Assembly: GCA_011089965.1 (NCBI GenBank)
Contig: JAANAU010000004.1
Span: 62,001-126,000, forward strand
Origin: Magnetococcales bacterium
Lineage (GTDB): Bacteria > Pseudomonadota > Magnetococcia > Magnetococcales > Magnetaquicoccaceae
Length of the DNA: 64,000 nt
Direction of reading: 5' to 3'
Shown one piece after another: positions 1-64,000 of this stretch (within the stretch, counting starts at the first letter, position 1; every line of letters starts with the position of its first letter). Made by a program: the position numbers and the translations under genes. The notes under the pieces were generated by a model. That model did no database searches, was not told where the DNA came from, and was given only the letters and a program-made list of their open reading frames with translations.

Positions 1-520
1 CGCTGATGCGGGCATCAAGCCCGGGGATGTCATCATCCAATTCAACGGCCAGGAGATCCACAAAATGCGCGGACTCCCGGCTCTGGTGGCCATGACCCCG
101 GTGGGCAGCAAAGTGCCGGTGGTGATTCTGCGCGATGGCAAGGAGCGCACCTTGCAGGTGCGCATCGATGAGATGCCCCGTGATGAGGCGTCCCAGGCCT
201 CGACACCCACAGCAGAGACTGCTTCCAAAACCGATCCTCTCGGCATCAAGGTGGCCTCCCTGAACGAAGAGCAACGCCGGAAAACACGTATGGGAGATGA
301 CATCCGGGGAGTCGCCGTGGTTCAGGTTGATCCGGACAGCCCGGCAGGACGTTCCGGACTCAAAAATGGCGATGTGATCATGGACATCAACCGCAACCCG
401 GTGGAAAACGTACGCGATTACGAACAGGTGATGGACAAGCTGGGCACTACCGGCAATCTGTTGTTACGGGTTGCTCGTGAACGCGGAGTGCTGTTCATTG
501 CCATCAACCTGGAAAAATGA
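1..520 (+). CDS. degP: Do/DegP-family periplasmic serine protease, C-terminal part (5' end outside window)
   Basis: The reading frame is open from the window edge (frame of base 2) to a TGA at 518-520, so only the C-terminal ~172 residues are seen. Two PDZ domains are readable. The end of PDZ1 has the segment ADAGIKPGDVIIQFNGQEI. PDZ2 has SPAGRSGLKNGDVIMDINR near residues 110-130. This double-PDZ tail is typical of the HtrA/DegP/DegQ proteases and chaperones that degrade misfolded envelope proteins in the periplasm. The trypsin-like protease domain and its His-Asp-Ser triad lie upstream of the window and cannot be checked. DegP and DegQ cannot be separated from this fragment, so the symbol is provisional. 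Confidence 0.85.
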   Translation, partial: ADAGIKPGDVIIQFNGQEIHKMRGLPALVAMTPVGSKVPVVILRDGKERTLQVRIDEMPRDEASQASTPTAETASKTDPLGIKVASLNEEQRRKTRMGDDIRGVAVVQVDPDSPAGRSGLKNGDVIMDINRNPVENVRDYEQVMDKLGTTGNLLLRVARERGVLFIAINLEK

Positions 521-650
521 GGAACATCCAAGAGGTGAGCGACCATCGCTCTGCATAATGGCACAAAAGATGCAGAAAGGCTGGGGTCAGCGTGTCTGGC
601 CTGCTCCCAGCCGCCTTCTACGACTCTAATGCCATGAGAGAGAGAGATTC

Positions 651-845
651 ATGTCCAACACCATCCTGACCACACAGCTCCCTTTCGTCATGAAACCGAC
701 ACCAGCCAGCCATGCGGCAGCGCATCCACCCATGGGCAGCCCTGCCACCCAGCGCACCGGAGGCGGACTGTTTGACCAGTTTCTGACCCAGGCTGAAAAA
801 GAGTTTCTGGCCAACCAACTGCAACAGATCCATTGGTCCAGATAA
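651..845 (+). CDS. Small hypothetical protein (64 aa)
   Basis: A 64-residue frame opens with ATG after a purine-rich GAGAGAGAGA stretch that could serve as ribosome binding site. The product is rich in Pro, Ala and Thr in its first half and ends in an amphipathic stretch (FDQFLTQAEKEFLANQLQQI). I recognise no domain, signal peptide or membrane segment. It lies 130 bases after the DegP-like gene in the same direction, and a DUF47 gene converges from the other side. Several overlapping minus-strand frames look less natural. The gene is plausible but unproven. Confidence 0.4.
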   Translation: MSNTILTTQLPFVMKPTPASHAAAHPPMGSPATQRTGGGLFDQFLTQAEKEFLANQLQQIHWSR

Positions 846-931
846 CCAGAGGATCCTCTTGACCTGAATGGCATGGTTCCTCCCACAGCTGCATTGCTCT
901 GCACAGGCACGGCTGCGGGAGGAGAGTCGGG

Positions 932-1630
932 TCAGGAGATCTGCACCACGATGTCATGCAACACGTCAGCGGCTTCGGCCATCTTGTCAGCGGTATTGGA
1001 GAGATGGCGATAAAGTTCACGCCGTTTGAAAATCTCCATGATATGGACCAGGGCTGCTGATTTGGCGTGGGGTTCGTCATTGTCCAGGGCGCGCATCTGC
1101 GCATCCACCATGAACAGATCAGAGATGGCACGACGATAAGCCTTCTCGGTGTTGCGCTCGGCCTTGCGCACTGCATCTGCGTCCTGGTCGGCCAGGGCCG
1201 GGGTTACACCCAGCTTCTGAAAACCACGCTTCAAGGCGTCCACACCCTCGCGCATCATCTGCACCATTTCACGGGTATGCTCGTCAGGCTGGAGACCCAA
1301 CCCCTCCATCTCGCGGATCGTGGTCTTGGCATAGTTGATGATCTGATCGATGGCTGTAATCGCGCGATAGATGTCTTCGCGATCCATCGGTGTGGCAAAG
1401 GCCTGATTCAAGACGTTCATATTGCGTATTTTGATCTCATCGCCCTTCTTCTCAAGCTCGCGGACCAACAGACCCTTGTCTGTGGATCCACTTTCCATGA
1501 ACTCGGCGAGCGCATCCATGGTCTGCGCACAAATATCGCACTGATCATTGATCATGCCATAGAAATCCGGCACGCGCGGAAAGACGTTGTTGAGAATTCT
1601 GGAAGCGAACGAATTGGAACTGCCACTCAT
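932..1630 (-). CDS. DUF47 / PhoU-like protein, partner of PiT permease (copy 1)
   Basis: This 232-residue, all-helical protein belongs to the DUF47 family of PhoU-like proteins, which are normally encoded beside PiT phosphate permeases and are thought to modulate them. The start is the ATG at 1628-1630, preceded by AAGGAGATTCAACC. A longer open frame upstream runs into the permease gene and is spurious. Family features visible here are the N-terminal NNVFPRVPDFYGMI, the central FATPMDREDIYRAI and the C-terminal FKRRELYRHLSNTADKMAEAADVLHDIVVQI. It is the second gene of a pit-DUF47 pair, 80 bases after the permease. It closely resembles the copies at 17318, 19456 and 27193, suggesting expansion by duplication. 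Confidence 0.9.
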   Translation of the reverse strand: MSGSSNSFASRILNNVFPRVPDFYGMINDQCDICAQTMDALAEFMESGSTDKGLLVRELEKKGDEIKIRNMNVLNQAFATPMDREDIYRAITAIDQIINYAKTTIREMEGLGLQPDEHTREMVQMMREGVDALKRGFQKLGVTPALADQDADAVRKAERNTEKAYRRAISDLFMVDAQMRALDNDEPHAKSAALVHIMEIFKRRELYRHLSNTADKMAEAADVLHDIVVQIS

Positions 1631-1710
1631 GGTTGAATCTCCTTGTTGTTGCATAGGGGTCATTTTGACCCGATGAAATGGATGTGGATCGGACGAAGCT
1701 GCCTGCGGAA

Positions 1711-2754
1711 TCAAATCGCACCGCCGGTCAACAGTTTGACCAGATAGTAGGTCATGGCACCCACCACGCCAGAACTGGGAATCGTGATAACCCAAGTACT
1801 GACAATCTCTTTGGCTTTGGCCCAACGGACCGCCTTGGGACGCTCCGAGGCACCGATTCCCATGATGGCCGAGCTGACCACATGCGTGGTGGAGACCGGT
1901 GCGCCGAGCAGAGATGCGGAAAGGATCAGCGTGCCAGAGGTCAACTGGGTATCCAGGGCATGCAGGGGACGCACCTTGAAGATACCAAAACCCACAGTAC
2001 GAACGATTCTCCAGCCACCCGACATGATTCCAAGGGTAATCACTCCAGCACATGAGTAGATCACCCAGCCAGGCACGACAAATTGGTCGATGAAACCTCC
2101 CAACAACAGCACCATCGTGATGATACCCATGCTCTTTTGGGCATCGTTGGCACCATGGGAAAAGGCAAGACCTGCTGCCGTGAGAAATTGTACTTTACGC
2201 AGGTGGCTGTTCACCTGAGGCTTGGCATTGCGCAACAAACCGCGCATGAATCGGTGAATGAGAAAACCAACCCAGAATCCAAGAACCGGCGAAACAAGCA
2301 GCGAGGCAAGAATTTTGGTAAACCCGGTGACTTTGCCCTGCATCAATTCGGAAAAGCCCCATAGCACGTTTTCTGTGCCTGCCGAGACGACAACCGCTCC
2401 GATCAGCCCCCCCACCAAGGCATGGGAAGAGGAGGAAGGGAGTCCAAACCACCAGGTGAGCATGTTCCAGAAGATGGCACCGACAATCCCGCACAGGATA
2501 ATGGAAACGGCTACGAGTGGCGGCAGAGTATTGACGTTGATGAATTTGCCAATGGTATTGGCCACGGCAGTTCCGCCCAGGATTGGGCCAAGCAATTCAA
2601 AAGTGGCCACGATGATCACCGACTGAATCGGAGTCATGGCGCGGGAGGCAATGATGGTGCCGATGATGTTGGAGGCATCGTGGAAGCCGTTGGTATAGTC
2701 GAAAATCAGAACGATCACCACTGCTGCCACAGCCAGAGTGTAAAGCGTATCCAT
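1711..2754 (-). CDS. pit: PiT-family inorganic phosphate permease (copy 1)
   Basis: This 347-residue polytopic membrane protein is a PiT (Pho-4) low-affinity phosphate transporter driven by an ion gradient. The N-terminal signature is FDYTNGFHDASN, and the second, inverted repeat carries FSHGANDAQKSMG. Between them lies WWFGLPSSSSHALVGG, also typical of the family. About ten hydrophobic segments are readable. The start chosen is the ATG at 2752-2754 after AAAGGAATC; an earlier in-frame ATG lacks a good ribosome site. The DUF47 gene follows downstream. Two further permeases of nearly identical architecture (18085 and 27991) and one longer, more divergent member (10558) lie in this window. Confidence 0.95.
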   Translation of the reverse strand: MDTLYTLAVAAVVIVLIFDYTNGFHDASNIIGTIIASRAMTPIQSVIIVATFELLGPILGGTAVANTIGKFINVNTLPPLVAVSIILCGIVGAIFWNMLTWWFGLPSSSSHALVGGLIGAVVVSAGTENVLWGFSELMQGKVTGFTKILASLLVSPVLGFWVGFLIHRFMRGLLRNAKPQVNSHLRKVQFLTAAGLAFSHGANDAQKSMGIITMVLLLGGFIDQFVVPGWVIYSCAGVITLGIMSGGWRIVRTVGFGIFKVRPLHALDTQLTSGTLILSASLLGAPVSTTHVVSSAIMGIGASERPKAVRWAKAKEIVSTWVITIPSSGVVGAMTYYLVKLLTGGAI

Positions 2755-3406
2755 GGTATATTTGATTCCTTTAGTTATACACACTCCAATGAAACGATCA
2801 TGACATGGCCCAGAGGCAGGCCGGTTGCAAACCGTATCCGGTCTTTCCGGATTATTTTAGCAATACAGTAGTCTGTGCATACTTGAACGTCACACCTCCA
2901 TTGCAGCCATTGATGGTTGAGAATTCTTTAAATAATCGATACATCCGTGAACATGACACAACAAGAATAGATTAACGAAATCATGTTCAGATCATGACGG
3001 ATCGTCCTCTGACAAAGAGATCAAAGTCTGGTGTTGCTTCTGGATGCCGAATAAACACTATAACGAACATGGTGTCAAGTAAAATTAACAATCACACTTC
3101 CTGATCCTTAGCATACCCATGCGCGCACGCCTTTTACGGTCCGGATGAAACATGTGGCTTGGGGACTGAACCATCAACAATCTGTTCTGATTAACATTTT
3201 GAAATATATAAAATATTATCAAATCAATCAAGATCATGCATCTGCTGTTGCATGCAGATTTCTGATCCGTACGCTCAATTTCCCTTGCAGTTGCCCAAGA
3301 AACTGTTATGGTCGAGCAGGGGAAAAGCGCCCGGGATGATCACTTTTCCGAACGGCTGTATGAAAAAATAATTGACACGTGTTCGTTTTTGCGGGAAATC
3401 GAAAAC
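2755..3406. other. AT-rich intergenic region, divergent promoters likely
   Basis: About 650 bases separate the minus-strand pit-DUF47 pair from the plus-strand XRE regulator. I see no convincing gene. A 64-residue frame at 3145-3339 has no ribosome site and unnatural composition. The region is AT-rich and should hold promoters for both directions. The nearest thing to a PhoB site on the minus strand is at 2953-2970, where only one half (GTGTCAT) resembles the CTGTCAT half-site, so I do not call it. Confidence 0.5.
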
Positions 3407-3955
3407 ATGGCCATCAAGCTTCATCTGCGCATCCAACAGTTTCGTCAACAGCGTGGCCTGTCGCAGCGCGGGTTGGCGGAAAAGGCGGGCATCAGTGGTG
3501 CGGGTCTCTCCCAGATCGAAAGCGGTCAAACCTCTCCTTCGGTCGCAACACTGGAAAAACTGGCCGATGCTTTGGAGTTGCCTCTGGCCTCATTTTTTTC
3601 CGAACAGGAAGAGCCTTCCGTACGGGTGGAACTGCTGACCATTGGCAGCCGTCCGATCTTCCAGGCCAAACAGGGAGCGGAGGTGATCCCGTTGGGATCA
3701 CGGGTCTATTCGGTCCCTTTTGAACCGATCCTGATCCGTCTGAACCCGGGCGGAGAGATGTCGGACAAACCTTTTGGCGTGGGCAAAGGGGTGGAATTCG
3801 TGAGCGTACAGCGGGGACGCGCCATGTTGAGTTACGATGAGGATCAGATCGAAGTGACAGAATCCCAATCTGTTTTTTATGATCCGACCAAACAGCACAA
3901 CTGGACCAATCCGTTTGATGGGTGGTGCGAATTGTTGTTCGTGCGTTGCCGCTAA
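3407..3955 (+). CDS. XRE-family transcriptional regulator with cupin domain
   Basis: This 182-residue protein is a two-domain regulator of the XRE-cupin (SutR/PuuR-like) type. Residues ~8-60 form a helix-turn-helix (QRGLAEKAGISGAGLSQIES, then TSPSVATLEKLADALELPL). Residues ~85-180 form a small beta-barrel cupin with ILIRLNPGGEMSD and GRAMLSYDEDQIEV segments, usually a ligand-binding part. I chose the ATG at 3407 because the HTH starts right after it; an ATG at 3308 would add an atypical 33-residue tail. It is followed by a strong hairpin terminator. The ligand and targets cannot be told from sequence. Confidence 0.85.
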   Translation: MAIKLHLRIQQFRQQRGLSQRGLAEKAGISGAGLSQIESGQTSPSVATLEKLADALELPLASFFSEQEEPSVRVELLTIGSRPIFQAKQGAEVIPLGSRVYSVPFEPILIRLNPGGEMSDKPFGVGKGVEFVSVQRGRAMLSYDEDQIEVTESQSVFYDPTKQHNWTNPFDGWCELLFVRCR

Positions 3956-4013
3956 GGCGTGATTGTTCCACGCCATGTTCGTGGCAGCCCTCTCCAAAGA
4001 ATGAAAACCCCCT

Positions 4014-4057
4014 CAAACCAAAAGGCCGCACGATCCATCGTACGGCCTTTTGGTTTG
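4014..4057. terminator. Bidirectional hairpin terminator
   Basis: A 21-base arm (4014-4034) and its complement (4037-4057) pair with a single mismatch around a CC loop. The GC core is GGCCG, flanked by AAAACC/GGTTTT. It separates the plus-strand XRE regulator from a minus-strand hypothetical gene that converges on it, so it probably ends both transcripts. Confidence 0.75.
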
Positions 4058-4078
4058 GACAACACAATGGGAGTGCTG

Positions 4079-4543
4079 TTATCCAGCACGCCCCATGGCA
4101 CTGGCATAAGCGTTCCGCGCCAACTCGGTGCGGTAGTGATTACCCCCACCCAGGGCATGATAGCTGAACATCATGGCATTTTCCGTGGGCTGCATGACAC
4201 GCAACTCAAACTCCACACTGTTGCGGGTCAATTGATGCGGCATGAGATGATCATGTGGCCGAGGACCACTCTTGCCATTCCCTGGTTCCTTGGGAGCAGG
4301 CCTCGATGCCGGTTCCTCCTCCGGCAGCGTCAACCCGTCATCCGGGGACAATGCCTCGCGCAAGACATTCTCAAAATCCGGTTGCGGCCCCTTATAGGCT
4401 TCGGTCTGGTTGGTCCGGTGCCAAGGTAAACCTGGTGCCGGCTCGGAGAGCGGGTTGATGATATCTTGCAGATTCTGTGGTTTCAGATTCAGCAGATTGG
4501 CTTTGAAAGCCTCGGGGGATCCAATCACTCCGACATGCGACAC
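4079..4543 (-). CDS. Hypothetical protein (154 aa)
   Basis: I do not recognise this protein. The best start is GTG at 4541-4543, preceded at seven bases by CAGGAG; an ATG further upstream lacks such a site. It has an N-terminal part with KANLLNLKPQNLQDIINPL, a Pro/Glu-rich middle (residues ~65-95), and a C-terminal part (VEFELRVMQPTENAMMFSYH, then ELARNAYASAM). No signal peptide or membrane segment is visible. It is the last minus-strand gene after the RelA/SpoT-like gene, 110 bases downstream, and could belong to that transcription unit. The terminator at 4014-4057 follows it. Confidence 0.6.
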   Translation of the reverse strand: MSHVGVIGSPEAFKANLLNLKPQNLQDIINPLSEPAPGLPWHRTNQTEAYKGPQPDFENVLREALSPDDGLTLPEEEPASRPAPKEPGNGKSGPRPHDHLMPHQLTRNSVEFELRVMQPTENAMMFSYHALGGGNHYRTELARNAYASAMGRAG

Positions 4544-4653
4544 GGTCGTTCTCCTGTCATCATTCCGACATTCTGGCGATACATGAAACTTCATCTATCA
4601 CCAATGGAGCAGTAACCGTGCCGATATCGACACCTTGTACAATATTTTTTCTG

Positions 4654-5904
4654 TTACCAGGCAGGATCCGGCGCTCTGCGCACTGTTTTCTTATAGTAAG
4701 CCAGAAGATCGTTGGCAAACTCTTCGACCGAGATCCCTTTCAACGAAATATAGTTACGCACATTCTTTTTGATGATATCAACATTGCCGGTTTTGGCCAA
4801 CAAGACATAATACAGAACCAACAATGCGGAACCTTTGTGAATATATTCAACAGCAGCTTTGGAAGTATCGCCAAAGATATTCTTCATCATGATCAGGATC
4901 ACGTTCTTGTGTGCTGTCAACTCTTCGAGCAGACGCTCTTCCCGGTCAAATCCCAACCGCAAGAACACCTCACTCAACGATGAGACGAAATTCTCACGAT
5001 AGACCAGTCTGGTCTCATAGTGATCGGCAATGGAACGGTCAATATCCCGGATCAAGGCTTCGTTCAGAATGAATGCCTCCAGACGGGTGGCAAAGGCCGC
5101 CTGTTTCTGGGGATCCACCGGTTTCGGCTCCTGGGAGGCAGGCTCAACCGTCGCAGCAGGTACAACAGGGGCATGTGAGGGATTGGCAGGAGCGGCATAT
5201 TCCACAGGTGCAGCGACTGGCGGCATCACCACCCCACCGCCAGGAGCAGTTCCCATGGCCATGTTCTGGTGCATGATTTGATCCTTGATGCGCACCAACT
5301 CTTCATCGGCCATTTTAAGCAGATAGGAGATTTGAGCCAATTTGTTGACGTTTTGACCAGGCAATCGGGAACGCCCCATCAATACGTCAAAGATCCCTTT
5401 GACCTCAGACCAGGAGTGCTGCAATACGGTCCGGATCTCCAACTCGGCCTTGAGTGTGGCATACCGCTGATATTCCGGACGGGCATACTGTTCCGGCAAT
5501 AGTTTGATATCAAAGCGACGGATATTGATGCCAAAACGTTCATGATCCGGGGTCTCATGCAAAGGCAGACAACAATCGTCAAGGGCAAACTCCTTCCCGA
5601 TCAGATTGATTGCCAGATCAATGTCATCCGAGAAATAGACCACGACCCGCACGGTGATCAAATTCTCAATATCCCGCAATCGGGTATAGTATCCCCCCTT
5701 TTCCACAAGCATTTTTTTCAGAGCAGGCCTGGACATCAAATCCCCGGCAATGGCGCTGACAGGCAGTGTGGTCTTGTTGAAGACCTCACCCAGATTGAGC
5801 AGCAACCGTTCGTTGTAGGATCGGTAGAGGTCGAAGCTCTCGTCGTACTGATCCAGCAGATTGCTGACATGCTGGGCTTGAAGCAGGGGATTTTTGGGTT
5901 CCAT
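4654..5904 (-). CDS. RelA/SpoT-type nucleotidyltransferase-fold protein with altered active site
   Basis: This 416-residue protein contains a RelA/SpoT synthetase fold (residues ~60-180). The clearest segment is LKAELEIRTVLQHSWSEVKG, matching the family pattern LKAEIQxRTLLQHAWAEI. Upstream, NLITVRVVVYFSDDID corresponds to the usual DxxGxRV..YF.DDI strand, and FGINIRRFDIKL to the usual FGYRSxHxxxxL. By that alignment the metal-binding Asp is Asn (~residue 81), the guanine-stacking Tyr is Ile, and the following His is Arg, whereas the Glu near 154 is kept. A Pro/Ala-rich linker (~225-270) leads to a helical C-terminal domain I cannot name. It lies downstream of the PstB-like gene in the same direction. 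Synthesis of (p)ppGpp is doubtful; binding or regulation is more likely. The ribosome site is weak, so the start is uncertain. Confidence 0.75.
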   Translation of the reverse strand: MEPKNPLLQAQHVSNLLDQYDESFDLYRSYNERLLLNLGEVFNKTTLPVSAIAGDLMSRPALKKMLVEKGGYYTRLRDIENLITVRVVVYFSDDIDLAINLIGKEFALDDCCLPLHETPDHERFGINIRRFDIKLLPEQYARPEYQRYATLKAELEIRTVLQHSWSEVKGIFDVLMGRSRLPGQNVNKLAQISYLLKMADEELVRIKDQIMHQNMAMGTAPGGGVVMPPVAAPVEYAAPANPSHAPVVPAATVEPASQEPKPVDPQKQAAFATRLEAFILNEALIRDIDRSIADHYETRLVYRENFVSSLSEVFLRLGFDREERLLEELTAHKNVILIMMKNIFGDTSKAAVEYIHKGSALLVLYYVLLAKTGNVDIIKKNVRNYISLKGISVEEFANDLLAYYKKTVRRAPDPAW

Positions 5905-6062
5905 GGTCGTTTTGTTCTGCGCCGTTCGTTCAAGAAAAAATCCTGGTTCGAGTCCTGGCGGAGGATGCCTCCAGCAGTATATGCAAACTTCTGGCCGGAA
6001 ACAAAAAAAAAGGTGACCACAAGGACCGGCCAGGTCAGGATTGCATCTTTTCTTGATCAAGA

Positions 6063-6857
6063 TCAAACAGAACGACCTTCAATATAGTCTGCTGTCTTAT
6101 GTTTGGCTGGGGCGACAAAAAGCCTGTCGGTCGGAGCCGCTTCCACGATCCGGCCTCTGGAGATGAAAACCGTAACATCACTGAGCCGTCGGGCCTGGGC
6201 CAGATTGCTGGTGGCCAATACGATGGCACACTGAAGACGCAACTCCCAGATCAACTCTTCAATGGCCGCGCATCCCTGGGGATCGAGCATCTGACAGGGA
6301 TCATCGAGCAACAAAAGTGTCGGCTTGAGCGGCAACACTCGGGCAATGCACAAACGCAGCCGCTCTTCGTCTGTCAATCCACGGGCGGCTGATCGTCTGA
6401 GTTGATCTTTCAAACGGGTCCACAGACCCACTTGACGCAAGGCCATCTCGACCACCTGATCGGCCTCGCTGACCGCAATACGACCCTTCTGCTCCCGGTG
6501 CAAACAGTACCCGAACAAGATATTGTCACGAATGGAAACCGGAAAAGGGGCAGAACGGGCAAACACCATACCGACATGTCGGCCCACCCAACCCGGATCC
6601 AGTTTCGGGTCATACAGATCCCGCTGCAACAGCGTCACCGATCCGCTCAGACGTACGACATCGGAACGCTGAATGGTGCGATTCAAACTGCCCAACAGGG
6701 TGGATTTGCCACATTTTCTGGCCCCGATCACACTCGTGATCAAAGAGGCGGAAATCGTCAGGTTCATGTCATAGAGCACCTGACAATGGCCATACCAGAC
6801 GTTCAGATGGCGCACCTCCAGAATCGGTTGGTTGACCGCAGGGATGTCAATCATCAT
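6063..6857 (-). CDS. PstB-like ABC ATPase with degenerate catalytic motifs
   Basis: The ~264-residue protein aligns along its length with PstB, the ATPase of the phosphate importer (LNVWYG.QVLYD at the start; GMVF..APFPVSIRDNI; LRLCIAR). Every catalytic motif is changed. Walker A reads GARKCGKST with bulky residues in the loop. The Q-loop Gln is Ala (~100). The signature LSGGQ is LTDEE (161-165). The catalytic Glu after Walker B is Asp (LLLLDDP, ~186). The H-loop His is Ser (ATSN, ~217). The start at 6857 (or the next ATG, 6854) follows AGAGGATGGA and overlaps the permease stop by about 11 bases, indicating translational coupling. It may bind ATP but probably turns over poorly. A signalling role with the PhoU fusion is my inference. 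Confidence 0.85.
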   Translation of the reverse strand: MMIDIPAVNQPILEVRHLNVWYGHCQVLYDMNLTISASLITSVIGARKCGKSTLLGSLNRTIQRSDVVRLSGSVTLLQRDLYDPKLDPGWVGRHVGMVFARSAPFPVSIRDNILFGYCLHREQKGRIAVSEADQVVEMALRQVGLWTRLKDQLRRSAARGLTDEERLRLCIARVLPLKPTLLLLDDPCQMLDPQGCAAIEELIWELRLQCAIVLATSNLAQARRLSDVTVFISRGRIVEAAPTDRLFVAPAKHKTADYIEGRSV

Positions 6858-7605
6858 TCCATCCTCTACGCACGCTCTGCATGACATACCCGGCTGCGGT
6901 ATTGATCAACAAGGCGATCAGCAGCAACAGAATCACCATCACCCCCAACAACGGATCATGCGCCAACCCCGATGCAGGGGCATGGCTCTGTTCCGACTCC
7001 AAAGTGACGGAAAGGAGTTGCATGGCATCGGTCACACCCGAAGGGAGCTGAATTTTCTGCCCGGAAGTGACGAGAATGGCCAAACATTCACCCATTCCGC
7101 GCCCGACACCCAGAACAGCGACTGCCAGCAGCGCACGTTTCAGCCCCGGAAACACGATCAAACGCAGAGTCTGCCAACGCGAAGCACCCATGGCTTCGGC
7201 TTCCAGATACAACGAATCGGGTACGGCTTTCAACAGTTGCACGACCAGCGCCGTCATGGTCGGGAGGGCAATGCCAACCAGAATCAAGGCGGAGTCTACC
7301 ACATCGGGCGTGGAAGGCTGCCAGAGCGACCAGATCACCCATCCCCAGACCACACCCGGAATGGCTGAAGCCAATCCGATCAACTCCAACCAGACCAAAC
7401 GCATCTGATCATATCGATATTCGATGATCCAGACTCCGACCACACAGGCTACAGGCAAAGCGATCCACATGGCCAACAGCGCCATCCAGATCCCATCCTC
7501 CCACTCCTGAGAACGCCACCAAAAGGATTCGGCGGTGGTTTTCCACTCGCCGCTGAACCAGTAAACCAAGACACAGACCAGCCAGAGAAAAAGATAACGG
7601 TTCAT
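6847..7605 (-). CDS. PstA/PstC-like ABC permease subunit
   Basis: This 252-residue membrane protein resembles PstA and PstC. It has AIPGVVWGWVIW, a typical EAA loop (LEAEAMGASRWQTLRLIVFP) that would contact the ATPase, and GRGMGECLAILVTSG in place of the usual GRAxGET. About five or six hydrophobic segments are seen. The ATG at 7603-7605 follows GGAGAGCGG. It begins two bases after the end of the PhoU-fusion gene and overlaps the start of the PstB-like gene, so the three are surely one operon. No second permease and no PstS are encoded nearby. It is therefore either a homodimeric permease or part of a transport-inactive sensor. Confidence 0.85.
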   Translation of the reverse strand: MNRYLFLWLVCVLVYWFSGEWKTTAESFWWRSQEWEDGIWMALLAMWIALPVACVVGVWIIEYRYDQMRLVWLELIGLASAIPGVVWGWVIWSLWQPSTPDVVDSALILVGIALPTMTALVVQLLKAVPDSLYLEAEAMGASRWQTLRLIVFPGLKRALLAVAVLGVGRGMGECLAILVTSGQKIQLPSGVTDAMQLLSVTLESEQSHAPASGLAHDPLLGVMVILLLLIALLINTAAGYVMQSVRRGWNDD

Positions 7606-7607
7606 GC

Positions 7608-8696
7608 TCAACCGCTCTCCCGGCTTCCGGATACAAGATCCATCAACTGCCGCAACTGCACGGCCAGTTCCCGATAGATCTCCTCCAGACACCTCTGTGT
7701 CGAGACCTCATCGATCCTGGCGGCAAACTGCCCAACATCCCAACTGAGGAATATGGTATGAAAAGGGGGTTTGACGATGTAGGAGCGCACCTCGCCCTGC
7801 AAGGCGATCATCAGATCCATCTTCTGCACATCCATGGTGGCAATCGACTTGGGCCGCATACCGGCCAGATCAAAACCAAGGGTGCGCATGAATGCGACCG
7901 CGTTGGGATCTGCCTCACGGGTCGGGGTCCGACCTGCACTGTAGAAATGGCAATGGGTGTCGTAACTCTTGCGGGCAATGGCTTCTGCCATCAATCCGAG
8001 AGCATTATTTTCTTCATCCAGAAAAAGAATGTGCAGCGGCTTCGGAGGGGGTCTGCTCCCGGAGAGCCAGAAAATGATCTCCTCGCACAAATTGGTGGCA
8101 CGATTGCCCACCCGTTCCAACATGATGAAAACCACATACAGATCCATGATCTCCCGGGAGTGACCGGTATGACTGTCCCCTTCCTCAATGAGAAAACGGA
8201 TCGCCTGTTCCATTTGGCTGCCCAACTGGAGATTCATCCGCATGGTATTTTCCGCCAGAGGGATATTGCCATCGGCAAAGGCGAAAAGGGATTGACGCAA
8301 CATGGTCCGGACAATCGAAGCCATGGTCTCCAACTCCTGTTTCAGCACTCCGGTTGGCCGATTGGGCAGATCCAGGGATTCGCGGCTGATATTGACGGCA
8401 TAATCTGCGATCCGTTCCAGATCGTTGACCATGCGCATGGCCGAAGAGACCAGTCGCAGATGGCCGGCACTTGGGAGAAAGCGGGCTATGAAGGCATGGC
8501 AGAGTTGCTCCACTTCCCGGTATTGCCGGTCCAAGGCATAGTCCATCAAGACCGTCATGTTGGCCAGTGGCTCATTGCCGGAAAGCAGGGCCTGCACCGC
8601 ATTTTTCAGAGCGATCTCGACCCCTTCCCCCATGCTGGCCACCGCCTGGCGGATCTGTTGGAGGTCCAGTTGCAACCGCTTATCATGGATGGGCAT
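7608..8696 (-). CDS. PhoU domain fused to a catalytically altered LMW phosphatase/ArsC-like domain
   Basis: Residues 1-215 are PhoU, with two helical repeats. The first metal motif is intact (NDLERIADYAVNIS, 91-104). The second has Asn for Asp (LERVGNRATN, 193-202). Residues ~222-355 match the low-molecular-weight protein tyrosine phosphatase/arsenate reductase fold: ILFLDEENNALGLMAEAIAR aligns with the P-loop pattern VLFVCxGNxCRSxMAEAI. The nucleophile Cys is Asp227, the phosphate-binding Arg is Leu233 and the next Ser is Gly. The usual general-acid DP motif is replaced around 320-324 (WDVGQF). Length is about 140 residues more than ordinary PhoU. The ATG follows GGAGTCCTGTC. It heads the Pst-like operon. 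I infer a non-catalytic phosphate or phosphoprotein sensor. Confidence 0.88.
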   Translation of the reverse strand: MPIHDKRLQLDLQQIRQAVASMGEGVEIALKNAVQALLSGNEPLANMTVLMDYALDRQYREVEQLCHAFIARFLPSAGHLRLVSSAMRMVNDLERIADYAVNISRESLDLPNRPTGVLKQELETMASIVRTMLRQSLFAFADGNIPLAENTMRMNLQLGSQMEQAIRFLIEEGDSHTGHSREIMDLYVVFIMLERVGNRATNLCEEIIFWLSGSRPPPKPLHILFLDEENNALGLMAEAIARKSYDTHCHFYSAGRTPTREADPNAVAFMRTLGFDLAGMRPKSIATMDVQKMDLMIALQGEVRSYIVKPPFHTIFLSWDVGQFAARIDEVSTQRCLEEIYRELAVQLRQLMDLVSGSRESG

Positions 8697-9025
8697 GACA
8701 GGACTCCACGATCAACCCCCATGGGGTGTACCGACCGACAACCGCTTGCCCGATCATCGGTCGGTTGGCCCGCCCACTGGTCATGACAGATCCATTGGAC
8801 GCTTAAGAGAATCGGATGCGGTTCTCATTCCGCACCCTGTTGCATGGATATTATTCTAAATATCCCGCATACGCATGAACATATAATAATTGATTCATGA
8901 AGAAACGATGAAGATCTGATGAAATCAGAGCGCCCGACTCCATCCAAACCACTGGATCCTCCCCAAGGATTGGCCCATAATTGCAGACACAAGCTGCCTA
9001 CATCATCTGATCTGGACATGTCGAT
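8697..9025. other. Intergenic region between divergent genes
   Basis: These 329 bases lie between the PhoU-fusion operon (minus) and the FHA-phosphatase gene (plus). I see no gene. The central part is AT-rich, with a TATAAT at 8882-8887 but no matching -35 at the right spacing. Promoters for both directions should be here; none can be fixed by eye. Confidence 0.4.
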
Positions 9026-10438
9026 ATGAAAATTTTTGAGAAATTACAACACATATTCAACAAATGCGCCCATAATGCACCATCTGTCACCCATGGCGAA
9101 CATGCATTTCGTGACTCCTGCCTCCGTTTACCCGCCTCTGGCTTGGCCTATACGTTAAGACTCGGTGGCAAGCAGGGAACCATTTTGCAACTCTACCCGT
9201 GGCGCAGCCTGCTGAAGACAAATGCAGATTATTTTTCATGGGTTCTGATAAATCCGCAAAGATTTTTTTTCGAGGCAGGAGGATTTCTTCGTATCGATCC
9301 GGAGAGCCGGGTTGTGATCGGACGTCATGAAGAGGATCAGACCCTGGCTTTGCAACTCTCAACGCGCGTGGCCAAACGCCATCTGATTCTCGAACACCGG
9401 AAAGACCATCTGCTGATACGCGATCTTGATACGGATACAGGTTCACTCTTGTATGTACAACCAGAACCGGAACAGGTGGAACGGTTGGGCGTTTGGCGTT
9501 TGAGCTGCTTGCAAGAGATTCGCCGACTGTTTGGTGGTCCTTTGCGGCCACTGGATGCACGTACGGCCTTGGAACGGCTGCGTCACGCCCATGCCATACA
9601 GCGCGCCATCTGGGCGCCTGGCAGCCCGGATGCTGCTCCGGCGATCATTCATCTGCCGGTTGAAACCCAACCGATCCTGGTGGGTGATCTGCATGAACAC
9701 CTGGATAATCTGTTGACGGTTTTGACCACGGGTGGGGGGTTGCGCGCACTGGAGGAGCGACGCGCCGTTCTGGTTCTGCTCGGCGATGCCGTTCATCCGG
9801 ATGGTGGCAGCGACCTGACGGAGATGAGCGGTTCCCTTCTGATGATGGATCTGATATTCGCCCTGATGATCCGCTTTCCAGGCCGTGTGGTCTATATCCG
9901 GGGCAATCACGATGGGTGCGATGAGGAGATCAGCAAGCGCGGCATCTCGCAAGGCCGCGCCTGGCGTCACACCATGATCAAAACGCGCGGGGAAGAGTAT
10001 TTGCAGGCCATGCTGAACTTTTATCAGGATCTCCCTTCTATCGTCGTGCATCCACGGGTTGTCGCCTGTCATGCCGCGCCCTTCACGGTCCCGGTCAACC
10101 GCAAAACCCTTGGCAACCTGCGCGCGCATCCTGAACTGTTGCGTCAATTGACCTGGAACCGCATTCACCAGCCCAACCGTCCTGGGGGATATCGCAAGGC
10201 CGATGTCAAACGATTCTTGACGGCTTTGACCGGTTCCGACCGACCGGCATTGGTGGTGGGACATACACCATTGGATGACCGGCATACCTTCTGGTTGAAT
10301 ATCGATGGGATATCCAACCATCACATTCTGTATGGCGGCCATGCCAGACGGATGGGCTGGATCACGCTGATGGACGAACGCCTGTTGGCCCAGGAATATC
10401 CAGTGGAACCCCTTTCCCAGGAACTGGACACCTGCTAA
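9026..10438 (+). CDS. FHA-like domain fused to PPP-family metallophosphatase
   Basis: The 470-residue protein combines two parts. Residues ~85-145 look like a forkhead-associated (phosphothreonine-binding) domain: VVIGRHEE, then STRVAKRHLILEH and IRDLDTDTGSLL, echoing the GR, SxxHa and DLxStNGT motifs. Residues ~215-440 form a PPP-type phosphatase. GDLHEH (220-225) stands for GDxHG, LGDAVHPDG (252-260) for GDxVDRG, and RGNHD (292-296) for RGNHE, followed by ACHA (347-350) and VVGHTPL. The metal ligands (two Asp, His, Asn) are present, so activity is plausible. The substrate is unknown. The stop codon TAA coincides with the first bases of the 127-bp repeat at 10436. The ribosome site is weak. 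Confidence 0.8.
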   Translation: MKIFEKLQHIFNKCAHNAPSVTHGEHAFRDSCLRLPASGLAYTLRLGGKQGTILQLYPWRSLLKTNADYFSWVLINPQRFFFEAGGFLRIDPESRVVIGRHEEDQTLALQLSTRVAKRHLILEHRKDHLLIRDLDTDTGSLLYVQPEPEQVERLGVWRLSCLQEIRRLFGGPLRPLDARTALERLRHAHAIQRAIWAPGSPDAAPAIIHLPVETQPILVGDLHEHLDNLLTVLTTGGGLRALEERRAVLVLLGDAVHPDGGSDLTEMSGSLLMMDLIFALMIRFPGRVVYIRGNHDGCDEEISKRGISQGRAWRHTMIKTRGEEYLQAMLNFYQDLPSIVVHPRVVACHAAPFTVPVNRKTLGNLRAHPELLRQLTWNRIHQPNRPGGYRKADVKRFLTALTGSDRPALVVGHTPLDDRHTFWLNIDGISNHHILYGGHARRMGWITLMDERLLAQEYPVEPLSQELDTC

Positions 10439-10562
10439 ACCAAAACCATTTTGGAATGTGGAATTTGTTTTGTTGGGGCGTTGCCCCAAACCCCACCAAG
10501 GGCCATTGGCCCCTGGACCCCCTTGACATAAACCACGCATCCCGAAATGGGTGCGGTTTAAC
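10436..10562. repeat. 127-bp dispersed repeat, copy 1, between convergent genes
   Basis: This element recurs at 13458-13584, with six substitutions and no gap by hand alignment. Its ends are inverted (TAAAC at the left, GTTTA at the right). Inside are two short palindromes, GGGGCGTTGCCCC and GGGCCATTGGCCC. It has no gene of its own. The left-end TAA is the stop codon of the FHA-phosphatase gene, and the right-end TTA is, on the other strand, the stop codon of the PiT gene. The hairpins could serve as a terminator for both. Confidence 0.9.
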
Positions 10563-11823
10563 CAAAAATCCCCTTGACAATAAAAAAGAAGGCTGCGGCA
10601 CCCAAAGCCCCTGCCGGAACCGTGATCAACCAGGATATGACGATATTCCGGATCACGCGCAAATCCAATGCGCCAATGCCGCGCGCCAACCCAACCCCCA
10701 TCACCGCGCCAACCGCAATATGGGTGGTCGAGACCGGCAACCCGGTCTTGGAGGCCAGCACCACCACGATGGCCGCCGAAAGCGTGGCAGCAAAGGCCCG
10801 AGGGGGAGTCAATTCGGTGATGCGGGTGCCGATGGTGGCGATCACCTTTTGTCCATACGTTGCCAAACCCACGACAATGGCTGCGCCGCCCATGAACAAC
10901 ACCCACAACGGCAACGGCGCACTGGCACTGACCTTGCCACCGGAATGCACCACATCCAAGACAGCGGCCAAAGGACCGATCCCATTGGCCACATCGTTGG
11001 AGCCATGGGCAAAACACATGGCCGCTGCCGTAAAAATCATCATGGGAATGAACACTTTTTCGGCACTGGCCACACGATGTTCCGGATCGGCATCGGGTTC
11101 TGCCTGAATCTTGCGGATCATCATGCGTCCAACCACGGCACAGGCCACCCCCACCACCACGGCCAACAGCAGGGTCTCCAGATCAGACAGGTTGATCTTC
11201 AGATGGGTCAGACCATTGAAAAAGGTCACCAGGGCCACGATGAACCCCACCAGAAAAATATAATACGGACCACGCTCCTGTGCGCTCTGGAATGGATTGG
11301 CGGTTTCCAGAATAAAGCGGCGAATGCTTCTGGTCAGCAGATAAGCCACCAATCCACCCAGTATCGGCGAAACAAACCACGAAGCGATAATGGTACTCAT
11401 CTGCTGCCAACGCACCACGTCCATGCCCACGCCCACCATGGCAAAACCGGCCACCGCACCCACGATGGTATGGGTGGTGGAGACCGGCCAACCAAAAGCC
11501 GTGGCCACATGCAGCCAAATGGCCGTGGCCAGCAGTGCGCTGGTCATGCCATACATCAAAAGCTCCGGGTGGGTGGCCATGGCCGCCGGATCCACGATCC
11601 CTTTGCGAATCGTGGCCGTGACCTCTCCTCCTGCAATAAAGGCACCGGCAAACTCGAAAACAGCCGCAATGATCACCGCATTGCGAATGGACAAGGAACC
11701 CGATCCCACCGGTGGCCCCATGGCATTGGCCACATCATTGGCACCAATCGCCCAACAGGCATAAAAAGCAAAAATCAACGCCAGAGTGGTGAACAACGTA
11801 CCATATTGGGCAATCACTTCCAT
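10558..11823 (-). CDS. pit: PiT-family phosphate permease, long type (copy 2)
   Basis: This 421-residue permease is of the longer PiT type, with the full signature GANDVANAMGPPVGSG near the N-terminus and its inverted counterpart FAHGSNDVANGIGPL in the second half. Two GWPVSTTHTIVG/GLPVSTTHIAVG segments are typical of the Pho-4 domain. About eleven or twelve hydrophobic segments are visible. The ATG at 11821-11823 follows AGGAGAGAGCACC; an upstream ATG would add an unlikely tail. Unlike the other three permeases here it has no adjacent DUF47 gene and is clearly a different subfamily. It converges on the FHA-phosphatase gene, and its stop codon lies in the repeat. Confidence 0.95.
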   Translation of the reverse strand: MEVIAQYGTLFTTLALIFAFYACWAIGANDVANAMGPPVGSGSLSIRNAVIIAAVFEFAGAFIAGGEVTATIRKGIVDPAAMATHPELLMYGMTSALLATAIWLHVATAFGWPVSTTHTIVGAVAGFAMVGVGMDVVRWQQMSTIIASWFVSPILGGLVAYLLTRSIRRFILETANPFQSAQERGPYYIFLVGFIVALVTFFNGLTHLKINLSDLETLLLAVVVGVACAVVGRMMIRKIQAEPDADPEHRVASAEKVFIPMMIFTAAAMCFAHGSNDVANGIGPLAAVLDVVHSGGKVSASAPLPLWVLFMGGAAIVVGLATYGQKVIATIGTRITELTPPRAFAATLSAAIVVVLASKTGLPVSTTHIAVGAVMGVGLARGIGALDLRVIRNIVISWLITVPAGALGAAAFFFIVKGIFG

Positions 11824-12057
11824 GGTGCTCTCTCCTGATGCCAAAGATCCCAAACAGAACAGGCAAACCTGCCATCACTCCCACTGCCGACCCACCTCTC
11901 TCTCAACTCTGAATCACAACAAATTGTCGCCAACATCGCGGCGAATAGCAACCGATGACAGCATGACAACCCCACTCCATGGATTTGTTTTGCATGTAAT
12001 GCAAATTTTTCATATACTCCCATTCAACTGTGAATCCGCCATTCTGGAGCATTCCTC

Positions 12058-13014
12058 ATGGAAAGAGAGTCGGCCATTCCCCGGCAGCACCGTCCAGTCA
12101 GGCCCCTGTTCCACCGTTCTTCCTCCACATTGGCGTCCATGCGGGCGGCACTGGTATTGATTGTCTTGAATGGCATCCTTTTTCTGGTCAAGGCCATGGT
12201 TGGAGTGCGTTACGACTCGCTGGCCATTCTTTCGGATGCGGGCAATTCGCTGATCGACATCATCACCTCAGTCATCATTCTGATTGCCGTACGCGAAACC
12301 GGCAAACCGGCAGACAAGGAGCATCCTTTCGGACACGCCCGCATCGAACCGATGGCCGCCTTTACGGTGGCGGTACTCACCTGCATGCTGGCAACCGAGG
12401 TGGGACGCGAGGCGGTGGGACGCCTGCTGACGGGCAGCACTCCCCAAAGCGATCTGATCCCGATCCTGGTATTGCTGGGAGTCATTCTGATCAAAGGCGC
12501 CATCTGGCGCGTAGCCGGCAAAATGGGACGCCGTCTGGGCAGTGCCGCCTTGACGGCAGCCGCTGTTGATGCCCAAATGGATGTGGTGATCAGTCTGATG
12601 GCCTTGCTGGGAGTGGCCGGGGTATCGTTTGGTCTGCCCTGGCTGGATGGAGCGGCATCCCTGCTGATTGCCTTCTGGATTGCCTGGGTGGGATACCGCC
12701 TGGGACGCGACAACATCGAACGGTTGATCGGTCATCTCCCGGACGCCAAAACCGTACGACTGATTCGCGCCCGGCTGGATCTGATGAAAAAAACAGGAAA
12801 GATATTAAACTTCCACGAATTGCGCATCCATTACGTCGGTTCGGAAATCCATATCGCCGTGCATGTGGATATGGATCAACGCCTGGGAATCCACCGCAGT
12901 CACGATCTGGACGAAGAGATCCAGGCCGCTCTGACCGGAGTCCCGGGAGTCACCCATGTCGCAGTCCACATGGACCCGATCTCCCTGCATCGCACGGCAT
13001 CGGTTCCCTTCTGA
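12058..13014 (+). CDS. Cation diffusion facilitator (CDF) metal efflux protein
   Basis: The 318-residue protein has the CDF layout of about six membrane segments, the HPFGHARIE motif after segment 2 (~89-97) and a cytoplasmic C-terminal domain (~225-318; HYVGSEIHIAVHVDMD, GVTHVAVHMDP). The transport-site motif in segment 2 reads N63-S-L-I-D67 and in segment 5 D171-A-Q-M-D175. Known groups have H/DxxxD in segment 2 and HxxxD or DxxxD in segment 5, so the Asn is unusual and the metal cannot be predicted with confidence. GGAG lies 12 bases before the ATG. It stands alone between a divergent pit gene and an AT-rich gap. Confidence 0.88.
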   Translation: MERESAIPRQHRPVRPLFHRSSSTLASMRAALVLIVLNGILFLVKAMVGVRYDSLAILSDAGNSLIDIITSVIILIAVRETGKPADKEHPFGHARIEPMAAFTVAVLTCMLATEVGREAVGRLLTGSTPQSDLIPILVLLGVILIKGAIWRVAGKMGRRLGSAALTAAAVDAQMDVVISLMALLGVAGVSFGLPWLDGAASLLIAFWIAWVGYRLGRDNIERLIGHLPDAKTVRLIRARLDLMKKTGKILNFHELRIHYVGSEIHIAVHVDMDQRLGIHRSHDLDEEIQAALTGVPGVTHVAVHMDPISLHRTASVPF

Positions 13015-13457
13015 CCAGATTATTGCATCACTTTCCATTGTGCACGGATGCGGGAAGGAAGAATGGTCATCATGGGCTGTTTTCCGGACATTAACCTATC
13101 AATACAACGCACTACCAATAATAATATAGAGAATTATATCAATTCTTTTAATTGTTAATCATATTTAAAAAAAATTTAAATTGTATTGTTTATTAATAAA
13201 AGTATATGTAAACATAATCATTACAATTGGCAGGCATTTACATGGATTGTTCCATGCGCTATCATTGTGTCACAGTCAACAAACTGGTCCACATCCACAA
13301 GGACAACAATTTTGTAAGCAATCTGTAATGACCATCATGATATATTATTAAACAGACCAGATTGGAAACTTACAGCCATTCGTATATGATTTATATCTAA
13401 ACAGTCAAGGTTCATCGACATCTCTATCAGGACGTCATGATGAAAGAGAGATCCATT
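13015..13457. other. AT-rich intergenic region
   Basis: About 440 bases between the CDF gene and the second repeat copy hold no gene I can support. The stretch around 13110-13220 is very AT-rich with runs of A and T. It may contain the promoter of the downstream histidine kinase, but no clear element stands out. Confidence 0.4.
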
Positions 13458-13584
13458 TAAACCAAAACTATTTTGGAATGTGTAATTTGTTTTGTTGGGG
13501 CGTTGCCCCAAACCCCACCAAGGGCCATTGGCCCCTGGACCCCCTTGACATAAACGACGCATCCCGGAATAGGTGCAGTTTAAC
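13458..13584. repeat. 127-bp dispersed repeat, copy 2
   Basis: It is collinear with 10436-10562 (six differences, constant offset 3022). It has the same TAAAC/GTTTA ends and the same two inner palindromes. This copy lies in non-coding DNA about 90 bases upstream of the histidine kinase gene at 13677, so it does not supply a stop codon here but would be transcribed in any long leader. Confidence 0.9.
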
Positions 13585-13676
13585 ATAAAAAGCTCATTCA
13601 CCCTTAGAAAAGGAGTTCCGGACCAACAAACAATCATGCGATTTGTTTAAGGTTTCAAAATAATGGAGATCTTTTA

Positions 13677-15644
13677 ATGGGTTACATCTTAGGACAACTC
13701 AAAAATATCACTTTCACAAAGAAGCTTTATTATTTGATATTTATATTATTAATATTATTCGCTGTTATTTTTATTTCATTATATTGGTTTTCCAAGATAG
13801 ACCGCCAGGAGTCGGATAAAAGCCGCCTTGTCACTGAGTTGAGCGAACGGATGTGGAATCTGGCGGGACGGTTGCACGAGTTGAACGGGCATGTGATTCG
13901 CTACATCCTGCATCGTGAAGAGATGGACCGGGAATGGGTGGAAAAACATCGGCCTGAATTGACGGTTGCCCTGGACTATCTGCTGGACGAATTCTCCATC
14001 AAACACCTGTCAGAAGACGACGACATGCTGATTGATGATTTAAGAGAAGATTGGACAAGATACCTGAGTCAGGTCGATCTTCTGTTTAATCAAACCAACA
14101 AATATGGCAAAACGCATGAATATGGTATACAAAAAGAAATGCGTGAGATCGCACACCATATCGAAAAGAAGGTTCAGCCATTTCCGGATTTGATCTGGCA
14201 TCTTATGAATATCAGAAGAGCAGAGAAAGATTTCATGCTGCGTGTCAGCAATGAGTATATCTCAGTTTTGCATAACCACTTTAACGACATGATATCCGAT
14301 TTGCAGATATCAGAAATCGACGACCGATTGGTTATTGAAGAGTCTCTGATCCAGTATCTCATCCGGTTCTGTGCGTTGGTTCAGATGACCTTTTCCATCA
14401 GTGCGGCAGATGAAACCATCCACATGCTCTGGGATGATATGGCTCGCGACATCTCAGCCCTGCGTATCGCAGCCAGACACCTTTCAGAACAGGAACAGTA
14501 TCGTCATGATCAGGCGGTTTATCAATTGCATTCAGGCTTGAAGTTGGGAGTCATTGTTATTTTTCTGGTCATGTCATCTTTGTTGTCGGCAATCTTTTAT
14601 GGGAACATTCTCAAACCGATCAGACAGTTGACAGAACGTGCCAGAGCTATCGCCCATGGCCAGTACGACTGGGATATCTCCCTGAGTGGTCGGGATGAGA
14701 TCGGCATATTGGCCAAACATCTTCAAATGATGAAAGAAACCCTGAAGCAGACCAACCATTCTCTGGAACAACAGGTCGAACAACGTACCCGCCTGCTGGT
14801 GCAAAAAAACAAGGAACTGCATCAGTCACTCGAACAGTTGCAACAAACCAGAGATGAATTGGTACAAAGCGAAAAAATGGCTTCTCTTGGTCGGCTTGTG
14901 GCCGGTTTTGCCCATGAGATCAATACTCCGATAGGAATCGGCGTAGGTTCGGTCTCCGCGCTGCCGGAATACGTGGCAAAACTGGAAGTTTTGTTGGCGG
15001 CTGATGAAGTGGATGGCGATGCCCTGGACGCCGTATTTGTGAAAATCCGGGAGATGTCGCAGCTTTGTCTGAACAATCTGCGTGCCGTCTCCGATCTGGT
15101 CGTCCGTTTCAAGCGTATTTCGGTTGATCAAACCTCCGAACAACCGCGCCGATTCAAAATGCATGAGTTCTTGCAGGATGTGACCTCCAGCCTGCATCAT
15201 CTGCTGAAACGGTCGATGGTGCAACTGACCCTCATATGTCCCGAATCGGTTGAAATCCGCAGTCATCCCGGTGCGCTGGGTCAGATCCTGACCAATCTGA
15301 TCATCAACAGTGTCAAGCATGGTTTTGCTGACGGATCACGTCCTGGAACCATCAAGATCGAGGTTGGATTGGATGTGAACACCCAAGGAAAACTGTTGAC
15401 GATCTGGTATACGGATGATGGTCTGGGAATGGCACCGGAAGTACTCCGTCAGATCTTCGATCCATTCTTTACCACGGCCAGACAGAACGGCGGTTCAGGA
15501 CTTGGTTTGTATATTTGTTATAATATTGTACGCAGCCAATTACAGGGCAAAATCGTTTGTTCAAGCATTCCTGGGCAGATGACCTCGTTTTTGATTGAAA
15601 TTCCTTTAGTGGATGACGACCATGGTCAAGAAAATTATACGTAA
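13677..15644 (+). CDS. Membrane sensor histidine kinase (HAMP, HisKA, HATPase)
   Basis: This 655-residue kinase has a first membrane segment at ~18-38, a ~250-residue helical periplasmic or extracellular sensing region without a domain I can name, and a second segment at ~290-312. A HAMP domain and a coiled coil (LEQQVEQRTRLLVQKNKELHQ) follow. The phospho-acceptor motif is MASLGRLVAGFAHEINTPIG, and the ATPase domain has NLIINSVKHGF, DDGLGM and GGSGLGLYICYNIV. GGAG precedes the ATG by about ten bases. It overlaps the HD-GYP regulator gene by 32 bases, so the two are translationally coupled and almost surely a cognate pair. The N-terminal codons are markedly AT-rich. Confidence 0.9.
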   Translation: MGYILGQLKNITFTKKLYYLIFILLILFAVIFISLYWFSKIDRQESDKSRLVTELSERMWNLAGRLHELNGHVIRYILHREEMDREWVEKHRPELTVALDYLLDEFSIKHLSEDDDMLIDDLREDWTRYLSQVDLLFNQTNKYGKTHEYGIQKEMREIAHHIEKKVQPFPDLIWHLMNIRRAEKDFMLRVSNEYISVLHNHFNDMISDLQISEIDDRLVIEESLIQYLIRFCALVQMTFSISAADETIHMLWDDMARDISALRIAARHLSEQEQYRHDQAVYQLHSGLKLGVIVIFLVMSSLLSAIFYGNILKPIRQLTERARAIAHGQYDWDISLSGRDEIGILAKHLQMMKETLKQTNHSLEQQVEQRTRLLVQKNKELHQSLEQLQQTRDELVQSEKMASLGRLVAGFAHEINTPIGIGVGSVSALPEYVAKLEVLLAADEVDGDALDAVFVKIREMSQLCLNNLRAVSDLVVRFKRISVDQTSEQPRRFKMHEFLQDVTSSLHHLLKRSMVQLTLICPESVEIRSHPGALGQILTNLIINSVKHGFADGSRPGTIKIEVGLDVNTQGKLLTIWYTDDGLGMAPEVLRQIFDPFFTTARQNGGSGLGLYICYNIVRSQLQGKIVCSSIPGQMTSFLIEIPLVDDDHGQENYT

Positions 15645-17205
15645 AGGTGGCGGCCAGGCGTCCGATGCCGTCCCGAAATCGATCCCGTGGAGAGTCCTGG
15701 TGGTGGATGATGATCCTGACATCCTGAATCTGACCCGGATCTCCCTGTCAGACTTCCATTTCGATGGACGTCCGGTAGAGCTTTGCATGGCCACATCCGG
15801 TACAGAGGCACAAAAGATTTTGCATGAACAGCAATCTTTTGCCGTGGCGTTCATCGATGTGGTCATGGAGACCCCCGATGCCGGTTTGCAACTGGTGAAA
15901 TTCATTCGGGACACGTTGAAAGACAAGGCGATTCGTCTGGTGATCCGGACCGGCCAACCCGGCATGGCACCAGAACGTATCGTCATCGACACCTATGATA
16001 TTGATGACTACAAAGAAAAAACCGAGTTGACCGCCTGGAAGCTCTACACCACCCTGCGGAGTTCCATCAAATCCTACCGGGATCTGATGGCCGTTGAATA
16101 CAATCGCATGGGTCTGGCACGGATTCTGGAAGCTGCGCCCGAGTTTTATCGATATCGTTCCCTGGAGCAGTTCCTGGACGGGGTGTTGCACCAGATGAGC
16201 ACGATTCTGCCTTCCAACTACAGTGGTTTCCTGGTTGGAACGCATGAGAATGTTTCGGCCATCATCGCCAGTCCGATGGAAACAAACACCTGCCGGGTTC
16301 TGGAGAATATGCAGGTGCGTTGCGGTTTGGGTCGTTTTGCGACCGACGTGGCTGCCCAGAACAAGGTATTGCAAAGATGCATCCAGATCCTGCATGACCA
16401 GGCAGAAAATTATGCCCTGACCATCGATGAGTTCGGCAATGTCATAACCCCGGTCGGATCCCAGGGTCAGCTGTTCGGGGTGGTCTATCTGGAGTTGAAC
16501 CGTTCTCTGACTGCCGAGGACCGACAGTTTCTGGAGATCTTTGCCATGCAGTGTGGCGCGGCTCTGGAGAACCTGCAATTGTTCGGACAGTTGGAAAATT
16601 CCCGCAACCAGCTTCAATTGGCGCATCGGCACGCCATTTATATGCTGGCGGTTGCCTCTGAGTACAAGGACAAGGAGACAGGCAACCATATTCAGCGCAT
16701 TGCACATTACACCCGGGCGATTGCCGAACATCTGTCATTGCCGGTTGAAGAGTGCGCAGAAATTGCGATTGCCAGCGTTTTGCATGATTTGGGAAAAATC
16801 AGCATCCCGGATGCGATTCTGCACAAGCCGGGCCGTCTGAGCGCAGAAGAGTTCGCGATCATCCGTACCCATTGCATGCTGGGGAGCAAAATCCTGGGGG
16901 ATACCCACGGATTCCGGTTGGCCCATGACATTGCCCTGCAACATCATGAAAAATGGGATGGCTCTGGTTATCCGGCTGGTCTGCGCGGAGTGGAGATTGC
17001 ACTTCCGGCCCGGATTGTCGCAGTGGCCGATGTCTTTGATGCTCTGGTGAGCGAACGGCCCTACAAGCAGGCATGGAGTGTTGAGGCAGCCGTAGTTGAG
17101 ATTGAAAATCAGGCGCATCGGCATTTCGATCCAGAGGTGGTACGGGCCTTTCTGGCGGTCCATGCCTCGGGTCAATTGGACAGAATCCGGGCAGAGATCG
17201 GATAA
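15613..17205 (+). CDS. Response regulator with DUF3369-like and HD-GYP domains (c-di-GMP phosphodiesterase)
   Basis: The 530-residue protein has a receiver domain (~28-150; VLVVDDDPD, phospho-acceptor Asp in FIDVVMET), a middle GAF-like region of DUF3369 type (~185-340), and an HD-GYP domain (~345-510). In the last, HIQRIAHYT, VLHDLGKISIPD, LQHHEKWDGSGYPAGL and ADVFDALVSERPYK are all intact. HD-GYP proteins hydrolyse cyclic di-GMP, so this pair probably couples an external signal to c-di-GMP, hence to motility or attachment. A second ATG at 15622 is possible. The gene overlaps the kinase gene; a hairpin at 17257-17290 follows but reads for the opposite strand. Confidence 0.92.
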   Translation: MTTMVKKIIRKGGGQASDAVPKSIPWRVLVVDDDPDILNLTRISLSDFHFDGRPVELCMATSGTEAQKILHEQQSFAVAFIDVVMETPDAGLQLVKFIRDTLKDKAIRLVIRTGQPGMAPERIVIDTYDIDDYKEKTELTAWKLYTTLRSSIKSYRDLMAVEYNRMGLARILEAAPEFYRYRSLEQFLDGVLHQMSTILPSNYSGFLVGTHENVSAIIASPMETNTCRVLENMQVRCGLGRFATDVAAQNKVLQRCIQILHDQAENYALTIDEFGNVITPVGSQGQLFGVVYLELNRSLTAEDRQFLEIFAMQCGAALENLQLFGQLENSRNQLQLAHRHAIYMLAVASEYKDKETGNHIQRIAHYTRAIAEHLSLPVEECAEIAIASVLHDLGKISIPDAILHKPGRLSAEEFAIIRTHCMLGSKILGDTHGFRLAHDIALQHHEKWDGSGYPAGLRGVEIALPARIVAVADVFDALVSERPYKQAWSVEAAVVEIENQAHRHFDPEVVRAFLAVHASGQLDRIRAEIG

Positions 17206-17256
17206 ACCGTGACGGTCGCCATGCCTGATCAGAATGGTTTCTGAGGATATCCCGAC

Positions 17257-17290
17257 AAAAAACCCGGCTCCCTTGCGGGAACCGGGCTGA
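17257..17290 (-). terminator. Rho-independent terminator of pit-DUF47 unit (copy 3)
   Basis: On the minus strand an AGCCCGGTTCCC arm, a GCAA loop and a GGGAGCCGGGTT arm are followed by a T-run. It begins about 25 bases after the DUF47 stop at 17318 and fits a classical intrinsic terminator. Confidence 0.85.
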
Positions 17291-17317
17291 CACTTCCCAA
17301 CAGGCTGTGACGCACAA

Positions 17318-18013
17318 TCAACCGATCTGCACCACAATCCCGTGCAAGACCGAAGCACACTCAGTGACCTTGCCGGCAATGTTGCGCAGATGGCGATAGA
17401 TCTCGCGACGCTTGAGCATCTCCACCACATGCATCATGGCCTGAACCTCGGCACCATCGGCATGAGCGCGCAACCGGTTCAGATCATCGTCAATGGAGTA
17501 GAGATTGACCAGTGCCTTGCGATAGATCTTGTCCACATTGGACAGACACTGCATGCCGACCTGGGCATCCGGCTCGGCCTGACCGGGAGTGGTATCCAAC
17601 TTGGAAAAACCGCGCTTCAACGCTGCCGAAGCCTCACGCAGAACCACCGCCATTTCCAACAGGTGGTTGTCCGACTTGATCTTGAGGGCCTCCATCTCCT
17701 CGACCACGACCCGAATCGACCCCACCGGCTCCGCCAGTGAAACGATGGAGCGCAACACATCTTCGCGATCAATCGGGGTGGAGAAGGCATTGTTCAAGAC
17801 ATCCAGGTGCTTTTCACGCAGCTCGCGCGCCTGGGTTTCGATGATCATGATTTCATGAAACTTGGCTGTGGAAGCCTCGGAAACATAGTCCACGGCCACG
17901 GTCATGCCTTTGGCCAACAGCTCGGCTTGCAGGCTGATCATATCCAGAAACGGGGGAATCCGTGGAAAGACGTTATCCAGCATTTTGGTGAAGGGGGAAG
18001 AACCACCGCTCAT
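17318..18013 (-). CDS. DUF47 / PhoU-like protein, partner of PiT permease (copy 2)
   Basis: This 231-residue helical DUF47 protein is homologous to the copies at 932, 19456 and 27193. It shares DNVFPRIPPFLDMI at the start, FSTPIDREDVLRSI in the middle and LKRREIYRHLRNIAGKVTECASVLHGIVVQIG at the end. AAGGAGAATAAATTC precedes the ATG. It follows the permease gene at 18085 by 71 bases on the same strand, and a strong terminator lies downstream, so pit and DUF47 form a two-gene unit. DUF47 proteins are PhoU-like and are thought to control the PiT permease; the mechanism is not evident from sequence. Confidence 0.92.
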   Translation of the reverse strand: MSGGSSPFTKMLDNVFPRIPPFLDMISLQAELLAKGMTVAVDYVSEASTAKFHEIMIIETQARELREKHLDVLNNAFSTPIDREDVLRSIVSLAEPVGSIRVVVEEMEALKIKSDNHLLEMAVVLREASAALKRGFSKLDTTPGQAEPDAQVGMQCLSNVDKIYRKALVNLYSIDDDLNRLRAHADGAEVQAMMHVVEMLKRREIYRHLRNIAGKVTECASVLHGIVVQIG

Positions 18014-18084
18014 GAATTTATTCTCCTTGGGAACCGTTTGTTAGGTTGAATTCGTATGCATCCGCATTGTCAGTCGGGATTGGA

Positions 18085-19140
18085 TCAACGGGCACCACTG
18101 ACGCCGGTGATCAGATCGGCCAGCATGTAGGTCAATCCACCCACCAGGCCGGAACCGGGAATCGTCAGCACCCAGGTTGCCAGAATCTCTTTACCCTTGC
18201 GCCATTTGACTGCTTTGGGTTGCTCTGCCGTGCCCACACCCATGATGCTGGAGCTGGCAACGTGCGTGGTGGAGACCGGAGCACCCATGGTGGCAGCGCC
18301 GAAGATCACAAACGAAGCCGTCATCTGGGCATTGAACGAGTGGATCGGACGCACCCGGAAGATGCCAAAACCGACCGTCTTCACAATGCGCCAACCACCG
18401 AACATGTTCCCAAGGGTAATGAAAATGGCACAGGTCAACACCACCCAGAAGGGAATATGGAACTTCTGGATATCCCCACCCAACAGCAGGGCCAAGGCAA
18501 TGATACCCATGCTCTTTTGGGCGTCATTGGTGCCATGAGAAAAAGAGAGAGCTGCCGCGCTGATCCAATGCGAAACTTTGAAGATCTTGTCCGTGCGCGG
18601 CTTGGCATTGGCCACCAATCTTCTGACGATCTTTTGCAGCAACCAACCGATCCAGAAGCCGAGGATTGGTGAGACAAACAAAGACAGAACCACCTTCATG
18701 ACGCCGGTCAACTTGCCCTTGGTGATCAAGGCCTCCCAGCCCCACATGACGTGATCGGCACCAGCCGCAAAAAGGACCGCTCCGGCCACACCACCCACCA
18801 GGGCATGAGACGAAGAAGAGGGCAGACCAAACCACCACGTGAGCAGGTTCCAGAAAATCGAACCAAAGATGCCGCACAACAGGATCATCAACGACATGTT
18901 GGCCTTCAGATCGCCAATGGAGACGAACTTGCCAATGGTATCGGCCACAGCCGTACCGCCCAACATGGGACCGATGAAGTGAAACACACCCGTCAGTATC
19001 GCGGCCTGAATCGGAGTCATGGCGCGCGAAGCAATGGTGGTTCCGGTGATGTTCGAGGCATCGTGGAAGCCGTTGGTGAAGTCGAAAATCAACACCACAA
19101 CAATCGCGGTCCACATCATGATAATAATACTGTTATCCAT
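18085..19140 (-). CDS. pit: PiT-family inorganic phosphate permease (copy 3)
   Basis: This 351-residue permease is close in sequence to copies 1 and 4: FDFTNGFHDASNITGTTIAS, WWFGLPSSSSHALVGG, and FSHGTNDAQKSMG where copy 1 has FSHGANDAQKSMG. The start at 19138-19140 (MDNSIIIMMW) follows AGGTGAGG; the long upstream in-frame extension has no support. DUF47 follows. The 268 bases upstream are AT-rich and hold the promoter, just past the terminator of the phoB-phoR-DUF47 unit. The minus-strand stretch CTTAACA-N4-CTTCATT is only weakly reminiscent of a PhoB site. Confidence 0.95.
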   Translation of the reverse strand: MDNSIIIMMWTAIVVVLIFDFTNGFHDASNITGTTIASRAMTPIQAAILTGVFHFIGPMLGGTAVADTIGKFVSIGDLKANMSLMILLCGIFGSIFWNLLTWWFGLPSSSSHALVGGVAGAVLFAAGADHVMWGWEALITKGKLTGVMKVVLSLFVSPILGFWIGWLLQKIVRRLVANAKPRTDKIFKVSHWISAAALSFSHGTNDAQKSMGIIALALLLGGDIQKFHIPFWVVLTCAIFITLGNMFGGWRIVKTVGFGIFRVRPIHSFNAQMTASFVIFGAATMGAPVSTTHVASSSIMGVGTAEQPKAVKWRKGKEILATWVLTIPGSGLVGGLTYMLADLITGVSGAR

Positions 19141-19399
19141 CTTCTCGCACCTCACCTGCCCTGTTGAGTGTCCTAACCAATCTGCTGCCCATGTTGCGCA
19201 CCTCTTCTGTTGTGGAAAATGAATGTGACCTGAACGGAACATTCTGCTGCTCCGGGATTGCATGCTGTGGCGATTCACCGCTCCAAAAGCAATTTAAAGG
19301 AGTGCTGTTAAAGCCAAATGAAGGATTTGTTAAGGATCAATAAAGAATAATAAATTATATTAATTGACAGTTATAATTATCAAAGTCATCAAACTTTCA

Positions 19400-19426
19400 A
19401 TAAATAAAGGGAGGCAAAAGCCTCCC
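19400..19426 (-). terminator. Rho-independent terminator of phoB-phoR-DUF47 unit
   Basis: On the minus strand GGGAGGC, a TTTT loop and GCCTCCC are followed by TTTATTTA. It lies about 30 bases after the DUF47 stop at 19456. Confidence 0.88.
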
Positions 19427-19455
19427 TGGTATGACCAATACATCGATGCAAAGGA

Positions 19456-20124
19456 TCAACCGATCTGCATGACGATGGAGTGCAACACTTCGGCAGCATC
19501 CCCAACCTGACCGGAAATGTTGCGCAGATGACGATACGCCTCACGACGCTTGAGAATTTCGACCGTGTGAATAAAGGTGGCGATCTGAATTTCCGGATCC
19601 CGGGTGCGTACGTCATCCGGATCCACGGTGAACAACTTGGCGATCCCCTTGCGATAGATCTTGTCCACCGTATTGGGACACTGAATCGCCATTTCGGCAT
19701 CCGGTTTGGCGAGGCCCGGCTTGGTGGCGAGCTTGGAATAGCCCCGCTCCAGTGCCGAAGCTGCCTCACGCATCACCACGGCCATCTCCAGGCAGTAGTT
19801 GTCGGAGGTGACTTGCAGCGCCCGCATCTCCTCCATCGCTTCGACCATCGCTTCAACCGGAGTCTCCAGGCTATTGATCGCCTGCAACAGATCCGTACGA
19901 TCAATCGGGGTCGAGTAGGAATCTGACAGCTTGTCCAGATGACGCTGACGCAACTCCTTGGCCGACCTCTCAATATCTGCCAGGGCCTGGAAGCGGATCG
20001 GATCGGGATCGGTCAAACAATCGGCGGCAGTCAACATGCATTTGGCCAACAGTTCGGCCTGGGCGCTGACCATGTCCAGAAAAGCCGGCATGGGGGGCAG
20101 GATATGGTCCAACATTTTGCTCAT
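19456..20124 (-). CDS. DUF47 / PhoU-like protein in the phoB-phoR unit (copy 3)
   Basis: The 222-residue DUF47 protein resembles copy 2 most (LPPMPAFLDMVSAQAELLAK, YSTPIDRTDLLQAI, LKRREAYRHLRNISGQVGDAAEVLHSIVMQIG). GAGGAGAGAGTATC precedes the ATG. It lies 29 bases after phoR on the same strand and is followed by a terminator, so phoB-phoR-DUF47 form one transcript. In most bacteria the PhoR kinase is restrained by PhoU; a DUF47 protein made with PhoR could take that place here. This is inference from context. Confidence 0.9.
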   Translation of the reverse strand: MSKMLDHILPPMPAFLDMVSAQAELLAKCMLTAADCLTDPDPIRFQALADIERSAKELRQRHLDKLSDSYSTPIDRTDLLQAINSLETPVEAMVEAMEEMRALQVTSDNYCLEMAVVMREAASALERGYSKLATKPGLAKPDAEMAIQCPNTVDKIYRKGIAKLFTVDPDDVRTRDPEIQIATFIHTVEILKRREAYRHLRNISGQVGDAAEVLHSIVMQIG

Positions 20125-20153
20125 GATACTCTCTCCTCGTCACCAATTGTCAG

Positions 20154-21434
20154 TTAATGGGTTTTCTCAATCCAATCCACCACCACAGGCGGAAACCGAC
20201 ACATGAAACGACTGCCGATTCCCGCCTGACTGATGATCTCCAATTTGCCATGGGCGCGTTCCATGGCTTCCTTGACCAGGGCCAACCCCAGTCCGGTGCC
20301 TTGATAATCTTGCGAGGCACCTTTGAGACTCTGCTGCGAAGTCACCCGGTAGTACTTTTCCGTCAACCGGGGCAGATGATAACTGGCGATCCCTGGTCCA
20401 TTGTCGGCCACGGTCAAGGTGGGCCGCTGCATCTCATCCACTTCCCACGAAACCTGCACCTCGGTCTGATCCGGGGTGTGATGAACGGCATTGGAAAACA
20501 GATTGTTCACCACGCAGCGCACCAACTCCCGGTTGGCATGGAACGGAAACTTCCGCGCCACCGTGAAGACAAACTGATGACCACGTTCACCACTCAACAT
20601 CTCGGCCTCCGCGATCATCTCCCGGATGAAACTTTCCATGTGAATCGACTCAGACGGAAAGGTATGTCTTGGTCCCAGACGCAGCAGTTGGGTTTGATCT
20701 TCGATCAGGTTCTGCATGCGCCGGATCTGCTGGTGCAACAGGTTCAAGGCGTTGTCCCAGGCAGCGGATCCCGTGGTCAGATCAGGCAGCAACTCGACCA
20801 CGCCACGAAACACCGTGATCGGCGTTTTCAGTTCGTGGGAGATGTTGCTGATAAAATCATTCTGTTGCCGATCCAGTTGATACCGCTCGGTAATGTCATG
20901 CACCAACACCATCCAGAACTCCTCACCCGTCAGGCGAATGAAACGCCAATGCAGCATGCGGCCCCCGTCCAACGGGGAGGGGAGGTCCACCGAACGACTG
21001 AAATCGCCGCGCAGCAGAAAATCTTCCAAAACCGGCTGCCCCAGACGATATCCCAAGGGTTTGCCCAGATCGCGCGACTCATCCAGACCCAGCAACTGAT
21101 GCGCACCCGGATTGAACCAGCAGATCGCCAAACGGTAATCCAGCAACACCACCCCTTCGGGCAAGGCATCCATGGCCATGCGCCAACGCCGGATCGCCAC
21201 CTGCCAACGCTCCTGAAGCGGCACATCCTGGTCAAAGGCCAGACAAAAGGCCGGGGGTTCTTCCAGTTCCAACCGGATTGGGGGTGGATCACCACTCCAA
21301 TGGCGCTGGACCAGATATCCCACCACCAGCAGCGGCGGAACCCAAACCACCCAATGGACATGATGGGCGCTCAGCCATACGGCAGGCGCACATGCCAACA
21401 GCACCATCCATGTCGCACCGGTTTTGAAAATCAT
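20154..21434 (-). CDS. phoR: Phosphate-regulon sensor histidine kinase PhoR
   Basis: The 426-residue kinase has the PhoR layout: one or two short N-terminal membrane segments (~9-45) with almost no periplasmic domain, a PAS domain (~85-185; EGVVLLDYRLAICWFNPGAHQLLG), HisKA with FISNISHELKTPITVFRGVVE (His ~206), and HATPase motifs (NNLFSNAVHHT, DNGPGI, GTGLGLALVKE). It overlaps the phoB stop by four bases (ATGA), a coupling typical of phoB-phoR. It phosphorylates or dephosphorylates PhoB in response to phosphate supply, normally through PhoU and Pst. Here the only Pst-like genes are the degenerate ones at 6063-8696. Confidence 0.92.
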   Translation of the reverse strand: MIFKTGATWMVLLACAPAVWLSAHHVHWVVWVPPLLVVGYLVQRHWSGDPPPIRLELEEPPAFCLAFDQDVPLQERWQVAIRRWRMAMDALPEGVVLLDYRLAICWFNPGAHQLLGLDESRDLGKPLGYRLGQPVLEDFLLRGDFSRSVDLPSPLDGGRMLHWRFIRLTGEEFWMVLVHDITERYQLDRQQNDFISNISHELKTPITVFRGVVELLPDLTTGSAAWDNALNLLHQQIRRMQNLIEDQTQLLRLGPRHTFPSESIHMESFIREMIAEAEMLSGERGHQFVFTVARKFPFHANRELVRCVVNNLFSNAVHHTPDQTEVQVSWEVDEMQRPTLTVADNGPGIASYHLPRLTEKYYRVTSQQSLKGASQDYQGTGLGLALVKEAMERAHGKLEIISQAGIGSRFMCRFPPVVVDWIEKTH

Positions 21435-22135
21435 GGAGAGTGCCGGGCGGAAAACATGTACCCTGCACCCCGTACGGTTTGTAACAGGCGTTCCTGACCA
21501 AACGGTTCCAACAGTTTGCGCAGTGAGCGGACATGCACATCAACCGTGCGATCCCCGACATGCACATGACGCCCCCACACCAGATCCAACAACTGATCCC
21601 GATGATAGACCCGATCCGGATGGGTGATGAAAAATCCGAGCAGTCGATACTCCATGGCACTGCACTTCAGCGGTGTGCCGCGACTGGAAATGGCATGGCG
21701 GGAACGATCCAGAACCAACCCTTCAAACTCCACCAGATCTTCCAAAGAAGTTGGCTCCACGCGCCGCAATGCCACACGAATACGGGCAAGCAACTCCTTG
21801 GCGGAAAAAGGTTTGGTGATATAATCATCCGCACCCTGCTCCAGGCCGCTCACCTTGTCGTGTTCTTCCCCCTTGGCCGTCAGCATGATGACCGGAATGG
21901 AACGGGTGGACTCCTCTTTCTTGAGCAGCCGGAGGTATTCGATCCCGGAGACCCCTTTGAGCATCCAATCCAGAAGGATCAGATTGGGAGTGGCATGTCG
22001 CAACAACCCCTGAGCCTCCAGGACGCTGGCAGCCTCCAGGCTTTCAAACCCGGCATTGGCCAGAATCAGACAGATCGTGTCACGAATGGCGGATTCGTCA
22101 TCGACAATCAACACCTTGGAACGCAAAGCACCCAT
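21431..22135 (-). CDS. phoB: Phosphate-regulon response regulator PhoB
   Basis: The 234-residue protein has a receiver domain (VLIVDDESAIRD; phospho-acceptor Asp in LILLDWML; TAKGEEHDKVSGLEQGADDYITKPFSAKELLARI) and an OmpR-type winged-helix domain (LKCSAMEYRLLGFF, RDQLLDLVWG, VDVHVRSLRKLL, VRGAGYMF). The DNA-recognition region VGDRTVDVHVRSLRKLL is strongly PhoB-like. GGGGAGATGAACA precedes the ATG. phoR follows with a four-base overlap. The gene is divergent from the CHASE-type kinase gene, with 48 bases between the starts. I could not find convincing PhoB boxes in this window. Confidence 0.95.
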   Translation of the reverse strand: MGALRSKVLIVDDESAIRDTICLILANAGFESLEAASVLEAQGLLRHATPNLILLDWMLKGVSGIEYLRLLKKEESTRSIPVIMLTAKGEEHDKVSGLEQGADDYITKPFSAKELLARIRVALRRVEPTSLEDLVEFEGLVLDRSRHAISSRGTPLKCSAMEYRLLGFFITHPDRVYHRDQLLDLVWGRHVHVGDRTVDVHVRSLRKLLEPFGQERLLQTVRGAGYMFSARHSP

Positions 22136-22183
22136 TGTTCATCTCCCCAATCAACCCGTAACATCCTGCTCCCAATTGCGCCC

Positions 22184-24355
22184 ATGCCCATCCCTGATGC
22201 GACCTTCTCCTCCAAGCCTGCTCCATTGCCCAGCCCACGGTTGCCAGAACCCCAGGATTTCTCGATCACGCTCCTGTTGACAGGTGTGGTCGGGGTACTC
22301 TTGTCGTTGGCTGTTTTTTTCAGTGTGCGCACCCAGGTCGCGCTGCAACTCAAACAGGAGTTTGAATGGGTGGCCCAGGATCGCCATCGGGCGGTCCAGA
22401 AAGGTTTGGAATCGGCCCTGGGTGCCATCCACGAAATGCACGATCTGTTGCTCTCTTCTCCGCAGATTCAGGTGCAGGCGTTTTTGCGCGTGGCCGCCCT
22501 GGTACGAACCCGCTATCCCGAAGTGGAAGCCTTGCAATGGGTCGCCTGGGAAAAACTGCCGGCACCCTCTGGCAATGAACAGGCCGTGACCACCTACCAG
22601 GAACCGGCCCATGCTGCGCTGTTCCCCATTGGGTACGACCACTTTGCCGACCACGGGCAACGCAAGTTTCTCGAAGAGGCGCGGGATACCGGGCAATTGA
22701 CCATCAGTGGCCGCATCTCTCTGGCTGCGGACAATCCCCGCAAGAGAGGATTCCTCGCGGCCCAGGCGGTCTATCGACCAGGAGCGCCGCTGACCACGGT
22801 TTTTGAACGCCACCATGCCCTGATGGGTTTTGTGATCGGCATCTTCCGCTTTGAGAATCTGGCCGAAGAGGCCATTGCCCTGTTGGAACCGCGCGGCGTG
22901 GAATGCATGATTCTGGATGATCAGGCTGCGGAAGAAGAGCGGTTTCTGCACTTCTACACCTCGCGTCTGACCTCCTCGCCCTATACGTTTCAGCACGCTT
23001 ATGAATGGCAGTTGTGGATGAGCCATCCGGATCCGAAGCTGACGGCCCATACCCGGCTGGGCAACCGCAACTGGTCGATCACCTGTTCGCAAACCCCCCA
23101 GTTCCGTTCGGCGGAGTGGTTCACACGCGGTCACTGGGCGGCGCTTGGGGTGGGTCTGCTGCTGACGGCATTGCTCACCCACCATCTGTGGCGCATCCGC
23201 CGGGAACTGGCGATCCGCACCCGCATGGCTGCCCAGATGGCTGAGTCGGAACGGTTGTTGAGCGTGCTGTTTCACCGTTCTCCGGACATCATCCGTCTGA
23301 TCAACCAACAGGGTCGTGAACTGCTGGTCAACCGCACCCCGGCAGCCGGTGAGGAGTCGGATCCGACCGATCCCACGACTCCGGCCAGCCCTGAATTTCA
23401 ACTGGAGTATCAACAGGCGTTGAAGCAGGCGTTCACCCAACAGATCGCAGTCCATCTGCACCACCGGGCCAAAAGCGATCTGTGGTGGGAGATACGCATA
23501 GTCCCCTTGCACGAAGAGACCGGCACCCCGGCAGCCATGGTGGTGGCCACCGACATCTCCGAAAACAAGATGCTCGAAGAGCAGGCTGGCAAGAATGCCC
23601 GACTGGCGTCCTTGGGCCTGATGGCCGCAGGGGTGGCCCACGAGATCAACAACCCGAACAATTCGATCTATTACAATGCCACCCTGCTGGACGAGGCGTG
23701 GAAAACGGTCAAACCGATTCTCGACGAATACTGGCGGGAAAATGGCGACTTTGCCATCTCCGGCCTCTCCTATGCCGAAATGGGGGAGAAGATCCCGCAG
23801 ATCATTGGCTGGATCATCGACAATACCGAACGGATCAAGAAGATCGTCGAGCTTCTGAAAAGCCTGGTGCGCGACGAGGCCCAGCCGGGAAAAATCCCGA
23901 TCTTCTGGCATCAGGTGGCCCAGGGCACCTTGCTGTTGCTGAACAATACCATACAGAAACATACCGAACGGTTCAGCGCCCGCATTCCCGCTGATCTGCC
24001 GCCGGTACTGGGTCATCCCCAGCAACTGGAACAGGTGCTGATCAACGTGATCGTCAATGCCCTGCAAGCCTTGCCGGATCGCTCCCATGGGGTCCAACTG
24101 GAAGCCGCCCTTGACGAAAGCGGACGGGAAGTGATCCTGATCGTGCGCGATGAGGGCAAGGGGATCCACCCGACCCATCTGGAAAAGATCACGGAACCGT
24201 TCTTCACCACCCGCCTGGAAAAGGGGGGCACAGGTTTGGGACTTTCCATTTCGGCCACAATCATCAAAAATCTTGGAGGCCGGTTGCGCTTTGAATCGGT
24301 GCTGAATCACGGAACGTCGGTGTTCATCCATTTGCCCTGTGCAGGAGATGCCTGA
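22184..24355 (+). CDS. CHASE-domain sensor histidine kinase
   Basis: This ~723-residue kinase has a membrane segment at ~23-43 and a CHASE-type periplasmic sensor (~80-290; YPEVEALQWVAWE, RGFLAAQAVY). A second segment lies at ~310-332, then a PAS-like region (RLLSVLFHRSPDIIRLINQQG). The HisKA motif is ASLGLMAAGVAHEINNPNNSI, and the ATPase motifs are NVIVNALQAL, DEGKGI and GGTGLGLSISATI. The frame stays open far upstream into phoB, but the first sensible start is the ATG at 22184. No good ribosome site is visible, so the start is provisional. It is directly followed by an NtrC-type regulator and is surely its partner. Confidence 0.88.
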   Translation: MPIPDATFSSKPAPLPSPRLPEPQDFSITLLLTGVVGVLLSLAVFFSVRTQVALQLKQEFEWVAQDRHRAVQKGLESALGAIHEMHDLLLSSPQIQVQAFLRVAALVRTRYPEVEALQWVAWEKLPAPSGNEQAVTTYQEPAHAALFPIGYDHFADHGQRKFLEEARDTGQLTISGRISLAADNPRKRGFLAAQAVYRPGAPLTTVFERHHALMGFVIGIFRFENLAEEAIALLEPRGVECMILDDQAAEEERFLHFYTSRLTSSPYTFQHAYEWQLWMSHPDPKLTAHTRLGNRNWSITCSQTPQFRSAEWFTRGHWAALGVGLLLTALLTHHLWRIRRELAIRTRMAAQMAESERLLSVLFHRSPDIIRLINQQGRELLVNRTPAAGEESDPTDPTTPASPEFQLEYQQALKQAFTQQIAVHLHHRAKSDLWWEIRIVPLHEETGTPAAMVVATDISENKMLEEQAGKNARLASLGLMAAGVAHEINNPNNSIYYNATLLDEAWKTVKPILDEYWRENGDFAISGLSYAEMGEKIPQIIGWIIDNTERIKKIVELLKSLVRDEAQPGKIPIFWHQVAQGTLLLLNNTIQKHTERFSARIPADLPPVLGHPQQLEQVLINVIVNALQALPDRSHGVQLEAALDESGREVILIVRDEGKGIHPTHLEKITEPFFTTRLEKGGTGLGLSISATIIKNLGGRLRFESVLNHGTSVFIHLPCAGDA

Positions 24356-25816
24356 ATGAACGATGGACAACTCACGGGTATGCCACCGGTCTTTCTGGTG
24401 GATGACGAGGCCCATGTACTCAACAGTCTGAGTCTGTTTCTGCGCGGTTCCGGGATCAAGGAGGTGGTCACGGTGCAAGAGAGCCGTGATCTGCTCCCGA
24501 TGATGCTGCGCCAAAAGGCCATGACCGTGATTCTGGATCTGTTCATGCCCAACGTTTCGGGGATCGAACTGTTGCCCGAGATCATCCGTCACTTTCCCGA
24601 GGTTCCGGTGGTGGTGGTCACGGCCTCCCAGGAGGTGGAGACAGCGGTCACCTGCATGCGCGAAGGGGCGTTCGACTATCTGGTCAAACCCGTGGAGAAG
24701 ACCCGGTTCGTCACCAGCGTTCGTCGGGCCGTGGACACCTTTTTGTTGCGTCAGGAGGTACATGCCCTTAAAAGCTATCTGATTCACGGCGGTCTGAACC
24801 ATCGTGAAGCCTTCAACCGCATTCTGACCAACTCCAGCCAGATGAAGGGGATCTTTCAATACATCGAGGCCGTGGCTGGCAGTGGCGAGACCATTCTGAT
24901 CACCGGCGAGACCGGAGTGGGCAAAGGGTTGCTCGCAGAGGCTGCCCATGGTGTCAGCGGACGCACCGGCCATTTCATTTCGTTGAATGTGGCTGGTCTG
25001 GATGACACCCTGTTCTCCGACACCCTGTTTGGTCATCGCAAGGGGGCCTTTTCCGGGGCAGACAGCAACCGGGAGGGGTTGGTGGCCCGGGCAGCAGGCG
25101 GCACGCTGTTTCTGGATGAAATCGGCGATCTCAAGGCTGCTTCCCAGGTCAAGCTGTTGCGGCTGTTGCAGGAGCAGAGCTACTACCCGCTCGGTTCCGA
25201 TGTCCCCAAGTTGAGCAGTGCCCGCATCGTGGCAGCCACCAACAACGATCTGCGCAAGATGGTGGCCAACGGCGAATTTCGTCAGGATCTCTACTACCGG
25301 CTCAACGCCCATCGGGTGGAGATCCCGCCCCTGCGCGAGCGACCCGAGGACATCCCTCTGTTGTTGGGATATTTCACCCAGGATGCGGCCCGCGCCATGA
25401 ACAAGGCGGTCCCCAACACCCCCTCGCAACTGCTGACGCTGCTGGCAGCCCATCCCTTTCCTGGCAATGTGCGCGAGCTGCGCGCTTTGGTTTTTGATGC
25501 CGTGGCCCGCCATCCGGGAGGTCCGACTCTTTCCATGGAGAGTTTTCACCAGGCCATTCGCAACCACCACCAGCCGACGGTCACACCCATTGAACGGGCC
25601 TCCCACGATTCCGCAGCGGGCAATCCGTTCGGACTTTTCTCTTCCGGCCAATTTCCCACGCTCAAAGAGGGGATCGATGCCATGGTGCATGAAGCCATGC
25701 GGAGGGCCAACAACAATCAGGGCATTGCGGCGACCCTGTTGGGGATCACACGCCAATCCTTGAATCGACGACTGATCAATATGCGCGCGAAACAAGCGGT
25801 CCTCGATCTGGAATAA
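24356..25816 (+). CDS. NtrC-family sigma54-dependent response regulator
   Basis: The 486-residue regulator has a receiver domain (VFLVDDEAH; Asp61 in ILDLFMPNVSG; Lys in LVKPVEKT), an AAA+ sigma54-activator domain (Walker A GETGVGKG at 184-191, GAFSGA at 230-235, GGTLFLDEIGDL, R-finger region FRQDLYYRLNAHRVEIPPLRERPEDIPLL) and a Fis-type HTH (NNQGIAATLLGITRQSLNRRL). GAFSGA is an accepted variant of the GAFTGA sigma54 contact loop. Its ATG follows the kinase stop directly, with AGGAGATGCCTGA as ribosome site. Downstream lie repeated TGCAGCA palindromes and a sigma54-like promoter ahead of the DUF47-DUF47-PiT operon, a likely local target. Confidence 0.93.
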   Translation: MNDGQLTGMPPVFLVDDEAHVLNSLSLFLRGSGIKEVVTVQESRDLLPMMLRQKAMTVILDLFMPNVSGIELLPEIIRHFPEVPVVVVTASQEVETAVTCMREGAFDYLVKPVEKTRFVTSVRRAVDTFLLRQEVHALKSYLIHGGLNHREAFNRILTNSSQMKGIFQYIEAVAGSGETILITGETGVGKGLLAEAAHGVSGRTGHFISLNVAGLDDTLFSDTLFGHRKGAFSGADSNREGLVARAAGGTLFLDEIGDLKAASQVKLLRLLQEQSYYPLGSDVPKLSSARIVAATNNDLRKMVANGEFRQDLYYRLNAHRVEIPPLRERPEDIPLLLGYFTQDAARAMNKAVPNTPSQLLTLLAAHPFPGNVRELRALVFDAVARHPGGPTLSMESFHQAIRNHHQPTVTPIERASHDSAAGNPFGLFSSGQFPTLKEGIDAMVHEAMRRANNNQGIAATLLGITRQSLNRRLINMRAKQAVLDLE

Positions 25817-25828
25817 TTTAGTGGAGGG

Positions 25829-25868
25829 TGCAGCATTTGCTGCATACTATATCATTCCGCTGCACCAT
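25829..25868. repeat. TGCAGCA palindrome unit A
   Basis: TGCAGCA-TT-TGCTGCA (25829-25844) is a perfect inverted repeat, followed 14 bases later by GCTGCACCAT. The same arrangement recurs at 26083-26119. Palindrome plus half-site looks like a protein-binding site; the adjacent NtrC-type regulator is the obvious candidate, but that is inference. Confidence 0.65.
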
Positions 25869-26082
25869 TGCCAACCAGAAAGATCAATTTTAGTGTGTTT
25901 TTTTTGCACCCCTTCACAAAAGAGTCGCGCAGTATGCAGTATTTTTTTCTTAAGAATATTATAATATGCTAATTTATAAACAATGACAAGCAGTTCCTGT
26001 CATGTTCGCATTGACATATATATGGAAATATAAATATATACCGCCCACGCCTTCCGTCTCTGTCGCGCAGAAAAATGAGGGC

Positions 26083-26119
26083 GCAGCAATTGCTGCATTG
26101 TGGCGATTTGCTGCACCAT
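26083..26119. repeat. TGCAGCA palindrome unit B
   Basis: GCAGCAATTGCTGC (26083-26096) is a perfect 14-base palindrome, followed by GCTGCACCAT as in unit A. Further single GCTGCA motifs occur near 26219 (GGCTGCACCC), 26239 (TTGCTGCAATCC) and 26300 (GCTGCACCCTCC). The spacing is irregular, so this is not a tandem array. Confidence 0.65.
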
Positions 26120-26382
26120 CCCCATCACCTCTGCAAGACCTGCACACACAAGCCCCATTGACACCACCAAACCAAGCATTTACGCCAAACCGCACCGTTT
26201 TCTTAGTAGAATATTGGGCTGCACCCAAACCCTGCTTTTGCTGCAATCCAACGAACAGCAGCCAACCGGCTGCCAAATCGATTATCGCAAGCAAATTACG
26301 CTGCACCCTCCCTTATGGCACAACAAACCACAACCCCATGTTAACAAATTGATAATGAATGAGAAAAATTCTTTGTACAGTG

Positions 26383-26398
26383 TGGCAGGGTTCTTGTA
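26383..26398 (+). promoter_or_regulatory. Sigma54-like (-24/-12) promoter
   Basis: TGGCAGGGTTCTTGTA matches the sigma54 pattern TGGCAC-N5-TTGCA with GG-N10-GT instead of GG-N10-GC. It lies ~67 bases before the DUF47 start at 26465 and downstream of a gene for a GAFSGA-type activator. Position and context support it; the imperfect -12 element weakens it. Confidence 0.5.
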
Positions 26399-26464
26399 AT
26401 GTTAAGAATCCATTAAGAAGCCAAACAGCTCTTACACAACAAACCCAGTGGGTGCGTCCAAACC

Positions 26465-27151
26465 ATGCCGAATCAATCTTTCCTCCTGTTCGGAAAGAGC
26501 ATGAACCTGGAAAAACAGATCGAGGAGTTTCTGAATCTGCTTTCCGAGGCCAACATCCTGTTTCGGGGAGGGGTGGGACTCTATCTGGAAGAAAACGCCC
26601 ATGGAGAGCGGTTCCAGTCGCGATTGCAGCAGCTCCAACTGCATGAGCGGGAACTCGACATCTTGAGCCGCTTCATCGAAGCCCATCTGCGCGCCCAGCC
26701 GATTGTTCCGGAGCTGCGCGGCGATGTGCTGCAACTGCTGGAACAGTTGAGCCGCCTGCAACGATTGCTGGCGAAAAACCTGGAAGAGTTCGAGGCAGAA
26801 TGCCCCAACATCCCGACGGAAATGCATGGCCGCTTCAACGAACTGTGCCACTTCGTCTCCATGGCCGTCGGAACCTGTGTCGAGGCTGGACACATCTTTT
26901 TCCACGAAACGGAAAAAGTGGGGGAGTATCTGAGCAAGGTGGCTTTTTACGAAAAAGAGGCCGACAAACGGGTACTGGGATTGGTCAAGTCGACCTTTTC
27001 CCATCCCAACCTCTCTTTGGCAGAAAAAATCCACATCCGCCGGTTTGTCGACAAGGTGGATGAACCCGCCAACAAGGCGGAAGAGATCGCGGCATGGTTG
27101 GCCATCTTCTTTCTGAAGAGGGCACCGTTGTACCCGGTAATCAGTCAATAA
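26465..27151 (+). CDS. DUF47 / PhoU-like protein, divergent type (copy 4)
   Basis: This 228-residue helical protein is a second kind of DUF47 protein, less like the other four. FLLFGKSMNLEKQIEEFLNLLSEANILF is the typical DUF47 N-terminus, and the C-terminal FVDKVDEPANKAEEIAAWLAIFFLKR stands where the family has a conserved acidic DxxD/E helix. The ATG at 26465 is kept because the segment after it resembles family members, although the ribosome site is weak; 26501 is an alternative. It is first in a three-gene unit with a second DUF47 gene (27193) and a PiT permease (27991). Two different DUF47 proteins with one permease suggests a hetero-oligomeric regulator, which is inference. Confidence 0.85.
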   Translation: MPNQSFLLFGKSMNLEKQIEEFLNLLSEANILFRGGVGLYLEENAHGERFQSRLQQLQLHERELDILSRFIEAHLRAQPIVPELRGDVLQLLEQLSRLQRLLAKNLEEFEAECPNIPTEMHGRFNELCHFVSMAVGTCVEAGHIFFHETEKVGEYLSKVAFYEKEADKRVLGLVKSTFSHPNLSLAEKIHIRRFVDKVDEPANKAEEIAAWLAIFFLKRAPLYPVISQ

Positions 27152-27192
27152 CAACAAACAACAAACAACAAACAATCGCAGGAGAAAAAATC

Positions 27193-27882
27193 ATGGGCGG
27201 ATCCAGCACTTCCTTTTCCAAACTCACCAACCGCGTCTTCCCCCGCATGCCCAACTTCTACGGGCTGATCCTCGAACAGTGTGAACTGGCCAATCAGGCT
27301 GCGGCTCTGCTCGAAGAGTATGTCCAAACCGGCAACAAATCCCGCGCCGATCAGATCCTGAAACTGGAGCAGGACTCCGATACGTTGCGACACCGCAACC
27401 TGGATGTCCTGAAAAGCGCCTTCGCCACCCCCATGGACCGCGAAGACATCTATCGCGCCTACATGACCGTGGACTGCATCATCGCCTATGCCCACAACAT
27501 CGTCTCCGGCATGGATACCCTGGGCATCAAAACCGACAAACACATCACCGACATGACCGCTGCCCTGCGCAATGCCGTCGAAACCCTGAGCGCCGGTTAC
27601 AAAAAACTCTCCACCTCCCCGGCAGATGCGGACAAGGATGCCCAACTGGTCGGTCAGGCGCGCAAAAACATCGAAAAAGTCTTCCGTACCGCCACTTCCG
27701 AACTGTTCCAAAACGAAAGATACACCGAAGCCCATCCGAACGGCACTGCTGACACCCAAACCGTCAACTACATCCTCGACATCTTCAGACGCCGGGAGAT
27801 CTATCGCCACCTGTTCGATGCCGCCATCGACATGGGCAATGCCGGCAAAGTGCTGCACGATATCGTGGTTCAGGTCGCCTGA
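27193..27882 (+). CDS. DUF47 / PhoU-like protein (copy 5)
   Basis: The 229-residue protein is most like copy 1: TNRVFPRMPNFYGLI, FATPMDREDIYRAYM, FRRREIYRHLFDAAIDMGNAGKVLHDIVVQVA. The ATG at 27193 follows AGGAGAAAAAATC. The frame continues upstream into the previous gene but that part is not DUF47-like. A short run of ACAA-type repeats (27151-27175) fills the gap from the preceding DUF47 gene. The permease follows after a 108-base gap with a hairpin. Confidence 0.92.
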   Translation: MGGSSTSFSKLTNRVFPRMPNFYGLILEQCELANQAAALLEEYVQTGNKSRADQILKLEQDSDTLRHRNLDVLKSAFATPMDREDIYRAYMTVDCIIAYAHNIVSGMDTLGIKTDKHITDMTAALRNAVETLSAGYKKLSTSPADADKDAQLVGQARKNIEKVFRTATSELFQNERYTEAHPNGTADTQTVNYILDIFRRREIYRHLFDAAIDMGNAGKVLHDIVVQVA

Positions 27883-27895
27883 TCCGCACCATCCA

Positions 27896-27935
27896 GAGGT
27901 TGGTCACAGCCAAGGCTTTGAGGCTGGCCAACCTC
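27896..27935 (+). other. Intergenic hairpin between DUF47 and pit
   Basis: GAGGTTGG (27896-27903) pairs with CCAACCTC (27928-27935), and an inner CAGCC/GGCTG stem extends it. No T-run follows, so it is more likely an RNA-processing or stability element, or a partial attenuator, within the operon than a terminator. Confidence 0.5.
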
Positions 27936-27990
27936 ATACAAAACTATAAGCATCGAATCGCCTAAACAAAGGGAGCAATCAGACAGAAAG

Positions 27991-29034
27991 ATGGACGCAA
28001 ACTTTATTACTGTCATGATGTGGACGACTATTATTGTTGTTCTCATCTTTGATTATACAAACGGTTTCCACGATGCTTCCAATATCATCGGCAGCATCAT
28101 CGCCTCGCGCGCCATGACCCCGATCCAGTCCGTGATCGTGGTCGCCACCTTTGAACTGCTCGGCCCACTGCTGGCCGGAACCGCCGTGGCCAACACCATC
28201 GGCAAATTCATCACCTTCAACGATATCCCAGCCAACATCTCCATTGTCGTGGTGCTGTGGGGCATGTTCGGAGCCATCTTCTGGAACCTGCTCACCTGGT
28301 GGTTCGGTCTCCCCTCCTCCTCCTCCCATGCGCTGGTGGGTGGCCTGATCGGGGCCGTGGTCGTGGCAGCCGGGGCAGATCATGTGGTGTGGGGCTTTGC
28401 CAAATTCTGGTCAACCGGCAAACTCGAAGGGGTGGCCAAGGTGGTGCTCTCGCTGATCATCTCCCCGATTCTCGGCTTTGTCTTCGGTTACATGTTCAAT
28501 TCCCTGGTTGGCTTCATGTTGCGTGGTGCCACCCCAAAAGCCAACAACTGGCTCAAACGGTTCCAATACATCAGCGCCGCCAGCCTGGCCTTCTCCCACG
28601 GCTCCAATGATGCCCAGAAAAGCATGGGAATCGTCACCCTTTGCCTGGTTCTTGGCGGCGCGATGCAAAAATTCGAGGTGCCGTTCTGGGTGGTCATGGC
28701 CTGCGCCCTCTGCATCACCCTGGGGATCCTTTCCGGCGGCTGGCGCATCGTGCGCACCATCGGCTTCGGCATCTACAAGGTGCGTCCGCAACACGCCTTC
28801 TCCGCCCAACTCACGGCAGGCACCCTGATCTTCGGGGCCGCCATCTGGGGCGCTCCGGTCTCCACCACCCACATCGCCTCCACCGCCATCATGGGTGTGG
28901 GCAGCTCGGACCGGCCCAAAGCCGTCCGGTGGGCCAAGGCATCGGAAATCGTCAGCACCTGGATCATCACCATCCCCGGATCCGGCGCAGTCTCTGCCCT
29001 GACCTACTGGATCTTCGCCACTCTGGCCTACTGA
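27991..29034 (+). CDS. pit: PiT-family inorganic phosphate permease (copy 4)
   Basis: This 347-residue permease is nearly the twin of copy 1 in length and layout: FDYTNGFHDASNIIGSIIAS, WWFGLPSSSSHALVGG, FSHGSNDAQKSMG, GAPVSTTHIASTAIMG. It is third in the DUF47-DUF47-pit unit. A ten-base-pair hairpin follows at 29055-29081, and ppk2 starts 142 bases downstream in the same direction, so imported phosphate and polyphosphate metabolism may be co-expressed. Confidence 0.95.
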   Translation: MDANFITVMMWTTIIVVLIFDYTNGFHDASNIIGSIIASRAMTPIQSVIVVATFELLGPLLAGTAVANTIGKFITFNDIPANISIVVVLWGMFGAIFWNLLTWWFGLPSSSSHALVGGLIGAVVVAAGADHVVWGFAKFWSTGKLEGVAKVVLSLIISPILGFVFGYMFNSLVGFMLRGATPKANNWLKRFQYISAASLAFSHGSNDAQKSMGIVTLCLVLGGAMQKFEVPFWVVMACALCITLGILSGGWRIVRTIGFGIYKVRPQHAFSAQLTAGTLIFGAAIWGAPVSTTHIASTAIMGVGSSDRPKAVRWAKASEIVSTWIITIPGSGAVSALTYWIFATLAY

Positions 29035-29054
29035 TTCTTCGCACTCTTTACCAA

Positions 29055-29081
29055 GGTGGAGGCGTTCTGTCCGCCTCCACC
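29055..29081 (+). other. Hairpin between pit and ppk2
   Basis: GGTGGAGGCG and CGCCTCCACC form a perfect ten-base stem with a seven-base loop. There is no T-run on the plus strand after it, so full termination is uncertain; partial readthrough into ppk2 is possible. Confidence 0.55.
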
Positions 29082-29176
29082 AATCCCACAAAAAAAACAT
29101 GGCCATTTCGCATGACAACTGCTACAATTCGGCCCGGAAATTTGTTCACCCCTTTTTTGCCATGGGAGACCGCCCT

Positions 29177-30070
29177 ATGTCCAACAGCAAGCCTGACGAC
29201 GCCAAAAAGCCGGACGACACCCACCACAAGCACCACCGCCATCATTCAAGTACCCGCGACAAGGAGATCGTCCTGGGAACCGGCAGTCAAAAGGCCAAGC
29301 GGTCCGACCAACCCAAACTCAAGAAAATGTCCGAAGAAGAGTATCTGAAAATCATGAACCCGCTCCATATCGAGCTGGTCAAGATGCAGAACTGGGTCAA
29401 AGAAAACGGACACAAAATCATTGCCATCTTTGAAGGCCGCGACGCCTCGGGCAAGGGGGGCACGATCAAACGGTTCATCGAGCATTTGAACCCGCGCGGC
29501 TGTCACGTCATCGCCCTGGAAAAACCCACGGACCAGGAACGCAGCCAGTGGTATTTCCAACGCTATGTCAAACACCTCCCCTCGGCAGGTGAAATCCACC
29601 TCTTTGACCGCAGCTGGTACAACCGCGCCGGCGTGGAACGGGTCATGGGGTTCTGTACCAAAGATCAGGTCAAGGAGTTTCTGCGCACCGTGCCTGAATT
29701 TGAACGCCAACTGGTGGCATCCGGCATCATTCTGTTCAAATTCTACTTCTCGGTGAGCAAAGAGGAGCAACTGCGCCGCTTCAACAGCCGCCAGAACGAT
29801 CCGCTCAAGCAGTGGAAACTCTCCCCGGTGGACAAAGAGTCCCAGGACAAATGGGACGATTATACCAAAGCCAAAGAGGATATGTTCTTCTACTCCTCCA
29901 CCGAGCAGTGCCCCTGGACCATCATCAAGTCCAATGACAAAAAACAGGCCCGCATCAACGGCATCAAATATCTGTTGAGCTGCCTGCCTTATACCGGCAA
30001 AAAAACCGAACTGCTCGACTATGACAAGCGCGTGGTGCGCACGGTCTTTGAAGAGATCGGTATCGATTGA
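29177..30070 (+). CDS. ppk2: Polyphosphate kinase 2 (PPK2 family)
   Basis: The 297-residue protein is a PPK2, which transfers phosphate between polyphosphate and nucleotides. Walker A is EGRDASGKGGTIKRF (~104-118) and Walker B is LFDRSWYNRAGVERVMGF. Lid residues in FKFYFSVSKEEQLRRFNSR and the NDPLKQWKLSPVD segment are intact, so it should be active. The first ~50 residues are His/Lys-rich and charged (HHKHHRHH), beyond the usual N-terminus. The ATG at 29177 follows GGGAGACCGCCCT. It appears to be a class I, one-domain enzyme; whether it prefers ADP or GDP cannot be told. It follows the DUF47-PiT operon. Confidence 0.93.
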   Translation: MSNSKPDDAKKPDDTHHKHHRHHSSTRDKEIVLGTGSQKAKRSDQPKLKKMSEEEYLKIMNPLHIELVKMQNWVKENGHKIIAIFEGRDASGKGGTIKRFIEHLNPRGCHVIALEKPTDQERSQWYFQRYVKHLPSAGEIHLFDRSWYNRAGVERVMGFCTKDQVKEFLRTVPEFERQLVASGIILFKFYFSVSKEEQLRRFNSRQNDPLKQWKLSPVDKESQDKWDDYTKAKEDMFFYSSTEQCPWTIIKSNDKKQARINGIKYLLSCLPYTGKKTELLDYDKRVVRTVFEEIGID

Positions 30071-30108
30071 CAACCCGAATCCCCTGTTGACACCTGATGT
30101 TGCCTCTC

Positions 30109-30153
30109 ATTCCTGCGGGTTGGTCTGGCTGCTCCAGACCAACCCGCAGGAAT
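30109..30153. terminator. Perfect 20-bp stem hairpin after ppk2
   Basis: The arms 30109-30128 and 30134-30153 are fully complementary around a CTGCT loop. It starts ~38 bases after the ppk2 stop. No T-run follows, so it is either a terminator acting with Rho or a 3'-end stabilising structure. Confidence 0.6.
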
Positions 30154-30282
30154 TCCTGCATGATCGCCCTCCCCTCTCCCCGTTTACGCAGAATCCGTTG
30201 GAAACCAACCGCCAATTGCGCTATCCTGGTGTAGTTTTCTTTTCTCTCTACTCCTGAATCCATTGCGAGGTTGGCGGATCCC

Positions 30283-32706
30283 ATGAACACCACCCTGAAG
30301 AGGCTCGTGATCTCCCTCTCTTTGGCAACCTGGATGTGGCCAGACCTGGTCCACAGCGCACCCGGTGCCGGTTTCACCCGGGCCACCGGCACCCAGCGCG
30401 TGGTCAATGCCGTCCGCACCAACACCCGTGAAATCTTCAAACCCACGTTCACCATCCGGTCGCGTCACGCCGGAGCCATGAACGCCATCGTCATGAGCAG
30501 TGACGCCAAATGGATGGCCAGCGGCAGCCAGAACGAAGCGGCACAACTGTGGAATCTGACCACCGGGCAACGCGAGTTGGATCTGCGCGGCCATGCCGGT
30601 CCGGTTCACGCCGTTGCCTTTGTCCCGGGAACCAGAAACTATGGGAGCCAACCCAAACCGGATACCAGACAGGCCGCCCAGCGCAAAGGGTTTCTGGTCA
30701 CCGGTGGAGCGGATGGGGAGGCCCGCCTGTGGAGCCTCGTTTCCGGCGATACCGTGCGCCGCTTTAAAGGCCATGCCGGTCCAGTGAGCAGCGTGGCTGT
30801 CAGCAGCGATGGTCAGACCCTCTTCACCGGTGGAGAGGACGGTGCCATCAAACTCTGGAAACTCGATGACGGCTCCCTGACCAAAACCCTCTCCGGACAT
30901 GCCGGTCCGGTCAAAAGCCTGCACCTCAGTCCGGATGGCAAACAACTCGCCTCGGGTGGCATGGATGGTGCCGTCCGGTTGTGGAGTCCAACCCAAGGCA
31001 CCATGACTCAGGAGTTCAAGGGCAATGACGGACCGGTCAACGCCCTCTCCTGGAGCGGAGATGGCAGCAGAATCGCTTCAGCCCATGACAACGGGACGGT
31101 CCGCATCAAAGGGATCAAAGGGGGCAACGATCTGGTGATTCCTGGCAAAGGCGGGCCAGCACGCAGTGTCGCCATCCGGTCCGACAACAGCCAGATCGCA
31201 ACCGGAGGAGCCGACTCCGTGATCCGCCTCTGGTCCATGACCGATGGAACCCTCCTCAAAGAGGTCGCCGGCCACCAGAACGGGGTCAACGCCCTCTCCT
31301 ATGGGGACAACGGACGTCTGCTGCTTTCGGCCAGTCAGGACCAGACCCTGCGGGTCTGGAAACCGGAAACCGGTGTGGAGCTGGCCCGCCTGGTGTCGCT
31401 GCGGTCGGGTTGGGCGGTCGTCTCCCCGGACGGACGGTTTGACGGCACCCTGGATGGTGCCCTGGAAGACCGACTGGATGCCATCCAATGGACTGGCGAC
31501 GGTTTGGCCTTCTCCATCGACGGCTTCTTGGAAAAATACTATCAACCCGCCCTGCTCGGAAAACTGCTCGCGCGTCGCGACAAGGTTGATCCCAAGGCAC
31601 CCCATATCACCGAAGGGTTCATGCTGCCCCCGAAGATCGGTGAGGTCGCCCGTCCCCGGGGGGTGGTGCGCGACAAGAGCGCCACCCTGGAGATCCCGGT
31701 GGAAGATATGGGCGGCGGAATCCATGAGGTGCGCGTCTACCACAATGGCAAAATCATCGACCAGACCCGGGGACGCAAGGAAGGCTCCAGCGATGGCACC
31801 CGCGCGGTGGAAAGGGTCAACTATCAGGTGGAACTGGTCAATGGTGCCAATGTCTTCAAAGTGGTGGGCATGAGCAATGACCGCATCGAAGGTGAAGCTG
31901 CCACGGTCACGGTCAACCACGATGCCGGCGGCAGCGACGACCCACCCAAACTGCATGTCTTTACCGTTGGCATCAACCAGTACGCCAATCCGGACATGGC
32001 CCTCAATTTCGCGGTCCCGGATGCCAAGGGGATCATGGAATTCTTCATGCGTACCTACGCAAGTCTGTTCCGCAACATCACCACCTATACCCTGCACGAC
32101 CGTAACGCCACCCGCACCGATCTGATCAAAGGGCTGACCGATCTGCAAAAGGTGCCACTTCAGGATACCGCAGTGATCTATCTGGCCGGACACGGCGAAA
32201 CCCTCGAAATGGATGACATCTGGTACTTCCTGCCCCAGGATCTGCCCGGTACGGCAGAAAACCAGATCCATGCCGGCGGACTCTCATCGCTGGCACTCAA
32301 GGATCACCTCTCCCGCATTCCCGCCCACAAGATCATCCTGTTGATCGATGCCTGCAAATCCGGCCAGGCCATGGATGCCTTCAAGGAGTTCCGCAACCAG
32401 AAACCCATGGCCACCCTCTCCCGCTCCACCGGCATCCACATCGGCACCGCCACCACCGGTTCCCAACTGGCCAATGAACTGGCCAGCCTGGGACACGGCA
32501 TCTTCACCTATGCCCTGCTCCAGGGCCTGGCTGGCAAGGCCGACGTGCAACCAAAAGACATGAGCGTCATGGTCGATGAGATCCTGACCTATGCCAAAAC
32601 CGAAGTGCCGCGTCTGAATCAGAAATATGATCTCGATGCCCAAACCCCGGTCGTCAACTCGCGCGGAGACAACTTTGTCATCTCCAAACCGGCCGGCAAA
32701 CAATAA
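30283..32706 (+). CDS. Exported WD40-repeat protein with caspase-like (peptidase C14) domain
   Basis: The 807-residue protein starts with a signal peptide (MNTTLKRLVISLSLATW, cleavage near AHSA-like VHSA). Residues ~50-380 hold about eight WD40 repeats, with repeated LRGHAGPVHAVAF, DGEARLWSL and DGAIKLWKLDDG patterns. A linker of beta character (~410-540) follows. The C-terminal ~545-800 is a caspase-like domain: FTVGINQYANP, catalytic His637 in YLAGHGE and catalytic Cys691 in LLIDACKSGQ. Both catalytic residues are present. Such WD40-caspase proteins occur in bacteria with complex signalling; substrates are unknown. It ends 12 bases before the FAD/Fe-S gene, so they may share a transcript. 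Confidence 0.9.
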   Translation: MNTTLKRLVISLSLATWMWPDLVHSAPGAGFTRATGTQRVVNAVRTNTREIFKPTFTIRSRHAGAMNAIVMSSDAKWMASGSQNEAAQLWNLTTGQRELDLRGHAGPVHAVAFVPGTRNYGSQPKPDTRQAAQRKGFLVTGGADGEARLWSLVSGDTVRRFKGHAGPVSSVAVSSDGQTLFTGGEDGAIKLWKLDDGSLTKTLSGHAGPVKSLHLSPDGKQLASGGMDGAVRLWSPTQGTMTQEFKGNDGPVNALSWSGDGSRIASAHDNGTVRIKGIKGGNDLVIPGKGGPARSVAIRSDNSQIATGGADSVIRLWSMTDGTLLKEVAGHQNGVNALSYGDNGRLLLSASQDQTLRVWKPETGVELARLVSLRSGWAVVSPDGRFDGTLDGALEDRLDAIQWTGDGLAFSIDGFLEKYYQPALLGKLLARRDKVDPKAPHITEGFMLPPKIGEVARPRGVVRDKSATLEIPVEDMGGGIHEVRVYHNGKIIDQTRGRKEGSSDGTRAVERVNYQVELVNGANVFKVVGMSNDRIEGEAATVTVNHDAGGSDDPPKLHVFTVGINQYANPDMALNFAVPDAKGIMEFFMRTYASLFRNITTYTLHDRNATRTDLIKGLTDLQKVPLQDTAVIYLAGHGETLEMDDIWYFLPQDLPGTAENQIHAGGLSSLALKDHLSRIPAHKIILLIDACKSGQAMDAFKEFRNQKPMATLSRSTGIHIGTATTGSQLANELASLGHGIFTYALLQGLAGKADVQPKDMSVMVDEILTYAKTEVPRLNQKYDLDAQTPVVNSRGDNFVISKPAGKQ

Positions 32707-32718
32707 GGATGGTTCAGC

Positions 32719-35700
32719 GTGTCGCAGACAGCCAAGATTCGGGAGATCCCCTACAACTACACCTCGTTTTCCGACCGGGAGATCGTGATCCGCTTTCTCG
32801 GCACGACCATGTGGGAAACGCTGGAAACCTTGCGCAGCCAACGCGAAACCGGACGCTCGGCACGCATGCTGTTTGGAATCCTCGGGGATTTATGGGTGAT
32901 CTCCCGCAATCCGTTCTTGCAGGAGGATCTGCTGACCCACCCGAAACGGCTGGAAGCACTGATTTCAACCATGACCCAACGCATCCAGCTGATTGTGGAT
33001 CGGGCCAAAGGCAATCCGCTGGTCTTTCAACTGGTGGACAGGCTGCGTGAAGCGGTCAAGGATTTTGGTGAGTGGTTCCCGCGCCGGGCGGCGCTGCGCC
33101 GCAGGGCACAGCAGGCACTGGCACAGGTGACCCGCGAAGAGAATATCGACTTCACCCCCATGGCACGGGTCGCGCACATCACCGATGCCACGGACTGGCG
33201 CGTGGAGTGTCCGGCTCTGGTACTGAAACCGGACCGGGAAGAGGAAGTGGCCGCTTTGGTGACGGTATGCATCGATCTGGGCATGCCGATCATCCCGCGC
33301 GGCGGCGGAACCGGTTACACAGGATCGGGCGTGGCCCTGCACCCGGATACCGTCATCATCAATACCGAAAAACTGGATTTCATCCATCCGGTGACACACC
33401 AGACCCCTCCCGGTCTCACCCACACGGTGGCCACCATCCGGGTCGGGGCCGGTGCCATCACGGCCCGCGTCGAAGAGGCCGCATCCCAGGCAGGCCTGGT
33501 CTTTGCCGTCGATCCCACCTCGAAAAACGCCTCCACCATCGGCGGCAACATCGCCATGAATGCCGGTGGCAAAAAAGCGGTCCGCTGGGGAACCACCCTG
33601 GACAATCTCCTCTCCTGGCGCATGGTCACCCCGGATGGAGAGTGGCTGGAGGTGGAACGCCTGGATCACAACCTGGGAAAGATCCATAACCTGCCCGAGG
33701 CCAGATTCCGCATCACCCGTTTCGGCAGCGATGGCCAGATCCCGGTCGGAGAACCGACCCAACTCTCCATTCCCGCATCCGACTTCCGCAAACCCGGTCT
33801 GGGCAAGGATGTCACCAACAAGGCTTTGGCCGGATTGCCGGGCATCCAGAAAGAGGGGTGTGACGGCCTGGTCACCAGTGCGCTCTTCGTGCTCCATCCC
33901 AAACCACTGCACACCCGCACGGTCTGTCTGGAGTTCTTCGGTGCCGATCTCTCCCGCGCGGTCCCGGCCATCGTCGAAACCAAGGATTATCTGGAACAGA
34001 CCCCGGGGGTCGCCTGTGCCGGACTCGAACATCTGGACGAACGCTATCTGCGGGCCGTCGGCTACAATGTCAAAGCGTCACGCGGCGAACATCCCAAAAT
34101 GGCCATCCTGGCCGATATCGTTGGAGATGAAGAGGCTTTGGTGGATCAGGCGGCCCGTCACGTCACGGAGTTGGCGCGCAGACGCGACGGCGAGGGATTC
34201 ATTGCCGTCAGTCCCGAAGAGCGCGCCCGCTACTGGGCGGACCGCGCCCGCACTGCGGCCATTGCTGCCCATACGAATGCCTTCAAGATCAACGAGGATG
34301 TGGTCATTCCTCTGGAAAGGCTCGCCGAATACAACACCGGCATCGAACGGATCAATATCATCCAATCAACCCGCAACAAAATCCAGATGCTGGATGAGAT
34401 CGAACGGTTTCTGAGCGGCGCATCATTTGCCCGCCTGCTGCCCGCCGACTACCCCAACAGCGAAGAGAGTCTCGCCTCGGTCGCGGCCAAACGCGAGGCT
34501 GGCCTGACGCTGATTGCCCGGATCCGCACCCGCTGGCAGGCCATTCTCGACCACTTTGATGGCTGGACAGTGGATCATCCGGAACTGCTCGACCATCCGG
34601 AACAGGCCAGACCTGAACAGCGCATCTGTGATCTGCTCTTGCATCGGGAGATGCGCATCTCCTTTCGTCAGGAGGTGCAACGCCCCCTGAACAACGCCTT
34701 TGGCGGTGAACTGTGGGAAGGGGTGCGCCGCGAACTGGAGACCATTCATCACACGGTGCGGACCCGTCGGCTGTTCGTGGCGTTGCACATGCATGCCGGT
34801 GATGGCAACGTGCATACCAACATTCCGGTCAACTCCAACGACTACGAGATGTTGCAAGAGGCCGAACGGATCGTGGATCAGATCATGGCGCTGGCCATCG
34901 CACTCGATGGCCGGGTCTCCGGAGAGCACGGCATTGGCCTGACCAAATTCCGTTATCTGGACCCGGAGATTGTGGAGGCCTTCGTCGCCTACAAACAGAT
35001 CGTGGATCCGAACAACCGCTTCAATCCTGGCAAACTGCTGCCAGGATCCGGACTGGACAATGCCTACACCCCGTCGCTGCGTCTGGTCCAGCAGGAGGCC
35101 CTGATCCTGCGGGAAAGCGCCATGGGTGCCCTGAACGACGACGTGCGCAACTGTCTGCGCTGCGGCAAATGCAAAAAGGTCTGCTCAACCCACGTCCCGC
35201 ATGCCAATCTGCTCTATTCGCCCCGTGACAAGATTCTGGCCACCGGCCTGATCATCGAAGCCTTTTTGTACGAGGAACAGGCACGGCGCAAGGTCTCATT
35301 GAGCCATTTCGATGCCCTGACCGACCTGGCAGACCACTGCGCCATCTGTCGGCGCTGCGGCACCCCCTGCCCGGTCAATATCGATTTTGCCGATGTCACC
35401 ATGCGCATGCGGGAACTGCTCAAAAGTCGAACCCGACGCAGCGGACGCATCGGCCATCGCATGGCCTTGGCCTTTCTGTCTGCCACCGATCCCCGGGTGA
35501 TTCGTCTGGCGCGCCAGTTTTTCATTCTCGGCGGATATGCGGCCCAACGCTGGTCCCACAAGATCTGGAAACAACTCACGCGCCGCCATCGCCGTCCGGA
35601 TGAACCCCCCAAGGCCGCTGCCGGTCGCGCCCCGAATGTCGTGGAACAGGTGGTGCCGTTGCTGGAGCGTCCTTTGCCTGCGGGTCTGCCAAGCCGCTCG

Positions 35701-36537
35701 GCACGGGGATTTCTCGATATCGAAGATCCCAACATCATCCCGGTGTTGCGCGACCCGGACCGCTGGGAACCGAAGCTGGAGAGTCTGTTCTATTTCCCGG
35801 GCTGTGGCTGCGAACGGCTTTTTTCAGACATCTCCCTGGCCTCCATCGCCATGATGCTGCATGTCGGTGCCCAGGTCGTCCTGCCTCCCGGGGCCATCTG
35901 CTGCGGGTTCCCGCAAAGCGCCTCCGGGTTGGAAGCCTTGAGCCGACAGATCACCATGCGCAACCGGGTGCTTTTTCATCGGGTTGCCCATGCCCTGAGC
36001 CACATGGAGATTCAGACCGTGGTGGTCTCCTGCGGCACCTGTCTGGACCAGTTGGAAAAATACCACTTTGAAACCATCTTTCCCGGCTGCCGTCTGCTCG
36101 ATGTGCATGAATATCTCATGGAAAAAGGGGTGCAGATGCGCTCTGGCCAGACCGAACCGATCCTGTTCCACGATCCGTGTCACTCGCCGATGAAACGGCA
36201 TCCTCCGCTGGTGGTGGCCTCCCGGCTGATGGGTCGTCCGGTCCAGCTTTCCGACCGCTGTTGTGGAGAGGCAGGAACGTTTTCGGTATCCCGTCCGGAT
36301 ATCGCAGCCCAGGTCCGTTTCCGCAAGGAGGAGGAGTTGGGGTTGACGCAACATGCCGACCACGCCCGCCACATCCTGACCGCCTGTCCCTCCTGCTATC
36401 AGGGACTGTCGCGGCTGGAACACACCCAGGCATCCTTCATGGTCGTGGAACTGACCCGCTCGCTGCTGGGTGAATCGTGGCGTGAAACCTTCCTGCAACG
36501 CATGGAACGGGGAGGGCTGGAACGGGTGTTATTGTAA
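32719..36537 (+). CDS. Large FAD-linked oxidase with 4Fe-4S and CCG domains (DUF3683 / D-lactate dehydrogenase type)
   Basis: The 1272-residue protein begins with GTG after AAGGATGGTTCAGC. Residues ~1-145 are a DUF3683-like N-terminal region. From ~150 follows an FAD-binding domain of the GlcD/vanillyl-oxidase type (IPRGGGTGYTGSGVAL, DPTSKNASTIGGNIAMNAGG), with the C-terminal cap ending in SGEHGIGLTKFRYL. Two Cys clusters (CLRCGKCKKVC and CAICRRCGTPC) bind 4Fe-4S. Two CCG-type segments (FYFPGCGCERLF, CCGFPQSASG; DPCHSPMK, CCGEAGTF) complete it. It thus unites what are often separate GlcD and GlcF subunits. A 2-hydroxyacid such as D-lactate is the likely donor, with electrons passed to quinone at the membrane. 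Substrate is not certain. Confidence 0.88.
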   Translation: MSQTAKIREIPYNYTSFSDREIVIRFLGTTMWETLETLRSQRETGRSARMLFGILGDLWVISRNPFLQEDLLTHPKRLEALISTMTQRIQLIVDRAKGNPLVFQLVDRLREAVKDFGEWFPRRAALRRRAQQALAQVTREENIDFTPMARVAHITDATDWRVECPALVLKPDREEEVAALVTVCIDLGMPIIPRGGGTGYTGSGVALHPDTVIINTEKLDFIHPVTHQTPPGLTHTVATIRVGAGAITARVEEAASQAGLVFAVDPTSKNASTIGGNIAMNAGGKKAVRWGTTLDNLLSWRMVTPDGEWLEVERLDHNLGKIHNLPEARFRITRFGSDGQIPVGEPTQLSIPASDFRKPGLGKDVTNKALAGLPGIQKEGCDGLVTSALFVLHPKPLHTRTVCLEFFGADLSRAVPAIVETKDYLEQTPGVACAGLEHLDERYLRAVGYNVKASRGEHPKMAILADIVGDEEALVDQAARHVTELARRRDGEGFIAVSPEERARYWADRARTAAIAAHTNAFKINEDVVIPLERLAEYNTGIERINIIQSTRNKIQMLDEIERFLSGASFARLLPADYPNSEESLASVAAKREAGLTLIARIRTRWQAILDHFDGWTVDHPELLDHPEQARPEQRICDLLLHREMRISFRQEVQRPLNNAFGGELWEGVRRELETIHHTVRTRRLFVALHMHAGDGNVHTNIPVNSNDYEMLQEAERIVDQIMALAIALDGRVSGEHGIGLTKFRYLDPEIVEAFVAYKQIVDPNNRFNPGKLLPGSGLDNAYTPSLRLVQQEALILRESAMGALNDDVRNCLRCGKCKKVCSTHVPHANLLYSPRDKILATGLIIEAFLYEEQARRKVSLSHFDALTDLADHCAICRRCGTPCPVNIDFADVTMRMRELLKSRTRRSGRIGHRMALAFLSATDPRVIRLARQFFILGGYAAQRWSHKIWKQLTRRHRRPDEPPKAAAGRAPNVVEQVVPLLERPLPAGLPSRSARGFLDIEDPNIIPVLRDPDRWEPKLESLFYFPGCGCERLFSDISLASIAMMLHVGAQVVLPPGAICCGFPQSASGLEALSRQITMRNRVLFHRVAHALSHMEIQTVVVSCGTCLDQLEKYHFETIFPGCRLLDVHEYLMEKGVQMRSGQTEPILFHDPCHSPMKRHPPLVVASRLMGRPVQLSDRCCGEAGTFSVSRPDIAAQVRFRKEEELGLTQHADHARHILTACPSCYQGLSRLEHTQASFMVVELTRSLLGESWRETFLQRMERGGLERVLL

Positions 36538-36586
36538 TCAATCCACATCAGCTCCCGGGCTGAAGTCATGACGCCGCCGACCATGG

Positions 36587-36649
36587 AAACCGCACCGGAT
36601 GACCCGCTTCCGCACAAGATCCCATGCTCCAGATTTTCCGGTGCGGTTT
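36587..36649 (+). other. Inverted repeat upstream of prs
   Basis: AAACCGCACCGGA (36587-36599) and TCCGGTGCGGTTT (36637-36649) are perfect 13-base inverted arms, 37 bases apart. They lie after the Fe-S gene and before the prs promoter. They may end the upstream transcript, though no T-run is present. Confidence 0.5.
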
Positions 36650-36660
36650 CATGCCATGGG

Positions 36661-36689
36661 TTGCATCAGGCATCCAAGATCGGTATAAT
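36661..36689 (+). promoter_or_regulatory. Sigma70 promoter of prs
   Basis: TTGCAT (36661-36666), a 17-base spacer and TATAAT (36684-36689) make a near-consensus housekeeping promoter. Transcription would start near 36696, leaving an ~85-base leader to the prs ATG at 36780. This also argues against an earlier start at 36624. Confidence 0.75.
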
Positions 36690-36779
36690 TCCCTGCTGTT
36701 TTTTGCACCGGAACGCAACACCCGCACAACCCGGGTGAAACGATCTGTCCGCTACCACTCTCTTCGGATTGTCCGCTCC

Positions 36780-37724
36780 ATGTCCATCGAAAAAATGCGT
36801 ATCTTTTCCGGTACTGCCAATCCAGAATTGGGACGCCGGATCGCGGAATACCTCTCGGTGCCCATGGCCAATGCCACGGTCCGACGGTTTGCGGATGGAG
36901 AAATCTTCATCCAGATCGACGAAAACGTGCGTGGCCGCGATGTCTTCGTCATCCAACCCACCTCCAACCCGGCCAATGACCATATCATGGAACTCCTGAT
37001 CATGGTCGATGCCCTGCATCGCGCCTCAGCCGGGAGAATCACCGCCGTCATTCCCTATTACGGCTACGCCCGCCAGGACCGCAAAGAGGCTGGCAGAACC
37101 CCGATCACCGCCAAACTGGTGGCTGACCTGCTGGATGCCGCTGGCGTGCAGCGCGTCTTGACCCTGGATCTCCATGCCGGACAAATTCAGGGTTTTTTCA
37201 ACATGCCGGTGGACAACCTCTATGCCACCCCGGTGCTGCTGGCCGCCGTACGCAAATGGGGCATCGACAATGCCGTGGTGATCTCCCCGGATATCGGCGG
37301 CGTGGTCCGTGCCCGCTCCTATGCCAAACGGCTGCATGTGGATCTGGCCATCATCGACAAACGCCGGCCAGCCCCCAATGTGGCTGAAATCCATCACATC
37401 ATCGGCGAAGTGGAAAACAAACACTGCATCATCGTCGATGACATGGTCGATACCGCCGGCACCCTGATCAAAGCCGCTGAAGCCTTGTTGCGCCACGGGG
37501 CCATGTCCGTGGCTGCGGTCTGCTCCCATGGCGTCCTCTCCGGTGCTGCCGTGCAACGGATTCAATCCTCGGTCTTAACCCGCCTGCTGGTGACCGATAC
37601 CATTCAACTCTCTCCGGAAGCCCTGGCCTGCCCCAAAATCGAAGTGCGCAGCGTGGCCCCCCTGCTGGGCGAAGCCATCCGCCGCATCTGTGACGAGGAG
37701 TCGGTCAGTTCCCTGTTCGTCTAA
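36780..37724 (+). CDS. prs: Ribose-phosphate pyrophosphokinase (PRPP synthetase)
   Basis: The 314-residue enzyme makes PRPP from ribose 5-phosphate and ATP for nucleotide, His and Trp synthesis. Recognised segments are [83 protein letters not shown] and the PRPP-binding loop [13 protein letters not shown]. Length matches the family (~315). The frame stays open upstream, but the promoter and the family start support 36780. It begins the housekeeping run prs-rplY-pth-ychF. Confidence 0.97.
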
Positions 37725-37784
37725 TTCAACCGCCGATCCCTCGATACAGGTGTGATCGGAATTTATTGCAAGGAGTGGCATCGC

Positions 37785-38378
37785 ATGGCAACAATTCAAG
37801 CTCAAACCCGTGACAACCTCGGCAAAGGGGCAACCCGCATGTTGCGCCGCAATGCGCGCGTTCCCGCCGTGCTGTATGGCGGCACCCGCCAAAACCGCAA
37901 CCTCTCTTTGGACCAGAAGGATCTCCTGAAACTGCTGGATACCGAAGGGAGCGGACTGCGCACCCATCGCCAGGACATGGTGATCGATGGCGATATCCTG
38001 GTCGCCGTTCTGCTGCGTGACTACCAGATCCATCCGGTGAGCGGACTGCCGGTGCATGTGGACTTCATGCGCTTTGATCCCAATCAGATCATCCACGTGC
38101 GTGTCCCGATCCGCGTGACCGATGAGGCCAAATGTGCCGGAATCAAAGCCGGGGGCATCCTGGAAGTGATCCAGAAAGAGGTCGAAGTCCATTGCCGCGC
38201 CGATGACCTGCCCAACTTCATTCCGGTTTCCGTCGCCGCTCTCGGCATTGGGGATGCCATCCACGTCAAGGATCTGCAACTGCCCAATGGGGTGGAAATC
38301 CCGACTGAAGAGAATTTCACGATCATCACCGTGGTCGGCGCCCACAGCGAGGCTGCCGACGAAACCGTTTCGGCGTAA
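37785..38378 (+). CDS. rplY: 50S ribosomal protein L25 (general stress protein Ctc type)
   Basis: The 197-residue protein is the long, Ctc-type L25 that binds 5S rRNA. It has the N-terminal L25 domain (LGKGATRMLRRNARVPAVLYGG, to ~95) and the C-terminal TL5-type domain (VPIRVTDEAKCAGIKAGGILEVIQKEVEVHCRADDLPNFI). AAGGAG precedes the ATG at 37785. It sits between prs and pth, an arrangement found in many proteobacteria, and is probably co-transcribed with both. Confidence 0.95.
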   Translation: MATIQAQTRDNLGKGATRMLRRNARVPAVLYGGTRQNRNLSLDQKDLLKLLDTEGSGLRTHRQDMVIDGDILVAVLLRDYQIHPVSGLPVHVDFMRFDPNQIIHVRVPIRVTDEAKCAGIKAGGILEVIQKEVEVHCRADDLPNFIPVSVAALGIGDAIHVKDLQLPNGVEIPTEENFTIITVVGAHSEAADETVSA

Positions 38379-38423
38379 CGGAATGCTGCCAGACTCCCGA
38401 GCCTGCTTACGGAGAATCATAGC

Positions 38424-39014
38424 ATGAAACTCTTGGTCGGACTCGGGAACCCTGGCACTCCATACCAGCACTCGCGCCATAATCTAGGACAGGATCTCCT
38501 GGAGGCCGTGATCCGTCAATTCAACCTCTCTGCGGGCGGAAAACGGTTTCATGGTCAATGCGGGGATGGCCGCATCGATGGCGAACGGATTGTATGGTTG
38601 ATCCCGGAGACCTATATGAATCTCTCCGGAGAAGCGGTCGGAGCCGCCGCCCGCTATTTCCGCATTCCGGTCGAAGAGATCATCGTCTTGCACGACGATG
38701 TGGATCTGGCCTGCGGCAAAGTGCGCATGAAAATCGGTGGAGGCAACGGCGGTCATAATGGATTGAAATCGATCCAACAGATCCTGGGTTCTCCCAACTT
38801 CATCCGCATCCGCCTGGGCGTAGGCCGCCCGCCTGCGGGCATGGATACGGCCCGCTTTGTCCTGGCCGGCTTCACCCCCGAAGAACAATCCTATCGCTTG
38901 GGTCTGTTGGAACATCTGCCCCAGGTCATGCCCATGATCGTTCGCAACGACCTCAACGGTGCCATGAACCGTTTCAATCATCTGTCCACCATTTCCCAAC
39001 CTTCGCAGTCGTAA
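38424..39014 (+). CDS. pth: Peptidyl-tRNA hydrolase
   Basis: This 196-residue enzyme releases tRNA from prematurely dropped peptidyl-tRNA. Family motifs are intact: KLLVGLGNPGTPYQHSRHNLG with the catalytic His, ETYMNLSGEAV, HDDVDLACGKVRMKIGGGNGGHNGLKSI and FIRIRLGVGRPP. Length is normal. ACGGAGAATC precedes the ATG. It is 45 bases after rplY and 17 bases before ychF, so all are one operon. Confidence 0.97.
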   Translation: MKLLVGLGNPGTPYQHSRHNLGQDLLEAVIRQFNLSAGGKRFHGQCGDGRIDGERIVWLIPETYMNLSGEAVGAAARYFRIPVEEIIVLHDDVDLACGKVRMKIGGGNGGHNGLKSIQQILGSPNFIRIRLGVGRPPAGMDTARFVLAGFTPEEQSYRLGLLEHLPQVMPMIVRNDLNGAMNRFNHLSTISQPSQS

Positions 39015-39031
39015 TCAAGGAGTCTGTTCCC

Positions 39032-40141
39032 ATGGCAGTAAGATGCGGCATCGTCGGCCTGCCCAACGTGGGCAAGTCCACCATCTTCAATGCCCTGACC
39101 GCCGCTGGCGCAGAAATGGCCAATTACCCCTTCTGCACCATCGAACCCAATCAGGGCACGGTCGCAGTCAACGATCCCAGACTCGACACCTTGAGCCAAC
39201 TGGTCCGCTCGAAACGGACCATTCCGACTGTCATGGAGTTCCTCGACATCGCCGGTCTGGTACGCGGAGCCAGCAAAGGGGAAGGATTGGGCAATCAGTT
39301 CCTGGGCCACATCCGTCAGGTGGAGGCCGTTGCCCATGTGGTGCGCTGCTTCATCGACGACGATATTACCCATGTCCATGACCGGGTGGACCCGGTGCGC
39401 GATATCGAGATCATCGACACCGAATTGATGCTCGCCGACCTCGCCTCACTGGAAAAACGTCATAAAACCATCGTGCAAAAGGCACGCTTCGGCGACAAAG
39501 AGGCCAAAGATCTGGTCACGCTCTACGAGACACTCATGGAGGGATTGAACGCTGGAGTCCCTGCCCGTCGTCAAAACCTGTCTGCTGCTGACCGGTTGGC
39601 AATCCGGGATCTGTTTCTGTTGACCGCCAAACCGGTCTTGTATGTCTGCAATGTCAGCGAAGCCGAAGTCTCCACAGCCCAGCAACCCGGCGCTCACCCG
39701 CTGGTGGACGCCGTCCGCACCGTTGCTGCTGCGGAAGGTGCTGGCGTGGTGGCAATCTGCGGCACCATCGAAGCCGAAATCGCGGAACTGAATCAGGCCG
39801 AACGACTGCTCTTTCTCGCCGATCTGGGATTGACCGAATCCGGCCTGGATCGTCTGGTCCATTCGGCCTATCATCTGTTGGGATTGATGACCTACTTCAC
39901 CGCCGGTCCCCAGGAGACCCGGGCCTGGACCATCCCCCAAGGCTCCACGGCCTATGACGCTGCCGGAGCCATCCACAGCGATTTCCAACGCGGATTCATT
40001 CGCGCCGAAGTGATCGCCTATGCCGATTATATCGCCTCTGGCGGCGAACCCGGTGCCAAAGAAAAAGGATTGCTGCGGGTCGAAGGACGCGACTACCTGG
40101 TCGTCGATGGTGACGTGATGCACTTCCGCTTCAATGTCTGA
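39032..40141 (+). CDS. ychF: Redox-regulated ATPase YchF (Obg-related)
   Basis: The 369-residue P-loop protein has the G1 motif [37 protein letters not shown] with G3, and the C-terminal TGS-type domain ([41 protein letters not shown]). YchF prefers ATP over GTP and binds ribosomes. AAGGAG precedes the ATG. It follows pth, the usual order. Confidence 0.96.
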
Positions 40142-40179
40142 TCCGGTTTCTCTCCCAATCCCAAGGAGCTTGCAGACCC

Positions 40180-42216
40180 ATGGATCCCAAACAGCGTTAC
40201 CTCGAAACCGTTGTGCAGTTGGATACGGATCACACCCTGGACCAGCTCATCCTTTTCATACAAACCACACCGGCCAACCCGAATGAACTGCTGGAGATCC
40301 TGACGCACCTTTTGACCCAAAGCCGGGTACGGGTCAGCTATCTCTTGGCCATGTTGCTGGCCAATCAAGGCCACCACCGCCCGACCATTGACATCGCCCT
40401 CTGCCTGGGCGGTCTGATCTACCACAATCCCCATGAGTATGCACGCGGCGCAACCAGCCTGGAGAACCATGTGGGCCTTCTGCCCCCGCAGCAGCAGTTC
40501 TCCTTTTATCTCGATATCATTTTGCCCGCCCTGATCGCCTTGTTGGAATACCCGATGGCCGACACCAACGCGACTGCGGCCTTCAGCAAGAAACTGGCAG
40601 CCCTGGTTCCAGCGGTCTGGCAACTGGTCGGTGCGGCAGAAGGCATTGCTGCGTTATCCCCGACCGAGTTGGCCCATCCTGCCGCAACCGCCAGTCGCCT
40701 GACCCAAACCCGAGCCTTTTTGCAGGCATTGGGAGAACATGATGACTGCACCCCCGCTTTTCTGCACTTCATCCAACAGGCCCATCAACCCAATGACCTG
40801 CTGGTCGGCCTGGCTCAACGGCTCATGGGTCAAAAACTCTGCCCAGCCTATGTCTGTGCCATGTTGCTGGCCAATGGCGGCAACCGACATCTGTTGGTTG
40901 CGTTTGCCTTGAGTCTGGGCGGTCTGGTACACAACAACCCCATTGAAGAGGAACGGGGGTTGGTCGATCTGCCGGCCCTGGCGGATCACCTCCCGGAAGA
41001 GCTGCATGATTTTTTCTATAGCCATGTAGCCTCCCCGCTGCTCTCCACCCAGATGGATCTGAACGACCCAGAGCGCATCATGCGCCTGCTGCGCATCCTG
41101 ACCGCAGCGATTCCCAACCTGAGAACGATCTTTGATCTGCACGCCACGGCACCCGATCTGACCCCGGAACGGCTGCAACAACAGGTCCGCACCGCCACTC
41201 CGTTGCTCTCTCATCCCCTGCCAGCCGCCTGGCCCGCACGTTCCAAACGGCGTGCTCTGGTGGCCATGCGTCTGACGGTGATGCTCACCCCATCCGATCT
41301 GAGCAACCTTGGTCCCCGTTATGCGGCTTGTCTCAATGATTACGGCTGGCAGGCCGAATTTCTCCCTTTGACCCTGACCAACACGGTTCAGGAGTATGCG
41401 GCACTCGCTGCCCGTTGTCTTGAAGAACAAGTTGATGTGCTGTTTTTGGATTTTGACATGATCATCCATCAAAGCGGCGATCCGGCTGCCACCCGAATGA
41501 TCCGGCACACCTTGACCACTCTGAAACAGCAGCGCCCTGATCTCAAAATGGTCGGATGTCTGTGGGATGTCTGGATGTTTTCCCCCTGGATCAAGGGCTA
41601 TGCCGACCTGTTTGATTTGATTTTAACCGGGGATACCCCTTCCCTGCCTCTCTGGCAAGATCCGGAGGTGGCGGGCAAGATCATGCAATGTGTCACACCA
41701 GTCGGCATTCCGGTTCCTGCTCCGGTCACCCCACTGGTGCCACGCATGCTGTTTGTCGGCGGTCTTTTGAGCTGCTGGCTGCGTCCTTTCTGGTTGATTG
41801 CTGCCGAACAGATCCATCTGCCAGTGGCCAGAAAGATCTGGACCCACTATCCGGACGGTCTTCCGGCTTTGGATAGCTATGCGATTTATATCCAGAACCT
41901 GCAAAACGCCACCTGTTGCATCAACTTCTCCATGCGCTCCAACCAGGCACGGATCATCACCCATCGCTGTTTTGAAATCCTGTTGAGCGGTGCTTTGCTG
42001 ATTCAAGAACTCACCCCGGATCTGGACCTGTTCCTGACCGCAGGCGTTCACTATCTGGAGTTCACCACCATGGCTGATCTGGCCGCCATCGTCCGCTTCA
42101 TCACCAATCATCCGGAAGAGGCTGAAAAGATCCGTCAACAAGGATATGCCTTTGCCTGTGAACGCTACAGCAATATCAAACTGACTGGCTATATTGACCA
42201 GGCGCTTTTCGGGTGA
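40180..42216 (+). CDS. Glycosyltransferase-like protein with duplicated helical N-terminal region
   Basis: The 678-residue protein has two parts. Residues ~33-120 and ~204-290 are a duplicated helical unit: AMLLAN at 57-62 and at 227-232, followed by LCLGGLIYHNPHE and LSLGGLVHNNPIE, with a period of ~170 residues. I do not recognise the unit. The C-terminal ~355-678 looks like a CgeB/DUF3880-type family 1 glycosyltransferase: DVLFLDFDMIIH, VGCLWDVWMFSPW, FVGGLL, and HRCFEILLSGALLIQEL followed by FLTAGVHYLEFTTMADL. No signal peptide is visible, so it is probably cytoplasmic. AAGGAG precedes the ATG. It follows ychF by 38 bases and ends exactly where the RND pump gene, converging, ends. Confidence 0.75.
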   Translation: MDPKQRYLETVVQLDTDHTLDQLILFIQTTPANPNELLEILTHLLTQSRVRVSYLLAMLLANQGHHRPTIDIALCLGGLIYHNPHEYARGATSLENHVGLLPPQQQFSFYLDIILPALIALLEYPMADTNATAAFSKKLAALVPAVWQLVGAAEGIAALSPTELAHPAATASRLTQTRAFLQALGEHDDCTPAFLHFIQQAHQPNDLLVGLAQRLMGQKLCPAYVCAMLLANGGNRHLLVAFALSLGGLVHNNPIEEERGLVDLPALADHLPEELHDFFYSHVASPLLSTQMDLNDPERIMRLLRILTAAIPNLRTIFDLHATAPDLTPERLQQQVRTATPLLSHPLPAAWPARSKRRALVAMRLTVMLTPSDLSNLGPRYAACLNDYGWQAEFLPLTLTNTVQEYAALAARCLEEQVDVLFLDFDMIIHQSGDPAATRMIRHTLTTLKQQRPDLKMVGCLWDVWMFSPWIKGYADLFDLILTGDTPSLPLWQDPEVAGKIMQCVTPVGIPVPAPVTPLVPRMLFVGGLLSCWLRPFWLIAAEQIHLPVARKIWTHYPDGLPALDSYAIYIQNLQNATCCINFSMRSNQARIITHRCFEILLSGALLIQELTPDLDLFLTAGVHYLEFTTMADLAAIVRFITNHPEEAEKIRQQGYAFACERYSNIKLTGYIDQALFG

Positions 42217-45200
42217 TCAACCACCCTCCCCGCTCGTATCCGATTGGGGAGAGATGACCGGCTCGGGGAAGAGCCTTCGGATCACCACGAACAGCACCGG
42301 GATGAAAAACAGACCCAAAACCGTGGCAGACAGCATGCCCCCCATCACTCCGGTGCCAATGGCACGACGACTGGCGGATCCGGCTCCGGTGGAAAATGCC
42401 AAGGGCATCACCCCCAAAATGAAGGCTGCCGAGGTCATGACAATGGGTCGAAAACGCATCCGACACGCCTCCAGGGTGGCGTCAATCAATGAGATGCCGC
42501 CCTCACGCGCCAGGGTGCGGGCAAACTCGACAATCAGAATCGCATTCTTGGCCGACAAACCGATGATCGCCACCAGGCCGACCTTGAAATAGACATCATT
42601 GGGCATGCCTACAGACAGCACGGCCAGCACCGCTCCAAACAACCCCACAGGCACGATCAACATCACGGCAAACGGTACTGACCAGCTCTCATACAAGGCC
42701 GCCAAACACAAAAACACCACCAGCAACGACAATCCAAACAGCATCGGCACCTGCGCCCCTGACAACGACTCCTCAAAAGAGGTGGCCGACCATTCAAAAC
42801 CAAAACCGGGGGGCAACTGTTGGGTCAGCCGCTCCATGGCGGCCATGGCTTCACCCGTGCTGCGACCCGGGGCCGGATTGCCGGAAAGCTTCATGGACGG
42901 CATACCGTTGTAACGATCCAACTTGGGTGAGGCGCTGCTCCACTGACTGACGACAAACTCGGACAAAGGCAACAACTGTCCAGCCCGGTTCTTGACCCGC
43001 ATGGCCAGAATCGACTCCTGGGTACTCCGCGTCTGGGGCAGGGCCTGCATCTGCACACGCAAAATGCGACCATCCTTGGTAAAATCATTGATATAAGCCG
43101 ATCCCAGCAGCACTTGCAAAGTCTCGTTGAGTTCCGAGGCATCCACGCCCAATGTATTGGCTTTGGTGTGATCAACAATCAATTGCAGTTGCGGACCCGC
43201 CTCCAACCCCTCAGGACGCACCCCTGCCAGGGTGGAATCCTGGGAAGCCAGACCGAGCAATTGGTTGCGCGCCTCCAATAGCCGCTCCCGCCCCAAACCC
43301 GCCCGATCCTGCAAACGCAGATCAAAACCACCCACGGCCGCCAACTCCGGAATGGGTGGCACATTGAGGGCAAAGATCAATGCCTGCTGAATGCGCGACA
43401 AGGCCATGTTGGCCTGCATGACCAACGATGCCGCCTTCAGTTCGGGTGTGGTGCGTTCATCCCAACTTTTCAGACGAATAAAGGCAATGGCCGCATTCTG
43501 ACCACGACCAAAAAAGCTGAACCCGGCCACCCCGACGATCTTGGCCACGCCAGGCTGTTGCAGATAGTGCTTTTCGATCTGTTGCAACACCTCCAGGGTC
43601 CGCTCCTGCGTGGCTCCGGGAGGCAATTGGACAATCGTGACAAAATAACCCTGATCCTCATCCGGCAAGAAACCGTTCGGGAGTTTGACAAACAGCCAAC
43701 CGGCAATGGCCGCCAACACCAGATAGATCACAATGAAAAACAGTGGACGACGCACAATGAAACCGACCGAACTCCGATACCCGGAGGTGGTGCGGACAAA
43801 CAACCGGGCAAACAACCGGATCGGACCCCAACCCGGCCCATGCGCATCGGATCCCACATGCACGTTCTTCAACAGAGCCGCACACAGAGCTGGCGTCAAA
43901 GTCAAAGCCATCAACACCGAAAAAAGCATGGTCAAAACCAGTGTCACGGCAAACTGACGATAGATCGCCCCCACGCTGCCGGCAAAAAAGGCCATGGGAA
44001 TAAATACCGCTGACAACACCAAAGTAATTCCGATAATCGCCCCAAATATCTGGGTCATTGCCTTGCGGGTGGCCTCACGAGCTGGCAGATGCTCTTCGGC
44101 CATGACCCGTTCCACATTCTCCACGACCACAATCGCATCATCCACCACAATGCCAATCGACAACACCATGGCAAACAGTGTCAACACATTGATCGAGTAG
44201 CCCAAAAGATAAATCCCCACCAGGGCACCGGTCAACGCCACCGGGACGACAATGGCCGGAATAAAGGTGGCACGCAGACTGCCCAAAAACAAATACATCA
44301 CCAGAAAAACCAATACCATGGCCTCGGCCAGGGTGACCAACACCTCCTGGATCGAAATCCGGATAAAGGTTGAGGTGTCATACGGGATATCCCAGGCAAT
44401 CCCGACCGGGAAAAAACGCTCCAATTCGGTCATGCGTGCCCGCACCCGTTGGGCAGTCTCCAGGGCATTGGCTCCGGGTGCCACCTTGATGCCGATGGCT
44501 GCCGTCTGTTGACCATTGAGACGCGCCCGGATCGTGTACTCCTGCGCCCCCCACTCCACCTTGGCCACATCCCGCAACCGCACGGTGGCACCCAGGCGAT
44601 CCGCCCGCACGATGATCTCGCCAAACTCCTCGGAAGAGGCCAGCCGGGTATGCACCAGAATCGGGGCATTGATCTGCTGGCCCGAAGGGGCTGGCAGTTG
44701 TCCCAATTCGCCGGTCACCAGTTGGGTATTGCGGGCACGGACCGCACGCAGCACCTCGCCAGGAGTCAGACCAAACTCGGTCAGCTTGAAAGGATCGAGC
44801 CAGATGCGCATGGCATATTCGGTCCCGAAGAGTTGGGCCTCCCCAACGCCCGGCACCCGCCGCAGATGCTCCAGTACCGAAGCTGCCGCATAACTGCCCA
44901 GATCAATGTAATCATACCGTTGATCCGGCGAAAAAACAGTGATGAACATCAGGTAATTGCGCCGCGACTTGGCCACGGTCACACCCTGACGCCGCACCTC
45001 TTCGGGCAGCCGGGCCTCGACCCGCTTGATCCGGTTCTGGGCCTCGACCGAAGCAATATCCAGGTTGGTGCCGGTTTCAAAGGTCAAGGTCAGGGTCATG
45101 GCACCCAGGGAATCGCTGCTGGACTCCATATACAGCAAACGTTCCAAACCGTTCATCTCCTGCTCGATCAAGGCCGTCACCGTCTCTTCCACCACCTGGG

Positions 45201-45363
45201 CCGAGGCCCCGGGATAGATGGCCGTCACGGTGATGGCGGGCGGGGCCACATCCGGATATTGCGCCACCGGCAATTTATGAAAAGAGAGCGCCCCTCCCAA
45301 CAAAATGACCAGGGCAATCACCCAGGCAAAGATCGGTCGATCAATAAAAAAACGTGGCAGCAT
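42217..45363 (-). CDS. RND multidrug efflux pump, inner-membrane subunit (HAE1/AcrB type)
   Basis: The 1048-residue protein is a full-length AcrB-like proton antiporter. It starts MLPRFFIDRPIFAWVIALVILLGG and has GISIDDAIVVVENVER-like VLSIGIVVDDAIVVVENVERVM with the two essential Asp residues of segment 4. The two large periplasmic loops and the repeat segments FGLSLLVVFLCLAALYESW and GLVAIIGLSAKNAILIVEFA complete it. GAGG precedes the ATG. It lies 12 bases after the adaptor gene, in an operon headed by marR. It would export drugs or other amphiphiles through an outer-membrane channel that is not encoded here. Confidence 0.96.
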   Translation of the reverse strand: MLPRFFIDRPIFAWVIALVILLGGALSFHKLPVAQYPDVAPPAITVTAIYPGASAQVVEETVTALIEQEMNGLERLLYMESSSDSLGAMTLTLTFETGTNLDIASVEAQNRIKRVEARLPEEVRRQGVTVAKSRRNYLMFITVFSPDQRYDYIDLGSYAAASVLEHLRRVPGVGEAQLFGTEYAMRIWLDPFKLTEFGLTPGEVLRAVRARNTQLVTGELGQLPAPSGQQINAPILVHTRLASSEEFGEIIVRADRLGATVRLRDVAKVEWGAQEYTIRARLNGQQTAAIGIKVAPGANALETAQRVRARMTELERFFPVGIAWDIPYDTSTFIRISIQEVLVTLAEAMVLVFLVMYLFLGSLRATFIPAIVVPVALTGALVGIYLLGYSINVLTLFAMVLSIGIVVDDAIVVVENVERVMAEEHLPAREATRKAMTQIFGAIIGITLVLSAVFIPMAFFAGSVGAIYRQFAVTLVLTMLFSVLMALTLTPALCAALLKNVHVGSDAHGPGWGPIRLFARLFVRTTSGYRSSVGFIVRRPLFFIVIYLVLAAIAGWLFVKLPNGFLPDEDQGYFVTIVQLPPGATQERTLEVLQQIEKHYLQQPGVAKIVGVAGFSFFGRGQNAAIAFIRLKSWDERTTPELKAASLVMQANMALSRIQQALIFALNVPPIPELAAVGGFDLRLQDRAGLGRERLLEARNQLLGLASQDSTLAGVRPEGLEAGPQLQLIVDHTKANTLGVDASELNETLQVLLGSAYINDFTKDGRILRVQMQALPQTRSTQESILAMRVKNRAGQLLPLSEFVVSQWSSASPKLDRYNGMPSMKLSGNPAPGRSTGEAMAAMERLTQQLPPGFGFEWSATSFEESLSGAQVPMLFGLSLLVVFLCLAALYESWSVPFAVMLIVPVGLFGAVLAVLSVGMPNDVYFKVGLVAIIGLSAKNAILIVEFARTLAREGGISLIDATLEACRMRFRPIVMTSAAFILGVMPLAFSTGAGSASRRAIGTGVMGGMLSATVLGLFFIPVLFVVIRRLFPEPVISPQSDTSGEGG

Positions 45364-45375
45364 GGCACACCCTCA

Positions 45376-46539
45376 TCAAGAGGCCGGTTTGGAGGATGGC
45401 ACCACATCCTTGGGCGTGACAACTGCCCCTGGACGCACCTTCTGGGCACCGGTACCAATCACCCGTTCCCCCTCTTTCAACCCCTCCAGGACAATCCAAT
45501 CCTCTCCCGAAAAGCCACCGGTCTTGATGGGACGGGGCACCACCTTGTTCTGCTCATCCAACATGTACACAATCTGCCCTTGCGGAGAGGTCTGGACCGC
45601 CCGTTGCGGAATGGTGATCCCTTCGGCTGTGGCCATGGCCAACCGTACACGCACGAACTGTCCGGGCAACAGGATTCGTTGGGGATTGGGAAATTCCGCA
45701 CGCAGCGCCACAGCTCCGGTCTGCGCATCCACGGCCATGTCGGTGAATTGCAGTTTGCCAACCACAGAATACGGGGTATTGTCTTCCAGCAGCAACCTCA
45801 CCTCCACCTCGTCCACCGCCTTGGCACCCCCTTCACGGATGGCGCGCCGCATCCGGAACAGCTCGGGTCCGGACTGGGTGAAGTTGACCCAAATCGGATC
45901 CAACTGTTCGATGGTGGTCAGATGGGTGGCCTCTTTCCCGCCGACCAGCGCCCCTTCCGTGACGCGCGTCCGTCCGACCCGGCCAGCAATCGGGGCCACA
46001 ATGGCGGCATACTCCAGATCGATCTGGGCGCGGGTCAGATCCGCCTCGGCAGCCAGAACTTCGGCACTGCTCTTTTTATACTGGGCCTCAGCCTGATCCA
46101 ATGCCTGGCGACTCGCCGTGGCACTGGCCATGAGTCCCTGCACACGATCCTGCGTCTGCCTGGCCAACACTCTTTCCGCCTGGGCGCGCTCCAAGGCAGC
46201 CCGGGCCGATTTGACGCGCGCTTCCAAGGTGCGCGCATCCAATCGATACAACAACGCCCCTGCCCTCACCTCGCTTCCTTCGGTATACACCTGCTGCTCG
46301 ACAATGCCTTCCACACGGGCACGGACCTCGGCAGTGCGGATCGCCTGCACACGGCCAGGCACCTCCTGGCGCAAAGCCAGGCTCTGGCGCACGGCCACCA
46401 CCCGTTCCACCTCCACAGGTGGCGGGGCTGCTGTCTTGACCGCAGCTCCCTTGCCCCCTTCAGCCCCCGGATCCCCGCGCCCACAGGCCGACAACAAGCC
46501 AGCCAACACCACCACGCTCCATAACAGGCGCCCGTTCAT
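45376..46539 (-). CDS. RND efflux periplasmic adaptor, lipoprotein
   Basis: The 387-residue membrane-fusion protein starts with a lipoprotein signal (MNGRLLWSVVVLAGLLSACG; lipobox LSAC, Cys ~20). It then has the MFP layout: beta-barrel and lipoyl halves (VPGRVQAIRTAEVRARVEGIVEQQVYTEG), a helical hairpin with many Ala/Arg/Glu (~110-165), and the returning IVAPIAGRVGRTRVTEGALV. AAGGAGTGGCG precedes the ATG at 46537-46539. It links the AcrB-like pump to an outer-membrane channel. Confidence 0.94.
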   Translation of the reverse strand: MNGRLLWSVVVLAGLLSACGRGDPGAEGGKGAAVKTAAPPPVEVERVVAVRQSLALRQEVPGRVQAIRTAEVRARVEGIVEQQVYTEGSEVRAGALLYRLDARTLEARVKSARAALERAQAERVLARQTQDRVQGLMASATASRQALDQAEAQYKKSSAEVLAAEADLTRAQIDLEYAAIVAPIAGRVGRTRVTEGALVGGKEATHLTTIEQLDPIWVNFTQSGPELFRMRRAIREGGAKAVDEVEVRLLLEDNTPYSVVGKLQFTDMAVDAQTGAVALRAEFPNPQRILLPGQFVRVRLAMATAEGITIPQRAVQTSPQGQIVYMLDEQNKVVPRPIKTGGFSGEDWIVLEGLKEGERVIGTGAQKVRPGAVVTPKDVVPSSKPAS

Positions 46540-46617
46540 CGCCACTCCTTGCCACAGCCAGATTTTTGCACACGACACACGCTCAGAACTGGAGCATCCT
46601 GCCCTCACTCATCGATG

Positions 46618-47067
46618 TCAAGCCCTTTCTCCACCTGCACCCATCCGACGCAATCGGATGCCAGCACGCACATTCTGACCCATCAGAAACAGATTCATGG
46701 CTCCCGCCAACAACTCCACCATCTGCACTCCATGATACAAACCATCCACAACACCTGCCTCGGCCCTCCAGGACAGAAACAGGGCCGCCGGTCCCAGAAT
46801 CAACACACCATTGGCCACAATCAGGATCATGCGCCGCTGTTTGTATGCCATCCGGATCGCAGTACGTTTCTTGCCCAACGCCATCCCACTGCCACCGGTG
46901 ATCATCAACAGAGGGATCAAAACGAACAACCCCAATACAATCCCCTGTTTGACCACAATCACGGCCTCGACCGACAAGAACAGCCCAGCCACCACTGTAG
47001 ACATCCAGAAAACAGCCATGGTCAACATGGCCAACAGACCAGCCAAAGCATGGATACGTTCAACCAT
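46618..47067 (-). CDS. Small membrane protein of unknown function (149 aa)
   Basis: A four-segment hydrophobic protein begins MVERIHALAGLLAMLTMAVFW; further segments are ~35-57, ~80-100 and ~110-130. A basic loop (GKKRTAIRMAYKQRR) separates segments 2 and 3. AAGGAGAAAATGG precedes the ATG at 47065-47067. It is encoded between marR and the adaptor gene on the same strand (17 and 78 bases), so it belongs to the efflux operon. I do not recognise the family. Confidence 0.8.
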   Translation of the reverse strand: MVERIHALAGLLAMLTMAVFWMSTVVAGLFLSVEAVIVVKQGIVLGLFVLIPLLMITGGSGMALGKKRTAIRMAYKQRRMILIVANGVLILGPAALFLSWRAEAGVVDGLYHGVQMVELLAGAMNLFLMGQNVRAGIRLRRMGAGGERA

Positions 47068-47084
47068 CCATTTTCTCCTTCTTC

Positions 47085-47516
47085 TCATGAGTTATGCAGG
47101 TCACTGATGCGCTCCAATACCTGAATGGCCAAGGACAGCTCTCCCGGTGCAAATCGTGTCATCATCTGTTCGGCATGCCTGTCCCACGCATGATCAATCC
47201 GGGCATACAAATCACTTCCGACAGCAGAAAGTCGATAATATGGAGAACGTTTGTGATAAGGATTGACATGTTTTTCAATCAACCCCTCTTGCAACAACAC
47301 ATTGAGCTGCTTCTGCACCCCTTGCCGGGTGACGCCCATGTTGACCGCAATCTGCGGTGCGGTCAGCGGATGCGCAGCAATGCCTAAGGCACCCAACACC
47401 TGCCAGCGGGCACTGGTCACCGCAAACGGGGCCGCAAAACGATCCCCCCACTGGATCATGCGACCATTGGCACGAAAAACAGACAAAATCGTGGTCGTAA
47501 ACAGATCACGTTGCAT
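47085..47516 (-). CDS. MarR-family transcriptional regulator
   Basis: The 143-residue protein is a winged-helix MarR regulator: TSARWQVLGALGIAAHPLTAPQIAVNMGVTRQGVQKQLNVLLQEGLIEKHVNPYHKRSPYYRLS covers helix-turn-helix and wing. The ATG at 47516 follows ACAAGGTATCTGCC; an ATG six codons earlier has no ribosome site. It is first in the operon with the small membrane protein and the RND pump. The palindrome between its -35 and -10 elements (47582-47597) is the expected operator, so it should repress its own operon until it binds a ligand. Confidence 0.93.
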   Translation of the reverse strand: MQRDLFTTTILSVFRANGRMIQWGDRFAAPFAVTSARWQVLGALGIAAHPLTAPQIAVNMGVTRQGVQKQLNVLLQEGLIEKHVNPYHKRSPYYRLSAVGSDLYARIDHAWDRHAEQMMTRFAPGELSLAIQVLERISDLHNS

Positions 47517-47570
47517 GGCAGATACCTTGTGCATGGCTTGAACAGGTCACTTGATCTTCAATTCTCTACC

Positions 47571-47598
47571 AGTTTACATAATGACAACCTGTTGTCAA
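47571..47598 (-). promoter_or_regulatory. marR-RND operon promoter with MarR-type operator
   Basis: On the minus strand TTGACA (47593-47598), a 16-base spacer and TAAACT (47571-47576) make a good promoter. TGACAACCTGTTGTCA (47582-47597) is a perfect inverted repeat (7-base arms, 2-base centre) between them, the usual arrangement for MarR repression. Confidence 0.75.
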
Positions 47599-47732
47599 TA
47601 TAATAATGCCGTTCACCACACATGCGCGGCATCTTTTTTCAAGGTGAGCCATCTTGCACACCCAACGTTGACGCAGGAAGCCAAGTCGATACATAATAAC
47701 AAGGTTTATCACATTATTGGGATGCCACTCGC

Positions 47733-48851
47733 ATGAGCACTGCCACCAAACCCGTGACTGTCCTGATTGTGGACGACTCAGCTGTCGTCCGCCAAACCCT
47801 GACCACCATCCTGGAATCCGATCCGCAAATCCAGGTGATCGGTCAGGCTCCGGATCCGTTCGTGGCTGCCGAAAAACTTAAAACTATGGTTCCAAATGTA
47901 ATAACTTTAGATGTTGAAATGCCGCGCATGGATGGCATCACCTTCCTGAAAAAATTGATGACTCAGCATCCGATTCCAGTAGTTATGTGCTCTTCACTGA
48001 CCGGCGAAGGGACCGAAACAGCTCTGCGCGCCCTGGAATATGGTGCCGTCGAAATCATCACCAAACCGCGCATGGGCACCAAGGAGTTTCTGGAAGAGTC
48101 CCGCATTCGCATCTGTGATGCAGTCAAGGCCGCAGCCTTTACCAATGTCAAAAACCGCGTTCCCATCCGGGCAACCGCTGCCAATAACGGCACAGGGGCC
48201 ATTCAACCCAGAGTCTCCCCCAAACTGACCGCAGACGCCATGCTGCCCCCCCCGGACCCCGGCTCCCGCGCCATGAGTCAAACCACTGAAAAATTGATCA
48301 TCGTGGGTGCATCGACCGGTGGTACCGAGGCATTGCGGGTGTTTCTGGAAGCCCTGCCTGCCGATGCCCCTGGCATTGTCATCGTGCAACACATGCCGGA
48401 AAATTTCACCCGCGCCTTTGCCGACCGGTTGAACAGCCTCTGTCAGATCACGGTCAAAGAGGCAGCAGACAACGACTCCGTGGTGCGGGGACGCGCCCTG
48501 ATTGCCCCTGGAAACAAACATACCATGCTCAAACGCAGCGGCGCTCGTTACTATGTGGAGGTGCGCGACGGCCCTCTGGTCAGCCGCCATCGCCCCTCTG
48601 TGGATGTCCTGTTCCGCTCCGCAGCCCGCTATGGGGGCAAAAACTGCGTGGGTGTGATCATGACCGGCATGGGCGATGATGGCGCACGGGGCATGCTGGA
48701 GATGAAAAATGCCGGGGCTGCGACCATTGCCCAGGATGAACAATCCTGTGTGGTCTTTGGCATGCCCAAAGAGGCGATCAAACACGGCGGGGTCGATATC
48801 ATCAAACCCCTCGACAAAATCGCTGCCGAAGTGTTGCGTCTGTGTAATTGA
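47733..48851 (+). CDS. cheB: Chemotaxis protein-glutamate methylesterase CheB
   Basis: The 372-residue protein has a receiver domain ([12 protein letters not shown]; Asp in [12 protein letters not shown]) and a methylesterase domain (~190-370) with the triad region: Ser in [12 protein letters not shown], His in [11 protein letters not shown], Asp in [14 protein letters not shown]. It demethylates or deamidates chemoreceptors. cheR follows. A local patch of AT-rich codons (about 47870-47990), unlike the rest of the gene, encodes the end of the first third of the receiver domain. Confidence 0.96.
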
Positions 48852-48902
48852 TGGATTGACTGACACCGCCCACCATGTGGGTTGCGACAAGGATGGAGCT
48901 GG

Positions 48903-49775
48903 ATGAATACCTCTCATGCCGATCACGATCCGCACGCCGGAATCTCAGACAAGGATTTCCAACGTCTGAGTGAATTCATTTACACCCAGTGCGGCATCAT
49001 GATGCCACCAAGCAAAAAAACCATGCTTACGGCCCGCATCCAGAAACGGTTGCGCCAGGTCGGCATGCACTCGTTCAAAGAATATATCGACTGGGTGCTC
49101 GACCCCTCCCAATCGGGTGAAGAGCTGATTCAGTTCATCGACATCGTCACCACCAACAAAACCGATTTTTTCCGCGAACCCGCCCACTTTGAATTTCTCG
49201 CCCAGACCGCCCTTCCGGAGTTGATCAAAACCTCCGGAGCAGGGGTGCGTCGTGAATTGATGATCTGGAGCGCCGGTTGCTCCACCGGTGAAGAGCCGTA
49301 CACCCTGGCCATGGTGCTGCGTGAATTTGCCCAACACTATCCGGGCATCAACTTTCGCGCCCGCATTCTGGCCACCGACATCTCCAGTCGGGTATTGCGC
49401 ACCGCATCAGACGCTGTCTACGATATGGACAAGGTCGGTCCGGTCCCTTTGGGTCTGAAACGCAAATACCTCCTCAAAAGCAAAGATCCCACCAAAAAAC
49501 TGGTACGCATTGCACCGGATATCCGCGCCATGGTCAACTTCCGCCGATTGAACTTCATGGATGCCGATTTTGGTCTGCGCGAAAAAATGGATATCATCTT
49601 CTGCCGCAATGTCATCATCTACTTTGACCGTCCCACCCAGGAACGGTTGATCAACAAATTCTGCCGGTATCTCTCTCCGGGTGGTTTTCTGTTTGTTGGC
49701 CACTCCGAAACCCTCAACAATCTGAAGGTTCCCGTGGTACAAGCCGCTCCCACCATCTATCGTCTGCCCGGTTGA
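48903..49775 (+). CDS. cheR: Chemotaxis protein methyltransferase CheR
   Basis: The 290-residue SAM-dependent enzyme methylates chemoreceptors. It has the N-terminal helical CheR domain (DKDFQRLSEFIYTQCGIMMPPSKKTMLTARIQKRLRQ) and the catalytic part (TNKTDFFREPAHFEFL, IWSAGCSTGEEPYTLAMVL, ILATDISSRVL, DIIFCRNVIIYFDRPTQ, GHSE). The ATG at 48903 follows GGATGGAGCTGG; an upstream TTG start is less likely. It follows cheB by 51 bases. No other che genes are adjacent. Confidence 0.96.
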   Translation: MNTSHADHDPHAGISDKDFQRLSEFIYTQCGIMMPPSKKTMLTARIQKRLRQVGMHSFKEYIDWVLDPSQSGEELIQFIDIVTTNKTDFFREPAHFEFLAQTALPELIKTSGAGVRRELMIWSAGCSTGEEPYTLAMVLREFAQHYPGINFRARILATDISSRVLRTASDAVYDMDKVGPVPLGLKRKYLLKSKDPTKKLVRIAPDIRAMVNFRRLNFMDADFGLREKMDIIFCRNVIIYFDRPTQERLINKFCRYLSPGGFLFVGHSETLNNLKVPVVQAAPTIYRLPG

Positions 49776-49781
49776 TGCGCA

Positions 49782-51731
49782 TCAGGGCATGGAGATCGGG
49801 GCCAACACCGCCTCTCCAGGTCCGCCAACCGCCATATCGGCCTGAATCGAGGCCGAACCTGTCAACAGCAACTGATAAACACCCATCCCGGTCAGCACCT
49901 TTTTGACATAATTGCGGGTTTCGGCAATCGGAATCCCTTCAATAAAGGTCATGGGATCCTTGTGCAACCGCTCTTCCCGCCACTGCCTGGCACGCCCAGG
50001 CCCGGCATTATATCCCACCAATGCCAACACCACATCGCCATCAAACTGCTTCAACATGCGCCGCATGTATGCCTGTCCCAAAGCCATGTTGTAACCCGGC
50101 GTCTGCAACCGCATGCGCGTGGCTTCGGGAAAACGGGAGAGACGTGCTTCGGAACGGGCCGTCTCCGGCATCAATTGCATCACTCCAAAAGCCTTGGCCG
50201 AAGATTCGGCGCGCGGAAAAAATTGACTCTCCTGACGCGATGTCGCCCAAATCAGAGCCTGGGAAAGCTGCCACCCCCCATCCGGCATCCACCTGGGCAT
50301 GGGAAACAGCCCACGCCAGAACGTCCGCTCCTTGCGATGCAGCTCCGAAGCCAGCTTCAATGCCAACTCCGCCACCCCAAAACGGATGGCCAGACACAAT
50401 CGCTCCTCACTGTTCAACCCGACCCGCTCCCCCAATCGCATGATCTCCGGCCCGGCATACCACTCCCGTCCCACAGCGTGCAACAGCTTTGGCACCTCCA
50501 GATCCGCCTCCGTAATCTTGGGTGATGTTCCCTGATCCGGACAAACGGGATCCGGATCAGTCAATTTGGGCAGAGATCCCCTCAACTCTTCGTGTGCCAA
50601 CTGACCATGCAGCGTATCCAAATGGCGGGACGCCCCTTCCAATAACACCGAACGCTCGGAAGGGTTGTCAGTCAAACGGGCTGCCCAATACCCACCCTGG
50701 GCACGACCAGCCGGTGTCACCCCTTCCCGGGCCATCCGTCGAAACAGCTCACCAGCCCGCCCACGCTCACCCAGATTGAAAGCACTCCAGCCGGCCAACC
50801 AGGCCGAATCCTCCAGAGCACCCCCTTTTTCTCGCACATTCTCTTCCAAAATCAACAGGGCACTCCGATACTCCTGTTTGGAAAAGATCAACTGCCGTCC
50901 CAACCAGTAACGCCATTTCTGACGATCTTCGACAGCCAGCTCCGCACCCTGACTTCCGACCAGCCACTCCTGCATGCGGCTGACCGCTCCCTGCTTTTGC
51001 AACAGATCAAACCGTTCGCGCCACACCTCCCGACGCTCGGGCTGGGTCAATGTCAACCCGGTCAACACAGCAGGGAATTGGCCATCTCCCCGACGTGCGG
51101 CGTCCAAGGCCCGAAAGAAACCCTGTCTGGCCTCTGGCAACTGACGCAATACCGCAGCCAGGCTGTTGACATCCCGACCAGCCAGACTGCGTGCACGTGC
51201 TTCGTGATCGGCCTGGGTCAATCTGGATTGAAAGGGATGCTCCTGGCCGATCTTCAGATGGGACTCCGCACCTTCCCGGTACAGTTCACGCCACAAGGCC
51301 AAGGCATCATCGCCCCGCTCGGCACGCAACAACCCCCCCAAACGGAGCTGGCGTGCGGACTGGGATTTGGGAGGATGCTGCACAAACCAGTTCTCAGCCC
51401 GCTCTCCGCCGATATCGACCAGCCGTTTCTCCAGCACCTTCAAGACCCGATCCCCTTGCGGATGGTTGGGCCACTGCCGGACAAAGGAGTCCAATTGCTC
51501 AATCGACGCGGGTTGATCCGGGTGCAGCATCAACTCCAGTTCCAGATACGACGCCAGCAGATCGTGTCTGGGCCACGCGGTCCGATCCTGGAGCGATTCC
51601 AACGAGGAATCCTGCTCCAATACGGCAAAGCGACGCCGGTATTCCTGTATCACCTCCTCCTCACTGCTTGCACCGACCGTGAGTGCAGGCAGCCACCACA
51701 AACCCAGGATGAGTGTCAAGATAAGTCGCAC
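49782..51731 (-). CDS. Soluble lytic murein transglycosylase (Slt70 type)
   Basis: The ~649-residue periplasmic enzyme cleaves peptidoglycan glycan strands. I chose GTG at 51729-51731, which follows AAGGAACTTTGGTC and starts directly with a signal peptide (RLILTLILGLWWLPALTVGA). A TTG at 51764 is possible but has no ribosome site. Residues ~35-460 are the helical U/L-type superhelix. The C-terminal SLT domain has the catalytic Glu in SRQESQFFPRA, and AFGVMQLMPETA, and ALVGYNAGPGRARQW. It converges on cheR. Confidence 0.92.
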   Translation of the reverse strand: MRLILTLILGLWWLPALTVGASSEEEVIQEYRRRFAVLEQDSSLESLQDRTAWPRHDLLASYLELELMLHPDQPASIEQLDSFVRQWPNHPQGDRVLKVLEKRLVDIGGERAENWFVQHPPKSQSARQLRLGGLLRAERGDDALALWRELYREGAESHLKIGQEHPFQSRLTQADHEARARSLAGRDVNSLAAVLRQLPEARQGFFRALDAARRGDGQFPAVLTGLTLTQPERREVWRERFDLLQKQGAVSRMQEWLVGSQGAELAVEDRQKWRYWLGRQLIFSKQEYRSALLILEENVREKGGALEDSAWLAGWSAFNLGERGRAGELFRRMAREGVTPAGRAQGGYWAARLTDNPSERSVLLEGASRHLDTLHGQLAHEELRGSLPKLTDPDPVCPDQGTSPKITEADLEVPKLLHAVGREWYAGPEIMRLGERVGLNSEERLCLAIRFGVAELALKLASELHRKERTFWRGLFPMPRWMPDGGWQLSQALIWATSRQESQFFPRAESSAKAFGVMQLMPETARSEARLSRFPEATRMRLQTPGYNMALGQAYMRRMLKQFDGDVVLALVGYNAGPGRARQWREERLHKDPMTFIEGIPIAETRNYVKKVLTGMGVYQLLLTGSASIQADMAVGGPGEAVLAPISMP

Positions 51732-51779
51732 GACCAAAGTTCCTTGCCTCAAGAGAGAGTCCAATGCACCCGATACTGC

Positions 51780-52769
51780 TTACCGTGAATCTGCAAATAC
51801 GGCATCCAGGGTGGTGGCATCCACAAAACGCATCCCCCACTTGCGCAAAGATGCCACCTCGGCATGATCGATTCTGTCATGAACAGCCTTGGGTAATGCA
51901 CCAAAACGGTGCTGCAACAGACGAGTCAACATCTTGGCCTCACCTCTTCTAACCCCTTTTCTCATACCTTTCTTCAGACCTTTTTCCAGACCTTTTTCCA
52001 GACCTTTTTCCAGACCAGAACGTTCAAAACTTGTTACATACGGCATATGATTGTCCTCCTCAAAAGCGATGATCTCTGCTCTAAGTTGGTCCGCCAACTC
52101 CTTGGGCAAGAACAGTGCCCAATCAATAAATTTCAGCAATGCAATCACCCGTTGACGATCATAACCACTCTGATACAAACGACGCATCAGACTCCATTTC
52201 ATCTGATAGCGTTCCTGGGGATGATGACGGGTTTCCATGGCATGCAAATGGGCCAGTACAACCATGGCAAACGGATTTCCTGACTGCATCAAATCCGCTT
52301 CCGAATAATCCAGCAACTTGATCGCAGTATACCGATAGCTTTGACAAGTACCCCATAACTCATAGTGAAACTCGGTTGGTCGCCACTCCGGATTTCTATC
52401 GGCCAAGATGGCCAGACTGACCACAGGACGTTGATACAGATCATAGGCCCGATATTGGTAAACATACATGCGCGACGAAAAATGGGGTTGCCGGTCCCCT
52501 TGAATCTCAATATGTATCAGAACCCACTGCTCGCTGCCATCACGGTGCCAAACCTTCACCAGTTTATCCATGCGGCGGTTGCCAACCTTGGCGTCGCGCG
52601 TGATTCGAGCCAATTCCGTATCCAGGAATTCATACCCACGCTGCCAATCGATGTCATCGTGAGCCTCTGGCAGAAAAAAAGCCAAAAAATCCCGAAAACA
52701 GGCATCGACAATCTCTTTCCAGGGCACATCAAATTCATCTCGCGTCGGTTTCTGTCTGCGCACGCGCAC
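51780..52769 (-). CDS. Rpn/DUF4351-like putative nuclease (PD-(D/E)XK) with Gly-Leu-Glu-Lys repeats
   Basis: This ~329-residue protein resembles the Rpn/YhgA-type recombination-promoting nucleases. The LIHIEIQGDRQPHFSSRMYVYQYRAYD segment is the E-x-Q end of the PD-(D/E)XK core, with an Asp upstream in the early part. The C-terminal part has GLEK-type repeats (about four, 51967-52014 in DNA), then a basic stretch and a terminal helical region. The start is uncertain; GTG at 52767-52769 after GGAGGGATGCC is best. It lies 22 bases after ftsY on the same strand. Such genes are often mobile. Confidence 0.7.
   Translation of the reverse strand: MRVRRQKPTRDEFDVPWKEIVDACFRDFLAFFLPEAHDDIDWQRGYEFLDTELARITRDAKVGNRRMDKLVKVWHRDGSEQWVLIHIEIQGDRQPHFSSRMYVYQYRAYDLYQRPVVSLAILADRNPEWRPTEFHYELWGTCQSYRYTAIKLLDYSEADLMQSGNPFAMVVLAHLHAMETRHHPQERYQMKWSLMRRLYQSGYDRQRVIALLKFIDWALFLPKELADQLRAEIIAFEEDNHMPYVTSFERSGLEKGLEKGLEKGLKKGMRKGVRRGEAKMLTRLLQHRFGALPKAVHDRIDHAEVASLRKWGMRFVDATTLDAVFADSR
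51967..52014. repeat. 12-bp tandem repeat inside the Rpn-like gene
   Basis: Four units of CCTTTTTCCAGA (the first with changes) in a row encode the GLEK-type repeats on the minus strand. In-frame 12-base units could change number by slippage. Confidence 0.8.
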
Positions 52770-52791
52770 GGCATCCCTCCATAACACGTTA

Positions 52792-53700
52792 TCAAAACAG
52801 GGCTTCGACAAATTGTCTGGGATCAAAAGGCCGCAAATCCTCCAACCCTTCCCCAACACCGATATAACGGACCGGCAGTTTGAACTTCTCGCTCAACCCC
52901 ACCACCACGCCCCCCTTGGCTGTACCGTCCAGTTTGGTGATGACCAGACCGGTGATGCCAATGGCTTCATGAAACTTCTGCACCTGACTGATCGCATTCT
53001 GTCCAGTGGTGCCATCCAGTACCAGCAATGTTTCATGAGGAGCCGACGGGTCCAGGCGTCCCAGAACACGTTTGATTTTCTTCAGCTCTTCCATCAGGTT
53101 GCTTTTGGTATGGAGTCGTCCCGCCGTATCGGCGATCAACACGTCATATCTGCGCGCCCGGGCAGCGGCAAAAGCATCATGCACGACCGAAGCGGCATCC
53201 GCATCCTGACCCTGGGAAATGACCAGACAACCACACCGTTCACCCCACTTCTGCAACTGGGCCACAGCCGCTGCCCGATAGGTATCACCGGCTGCCAACA
53301 GCACCTTTTCATGATTGGATTGATAAAAGGCGGCCAACTTGCCAATGGTTGTGGTCTTCCCAACCCCGTTCACACCCACCACCAGGATCACCCAGGGATG
53401 AACCCGTTGCGATGGCACAACCCCCTGCTCCACTGCCTCCAGATGGGCACGAATGGTGTCACGCAACGCCTCGCGCATGGCATTGGCATCTTTCTTCTGC
53501 TTGCGATCCAACCGTTCTTTGGCCTCGCGGACAATGGCCGAGGCGGTCTCCACCCCAAAATCGGCCATGACCAACTGATCTTCCAGCTCCTCCAGGAGCG
53601 CCTCATCCACCTTGCCGCCGATGAACAGCTCTTCCAGAGGGGTATTGAGGAGTTGCCGCGTTTTTGCCAGCCCCTCTTTCAAACGCGCAAAAAAAGACAT
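52792..53700 (-). CDS. ftsY: Signal recognition particle receptor FtsY
   Basis: The 302-residue GTPase has the N domain (FFARLKEGLAKTRQLLN) and the G domain: GVNGVGKTTTIGKLA, DTYRAAAVAQLQKW, DTAGRLHTKSNLMEELKKI, TKLDGTAKGGVVVGL, then GVGEGLEDLRPFDP. It is the SRP receptor that docks ribosomes at the membrane. The acidic N-terminal extension found in Enterobacteriaceae is missing, as in many bacteria. AAGGGAG lies before the ATG. Confidence 0.97.
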   Translation of the reverse strand: MSFFARLKEGLAKTRQLLNTPLEELFIGGKVDEALLEELEDQLVMADFGVETASAIVREAKERLDRKQKKDANAMREALRDTIRAHLEAVEQGVVPSQRVHPWVILVVGVNGVGKTTTIGKLAAFYQSNHEKVLLAAGDTYRAAAVAQLQKWGERCGCLVISQGQDADAASVVHDAFAAARARRYDVLIADTAGRLHTKSNLMEELKKIKRVLGRLDPSAPHETLLVLDGTTGQNAISQVQKFHEAIGITGLVITKLDGTAKGGVVVGLSEKFKLPVRYIGVGEGLEDLRPFDPRQFVEALF

Positions 53701-53741
53701 GAACTCAGATCTCCCTTCCAGACAGATTCATGGGGGCACAC

Positions 53742-54155
53742 CTAGGGCCGAGCCATCCGCTCCAATTCACTCCAGAACGGCTCCTCGCCCCGATAGCCGC
53801 GAAACCGACCCAACTCCCGACCCTGACGATCCATCAGCAGAAAAGTCGGATAAAAACGCACCTCCCACACCTTGGCCTCCCACTCTTTCGGCGGGGCGAA
53901 ATTATCCACCACCACCAGAGGAAACTTTTGACCCAGATCGGTTTTCGGATAGACAGGGGCCACGGTTTGCATGAAATCCTTGCAATATGGGCAGAAGTCG
54001 GTCACAAACACAACCAGTTGTCCCTCGACTCCCCGTCTGTCCGGGGCTGCCAGGAGACCTCCTGTCCAGATCAACGCCAACAGGATAACCAACAACAGCA
54101 AGCGATGACGGCGTTCCAAAGTTTCAATCATCCAGAGAAAAAAGATCAAACCCAT
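53742..54155 (-). CDS. Membrane-anchored thioredoxin-like protein (CxxC)
   Basis: The ~137-residue protein has an N-terminal hydrophobic segment (LLLLVILLALIWTGGLLA) that is a signal peptide or anchor. A thioredoxin fold with FCPYC active site (VVFVTDFCPYCKDFMQ) and a cis-Pro region (VRFYPTFLLMDRQGREL) follows. It resembles SoxW/thiol-disulphide proteins of the periplasm. Start at 54155 or 54131 is uncertain. It is upstream of ftsY on the same strand with 41 bases between. Confidence 0.8.
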   Translation of the reverse strand: MGLIFFLWMIETLERRHRLLLLVILLALIWTGGLLAAPDRRGVEGQLVVFVTDFCPYCKDFMQTVAPVYPKTDLGQKFPLVVVDNFAPPKEWEAKVWEVRFYPTFLLMDRQGRELGRFRGYRGEEPFWSELERMARP

Positions 54156-54223
54156 GTGCTGACACCACCATACAGAATTCCGCTCACGATTGCAAAACTC
54201 CCCTTGCAGATGCCGATCAAAAC

Positions 54224-55270
54224 ATGACCGCCCCAACCCTGTCCATCATCATTCCAACCTGCAATGAAATCAACACACTGCCCCATTTGATTGCGCAACT
54301 GCGCCAGCAGATCGGTGTGGAACCGGAAATCGTGATTGCGGATGGATGTTCCACCGATGGCACCCCGGAGTGGGCCAGATCAGAGGGCATACGGGTGGTT
54401 GCCTGCCCGCAACGGGGACGGGGAGCACAAATGAATGCCGGAGCACACGCCAGCACCGGAAGCGAACTCTTGTTCTTGCATGCCGACTCCGGCATGCCGG
54501 ATATCACCTTGCTCCAACAAGCCATGCACTGTATGCAGACATACCGTCTGGCAGGCCAGAAACACTGCGCCGGACACTTCTCCATCCGCTTCATTGATAC
54601 GGCAGGCACCTGGCATCCCTTGCTGCGCTATCTGGAAAAAAAAAGCCTGCTCAATCGACCCGAGTGCATTCATGGCGACCGGGGCATGTGGTTGTCACGA
54701 AGCTTTTTTTTTGAGTTGGGTGGTTTCCGTACAGACCTGCCTTTTCTGGAAGATCAACAGATCGCCCACCGTGTTGCCCAACAGGGGCAGTGGACCACTC
54801 TGCCGGGTTGCCTGGAAACCTCGGCCCGACGATTCCGCCAGGAAGGAACCCTCAAACGCACCCTGCTCAATGCCATGATTCTCACGGCCTTTCAGGCGGA
54901 TTTCCAGGAGTTCCTCCAGCAGGCCCCGGCTCTTTATCGCACCCAGGAACACACGACAAATGTGCAATTGATCCCGTTTCTGCGCCTGGTTCATCAACTC
55001 GATCAAGCCGCTGGCTGGCAACACGCCTGGCACCGGTGGCACAGAATCGGTCAGTCTCTCTGCGCTTCCTTTTGGCAATTTTTTTTCATGTTTGATCTGT
55101 TGGCCAACACGCTGCGCACAGAGGATCGTTTCCCGGCGATCCTGTTTCATGACAGGACTATTCAACCACTTCTCAAGCGTTTGCCATGCGCATGGATCCC
55201 CGCCATATTGATTAGGTATATCTTAATTTTGATTGAAACCCCCTTTGCGTTTGCAAGATATGCATGTTAA
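54224..55270 (+). CDS. Family 2 glycosyltransferase (TIGR04283-like)
   Basis: The 348-residue protein begins with a GT2 fold: LSIIIPTCNEINTLPHLIAQL, then IVIADGCSTDGTPEWA, RGRGAQMNAGAHAS and FLHADSGMP as the metal-binding D-x-D-like site. The first ~225 residues match the TIGR04283 group, and the C-terminal ~120 residues extend beyond it, ending in a hydrophobic stretch (AWIPAILIRYILILIETPFAFA). Acceptor unknown. It lies between the thioredoxin-like gene (divergent) and a chemoreceptor gene. Confidence 0.82.
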   Translation: MTAPTLSIIIPTCNEINTLPHLIAQLRQQIGVEPEIVIADGCSTDGTPEWARSEGIRVVACPQRGRGAQMNAGAHASTGSELLFLHADSGMPDITLLQQAMHCMQTYRLAGQKHCAGHFSIRFIDTAGTWHPLLRYLEKKSLLNRPECIHGDRGMWLSRSFFFELGGFRTDLPFLEDQQIAHRVAQQGQWTTLPGCLETSARRFRQEGTLKRTLLNAMILTAFQADFQEFLQQAPALYRTQEHTTNVQLIPFLRLVHQLDQAAGWQHAWHRWHRIGQSLCASFWQFFFMFDLLANTLRTEDRFPAILFHDRTIQPLLKRLPCAWIPAILIRYILILIETPFAFARYAC

Positions 55271-55332
55271 CATTCTATTCATCTATAGTATAAATCACCG
55301 TTAACAATGTTACTTGCGGGGAGTAAAGATAC

Positions 55333-57396
55333 ATGCGACTGGCTGACATCAAGATGCGTCCGAAACTGCTGGGACTTTTCCTGCTGGTTGGTCTACTCCC
55401 CCTGGCCACTGCCGGATGGTATGCCACCAGTCAGGCGGAAAAAAACATCATGCAGCAGGCATTCAATCAATTGAATGCCGTGCAAGGGATCAAGAAAACA
55501 CAAATCGAAAAGTACATGGCCGAACGCTTCGGTGATCTGAATGTCCTGGCCGCCTCCGGTGATGTTGCACGTGCCATCACCCATATCGAAGAGGCATTCG
55601 AGGCCGATGGCAAAAAAACCGGTGGCGCCAAATGGAATCAGGCCGTGGCCAGCTATACAAAATGGCTGGACCATTTCACCAAAGAGTACGGCTATTATGA
55701 TCTGTTTCTGATCGCTGCGGATGGGGATATCACCTACTCCTTTGCCAAGGAGTCGGATCTGGGACAAAACCTGATCACCGGCTCTTTGAACAGCAGCAGC
55801 CTGGGCAAGGCATTCAACAAGGCGATCAAGAATCACAACACCACCCTGGGCGACTTTGAGCCGTATGCCCCGTCCAAGGGCGAACCTGCTGCATTCATTG
55901 TTGCGCCCATCATAGAAAACAATAAGTTGATCGGGGCTATCGGTCTGCAACTGTCTCTGGAGTCCATCAACGGGGTCATGCAACAACGGGACGGCATGGG
56001 TCAGAGCGGCGAGACCTATCTGGTGGGACCAGACAAACGCATGCGTTCCGACTCCTTCATTGACAAACAGGGCCATTCGGTGAAGGCTTCGTTTGCCGGG
56101 ACGGTGGAAAAGAACGGTGTCGATACCGAAGGGAGCCGTGAGGCTCTGGCAGGCAAAAGCGGATCCAAGGTGATCATCGATTACAACGGCAACCCGGTGT
56201 TGTCCAGTTATGCCCCTATCAAGGTTGGAGAGACGGTGTGGGCGGTATTGGCCGAGATTGATCTGTCCGAAGTGCGCATTCCCATCGACAATCTGATCTT
56301 TGCCATCATCTCCCTGGCTTTGGCCATGGCCGTGATCGTGGGCGTGGTGGCCATCTGGATTGCCAACAGCATTGCCAAGCCTTTGATCCAGGGGGTGGAG
56401 TTGACCCAGGCCGTGGCTGCCGGCAATCTGACGGCCACAACCAGCATCAACCAGAAAGACGAGATCGGTATTCTGGCCAACTCCCTGGAAGCCATGATGA
56501 CCAAATTGCGCGACGTGATCGGCGAGGTCTCCACAGCTGCCCAGCAAGTGGCTTCTGGCAGCAACGAGATCTCCAACTCGGCGCAGAATCTCTCCCAGGG
56601 AGCCACGGAACAGGCGGCATCGGTGGAAGAGACCTCTTCGGCCATGGAAGAGATGGCCTCGACCATTCAACAAAACACCGACAACTCCAATACCACCCGC
56701 ACCATTGCCCAAAAGGCGGCCAAGGATGCGGCAGAAGGTGGAGCTGCGGTCAATCAGGCTGTGACTGCGATGAAAGAGATTGCCGGCAAAATCGGCATCA
56801 TCGAAGAGATTGCCCGCCAGACCAATCTGTTGGCCCTGAACGCTGCCATCGAGGCAGCCCGGGCGGGCGAGCACGGCAAAGGATTTGCGGTGGTGGCCGC
56901 CGAGGTGAGAAAACTGGCCGAACGCAGCCAGATTGCAGCAGGCGAAATCAGCCACCTCTCGGCATCCAGTGTCAGCATCTCGGAACGTGCCGGACAGATC
57001 ATCAACCAACTGGTTCCAGACATCCAGAAAACCGCAGAGCTGATCAAAGAAATTGCCGCTTCCAGCCAGGAGCAGAGCCAGGGAGCCTCCCAGATCAACC
57101 AGGCGATTCAACAACTGGATCAGGTGATTCAACAGAATGCCGGCGCCTCGGAGGAGATGGCTGCCACTGCCGAAGAGTTGAATGCCCAGGCCGATCTGAT
57201 GCGTCAATCCATTGCGTTCTTCGACATTGGCACCGGCGGGAACCGTTCCATCACACCAGCCCGTACGCCAGCCCGCTCTGCTCCCGCCCCGGTGAAACGG
57301 ATCACCACCACGGCCACTGCCCATCCCAAAGCACTGCCCGCTCCCGCCAGAAAAGGAGCCAAAGGGGCCTCGGATGACGAATTCGAGTCGTTCTGA
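55333..57396 (+). CDS. Methyl-accepting chemotaxis protein (dCache type)
   Basis: The 687-residue receptor has a first membrane segment (~14-29), a ~270-residue dCache-like sensor ([63 protein letters not shown]), a second segment (~315-340), HAMP, and the signalling tip [42 protein letters not shown]. The C-terminus is Pro/Ala/Lys-rich and ends DDEFESF; it is not an NWETF-type CheR-binding tail. GGGGAGTAAAGATAC precedes the ATG. Confidence 0.95.
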
Positions 57397-57411
57397 CCCT
57401 TGACAACCTCC

Positions 57412-57450
57412 ACGCTTGCCAACTCTCTCTGTAGGATGGTTGGCAAGCGT
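57412..57450 (+). terminator. Hairpin after the chemoreceptor gene
   Basis: ACGCTTGCCAAC (57412-57423) and GTTGGCAAGCGT (57439-57450) are perfect 12-base arms. No T-run follows. It is probably the 3' end of the chemoreceptor transcript. Confidence 0.55.
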
Positions 57451-57614
57451 CCCTCCCCGGACAGACAACTGCTCCATGATCGGATCTTGATGAAATCCTG
57501 ATATCTGTCCGGTCTGATTTGATCCGATTCTGACACGGTTTCATCTATTCTGCATGATATGAGCCTGCATCATTCAGGCAACAATCAACCAGCAGAATCA
57601 TGGAGCATTGTCGC

Positions 57615-59507
57615 ATGTCGATCAAAAAGAAAGGAGCAGGTCAGACATCCACATTAATGATCGGAGCCTTGGGGGTCGTGTTCGGAGACATTGGCACCAG
57701 CCCCTTGTATGCCGTCAAGGAGTCACTGGCGGCATCCGCCGGACATGGGGCATTGCCGAATCCTGCCGATGTGTTCGGGGTGATCTCGATGATCTTCTGG
57801 TCACTGGTCGTGGTGATCACCATCAAATACGTTTATTTCATCATGCAGGCGGACAATAAAGGGGAAGGCGGCATCATGGCCCTGACAGCTTTGGCCTTGC
57901 GTTCACCCTTTGTCACACCGCTTTGGCGCGCATTGATCTATTTTCTGGGAATCAGCGGCCTGGCGCTCTTCTTTGGCGACGGGGTGATCACACCGGCCAT
58001 TTCGGTCCTTTCTGCGGTCGAAGGGTTGGAGCTGGCAACTCCCATACTCAAACCGGTGATCGTGCCCATCACCCTGGGCATCCTTGTCGGTCTGTTTCTG
58101 ATTCAACGGCGCGGGACAGAAAAGGTCGGAACCCTGTTTGGACCGATCATGCTCGTCTGGTTCCTGACCCTGGCCTCCCTGGGCGTGCATGGGATCCTGA
58201 AACATCCTCAAATCCTGGCAGCGGTCCATCCTGTTCACGCATGGAGTTTCATCATGCTGCATAAAGGACAAGCATTCATCGTGATGGGTGCCGTGTTCCT
58301 CTCCGTGACCGGAGCGGAAGCCCTCTATGCAGACATGGGGCATTTCGGTCGTCGTCCCATTCAACAGGCTTGGTTGTTCATTGTCTTTCCTGCCCTGATA
58401 CTCAACTACTTCGGTCAAGGAGGCCAGATCCTCGTTGAACCGGAAGATGCACGCAATCCATTCTATCTGCTCGCTCCGGATTGGGGACTCTATCCTTTGG
58501 TCGGTCTGGCCACTGCTGCCACCGTGATCGCCTCCCAGGCCGTGATTTCCGGTGCCTTCTCGGCAGGTCGTCAGGCCATGCAGTTGGGATTCCTGCCACG
58601 TATGGATGTCATCCATACCTCTGAACAGGAGGTCGGACAAATCTATATTCCAGCCATCAACTGGATTCTGCTCGGCGCGGTCATTCTGCTGGTGCTGGGT
58701 TTCAAAAGCAGCAGCAACCTTGCTTCGGCCTATGGGATCGCGGTCACCGGTGCCATGGCCATCGATACCACACTGGCTTTTGGGCTGGTGTTGCGCGGAT
58801 TGTCCGGCTGGAATGGTCTGTTCACCCTGGGCGCAACCCTGTTCTTTCTGAGCTTTGATCTGCTCTTCTTCGCTGCCAATGCCCTGAAAATCCCGGAAGG
58901 CGGATGGTTCCCGCTCCTGATGGGTGCGATCATCTTCTTTGTCATGTCCACCTGGAAAACCGGTCTGGAACTGGCGCGTCAGGCCGTGACCCGGGAAGAG
59001 ATTCCGCTGGAACCTTTCCTGCGTCAGTTTGCTGACAATCCTGTACCCCGATCCAAGGGAATCGGCATTTATCTGACCACACAAACCGCTACCGTACCGC
59101 GTCCTCTGGTACAAAATCTTCAGCATCACTGGAGTATTCACAAGACCGTGATCATCCTGACCACCCTGTTCGTGGATACCCCGCACTGGACCAACGGACA
59201 CCGTGTGACCGAAGAGGATCTGGGCAATGGCTTTTATCGCGTGCTGGTACGGTTCGGTTTTGCCGAAACCCCCGACATCCCGAACGCCCTGAGACAAAGC
59301 CATCTGTTGCGCGACTGGTCGAATCCGGATGAAACTTCATTTTTTCTGGGGCGTGCGGTATTTTTTGCTGAAACCGGTCACCCGGGATTTCCGTTATGGC
59401 GCACGCGCCTCTTTTTGGGGATGCAACGCAATGCGAGCAGTGCTGCCTCCTGGTTGCACCTGCCTCCCCATCGGGTGGTCGAAATGGGAGCGCGCATCGA
59501 CCTGTAA
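57615..59507 (+). CDS. kup: KUP-family potassium uptake protein
   Basis: The 630-residue transporter imports K+ with H+. It has FGDIGTSPLYAVKES near the start, about 12 membrane segments to ~450 (FFGDGVITPAISVLSAVEGLE, SVTGAEALYADMGHFGRRPI, ALILNYFGQGG) and a soluble C-terminal part with GIGIYLT and FFLGR segments. I chose 57615 because GGAGCATTGTCGC precedes it; an ATG 15 bases earlier lacks a site. It lies directly upstream of the KdpD-like/KdpE genes. Confidence 0.95.
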   Translation: MSIKKKGAGQTSTLMIGALGVVFGDIGTSPLYAVKESLAASAGHGALPNPADVFGVISMIFWSLVVVITIKYVYFIMQADNKGEGGIMALTALALRSPFVTPLWRALIYFLGISGLALFFGDGVITPAISVLSAVEGLELATPILKPVIVPITLGILVGLFLIQRRGTEKVGTLFGPIMLVWFLTLASLGVHGILKHPQILAAVHPVHAWSFIMLHKGQAFIVMGAVFLSVTGAEALYADMGHFGRRPIQQAWLFIVFPALILNYFGQGGQILVEPEDARNPFYLLAPDWGLYPLVGLATAATVIASQAVISGAFSAGRQAMQLGFLPRMDVIHTSEQEVGQIYIPAINWILLGAVILLVLGFKSSSNLASAYGIAVTGAMAIDTTLAFGLVLRGLSGWNGLFTLGATLFFLSFDLLFFAANALKIPEGGWFPLLMGAIIFFVMSTWKTGLELARQAVTREEIPLEPFLRQFADNPVPRSKGIGIYLTTQTATVPRPLVQNLQHHWSIHKTVIILTTLFVDTPHWTNGHRVTEEDLGNGFYRVLVRFGFAETPDIPNALRQSHLLRDWSNPDETSFFLGRAVFFAETGHPGFPLWRTRLFLGMQRNASSAASWLHLPPHRVVEMGARIDL

Positions 59508-59533
59508 CCTTTCCTCTCCCGAATGAGGGATCC

Positions 59534-61054
59534 ATGGGGTATGCCATTGGATTGTTGGCTGTCTGCATCACGACCGGATTGGCCCATTGGATCGGGTCGG
59601 TTCTGACCCCGCCCGATCTGGTCATGCTGTATCTGTTGCCGATCATGGCCGTGGCCTATCGTTTCGAGCGTCAGGCTGCCCTGGTCACAGCGGCCATGTC
59701 CGTTGCTGCCTATGATTATTTTTTTGTTTATCCCTATTTCACCTTTTCGGTCGCAGATCCCCGACAGATCCTGACCTGTACCATTCTGTTTCTGGTCGGC
59801 ATGGTCACAAGCGATCTGATGACCCGGATTCGCCATCAGCAACAGGAGGCCAGAGAGCGTCAATCCGACACCGAGGCGCTTTACAACCTGAGCCGCGAAG
59901 TGCTGACCTCCCTGGATGACGAAGAGGTGGCGCAGATCATTACCCGTCACGCTGCCACCCTGTTCAAGGGTGAGGCGGGCATCTGGCTGGAAGATGGCCA
60001 TGGGGGATTGCACCGGCTGGCCGTGACCCCGGACTATTTTCAACTCTCTGAACAGGCCATGGGCATGGTCCGCTGGTGCTGTGATCACGGTCAGTCCGCC
60101 GGACGGGGAACCGATACCTTTCCGGACGAATCCTTTACTGTGTTGCCGTTGGTGACCGGCAGGATCCATGGCGCTCTGGCAATCCGGATTGGCAATCGGA
60201 CACTCATGAAGCACGAGCGAAGCAGCCTGTTGTCCGCTTTTGCCCGCCAGGCCACTCTGGCCATGGATCGCACGCGACTTGGAGAAGAGGTGCGCTCGGC
60301 CACCATCCGTGTCCAATCCGAAGAGATGCGTGCCACCTTGTTGAGTATGGCCTCCCATGACCTGCGCACCCCCCTGGCGGCCATTACAGGCGCCTCCACC
60401 GCCCTGCGTGATGAAGAGACCCATCTGGATGCCTCACAACACAAAGAACTGCTGGAAACCATTTGTACCGAAGCAGATCGCATGGAACGGCTGATCACCA
60501 ACCTGCTGGACATGGCACGTCTGGATTCCGGCCTCTGTCACTTGAATCTGGAGTGGATTCCATTTGAGGAGTTGATCGGTTCAACCCTGGTCCGTCTGGA
60601 AAAACGACTCCTGGGCCGCAAGGTCATCATCCATGTGGATGAAACGGTCGCCATGATCCATGTTGATCCGGTATTGTTCCAGCAGGTTCTGGTCAATCTG
60701 CTGGACAACGCCCTCAAACACGCGCCGGACAATCCGGAGATCACCTGGAATGTACATGGATCAAACGAACGGGTGATCATCCGTATTGGAGATCGCGGCC
60801 CTGGCATTCTGCCCGGGATGGAAGAAAAGATCTTTGAAAAATTCGTCCGGGGAGCCGGATCAGGCGTTCCTGGCTCCGGGCTGGGGCTGGCGATCTGTCG
60901 CGGTGTGATCCAGGCCCATCAGGGAACGATCCATGCCATCAACCGGGCACGTGGAGGTGTTGAGTTCCGCATCGAACTCCCGCAACCCCCATTGCCCATG
61001 GACTGTTTTTCCTTTGACCTGGAGGCAGTGATGCCCGAGGAGTCAAACCTGTGA
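59534..61054 (+). CDS. KdpD-like sensor kinase lacking the N-terminal KdpD and Usp domains
   Basis: The ~506-residue kinase is the C-terminal half of KdpD: four membrane segments of DUF4118 type (~1-95; AYDYFFVYPYFTFSVADPRQ), a GAF domain (~125-250), HisKA (MASHDLRTPLAAITGAS) and HATPase (NLLDNALKHAP, DRGPGI, GSGLGLAICRGV). Full-length KdpD is ~900 residues, with an N-terminal KdpD and a Usp-like domain; neither is present. The ATG at 59534 follows GAGGGATCC, and the upstream frame lies inside kup. kdpE overlaps it by four bases. Linkage to kup suggests that it senses potassium or turgor to control Kup. Confidence 0.9.
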   Translation: MGYAIGLLAVCITTGLAHWIGSVLTPPDLVMLYLLPIMAVAYRFERQAALVTAAMSVAAYDYFFVYPYFTFSVADPRQILTCTILFLVGMVTSDLMTRIRHQQQEARERQSDTEALYNLSREVLTSLDDEEVAQIITRHAATLFKGEAGIWLEDGHGGLHRLAVTPDYFQLSEQAMGMVRWCCDHGQSAGRGTDTFPDESFTVLPLVTGRIHGALAIRIGNRTLMKHERSSLLSAFARQATLAMDRTRLGEEVRSATIRVQSEEMRATLLSMASHDLRTPLAAITGASTALRDEETHLDASQHKELLETICTEADRMERLITNLLDMARLDSGLCHLNLEWIPFEELIGSTLVRLEKRLLGRKVIIHVDETVAMIHVDPVLFQQVLVNLLDNALKHAPDNPEITWNVHGSNERVIIRIGDRGPGILPGMEEKIFEKFVRGAGSGVPGSGLGLAICRGVIQAHQGTIHAINRARGGVEFRIELPQPPLPMDCFSFDLEAVMPEESNL

Positions 61055-61755
61055 ATCCCATCGGAACCCGCATTCTGTTGGTCGAAGACGAAACCCCCAT
61101 GCGCCGATTTCTGCGCACCGCATTGAGTGCGCGTGAATTCGAGGTGATCGAGACGACCAATATCCGCGAGGCCAGATTGAGTGTCACCGCACATCCGCCG
61201 GAGATCATTCTGTTGGATTTGGGACTTCCGGATGGGGATGGCATCGCGTTTACGCACGAGGTGCGCGCATGGAGTCAAGTCCCGATCATCGTACTTTCCG
61301 CGCGAGGCCGGGAAGAAGACAAGGTGCTGGCCCTGGATGCCGGTGCAGATGATTACCTGACCAAACCGTTTGGTGTCAATGAACTGCTGGCACGCATCCG
61401 GGTGGCCTTGCGACATGCCGGTCAGCTCCAGGCTGGCATGAGTCACGAAACCGTATTGAAAATCGGCCCTCTGCATCTCAATCCCGAACGCCGGGAAGTG
61501 CGCATGCATGATCAGATCGTCGCACTGACCCCCATCGAATACCGCCTGCTGTGGCATCTGGCGCGCAACGCCGGACGGGTTTTGACCCATCAACAGATCC
61601 TGAAAACGATCTGGGGGCCACACTACACCCACCAAACCCATACCCTGCGTGTCTTCATGGCACAGTTGCGCCGCAAGATCGAACCAGACCCGGCCCACCC
61701 ACAACTGCTGATGACGGAAATGGGGGTCGGTTACCGGATGCGGGATGATGGTTGA
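61051..61755 (+). CDS. kdpE: KdpE-type response regulator
   Basis: The 234-residue OmpR-family regulator begins with GTG overlapping the kinase stop (GTGA). It has receiver motifs ILLVEDETPMRRFL, LLDLGLPDGDG (phospho-acceptor Asp) and DAGADDYLTKPFGVNELLARI, and a winged-helix domain with LTPIEYRLLWHLARNAGRVLTHQQIL and LRVFMAQLRRKIEPDP. This is close to KdpE. No kdpFABC genes lie nearby, so the likely local target is kup. Confidence 0.93.
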   Translation: MNPIGTRILLVEDETPMRRFLRTALSAREFEVIETTNIREARLSVTAHPPEIILLDLGLPDGDGIAFTHEVRAWSQVPIIVLSARGREEDKVLALDAGADDYLTKPFGVNELLARIRVALRHAGQLQAGMSHETVLKIGPLHLNPERREVRMHDQIVALTPIEYRLLWHLARNAGRVLTHQQILKTIWGPHYTHQTHTLRVFMAQLRRKIEPDPAHPQLLMTEMGVGYRMRDDG

Positions 61756-61786
61756 TGCATCCATCCGCTAAGATGGTTTGAGCCTC

Positions 61787-62947
61787 CTATCGAGTGGGCT
61801 GATGCCCCTCCTCCACCGCACAGGAAACCGCCGGATCTGCATGGTAGGCATCCACTCCCATCTCGGCCAGCTTGCGCAGATAGCACGGATAATGATCGGC
61901 CCAGGCACGGGCTTGCGGATCGGCCAGCAGGCCGGAAACATTCGAGGTTGAGGCGTAGGCAACCTCCATCCGCTCCACCTCCAAAGCGGTCATCAATGCC
62001 TCGACCAGCAACATGTCGGTCACCAGTGCTGGCAGGAAACGGGCTTCGCACACCGGTTTCTGCGGATCTGCCAACAATGTGGTCAGTGCCGCATCATCCA
62101 AAGGGGCGAGCTGCTCCACGGCAGCAGTCAGTGCCACCCGCTGAAAACCGTGTTCATCCACACTGTCAGACGGCACCAAACCATGCACGAGGGCCAAATG
62201 ACGCAACACCGGATGAATGGTCTTGACCACCGGCGCACTGATGGCCGTCATCCGGATCCCGCTGCCCAACCTTTGCCGGGCCGCAGCCAGACGGGTGGCC
62301 AGGACGCGACCGGTTTCCGCCCGTGCGGCCACCCCCACCGGATTGGGCGCACAGTTTGGATCCGGACTCTGTTTGATCCGGGCGCAAAACAGCTTGCGCC
62401 AGCTCTTCTGCCCCAGATCCGCACCCCAACCCAGCGAGGTACTGGCAATCTGCACGCTGCCACCTCCCAGATCCAGAATGAACGGAGTCCGCAACTGCGC
62501 GCCCAACACGTTGCTGGCCGCCCGATGACCATGGATTCCCTCCACATCCTGGGGAATCACAAACAAAGGCACACCGGTCTGGGCATGAATCTGCCCCAAA
62601 GTGGCGATCAACCTCTGCGGATCACCATTCTGCAAGGCCAAACGCCACGCCGAATACCCCCCGGCCACGCCGCGACACTCCCCGGACAACACACCCGCAT
62701 TGCCCGGCAGGGTGCGCAAGGCCTCGATTGTGGCCTCCACAGTCTGGTTGATCTCCTGATCCGGCCACACATCGCCCAAATAGTCGATGGCCACCTTGGC
62801 CTGGGCATCGTTGACCGTCGAACCCACCCGAATCCCCGAAGAACCCACATCAAACCCCATGCGACAGGCTTCGGCCAGACCATCCACCGGAATGGCCAGA
62901 ACAAGCCATCCCATCAACCCGCCCACAACCCACAGGTGACCTCGCAT
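61787..62947 (-). CDS. Exported Ppx/GppA-family phosphatase-like protein
   Basis: The 386-residue protein begins with a signal peptide (MRGHLWVVGGLMGWLVLAIP, cleavage near GLAEA|C). The mature part then has the ASKHA-fold motifs of exopolyphosphatase/GppA: MGFDVGSSGIRVGS near the N-terminus and FILDLGGGSVQIA (~160-172) as phosphate-binding loop, with SGECRGVAGGYSAWRLALQN and VIPQDVEGIHGHRAA between them. Usual Ppx/GppA proteins are cytoplasmic, so an exported member is unusual. GAGGTGATC precedes the ATG. It lies seven bases after the DUF4337 gene on the same strand. Periplasmic polyphosphate or nucleotide hydrolysis is possible; activity is unproven. Confidence 0.78.
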   Translation of the reverse strand: MRGHLWVVGGLMGWLVLAIPVDGLAEACRMGFDVGSSGIRVGSTVNDAQAKVAIDYLGDVWPDQEINQTVEATIEALRTLPGNAGVLSGECRGVAGGYSAWRLALQNGDPQRLIATLGQIHAQTGVPLFVIPQDVEGIHGHRAASNVLGAQLRTPFILDLGGGSVQIASTSLGWGADLGQKSWRKLFCARIKQSPDPNCAPNPVGVAARAETGRVLATRLAAARQRLGSGIRMTAISAPVVKTIHPVLRHLALVHGLVPSDSVDEHGFQRVALTAAVEQLAPLDDAALTTLLADPQKPVCEARFLPALVTDMLLVEALMTALEVERMEVAYASTSNVSGLLADPQARAWADHYPCYLRKLAEMGVDAYHADPAVSCAVEEGHQPTR

Positions 62948-62954
62948 GATCACC

Positions 62955-63569
62955 TCAGAAATGCAAAGCCGTCGGCGCAATCCAGGCAATCCCAGCCACC
63001 ACCGAACCCACCAGCGCCAAACCTCCGGCCAGATAAGACAACACCACGACACCCGTGGCAGCCGAGGCCGAAGCGAGCACGATACCGATCTGCATGGCGG
63101 CTGAGGCATACTCAAACAGATGATACGCCTGCAACGCCTTGTCATGTCGGGCTTCCGACTCTTTGGCCCGGGCCATCAACTCCTTGCGCCCCTCCCGGGT
63201 CTCGGGTTCGCTGTCAAACCGTTTGGCCGAGGCCCGAAAGCTGTCGATCTGTTTTTTCCAGGCTTCGGCCTGGTCCGCAGGCAGATCCTTGGGCAGCATG
63301 GACTCCATCATGTCGGCAGAGGTTTTGGTCAGGGTCATGCGAATGGTTTTGGCCTGGAAAAAGGCCCACAGATTGGACGCCTCGATATGGGCCGTCAAGG
63401 CCGTATGCTGGGAACCTTTGCCACCGATCTCGATGATGGCCAACAAACACGCGATGACACTGATCAACACCGCGATACGGACATTGCGGGAGCTGAGACC
63501 ATGCTCTTCATGTCCACCATGACCGTGGGCGGCGTGATGGACGGCTTCGTGGGCTTCGTGAACTTCCAT
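62955..63569 (-). CDS. DUF4337 membrane protein
   Basis: The 204-residue protein has a His-rich N-terminus (HEAVHHAAHGHGGHEEH), a membrane segment (~30-50; VRIAVLISVIACLLAIIEIGG), a helical soluble middle (ASNLWAFFQAKTIRMTLTKTSADMM, typical of DUF4337) and two C-terminal segments (~158-204). GGAGTACCC precedes the ATG. It is encoded seven bases before the Ppx-like gene. Its function is not known; the His-rich head might bind metal. Confidence 0.85.
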   Translation of the reverse strand: MEVHEAHEAVHHAAHGHGGHEEHGLSSRNVRIAVLISVIACLLAIIEIGGKGSQHTALTAHIEASNLWAFFQAKTIRMTLTKTSADMMESMLPKDLPADQAEAWKKQIDSFRASAKRFDSEPETREGRKELMARAKESEARHDKALQAYHLFEYASAAMQIGIVLASASAATGVVVLSYLAGGLALVGSVVAGIAWIAPTALHF

Positions 63570-63618
63570 TGGGTACTCCGGATCAGGCTGGTGTCGATTT
63601 CAAGATGGCTTCCAAGGA

Positions 63619-64000
63619 TTACAGCTTAAAAAACTCCAACGATTGTTGCAAGGTGGCAGCCTGACCAGCCAGATCATCGGCAGTGGCCGACATCTCTTCT
63701 GCCGAGGCGGCATTCTGTTGCAGCACCTGTTGCAACTGCTGAATGGCATCATTGATCTGACTGGCTCCCTGGGCCTGCTCCTCGGATCCGGTGGTGATCC
63801 CCTGCACCAGTTGCGCGGTCTTCTGAATGTCCGGAACCAATGAAGACAACAGCCCGCCCACCCGTTCCGACACCTGCACGCTGGTCGTGGAGAGTTGAGT
63901 GATCTCACCAGCCGCTGTTTGACTCCGTTCCGCCAGTTTGCGCACTTCGGCAGCCACCACGGCAAACCCTTTGCCATGCTCTCCGGCACGGGCCGCTTCA
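63619..64000 (-). CDS. Methyl-accepting chemotaxis protein, C-terminal fragment (cut by window end)
   Basis: The frame runs from the window edge to a TAA at 63619-63621. The visible ~126 residues are the signalling tip and return helix of a chemoreceptor: [27 protein letters not shown], then [11 protein letters not shown] and a final LEFFKL. It resembles the C-terminal half of the receptor at 55333 but ends shortly after the helix, without its long tail. Confidence 0.9.

Follow-up and report, generated by a model that had tools for sequence, protein, structure and literature searches.

Four co-directional genes in an uncultured Magnetococcales bacterium encode relatives of PhoU, of a Pst permease, of PstB and of a small alarmone synthetase, and canonical catalytic residues are missing from three of the products. 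The question was whether these genes make up a device of their own, as the first-pass annotation of this DNA had proposed, are what remains of a larger operon, or are simply decaying. The window, the whole stretch of 64,000 nucleotides that was analysed, belongs to contig C75 of a metagenome-assembled genome (MAG) of 3.66 Mb in 80 contigs (98.9% complete). The closest genomes in a scan with RelX, the synthetase-like protein, were Magnetococcales MAGs (nARSLQbin1, nW5bin1 and others).

Gene layout

The four genes were intact open reading frames, all on the minus strand as first annotated. The features of the locus and its context were as follows, with the basis of the assignment in brackets:

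8697 to 9025: intergenic, between PhoU and a divergent FHA-like/calcineurin phosphoesterase gene
7608 to 8696, minus strand: PhoU with a C-terminal ArsC/LMW-phosphatase-fold domain (TIGR02135, LMWPc, fold, omega)
6847 to 7605, minus strand: PstC-like permease (PstCx), N terminus shortened, strongly diverged, GRxxGE pair kept (PF00528, alignment with the PstC of relatives)
6063 to 6857, minus strand: PstB2-derived ATPase (PstBx), motifs lost (TIGR00972, identity to PstB2)
4654 to 5904, minus strand: RelX, a small-alarmone-synthetase-fold domain plus a C-terminal helical domain (fold, alignment, omega)
4079 to 4594, minus strand: DnX, a 171-aa protein of unassigned family (constant partner 3' of RelX in the genus)
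20154 to 21434, minus strand: PhoR-like histidine kinase (context)
21431 to 22135, minus strand: PhoB-like response regulator (context)

The permease reading frame ran from a GTG at 7692 to 6847, with the likely ATG at 7605, and the PstB-like frame spanned 6887 to 6063, with the likely ATG at 6857 or 6854. The close packing of the first three genes was confirmed: 2 bp separated the PhoU stop from the PstC ATG, and the PstC stop overlapped the PstB start. The gap between PstB and RelX was 158 bp. PhoR and PhoB lay 12 kb from the locus, within the window. Pho boxes were no more frequent than expected by chance, either in the window or in two homologous loci, and the sole tandem-like match (4543 to 4571) fell inside the DnX gene.

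PhoU and its C-terminal domain

PhoU passed TIGR02135 phoU_full (142.4 bits; cut-off 130.25) as a full-length, two-repeat helical PhoU, and its C-terminal domain matched LMWPc (4e-9). In the predicted structure the PhoU part aligned to 4q25 (TM-score normalised by target, TMt, 0.95) and the tail had an ArsC fold (TMt 0.8). The CX5R catalytic loop of LMW phosphatases and ArsC was absent from the window protein, with Asp in place of Cys and Leu in place of Arg (FLDEENNALGLM). Across an alignment of 25 PhoU-LMWP proteins from 22 genomes, the Cys was lost in 25 of 25 (to Asp, once to Glu) and the Arg in 24 of 25, being kept solely in G024 and replaced by Lys in G023 and G019. The loop without Cys and Arg, noticed at first in the window only, was common to relatives and under purifying selection. 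Because the Cys was gone from every protein and the Arg from all but one, the phosphatase domain is predicted to be long inactive, with its fold retained. The pseudophosphatase tail is probably a clade-wide accessory, a binding module. Homologues of PhoU-LMWP occurred in 22 of 299 genomes sampled from the phylum, all in the order Magnetococcales. A literature search found no paper on a PhoU-phosphatase fusion and none on the Pst of Magnetococcales.

Permease and ATPase of the window

PstCx scored above the cut-off of PF00528 (45.2 bits, 1e-11) and below the equivalog cut-offs of both TIGR02138 (89.9 bits) and TIGR00974 (80.5 bits). The N-terminal membrane segment was lost and about 60% of otherwise invariant positions were changed; conserved features were the GRxxGE pair and a good part of the EAA loop. 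The top match of PstBx was TIGR00972, at 230.3 bits against a cut-off of 343.2, and PstBx was at best 54% identical, over 250 residues, to the PstB2 of relatives, from which alignment indicates that it descends.

In PstBx, Walker A was changed from GPSGCGKST to GARKCGKST (P, S and the fourth-position Gly, the latter to Lys), the Q-loop from FQRP to FARS, the signature from LSLEE to LTDEE, Walker B from DEP to DDP and the H-loop from THN to TSN. Among the motifs of a functional ABC ATPase, the Walker A GKS and the Walker B Asp alone remained. The first-pass annotation had listed all of these motifs as altered, which was correct with the qualification that Gly-Lys-Ser was retained in Walker A. 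The PstB signature was already different from LSGGQ in the ancestor, and the PstB2 of close relatives kept Walker A, Q, Glu and His. The loss was peculiar to the window copy, and the expected sharing of PstB inactivation among relatives was not found. Nor were the losses in the locus one event, those in the phosphatase domain and RelX being old and clade-wide and that in PstB copy-specific.

Intact PstB2 residues in close relatives were among the observations that the first-pass annotation had itself named as speaking against its proposal. Motif-targeted inactivation of PstB was also considered but not supported, since motif positions had not changed significantly more often than other invariant positions (Fisher p = 0.17). 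The changes were scattered along the protein, without clustering in motifs, and fit general relaxed selection.

Comparison with related operons

Comparison of operons in 20 or more genomes identified the window locus as a reduced version of a Pst-PhoU operon that is specific to the clade. The order in G029, G030, G031, G033 and G036 was PstS, PhoU-LMWP, PstC, PstA, PstB1, PstB2 and RelX, and G028 also had the locus from PstS to RelX, divided between two contigs. The window copy was without PstS, which lay immediately 5' of PhoU in relatives and in the second copy described below, and without PstA and PstB1. Contig C10 of the same genome carried a second and complete set (PstS-PhoU-PstC-PstA-PstB1-PstB2), without RelX. 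PstS and two permease subunits, as in an active PstSCAB locus, were present on C10 and not in the window; the reported absence of PstS and of a second permease thus held at the window locus but not in the genome. What had been taken for a natural four-gene device was a cut-down Pst operon in a genome that also has a complete one.

An assembly or binning artefact was rejected as an explanation of the second copy. UbiD, which 10 of the 11 genomes of the genus carry, was encoded on C10 and nowhere else in this genome, and the tetranucleotide profile of C10 matched that of the window, so that C10 belongs to the genome.

The window locus was most likely the one inherited in the genus, and C10 a paralogue or an import, because the window locus was linked to RelX and PhoR and because of the positions in two trees. 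In the RelX tree the window grouped with G036 (100/99); in the PhoU tree the window copy fell within the RelX-linked group (94/94) and C10 outside it. PhoR was close to the window locus and also to the operons linked to RelX in G030, G031, G034 and G036, and DUF47 and Pit genes surrounded the PhoR/RelX-linked loci. In G034 the Pst operon was lost at the same place, with a 28-residue PstB2 remnant preceding RelX. A RelX scan of 84,980 species genomes matched only seven MAGs, all of the same genus and none with the reduced operon. This account of the identity and origin of the locus is very likely correct.

Asymmetric PstB1/PstB2 pair

In relatives and on C10, PstB1 had Walker A, the Glu of Walker B and a perfect LSGGQQQR, but its Q-loop Gln was replaced by Pro and its H-loop His by Asn; PstB2 kept Walker A, Q, Glu and His, with LSLEE (once LSLEA) for LSGGQ. 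These complementary key residues were unvarying in every copy compared. Complementary motif loss of the kind seen in degenerate-site heterodimers was thus present in relatives and on C10; the window copy was without PstB1. Sister families (f2, f13, f14) and other classes had a single PstB with LSGGQQQR and the H-loop His. Close PstB1 homologues were found in 23 of the 299 genomes sampled from the phylum, again all in this order. Because the defects of PstB1 and PstB2 are complementary, a heterodimer with one working site is predicted, and the simplest reading of the motifs would be a consensus ATP site paired with a degenerate one. A literature search did not find an arrangement with one degenerate ATP site described for Pst. 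To our knowledge, the pair would be the first case of a degenerate ATP site built into a Pst importer. It is a more novel result than the stripped copy and, if true, could reveal the role of a degenerate site in an importer that also signals.

Selection on the four genes

In a branch codon model, omega on the window branch was 0.17 for PhoU (background 0.12) and 0.064 for RelX (background 0.079), and both genes were under ordinary purifying selection. Free estimates were 0.17 for PstB2 (background 0.049) and 0.18 for PstC (background 0.035), with an implausibly long branch in both cases; at the branch length backed by PhoU and RelX (about 3) they were 0.38 and 0.82, respectively. All omegas are approximate, since synonymous sites were near saturation. 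Omega = 1 on the window branch was rejected for all four genes, including PstB2 (p = 2e-11) and PstC (p = 2e-7). Frames were open with 114 of 250 amino acids different in PstB2 and 166 of 272 in PstC. Excess missense changes numbered about 100 in PstB2 and 140 in PstC; were these neutral, about 5 and 10 stops, respectively, are estimated to be expected, and none was seen. Selection on PstC and PstB2 was strongly relaxed but not absent.

A simple neutral pseudogene was ruled out by the open frames and the codon models, and the initial judgement that this is not simple decay was supported in so far as frames were intact and neutrality was rejected for all four genes. The accompanying expectation, that motif losses would be shared and under purifying selection, agreed with the phosphatase domain and RelX but failed for PstB.

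Plain erosion, the main rival reading, would mean that the second complete Pst took over and that this copy decays gene by gene; only PhoU (useful to PhoR) and RelX (with its own job) would be kept, and PstC and PstB would be temporary survivors or would persist because stops in them would be polar on RelX. This reading is unlikely, if still a serious contender. The losses of PstS, PstA and PstB1, the very long branches of PstC and PstB2 in the trees, their omegas at the supported branch length and the eroded operon of G034 are as erosion would predict, but frames stayed open despite the many amino-acid differences, neutrality was rejected and the tight gene overlaps were preserved.

RelX and DnX

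RelX scored 17.8 bits with PF04607, under the cut-off of 27. Its N-terminal half had a small-alarmone-synthetase (SAS) fold by AlphaFold and Foldseek (E 5e-7 and TMt about 0.77 to B. subtilis SAS1, 5dec). The motifs were GDLMSR, ENLITVR, FGIN and ELEIRT in RelX versus GRVKER, DLVGIR, FGYR and EIQVRS in intact-looking paralogues; the basic GRxK residues, the catalytic Asp (Asn in ENLITVR), the GY (FGY to FGI) and the E.Q pair were thus missing. The orthologues of RelX in this genus and in families f14 and f6 had lost the basic residues, Asp and GY. Paralogues in other families kept the synthetase motifs, and the paralogue on contig C58 of the same genome kept most of them. The change of Asp to Asn and the loss of GY had been correctly read from the window, and they were shared across orthologues under purifying selection.

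DnX was present in nine same-genus loci (37-63% identical). RelX was linked to the Pst operon in G028 to G031, G033, G036 and the window, and was apart from Pst yet with DnX in G027, G032 and G035. RelX, together with DnX, may accordingly be regarded, from these gene neighbourhoods and residues, as a pseudo-synthetase module in its own right, one that stands beside Pst only in part of the genus.

A dedicated four-gene device that passes phosphate state to the stringent response, as originally proposed, is very improbable. The linkage of RelX to Pst and the SAS fold of RelX would suit it, but in three genomes RelX stood away from Pst and still with DnX, RelX had no synthetase residues, a full-length Rel/SpoT was encoded elsewhere in the genome, and the PstB loss was limited to this genome. 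Coupling to the stringent response is unsupported because the constant partner of RelX was DnX, not Pst, and because a proper Rel/SpoT was present.

Proposed origin and function of the reduced copy

The best reading is somewhat favoured by the sequences: the locus would be a non-transporting Pst remnant, perhaps retained as a platform that holds PhoU close to PhoR/PhoB. In relatives, Walker A, Q, Glu and His of PstB2 would face the LSGGQ of PstB1 to make the single catalytic site. With PstB1 deleted, the remaining PstB2 would form no complete ATP site, selection on its catalytic residues would end and the residues would be lost; PstC, released from transport, would diverge as well. PstCx and PstBx would then be a non-transporting membrane platform that holds PhoU and biases the Pho response through PhoR. 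A PhoU-PhoR sensing scaffold is possible, given PhoR/PhoB nearby.

In E. coli, the conformation of PstB determines PhoR output even when nothing is transported: the signature mutant Q160K does not transport and gives the signal for phosphate sufficiency, and E179Q signals starvation (PMC5775613). PstBx, altered in signature, Q-loop, Glu and His, would resemble the open, sufficiency state and, by analogy with these mutants, may favour the phosphate-sufficient, PhoR-phosphatase state.

Several points stand against a platform: the reduced form was in no second genome, which leaves a single MAG from which to judge its persistence; PstC was heavily changed at invariant positions and had lost a membrane segment; the changes in PstBx point to general relaxation and not to targeted inactivation; the omegas are approximate; and the erosion in G034 at the same site is a precedent. 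The platform reading is ranked only modestly above erosion.

Pairing in trans, in which PstCx and PstBx would join PstA and PstB1 from C10 in a modified transporter, is hardly credible. PstC retained its GRxxGE pair together with much of its EAA loop, and PstB1 could supply LSGGQ, but the lost Q, Glu and His of PstBx are not fully supplied by PstB1, so no complete site would form.

It is rather doubtful that all parts of the fuller account hold together, namely that PstCx and a nucleotide-blind PstBx anchor PhoU at the membrane and lock PhoR in a single state, that C10 transports, that the clade's importer runs on one PstB1/PstB2 ATP site and that PhoU carries a phosphatase-fold sensor tail. 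A natural non-transporting Pst-PhoU copy near PhoR, in a genome that has a complete Pst elsewhere, would, if true, offer a natural experiment with which to examine the conformational-signalling model, with bearing on how PstSCAB informs PhoR of phosphate independently of transport.

Comparison with known systems

The PstSCAB-PhoU system of E. coli and most bacteria (TIGR00972, TIGR02138, TIGR02135) has the same families, with PhoU by Pst and PhoR/PhoB near. The window copy differs in being without PstS, PstA and PstB1, in its inactive-looking PstB and in a PhoU with a pseudophosphatase domain, and at the level of the clade two paralogues with complementary defects take the place of a single PstB. 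The PhoU tail has the fold of ArsC/LMW phosphatases (PF01451) but has lost the Cys and Arg of the CX5R loop. The N-terminal domain of RelX has the fold of the RelQ/RelP small alarmone synthetases (PF04607) but is without the GRxK basic residues, catalytic Asp and GY, and is followed by an extra C-terminal helical domain.

Firmicutes likewise have two adjacent pstB genes in one operon (PstB1/PstB2 of E. faecalis, PstBA/PstBB of B. subtilis); the two PstBs of E. faecalis keep identical motifs (PMC12096839), whereas those of the clade are complementary and degenerate. One consensus and one degenerate composite site, as proposed for the Pst of the clade, are found in Pdr5, ABCB2/B3 and BmrCD; in Pdr5, LNVEQ replaces LSGGQ in one nucleotide-binding domain (NBD) (PMC7756269). 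The principle has been shown in importers with the fused NBDs of RbsA/NupO (PMC11466899), and the clade's Pst differs from the Pdr5 and RbsA types in having its two NBDs as separate proteins.

Pst operon and neighbouring genes

PstB1 and PstB2, the two PstB ATPase paralogues of the relatives' Pst operon, were clade-wide an asymmetric pair whose motif defects complement each other (loci L064-L083 and L117-L134), and this pair was present in approximately nine Magnetococcales families. In the same-genus genome G034, a PstB2 remnant of 28 residues was located upstream of the synthetase-fold gene RelX (locus L069 7034-7117), and is the trace of an operon eroded independently at the same place. DnX, without a Pfam family, was immediately 3' of RelX in all same-genus loci examined whose contig extended far enough. 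In G029 and G027, too, the divergent phosphoesterase gene lay next to the Pst locus, together with Pit2.

4079-4594 (-), DnX, uncharacterised, 171 aa; also at loci L064-L072
9026-10438 (+), divergent gene, FHA-like N-terminal region and calcineurin-type phosphoesterase
932-2784, 17318-19278 and 27094-29034, three alike DUF47-Pit phosphate cassettes
10558-11853, fourth Pit, outside these cassettes
19456-20124, additional DUF47, outside these cassettes

The three cassettes were repeats (72-88% identity). A 133-nt intergenic repeat occurred in two copies in the window (10436-10568 and 13458-13590; 94% identical).

RelX-like paralogues

RelX-like paralogues, frequently tandem, were found at L135 7328-8437 and L023-L034; part of them had intact-looking synthetase motifs, and part matched the PADLOC candidate defence model PDC-S33.
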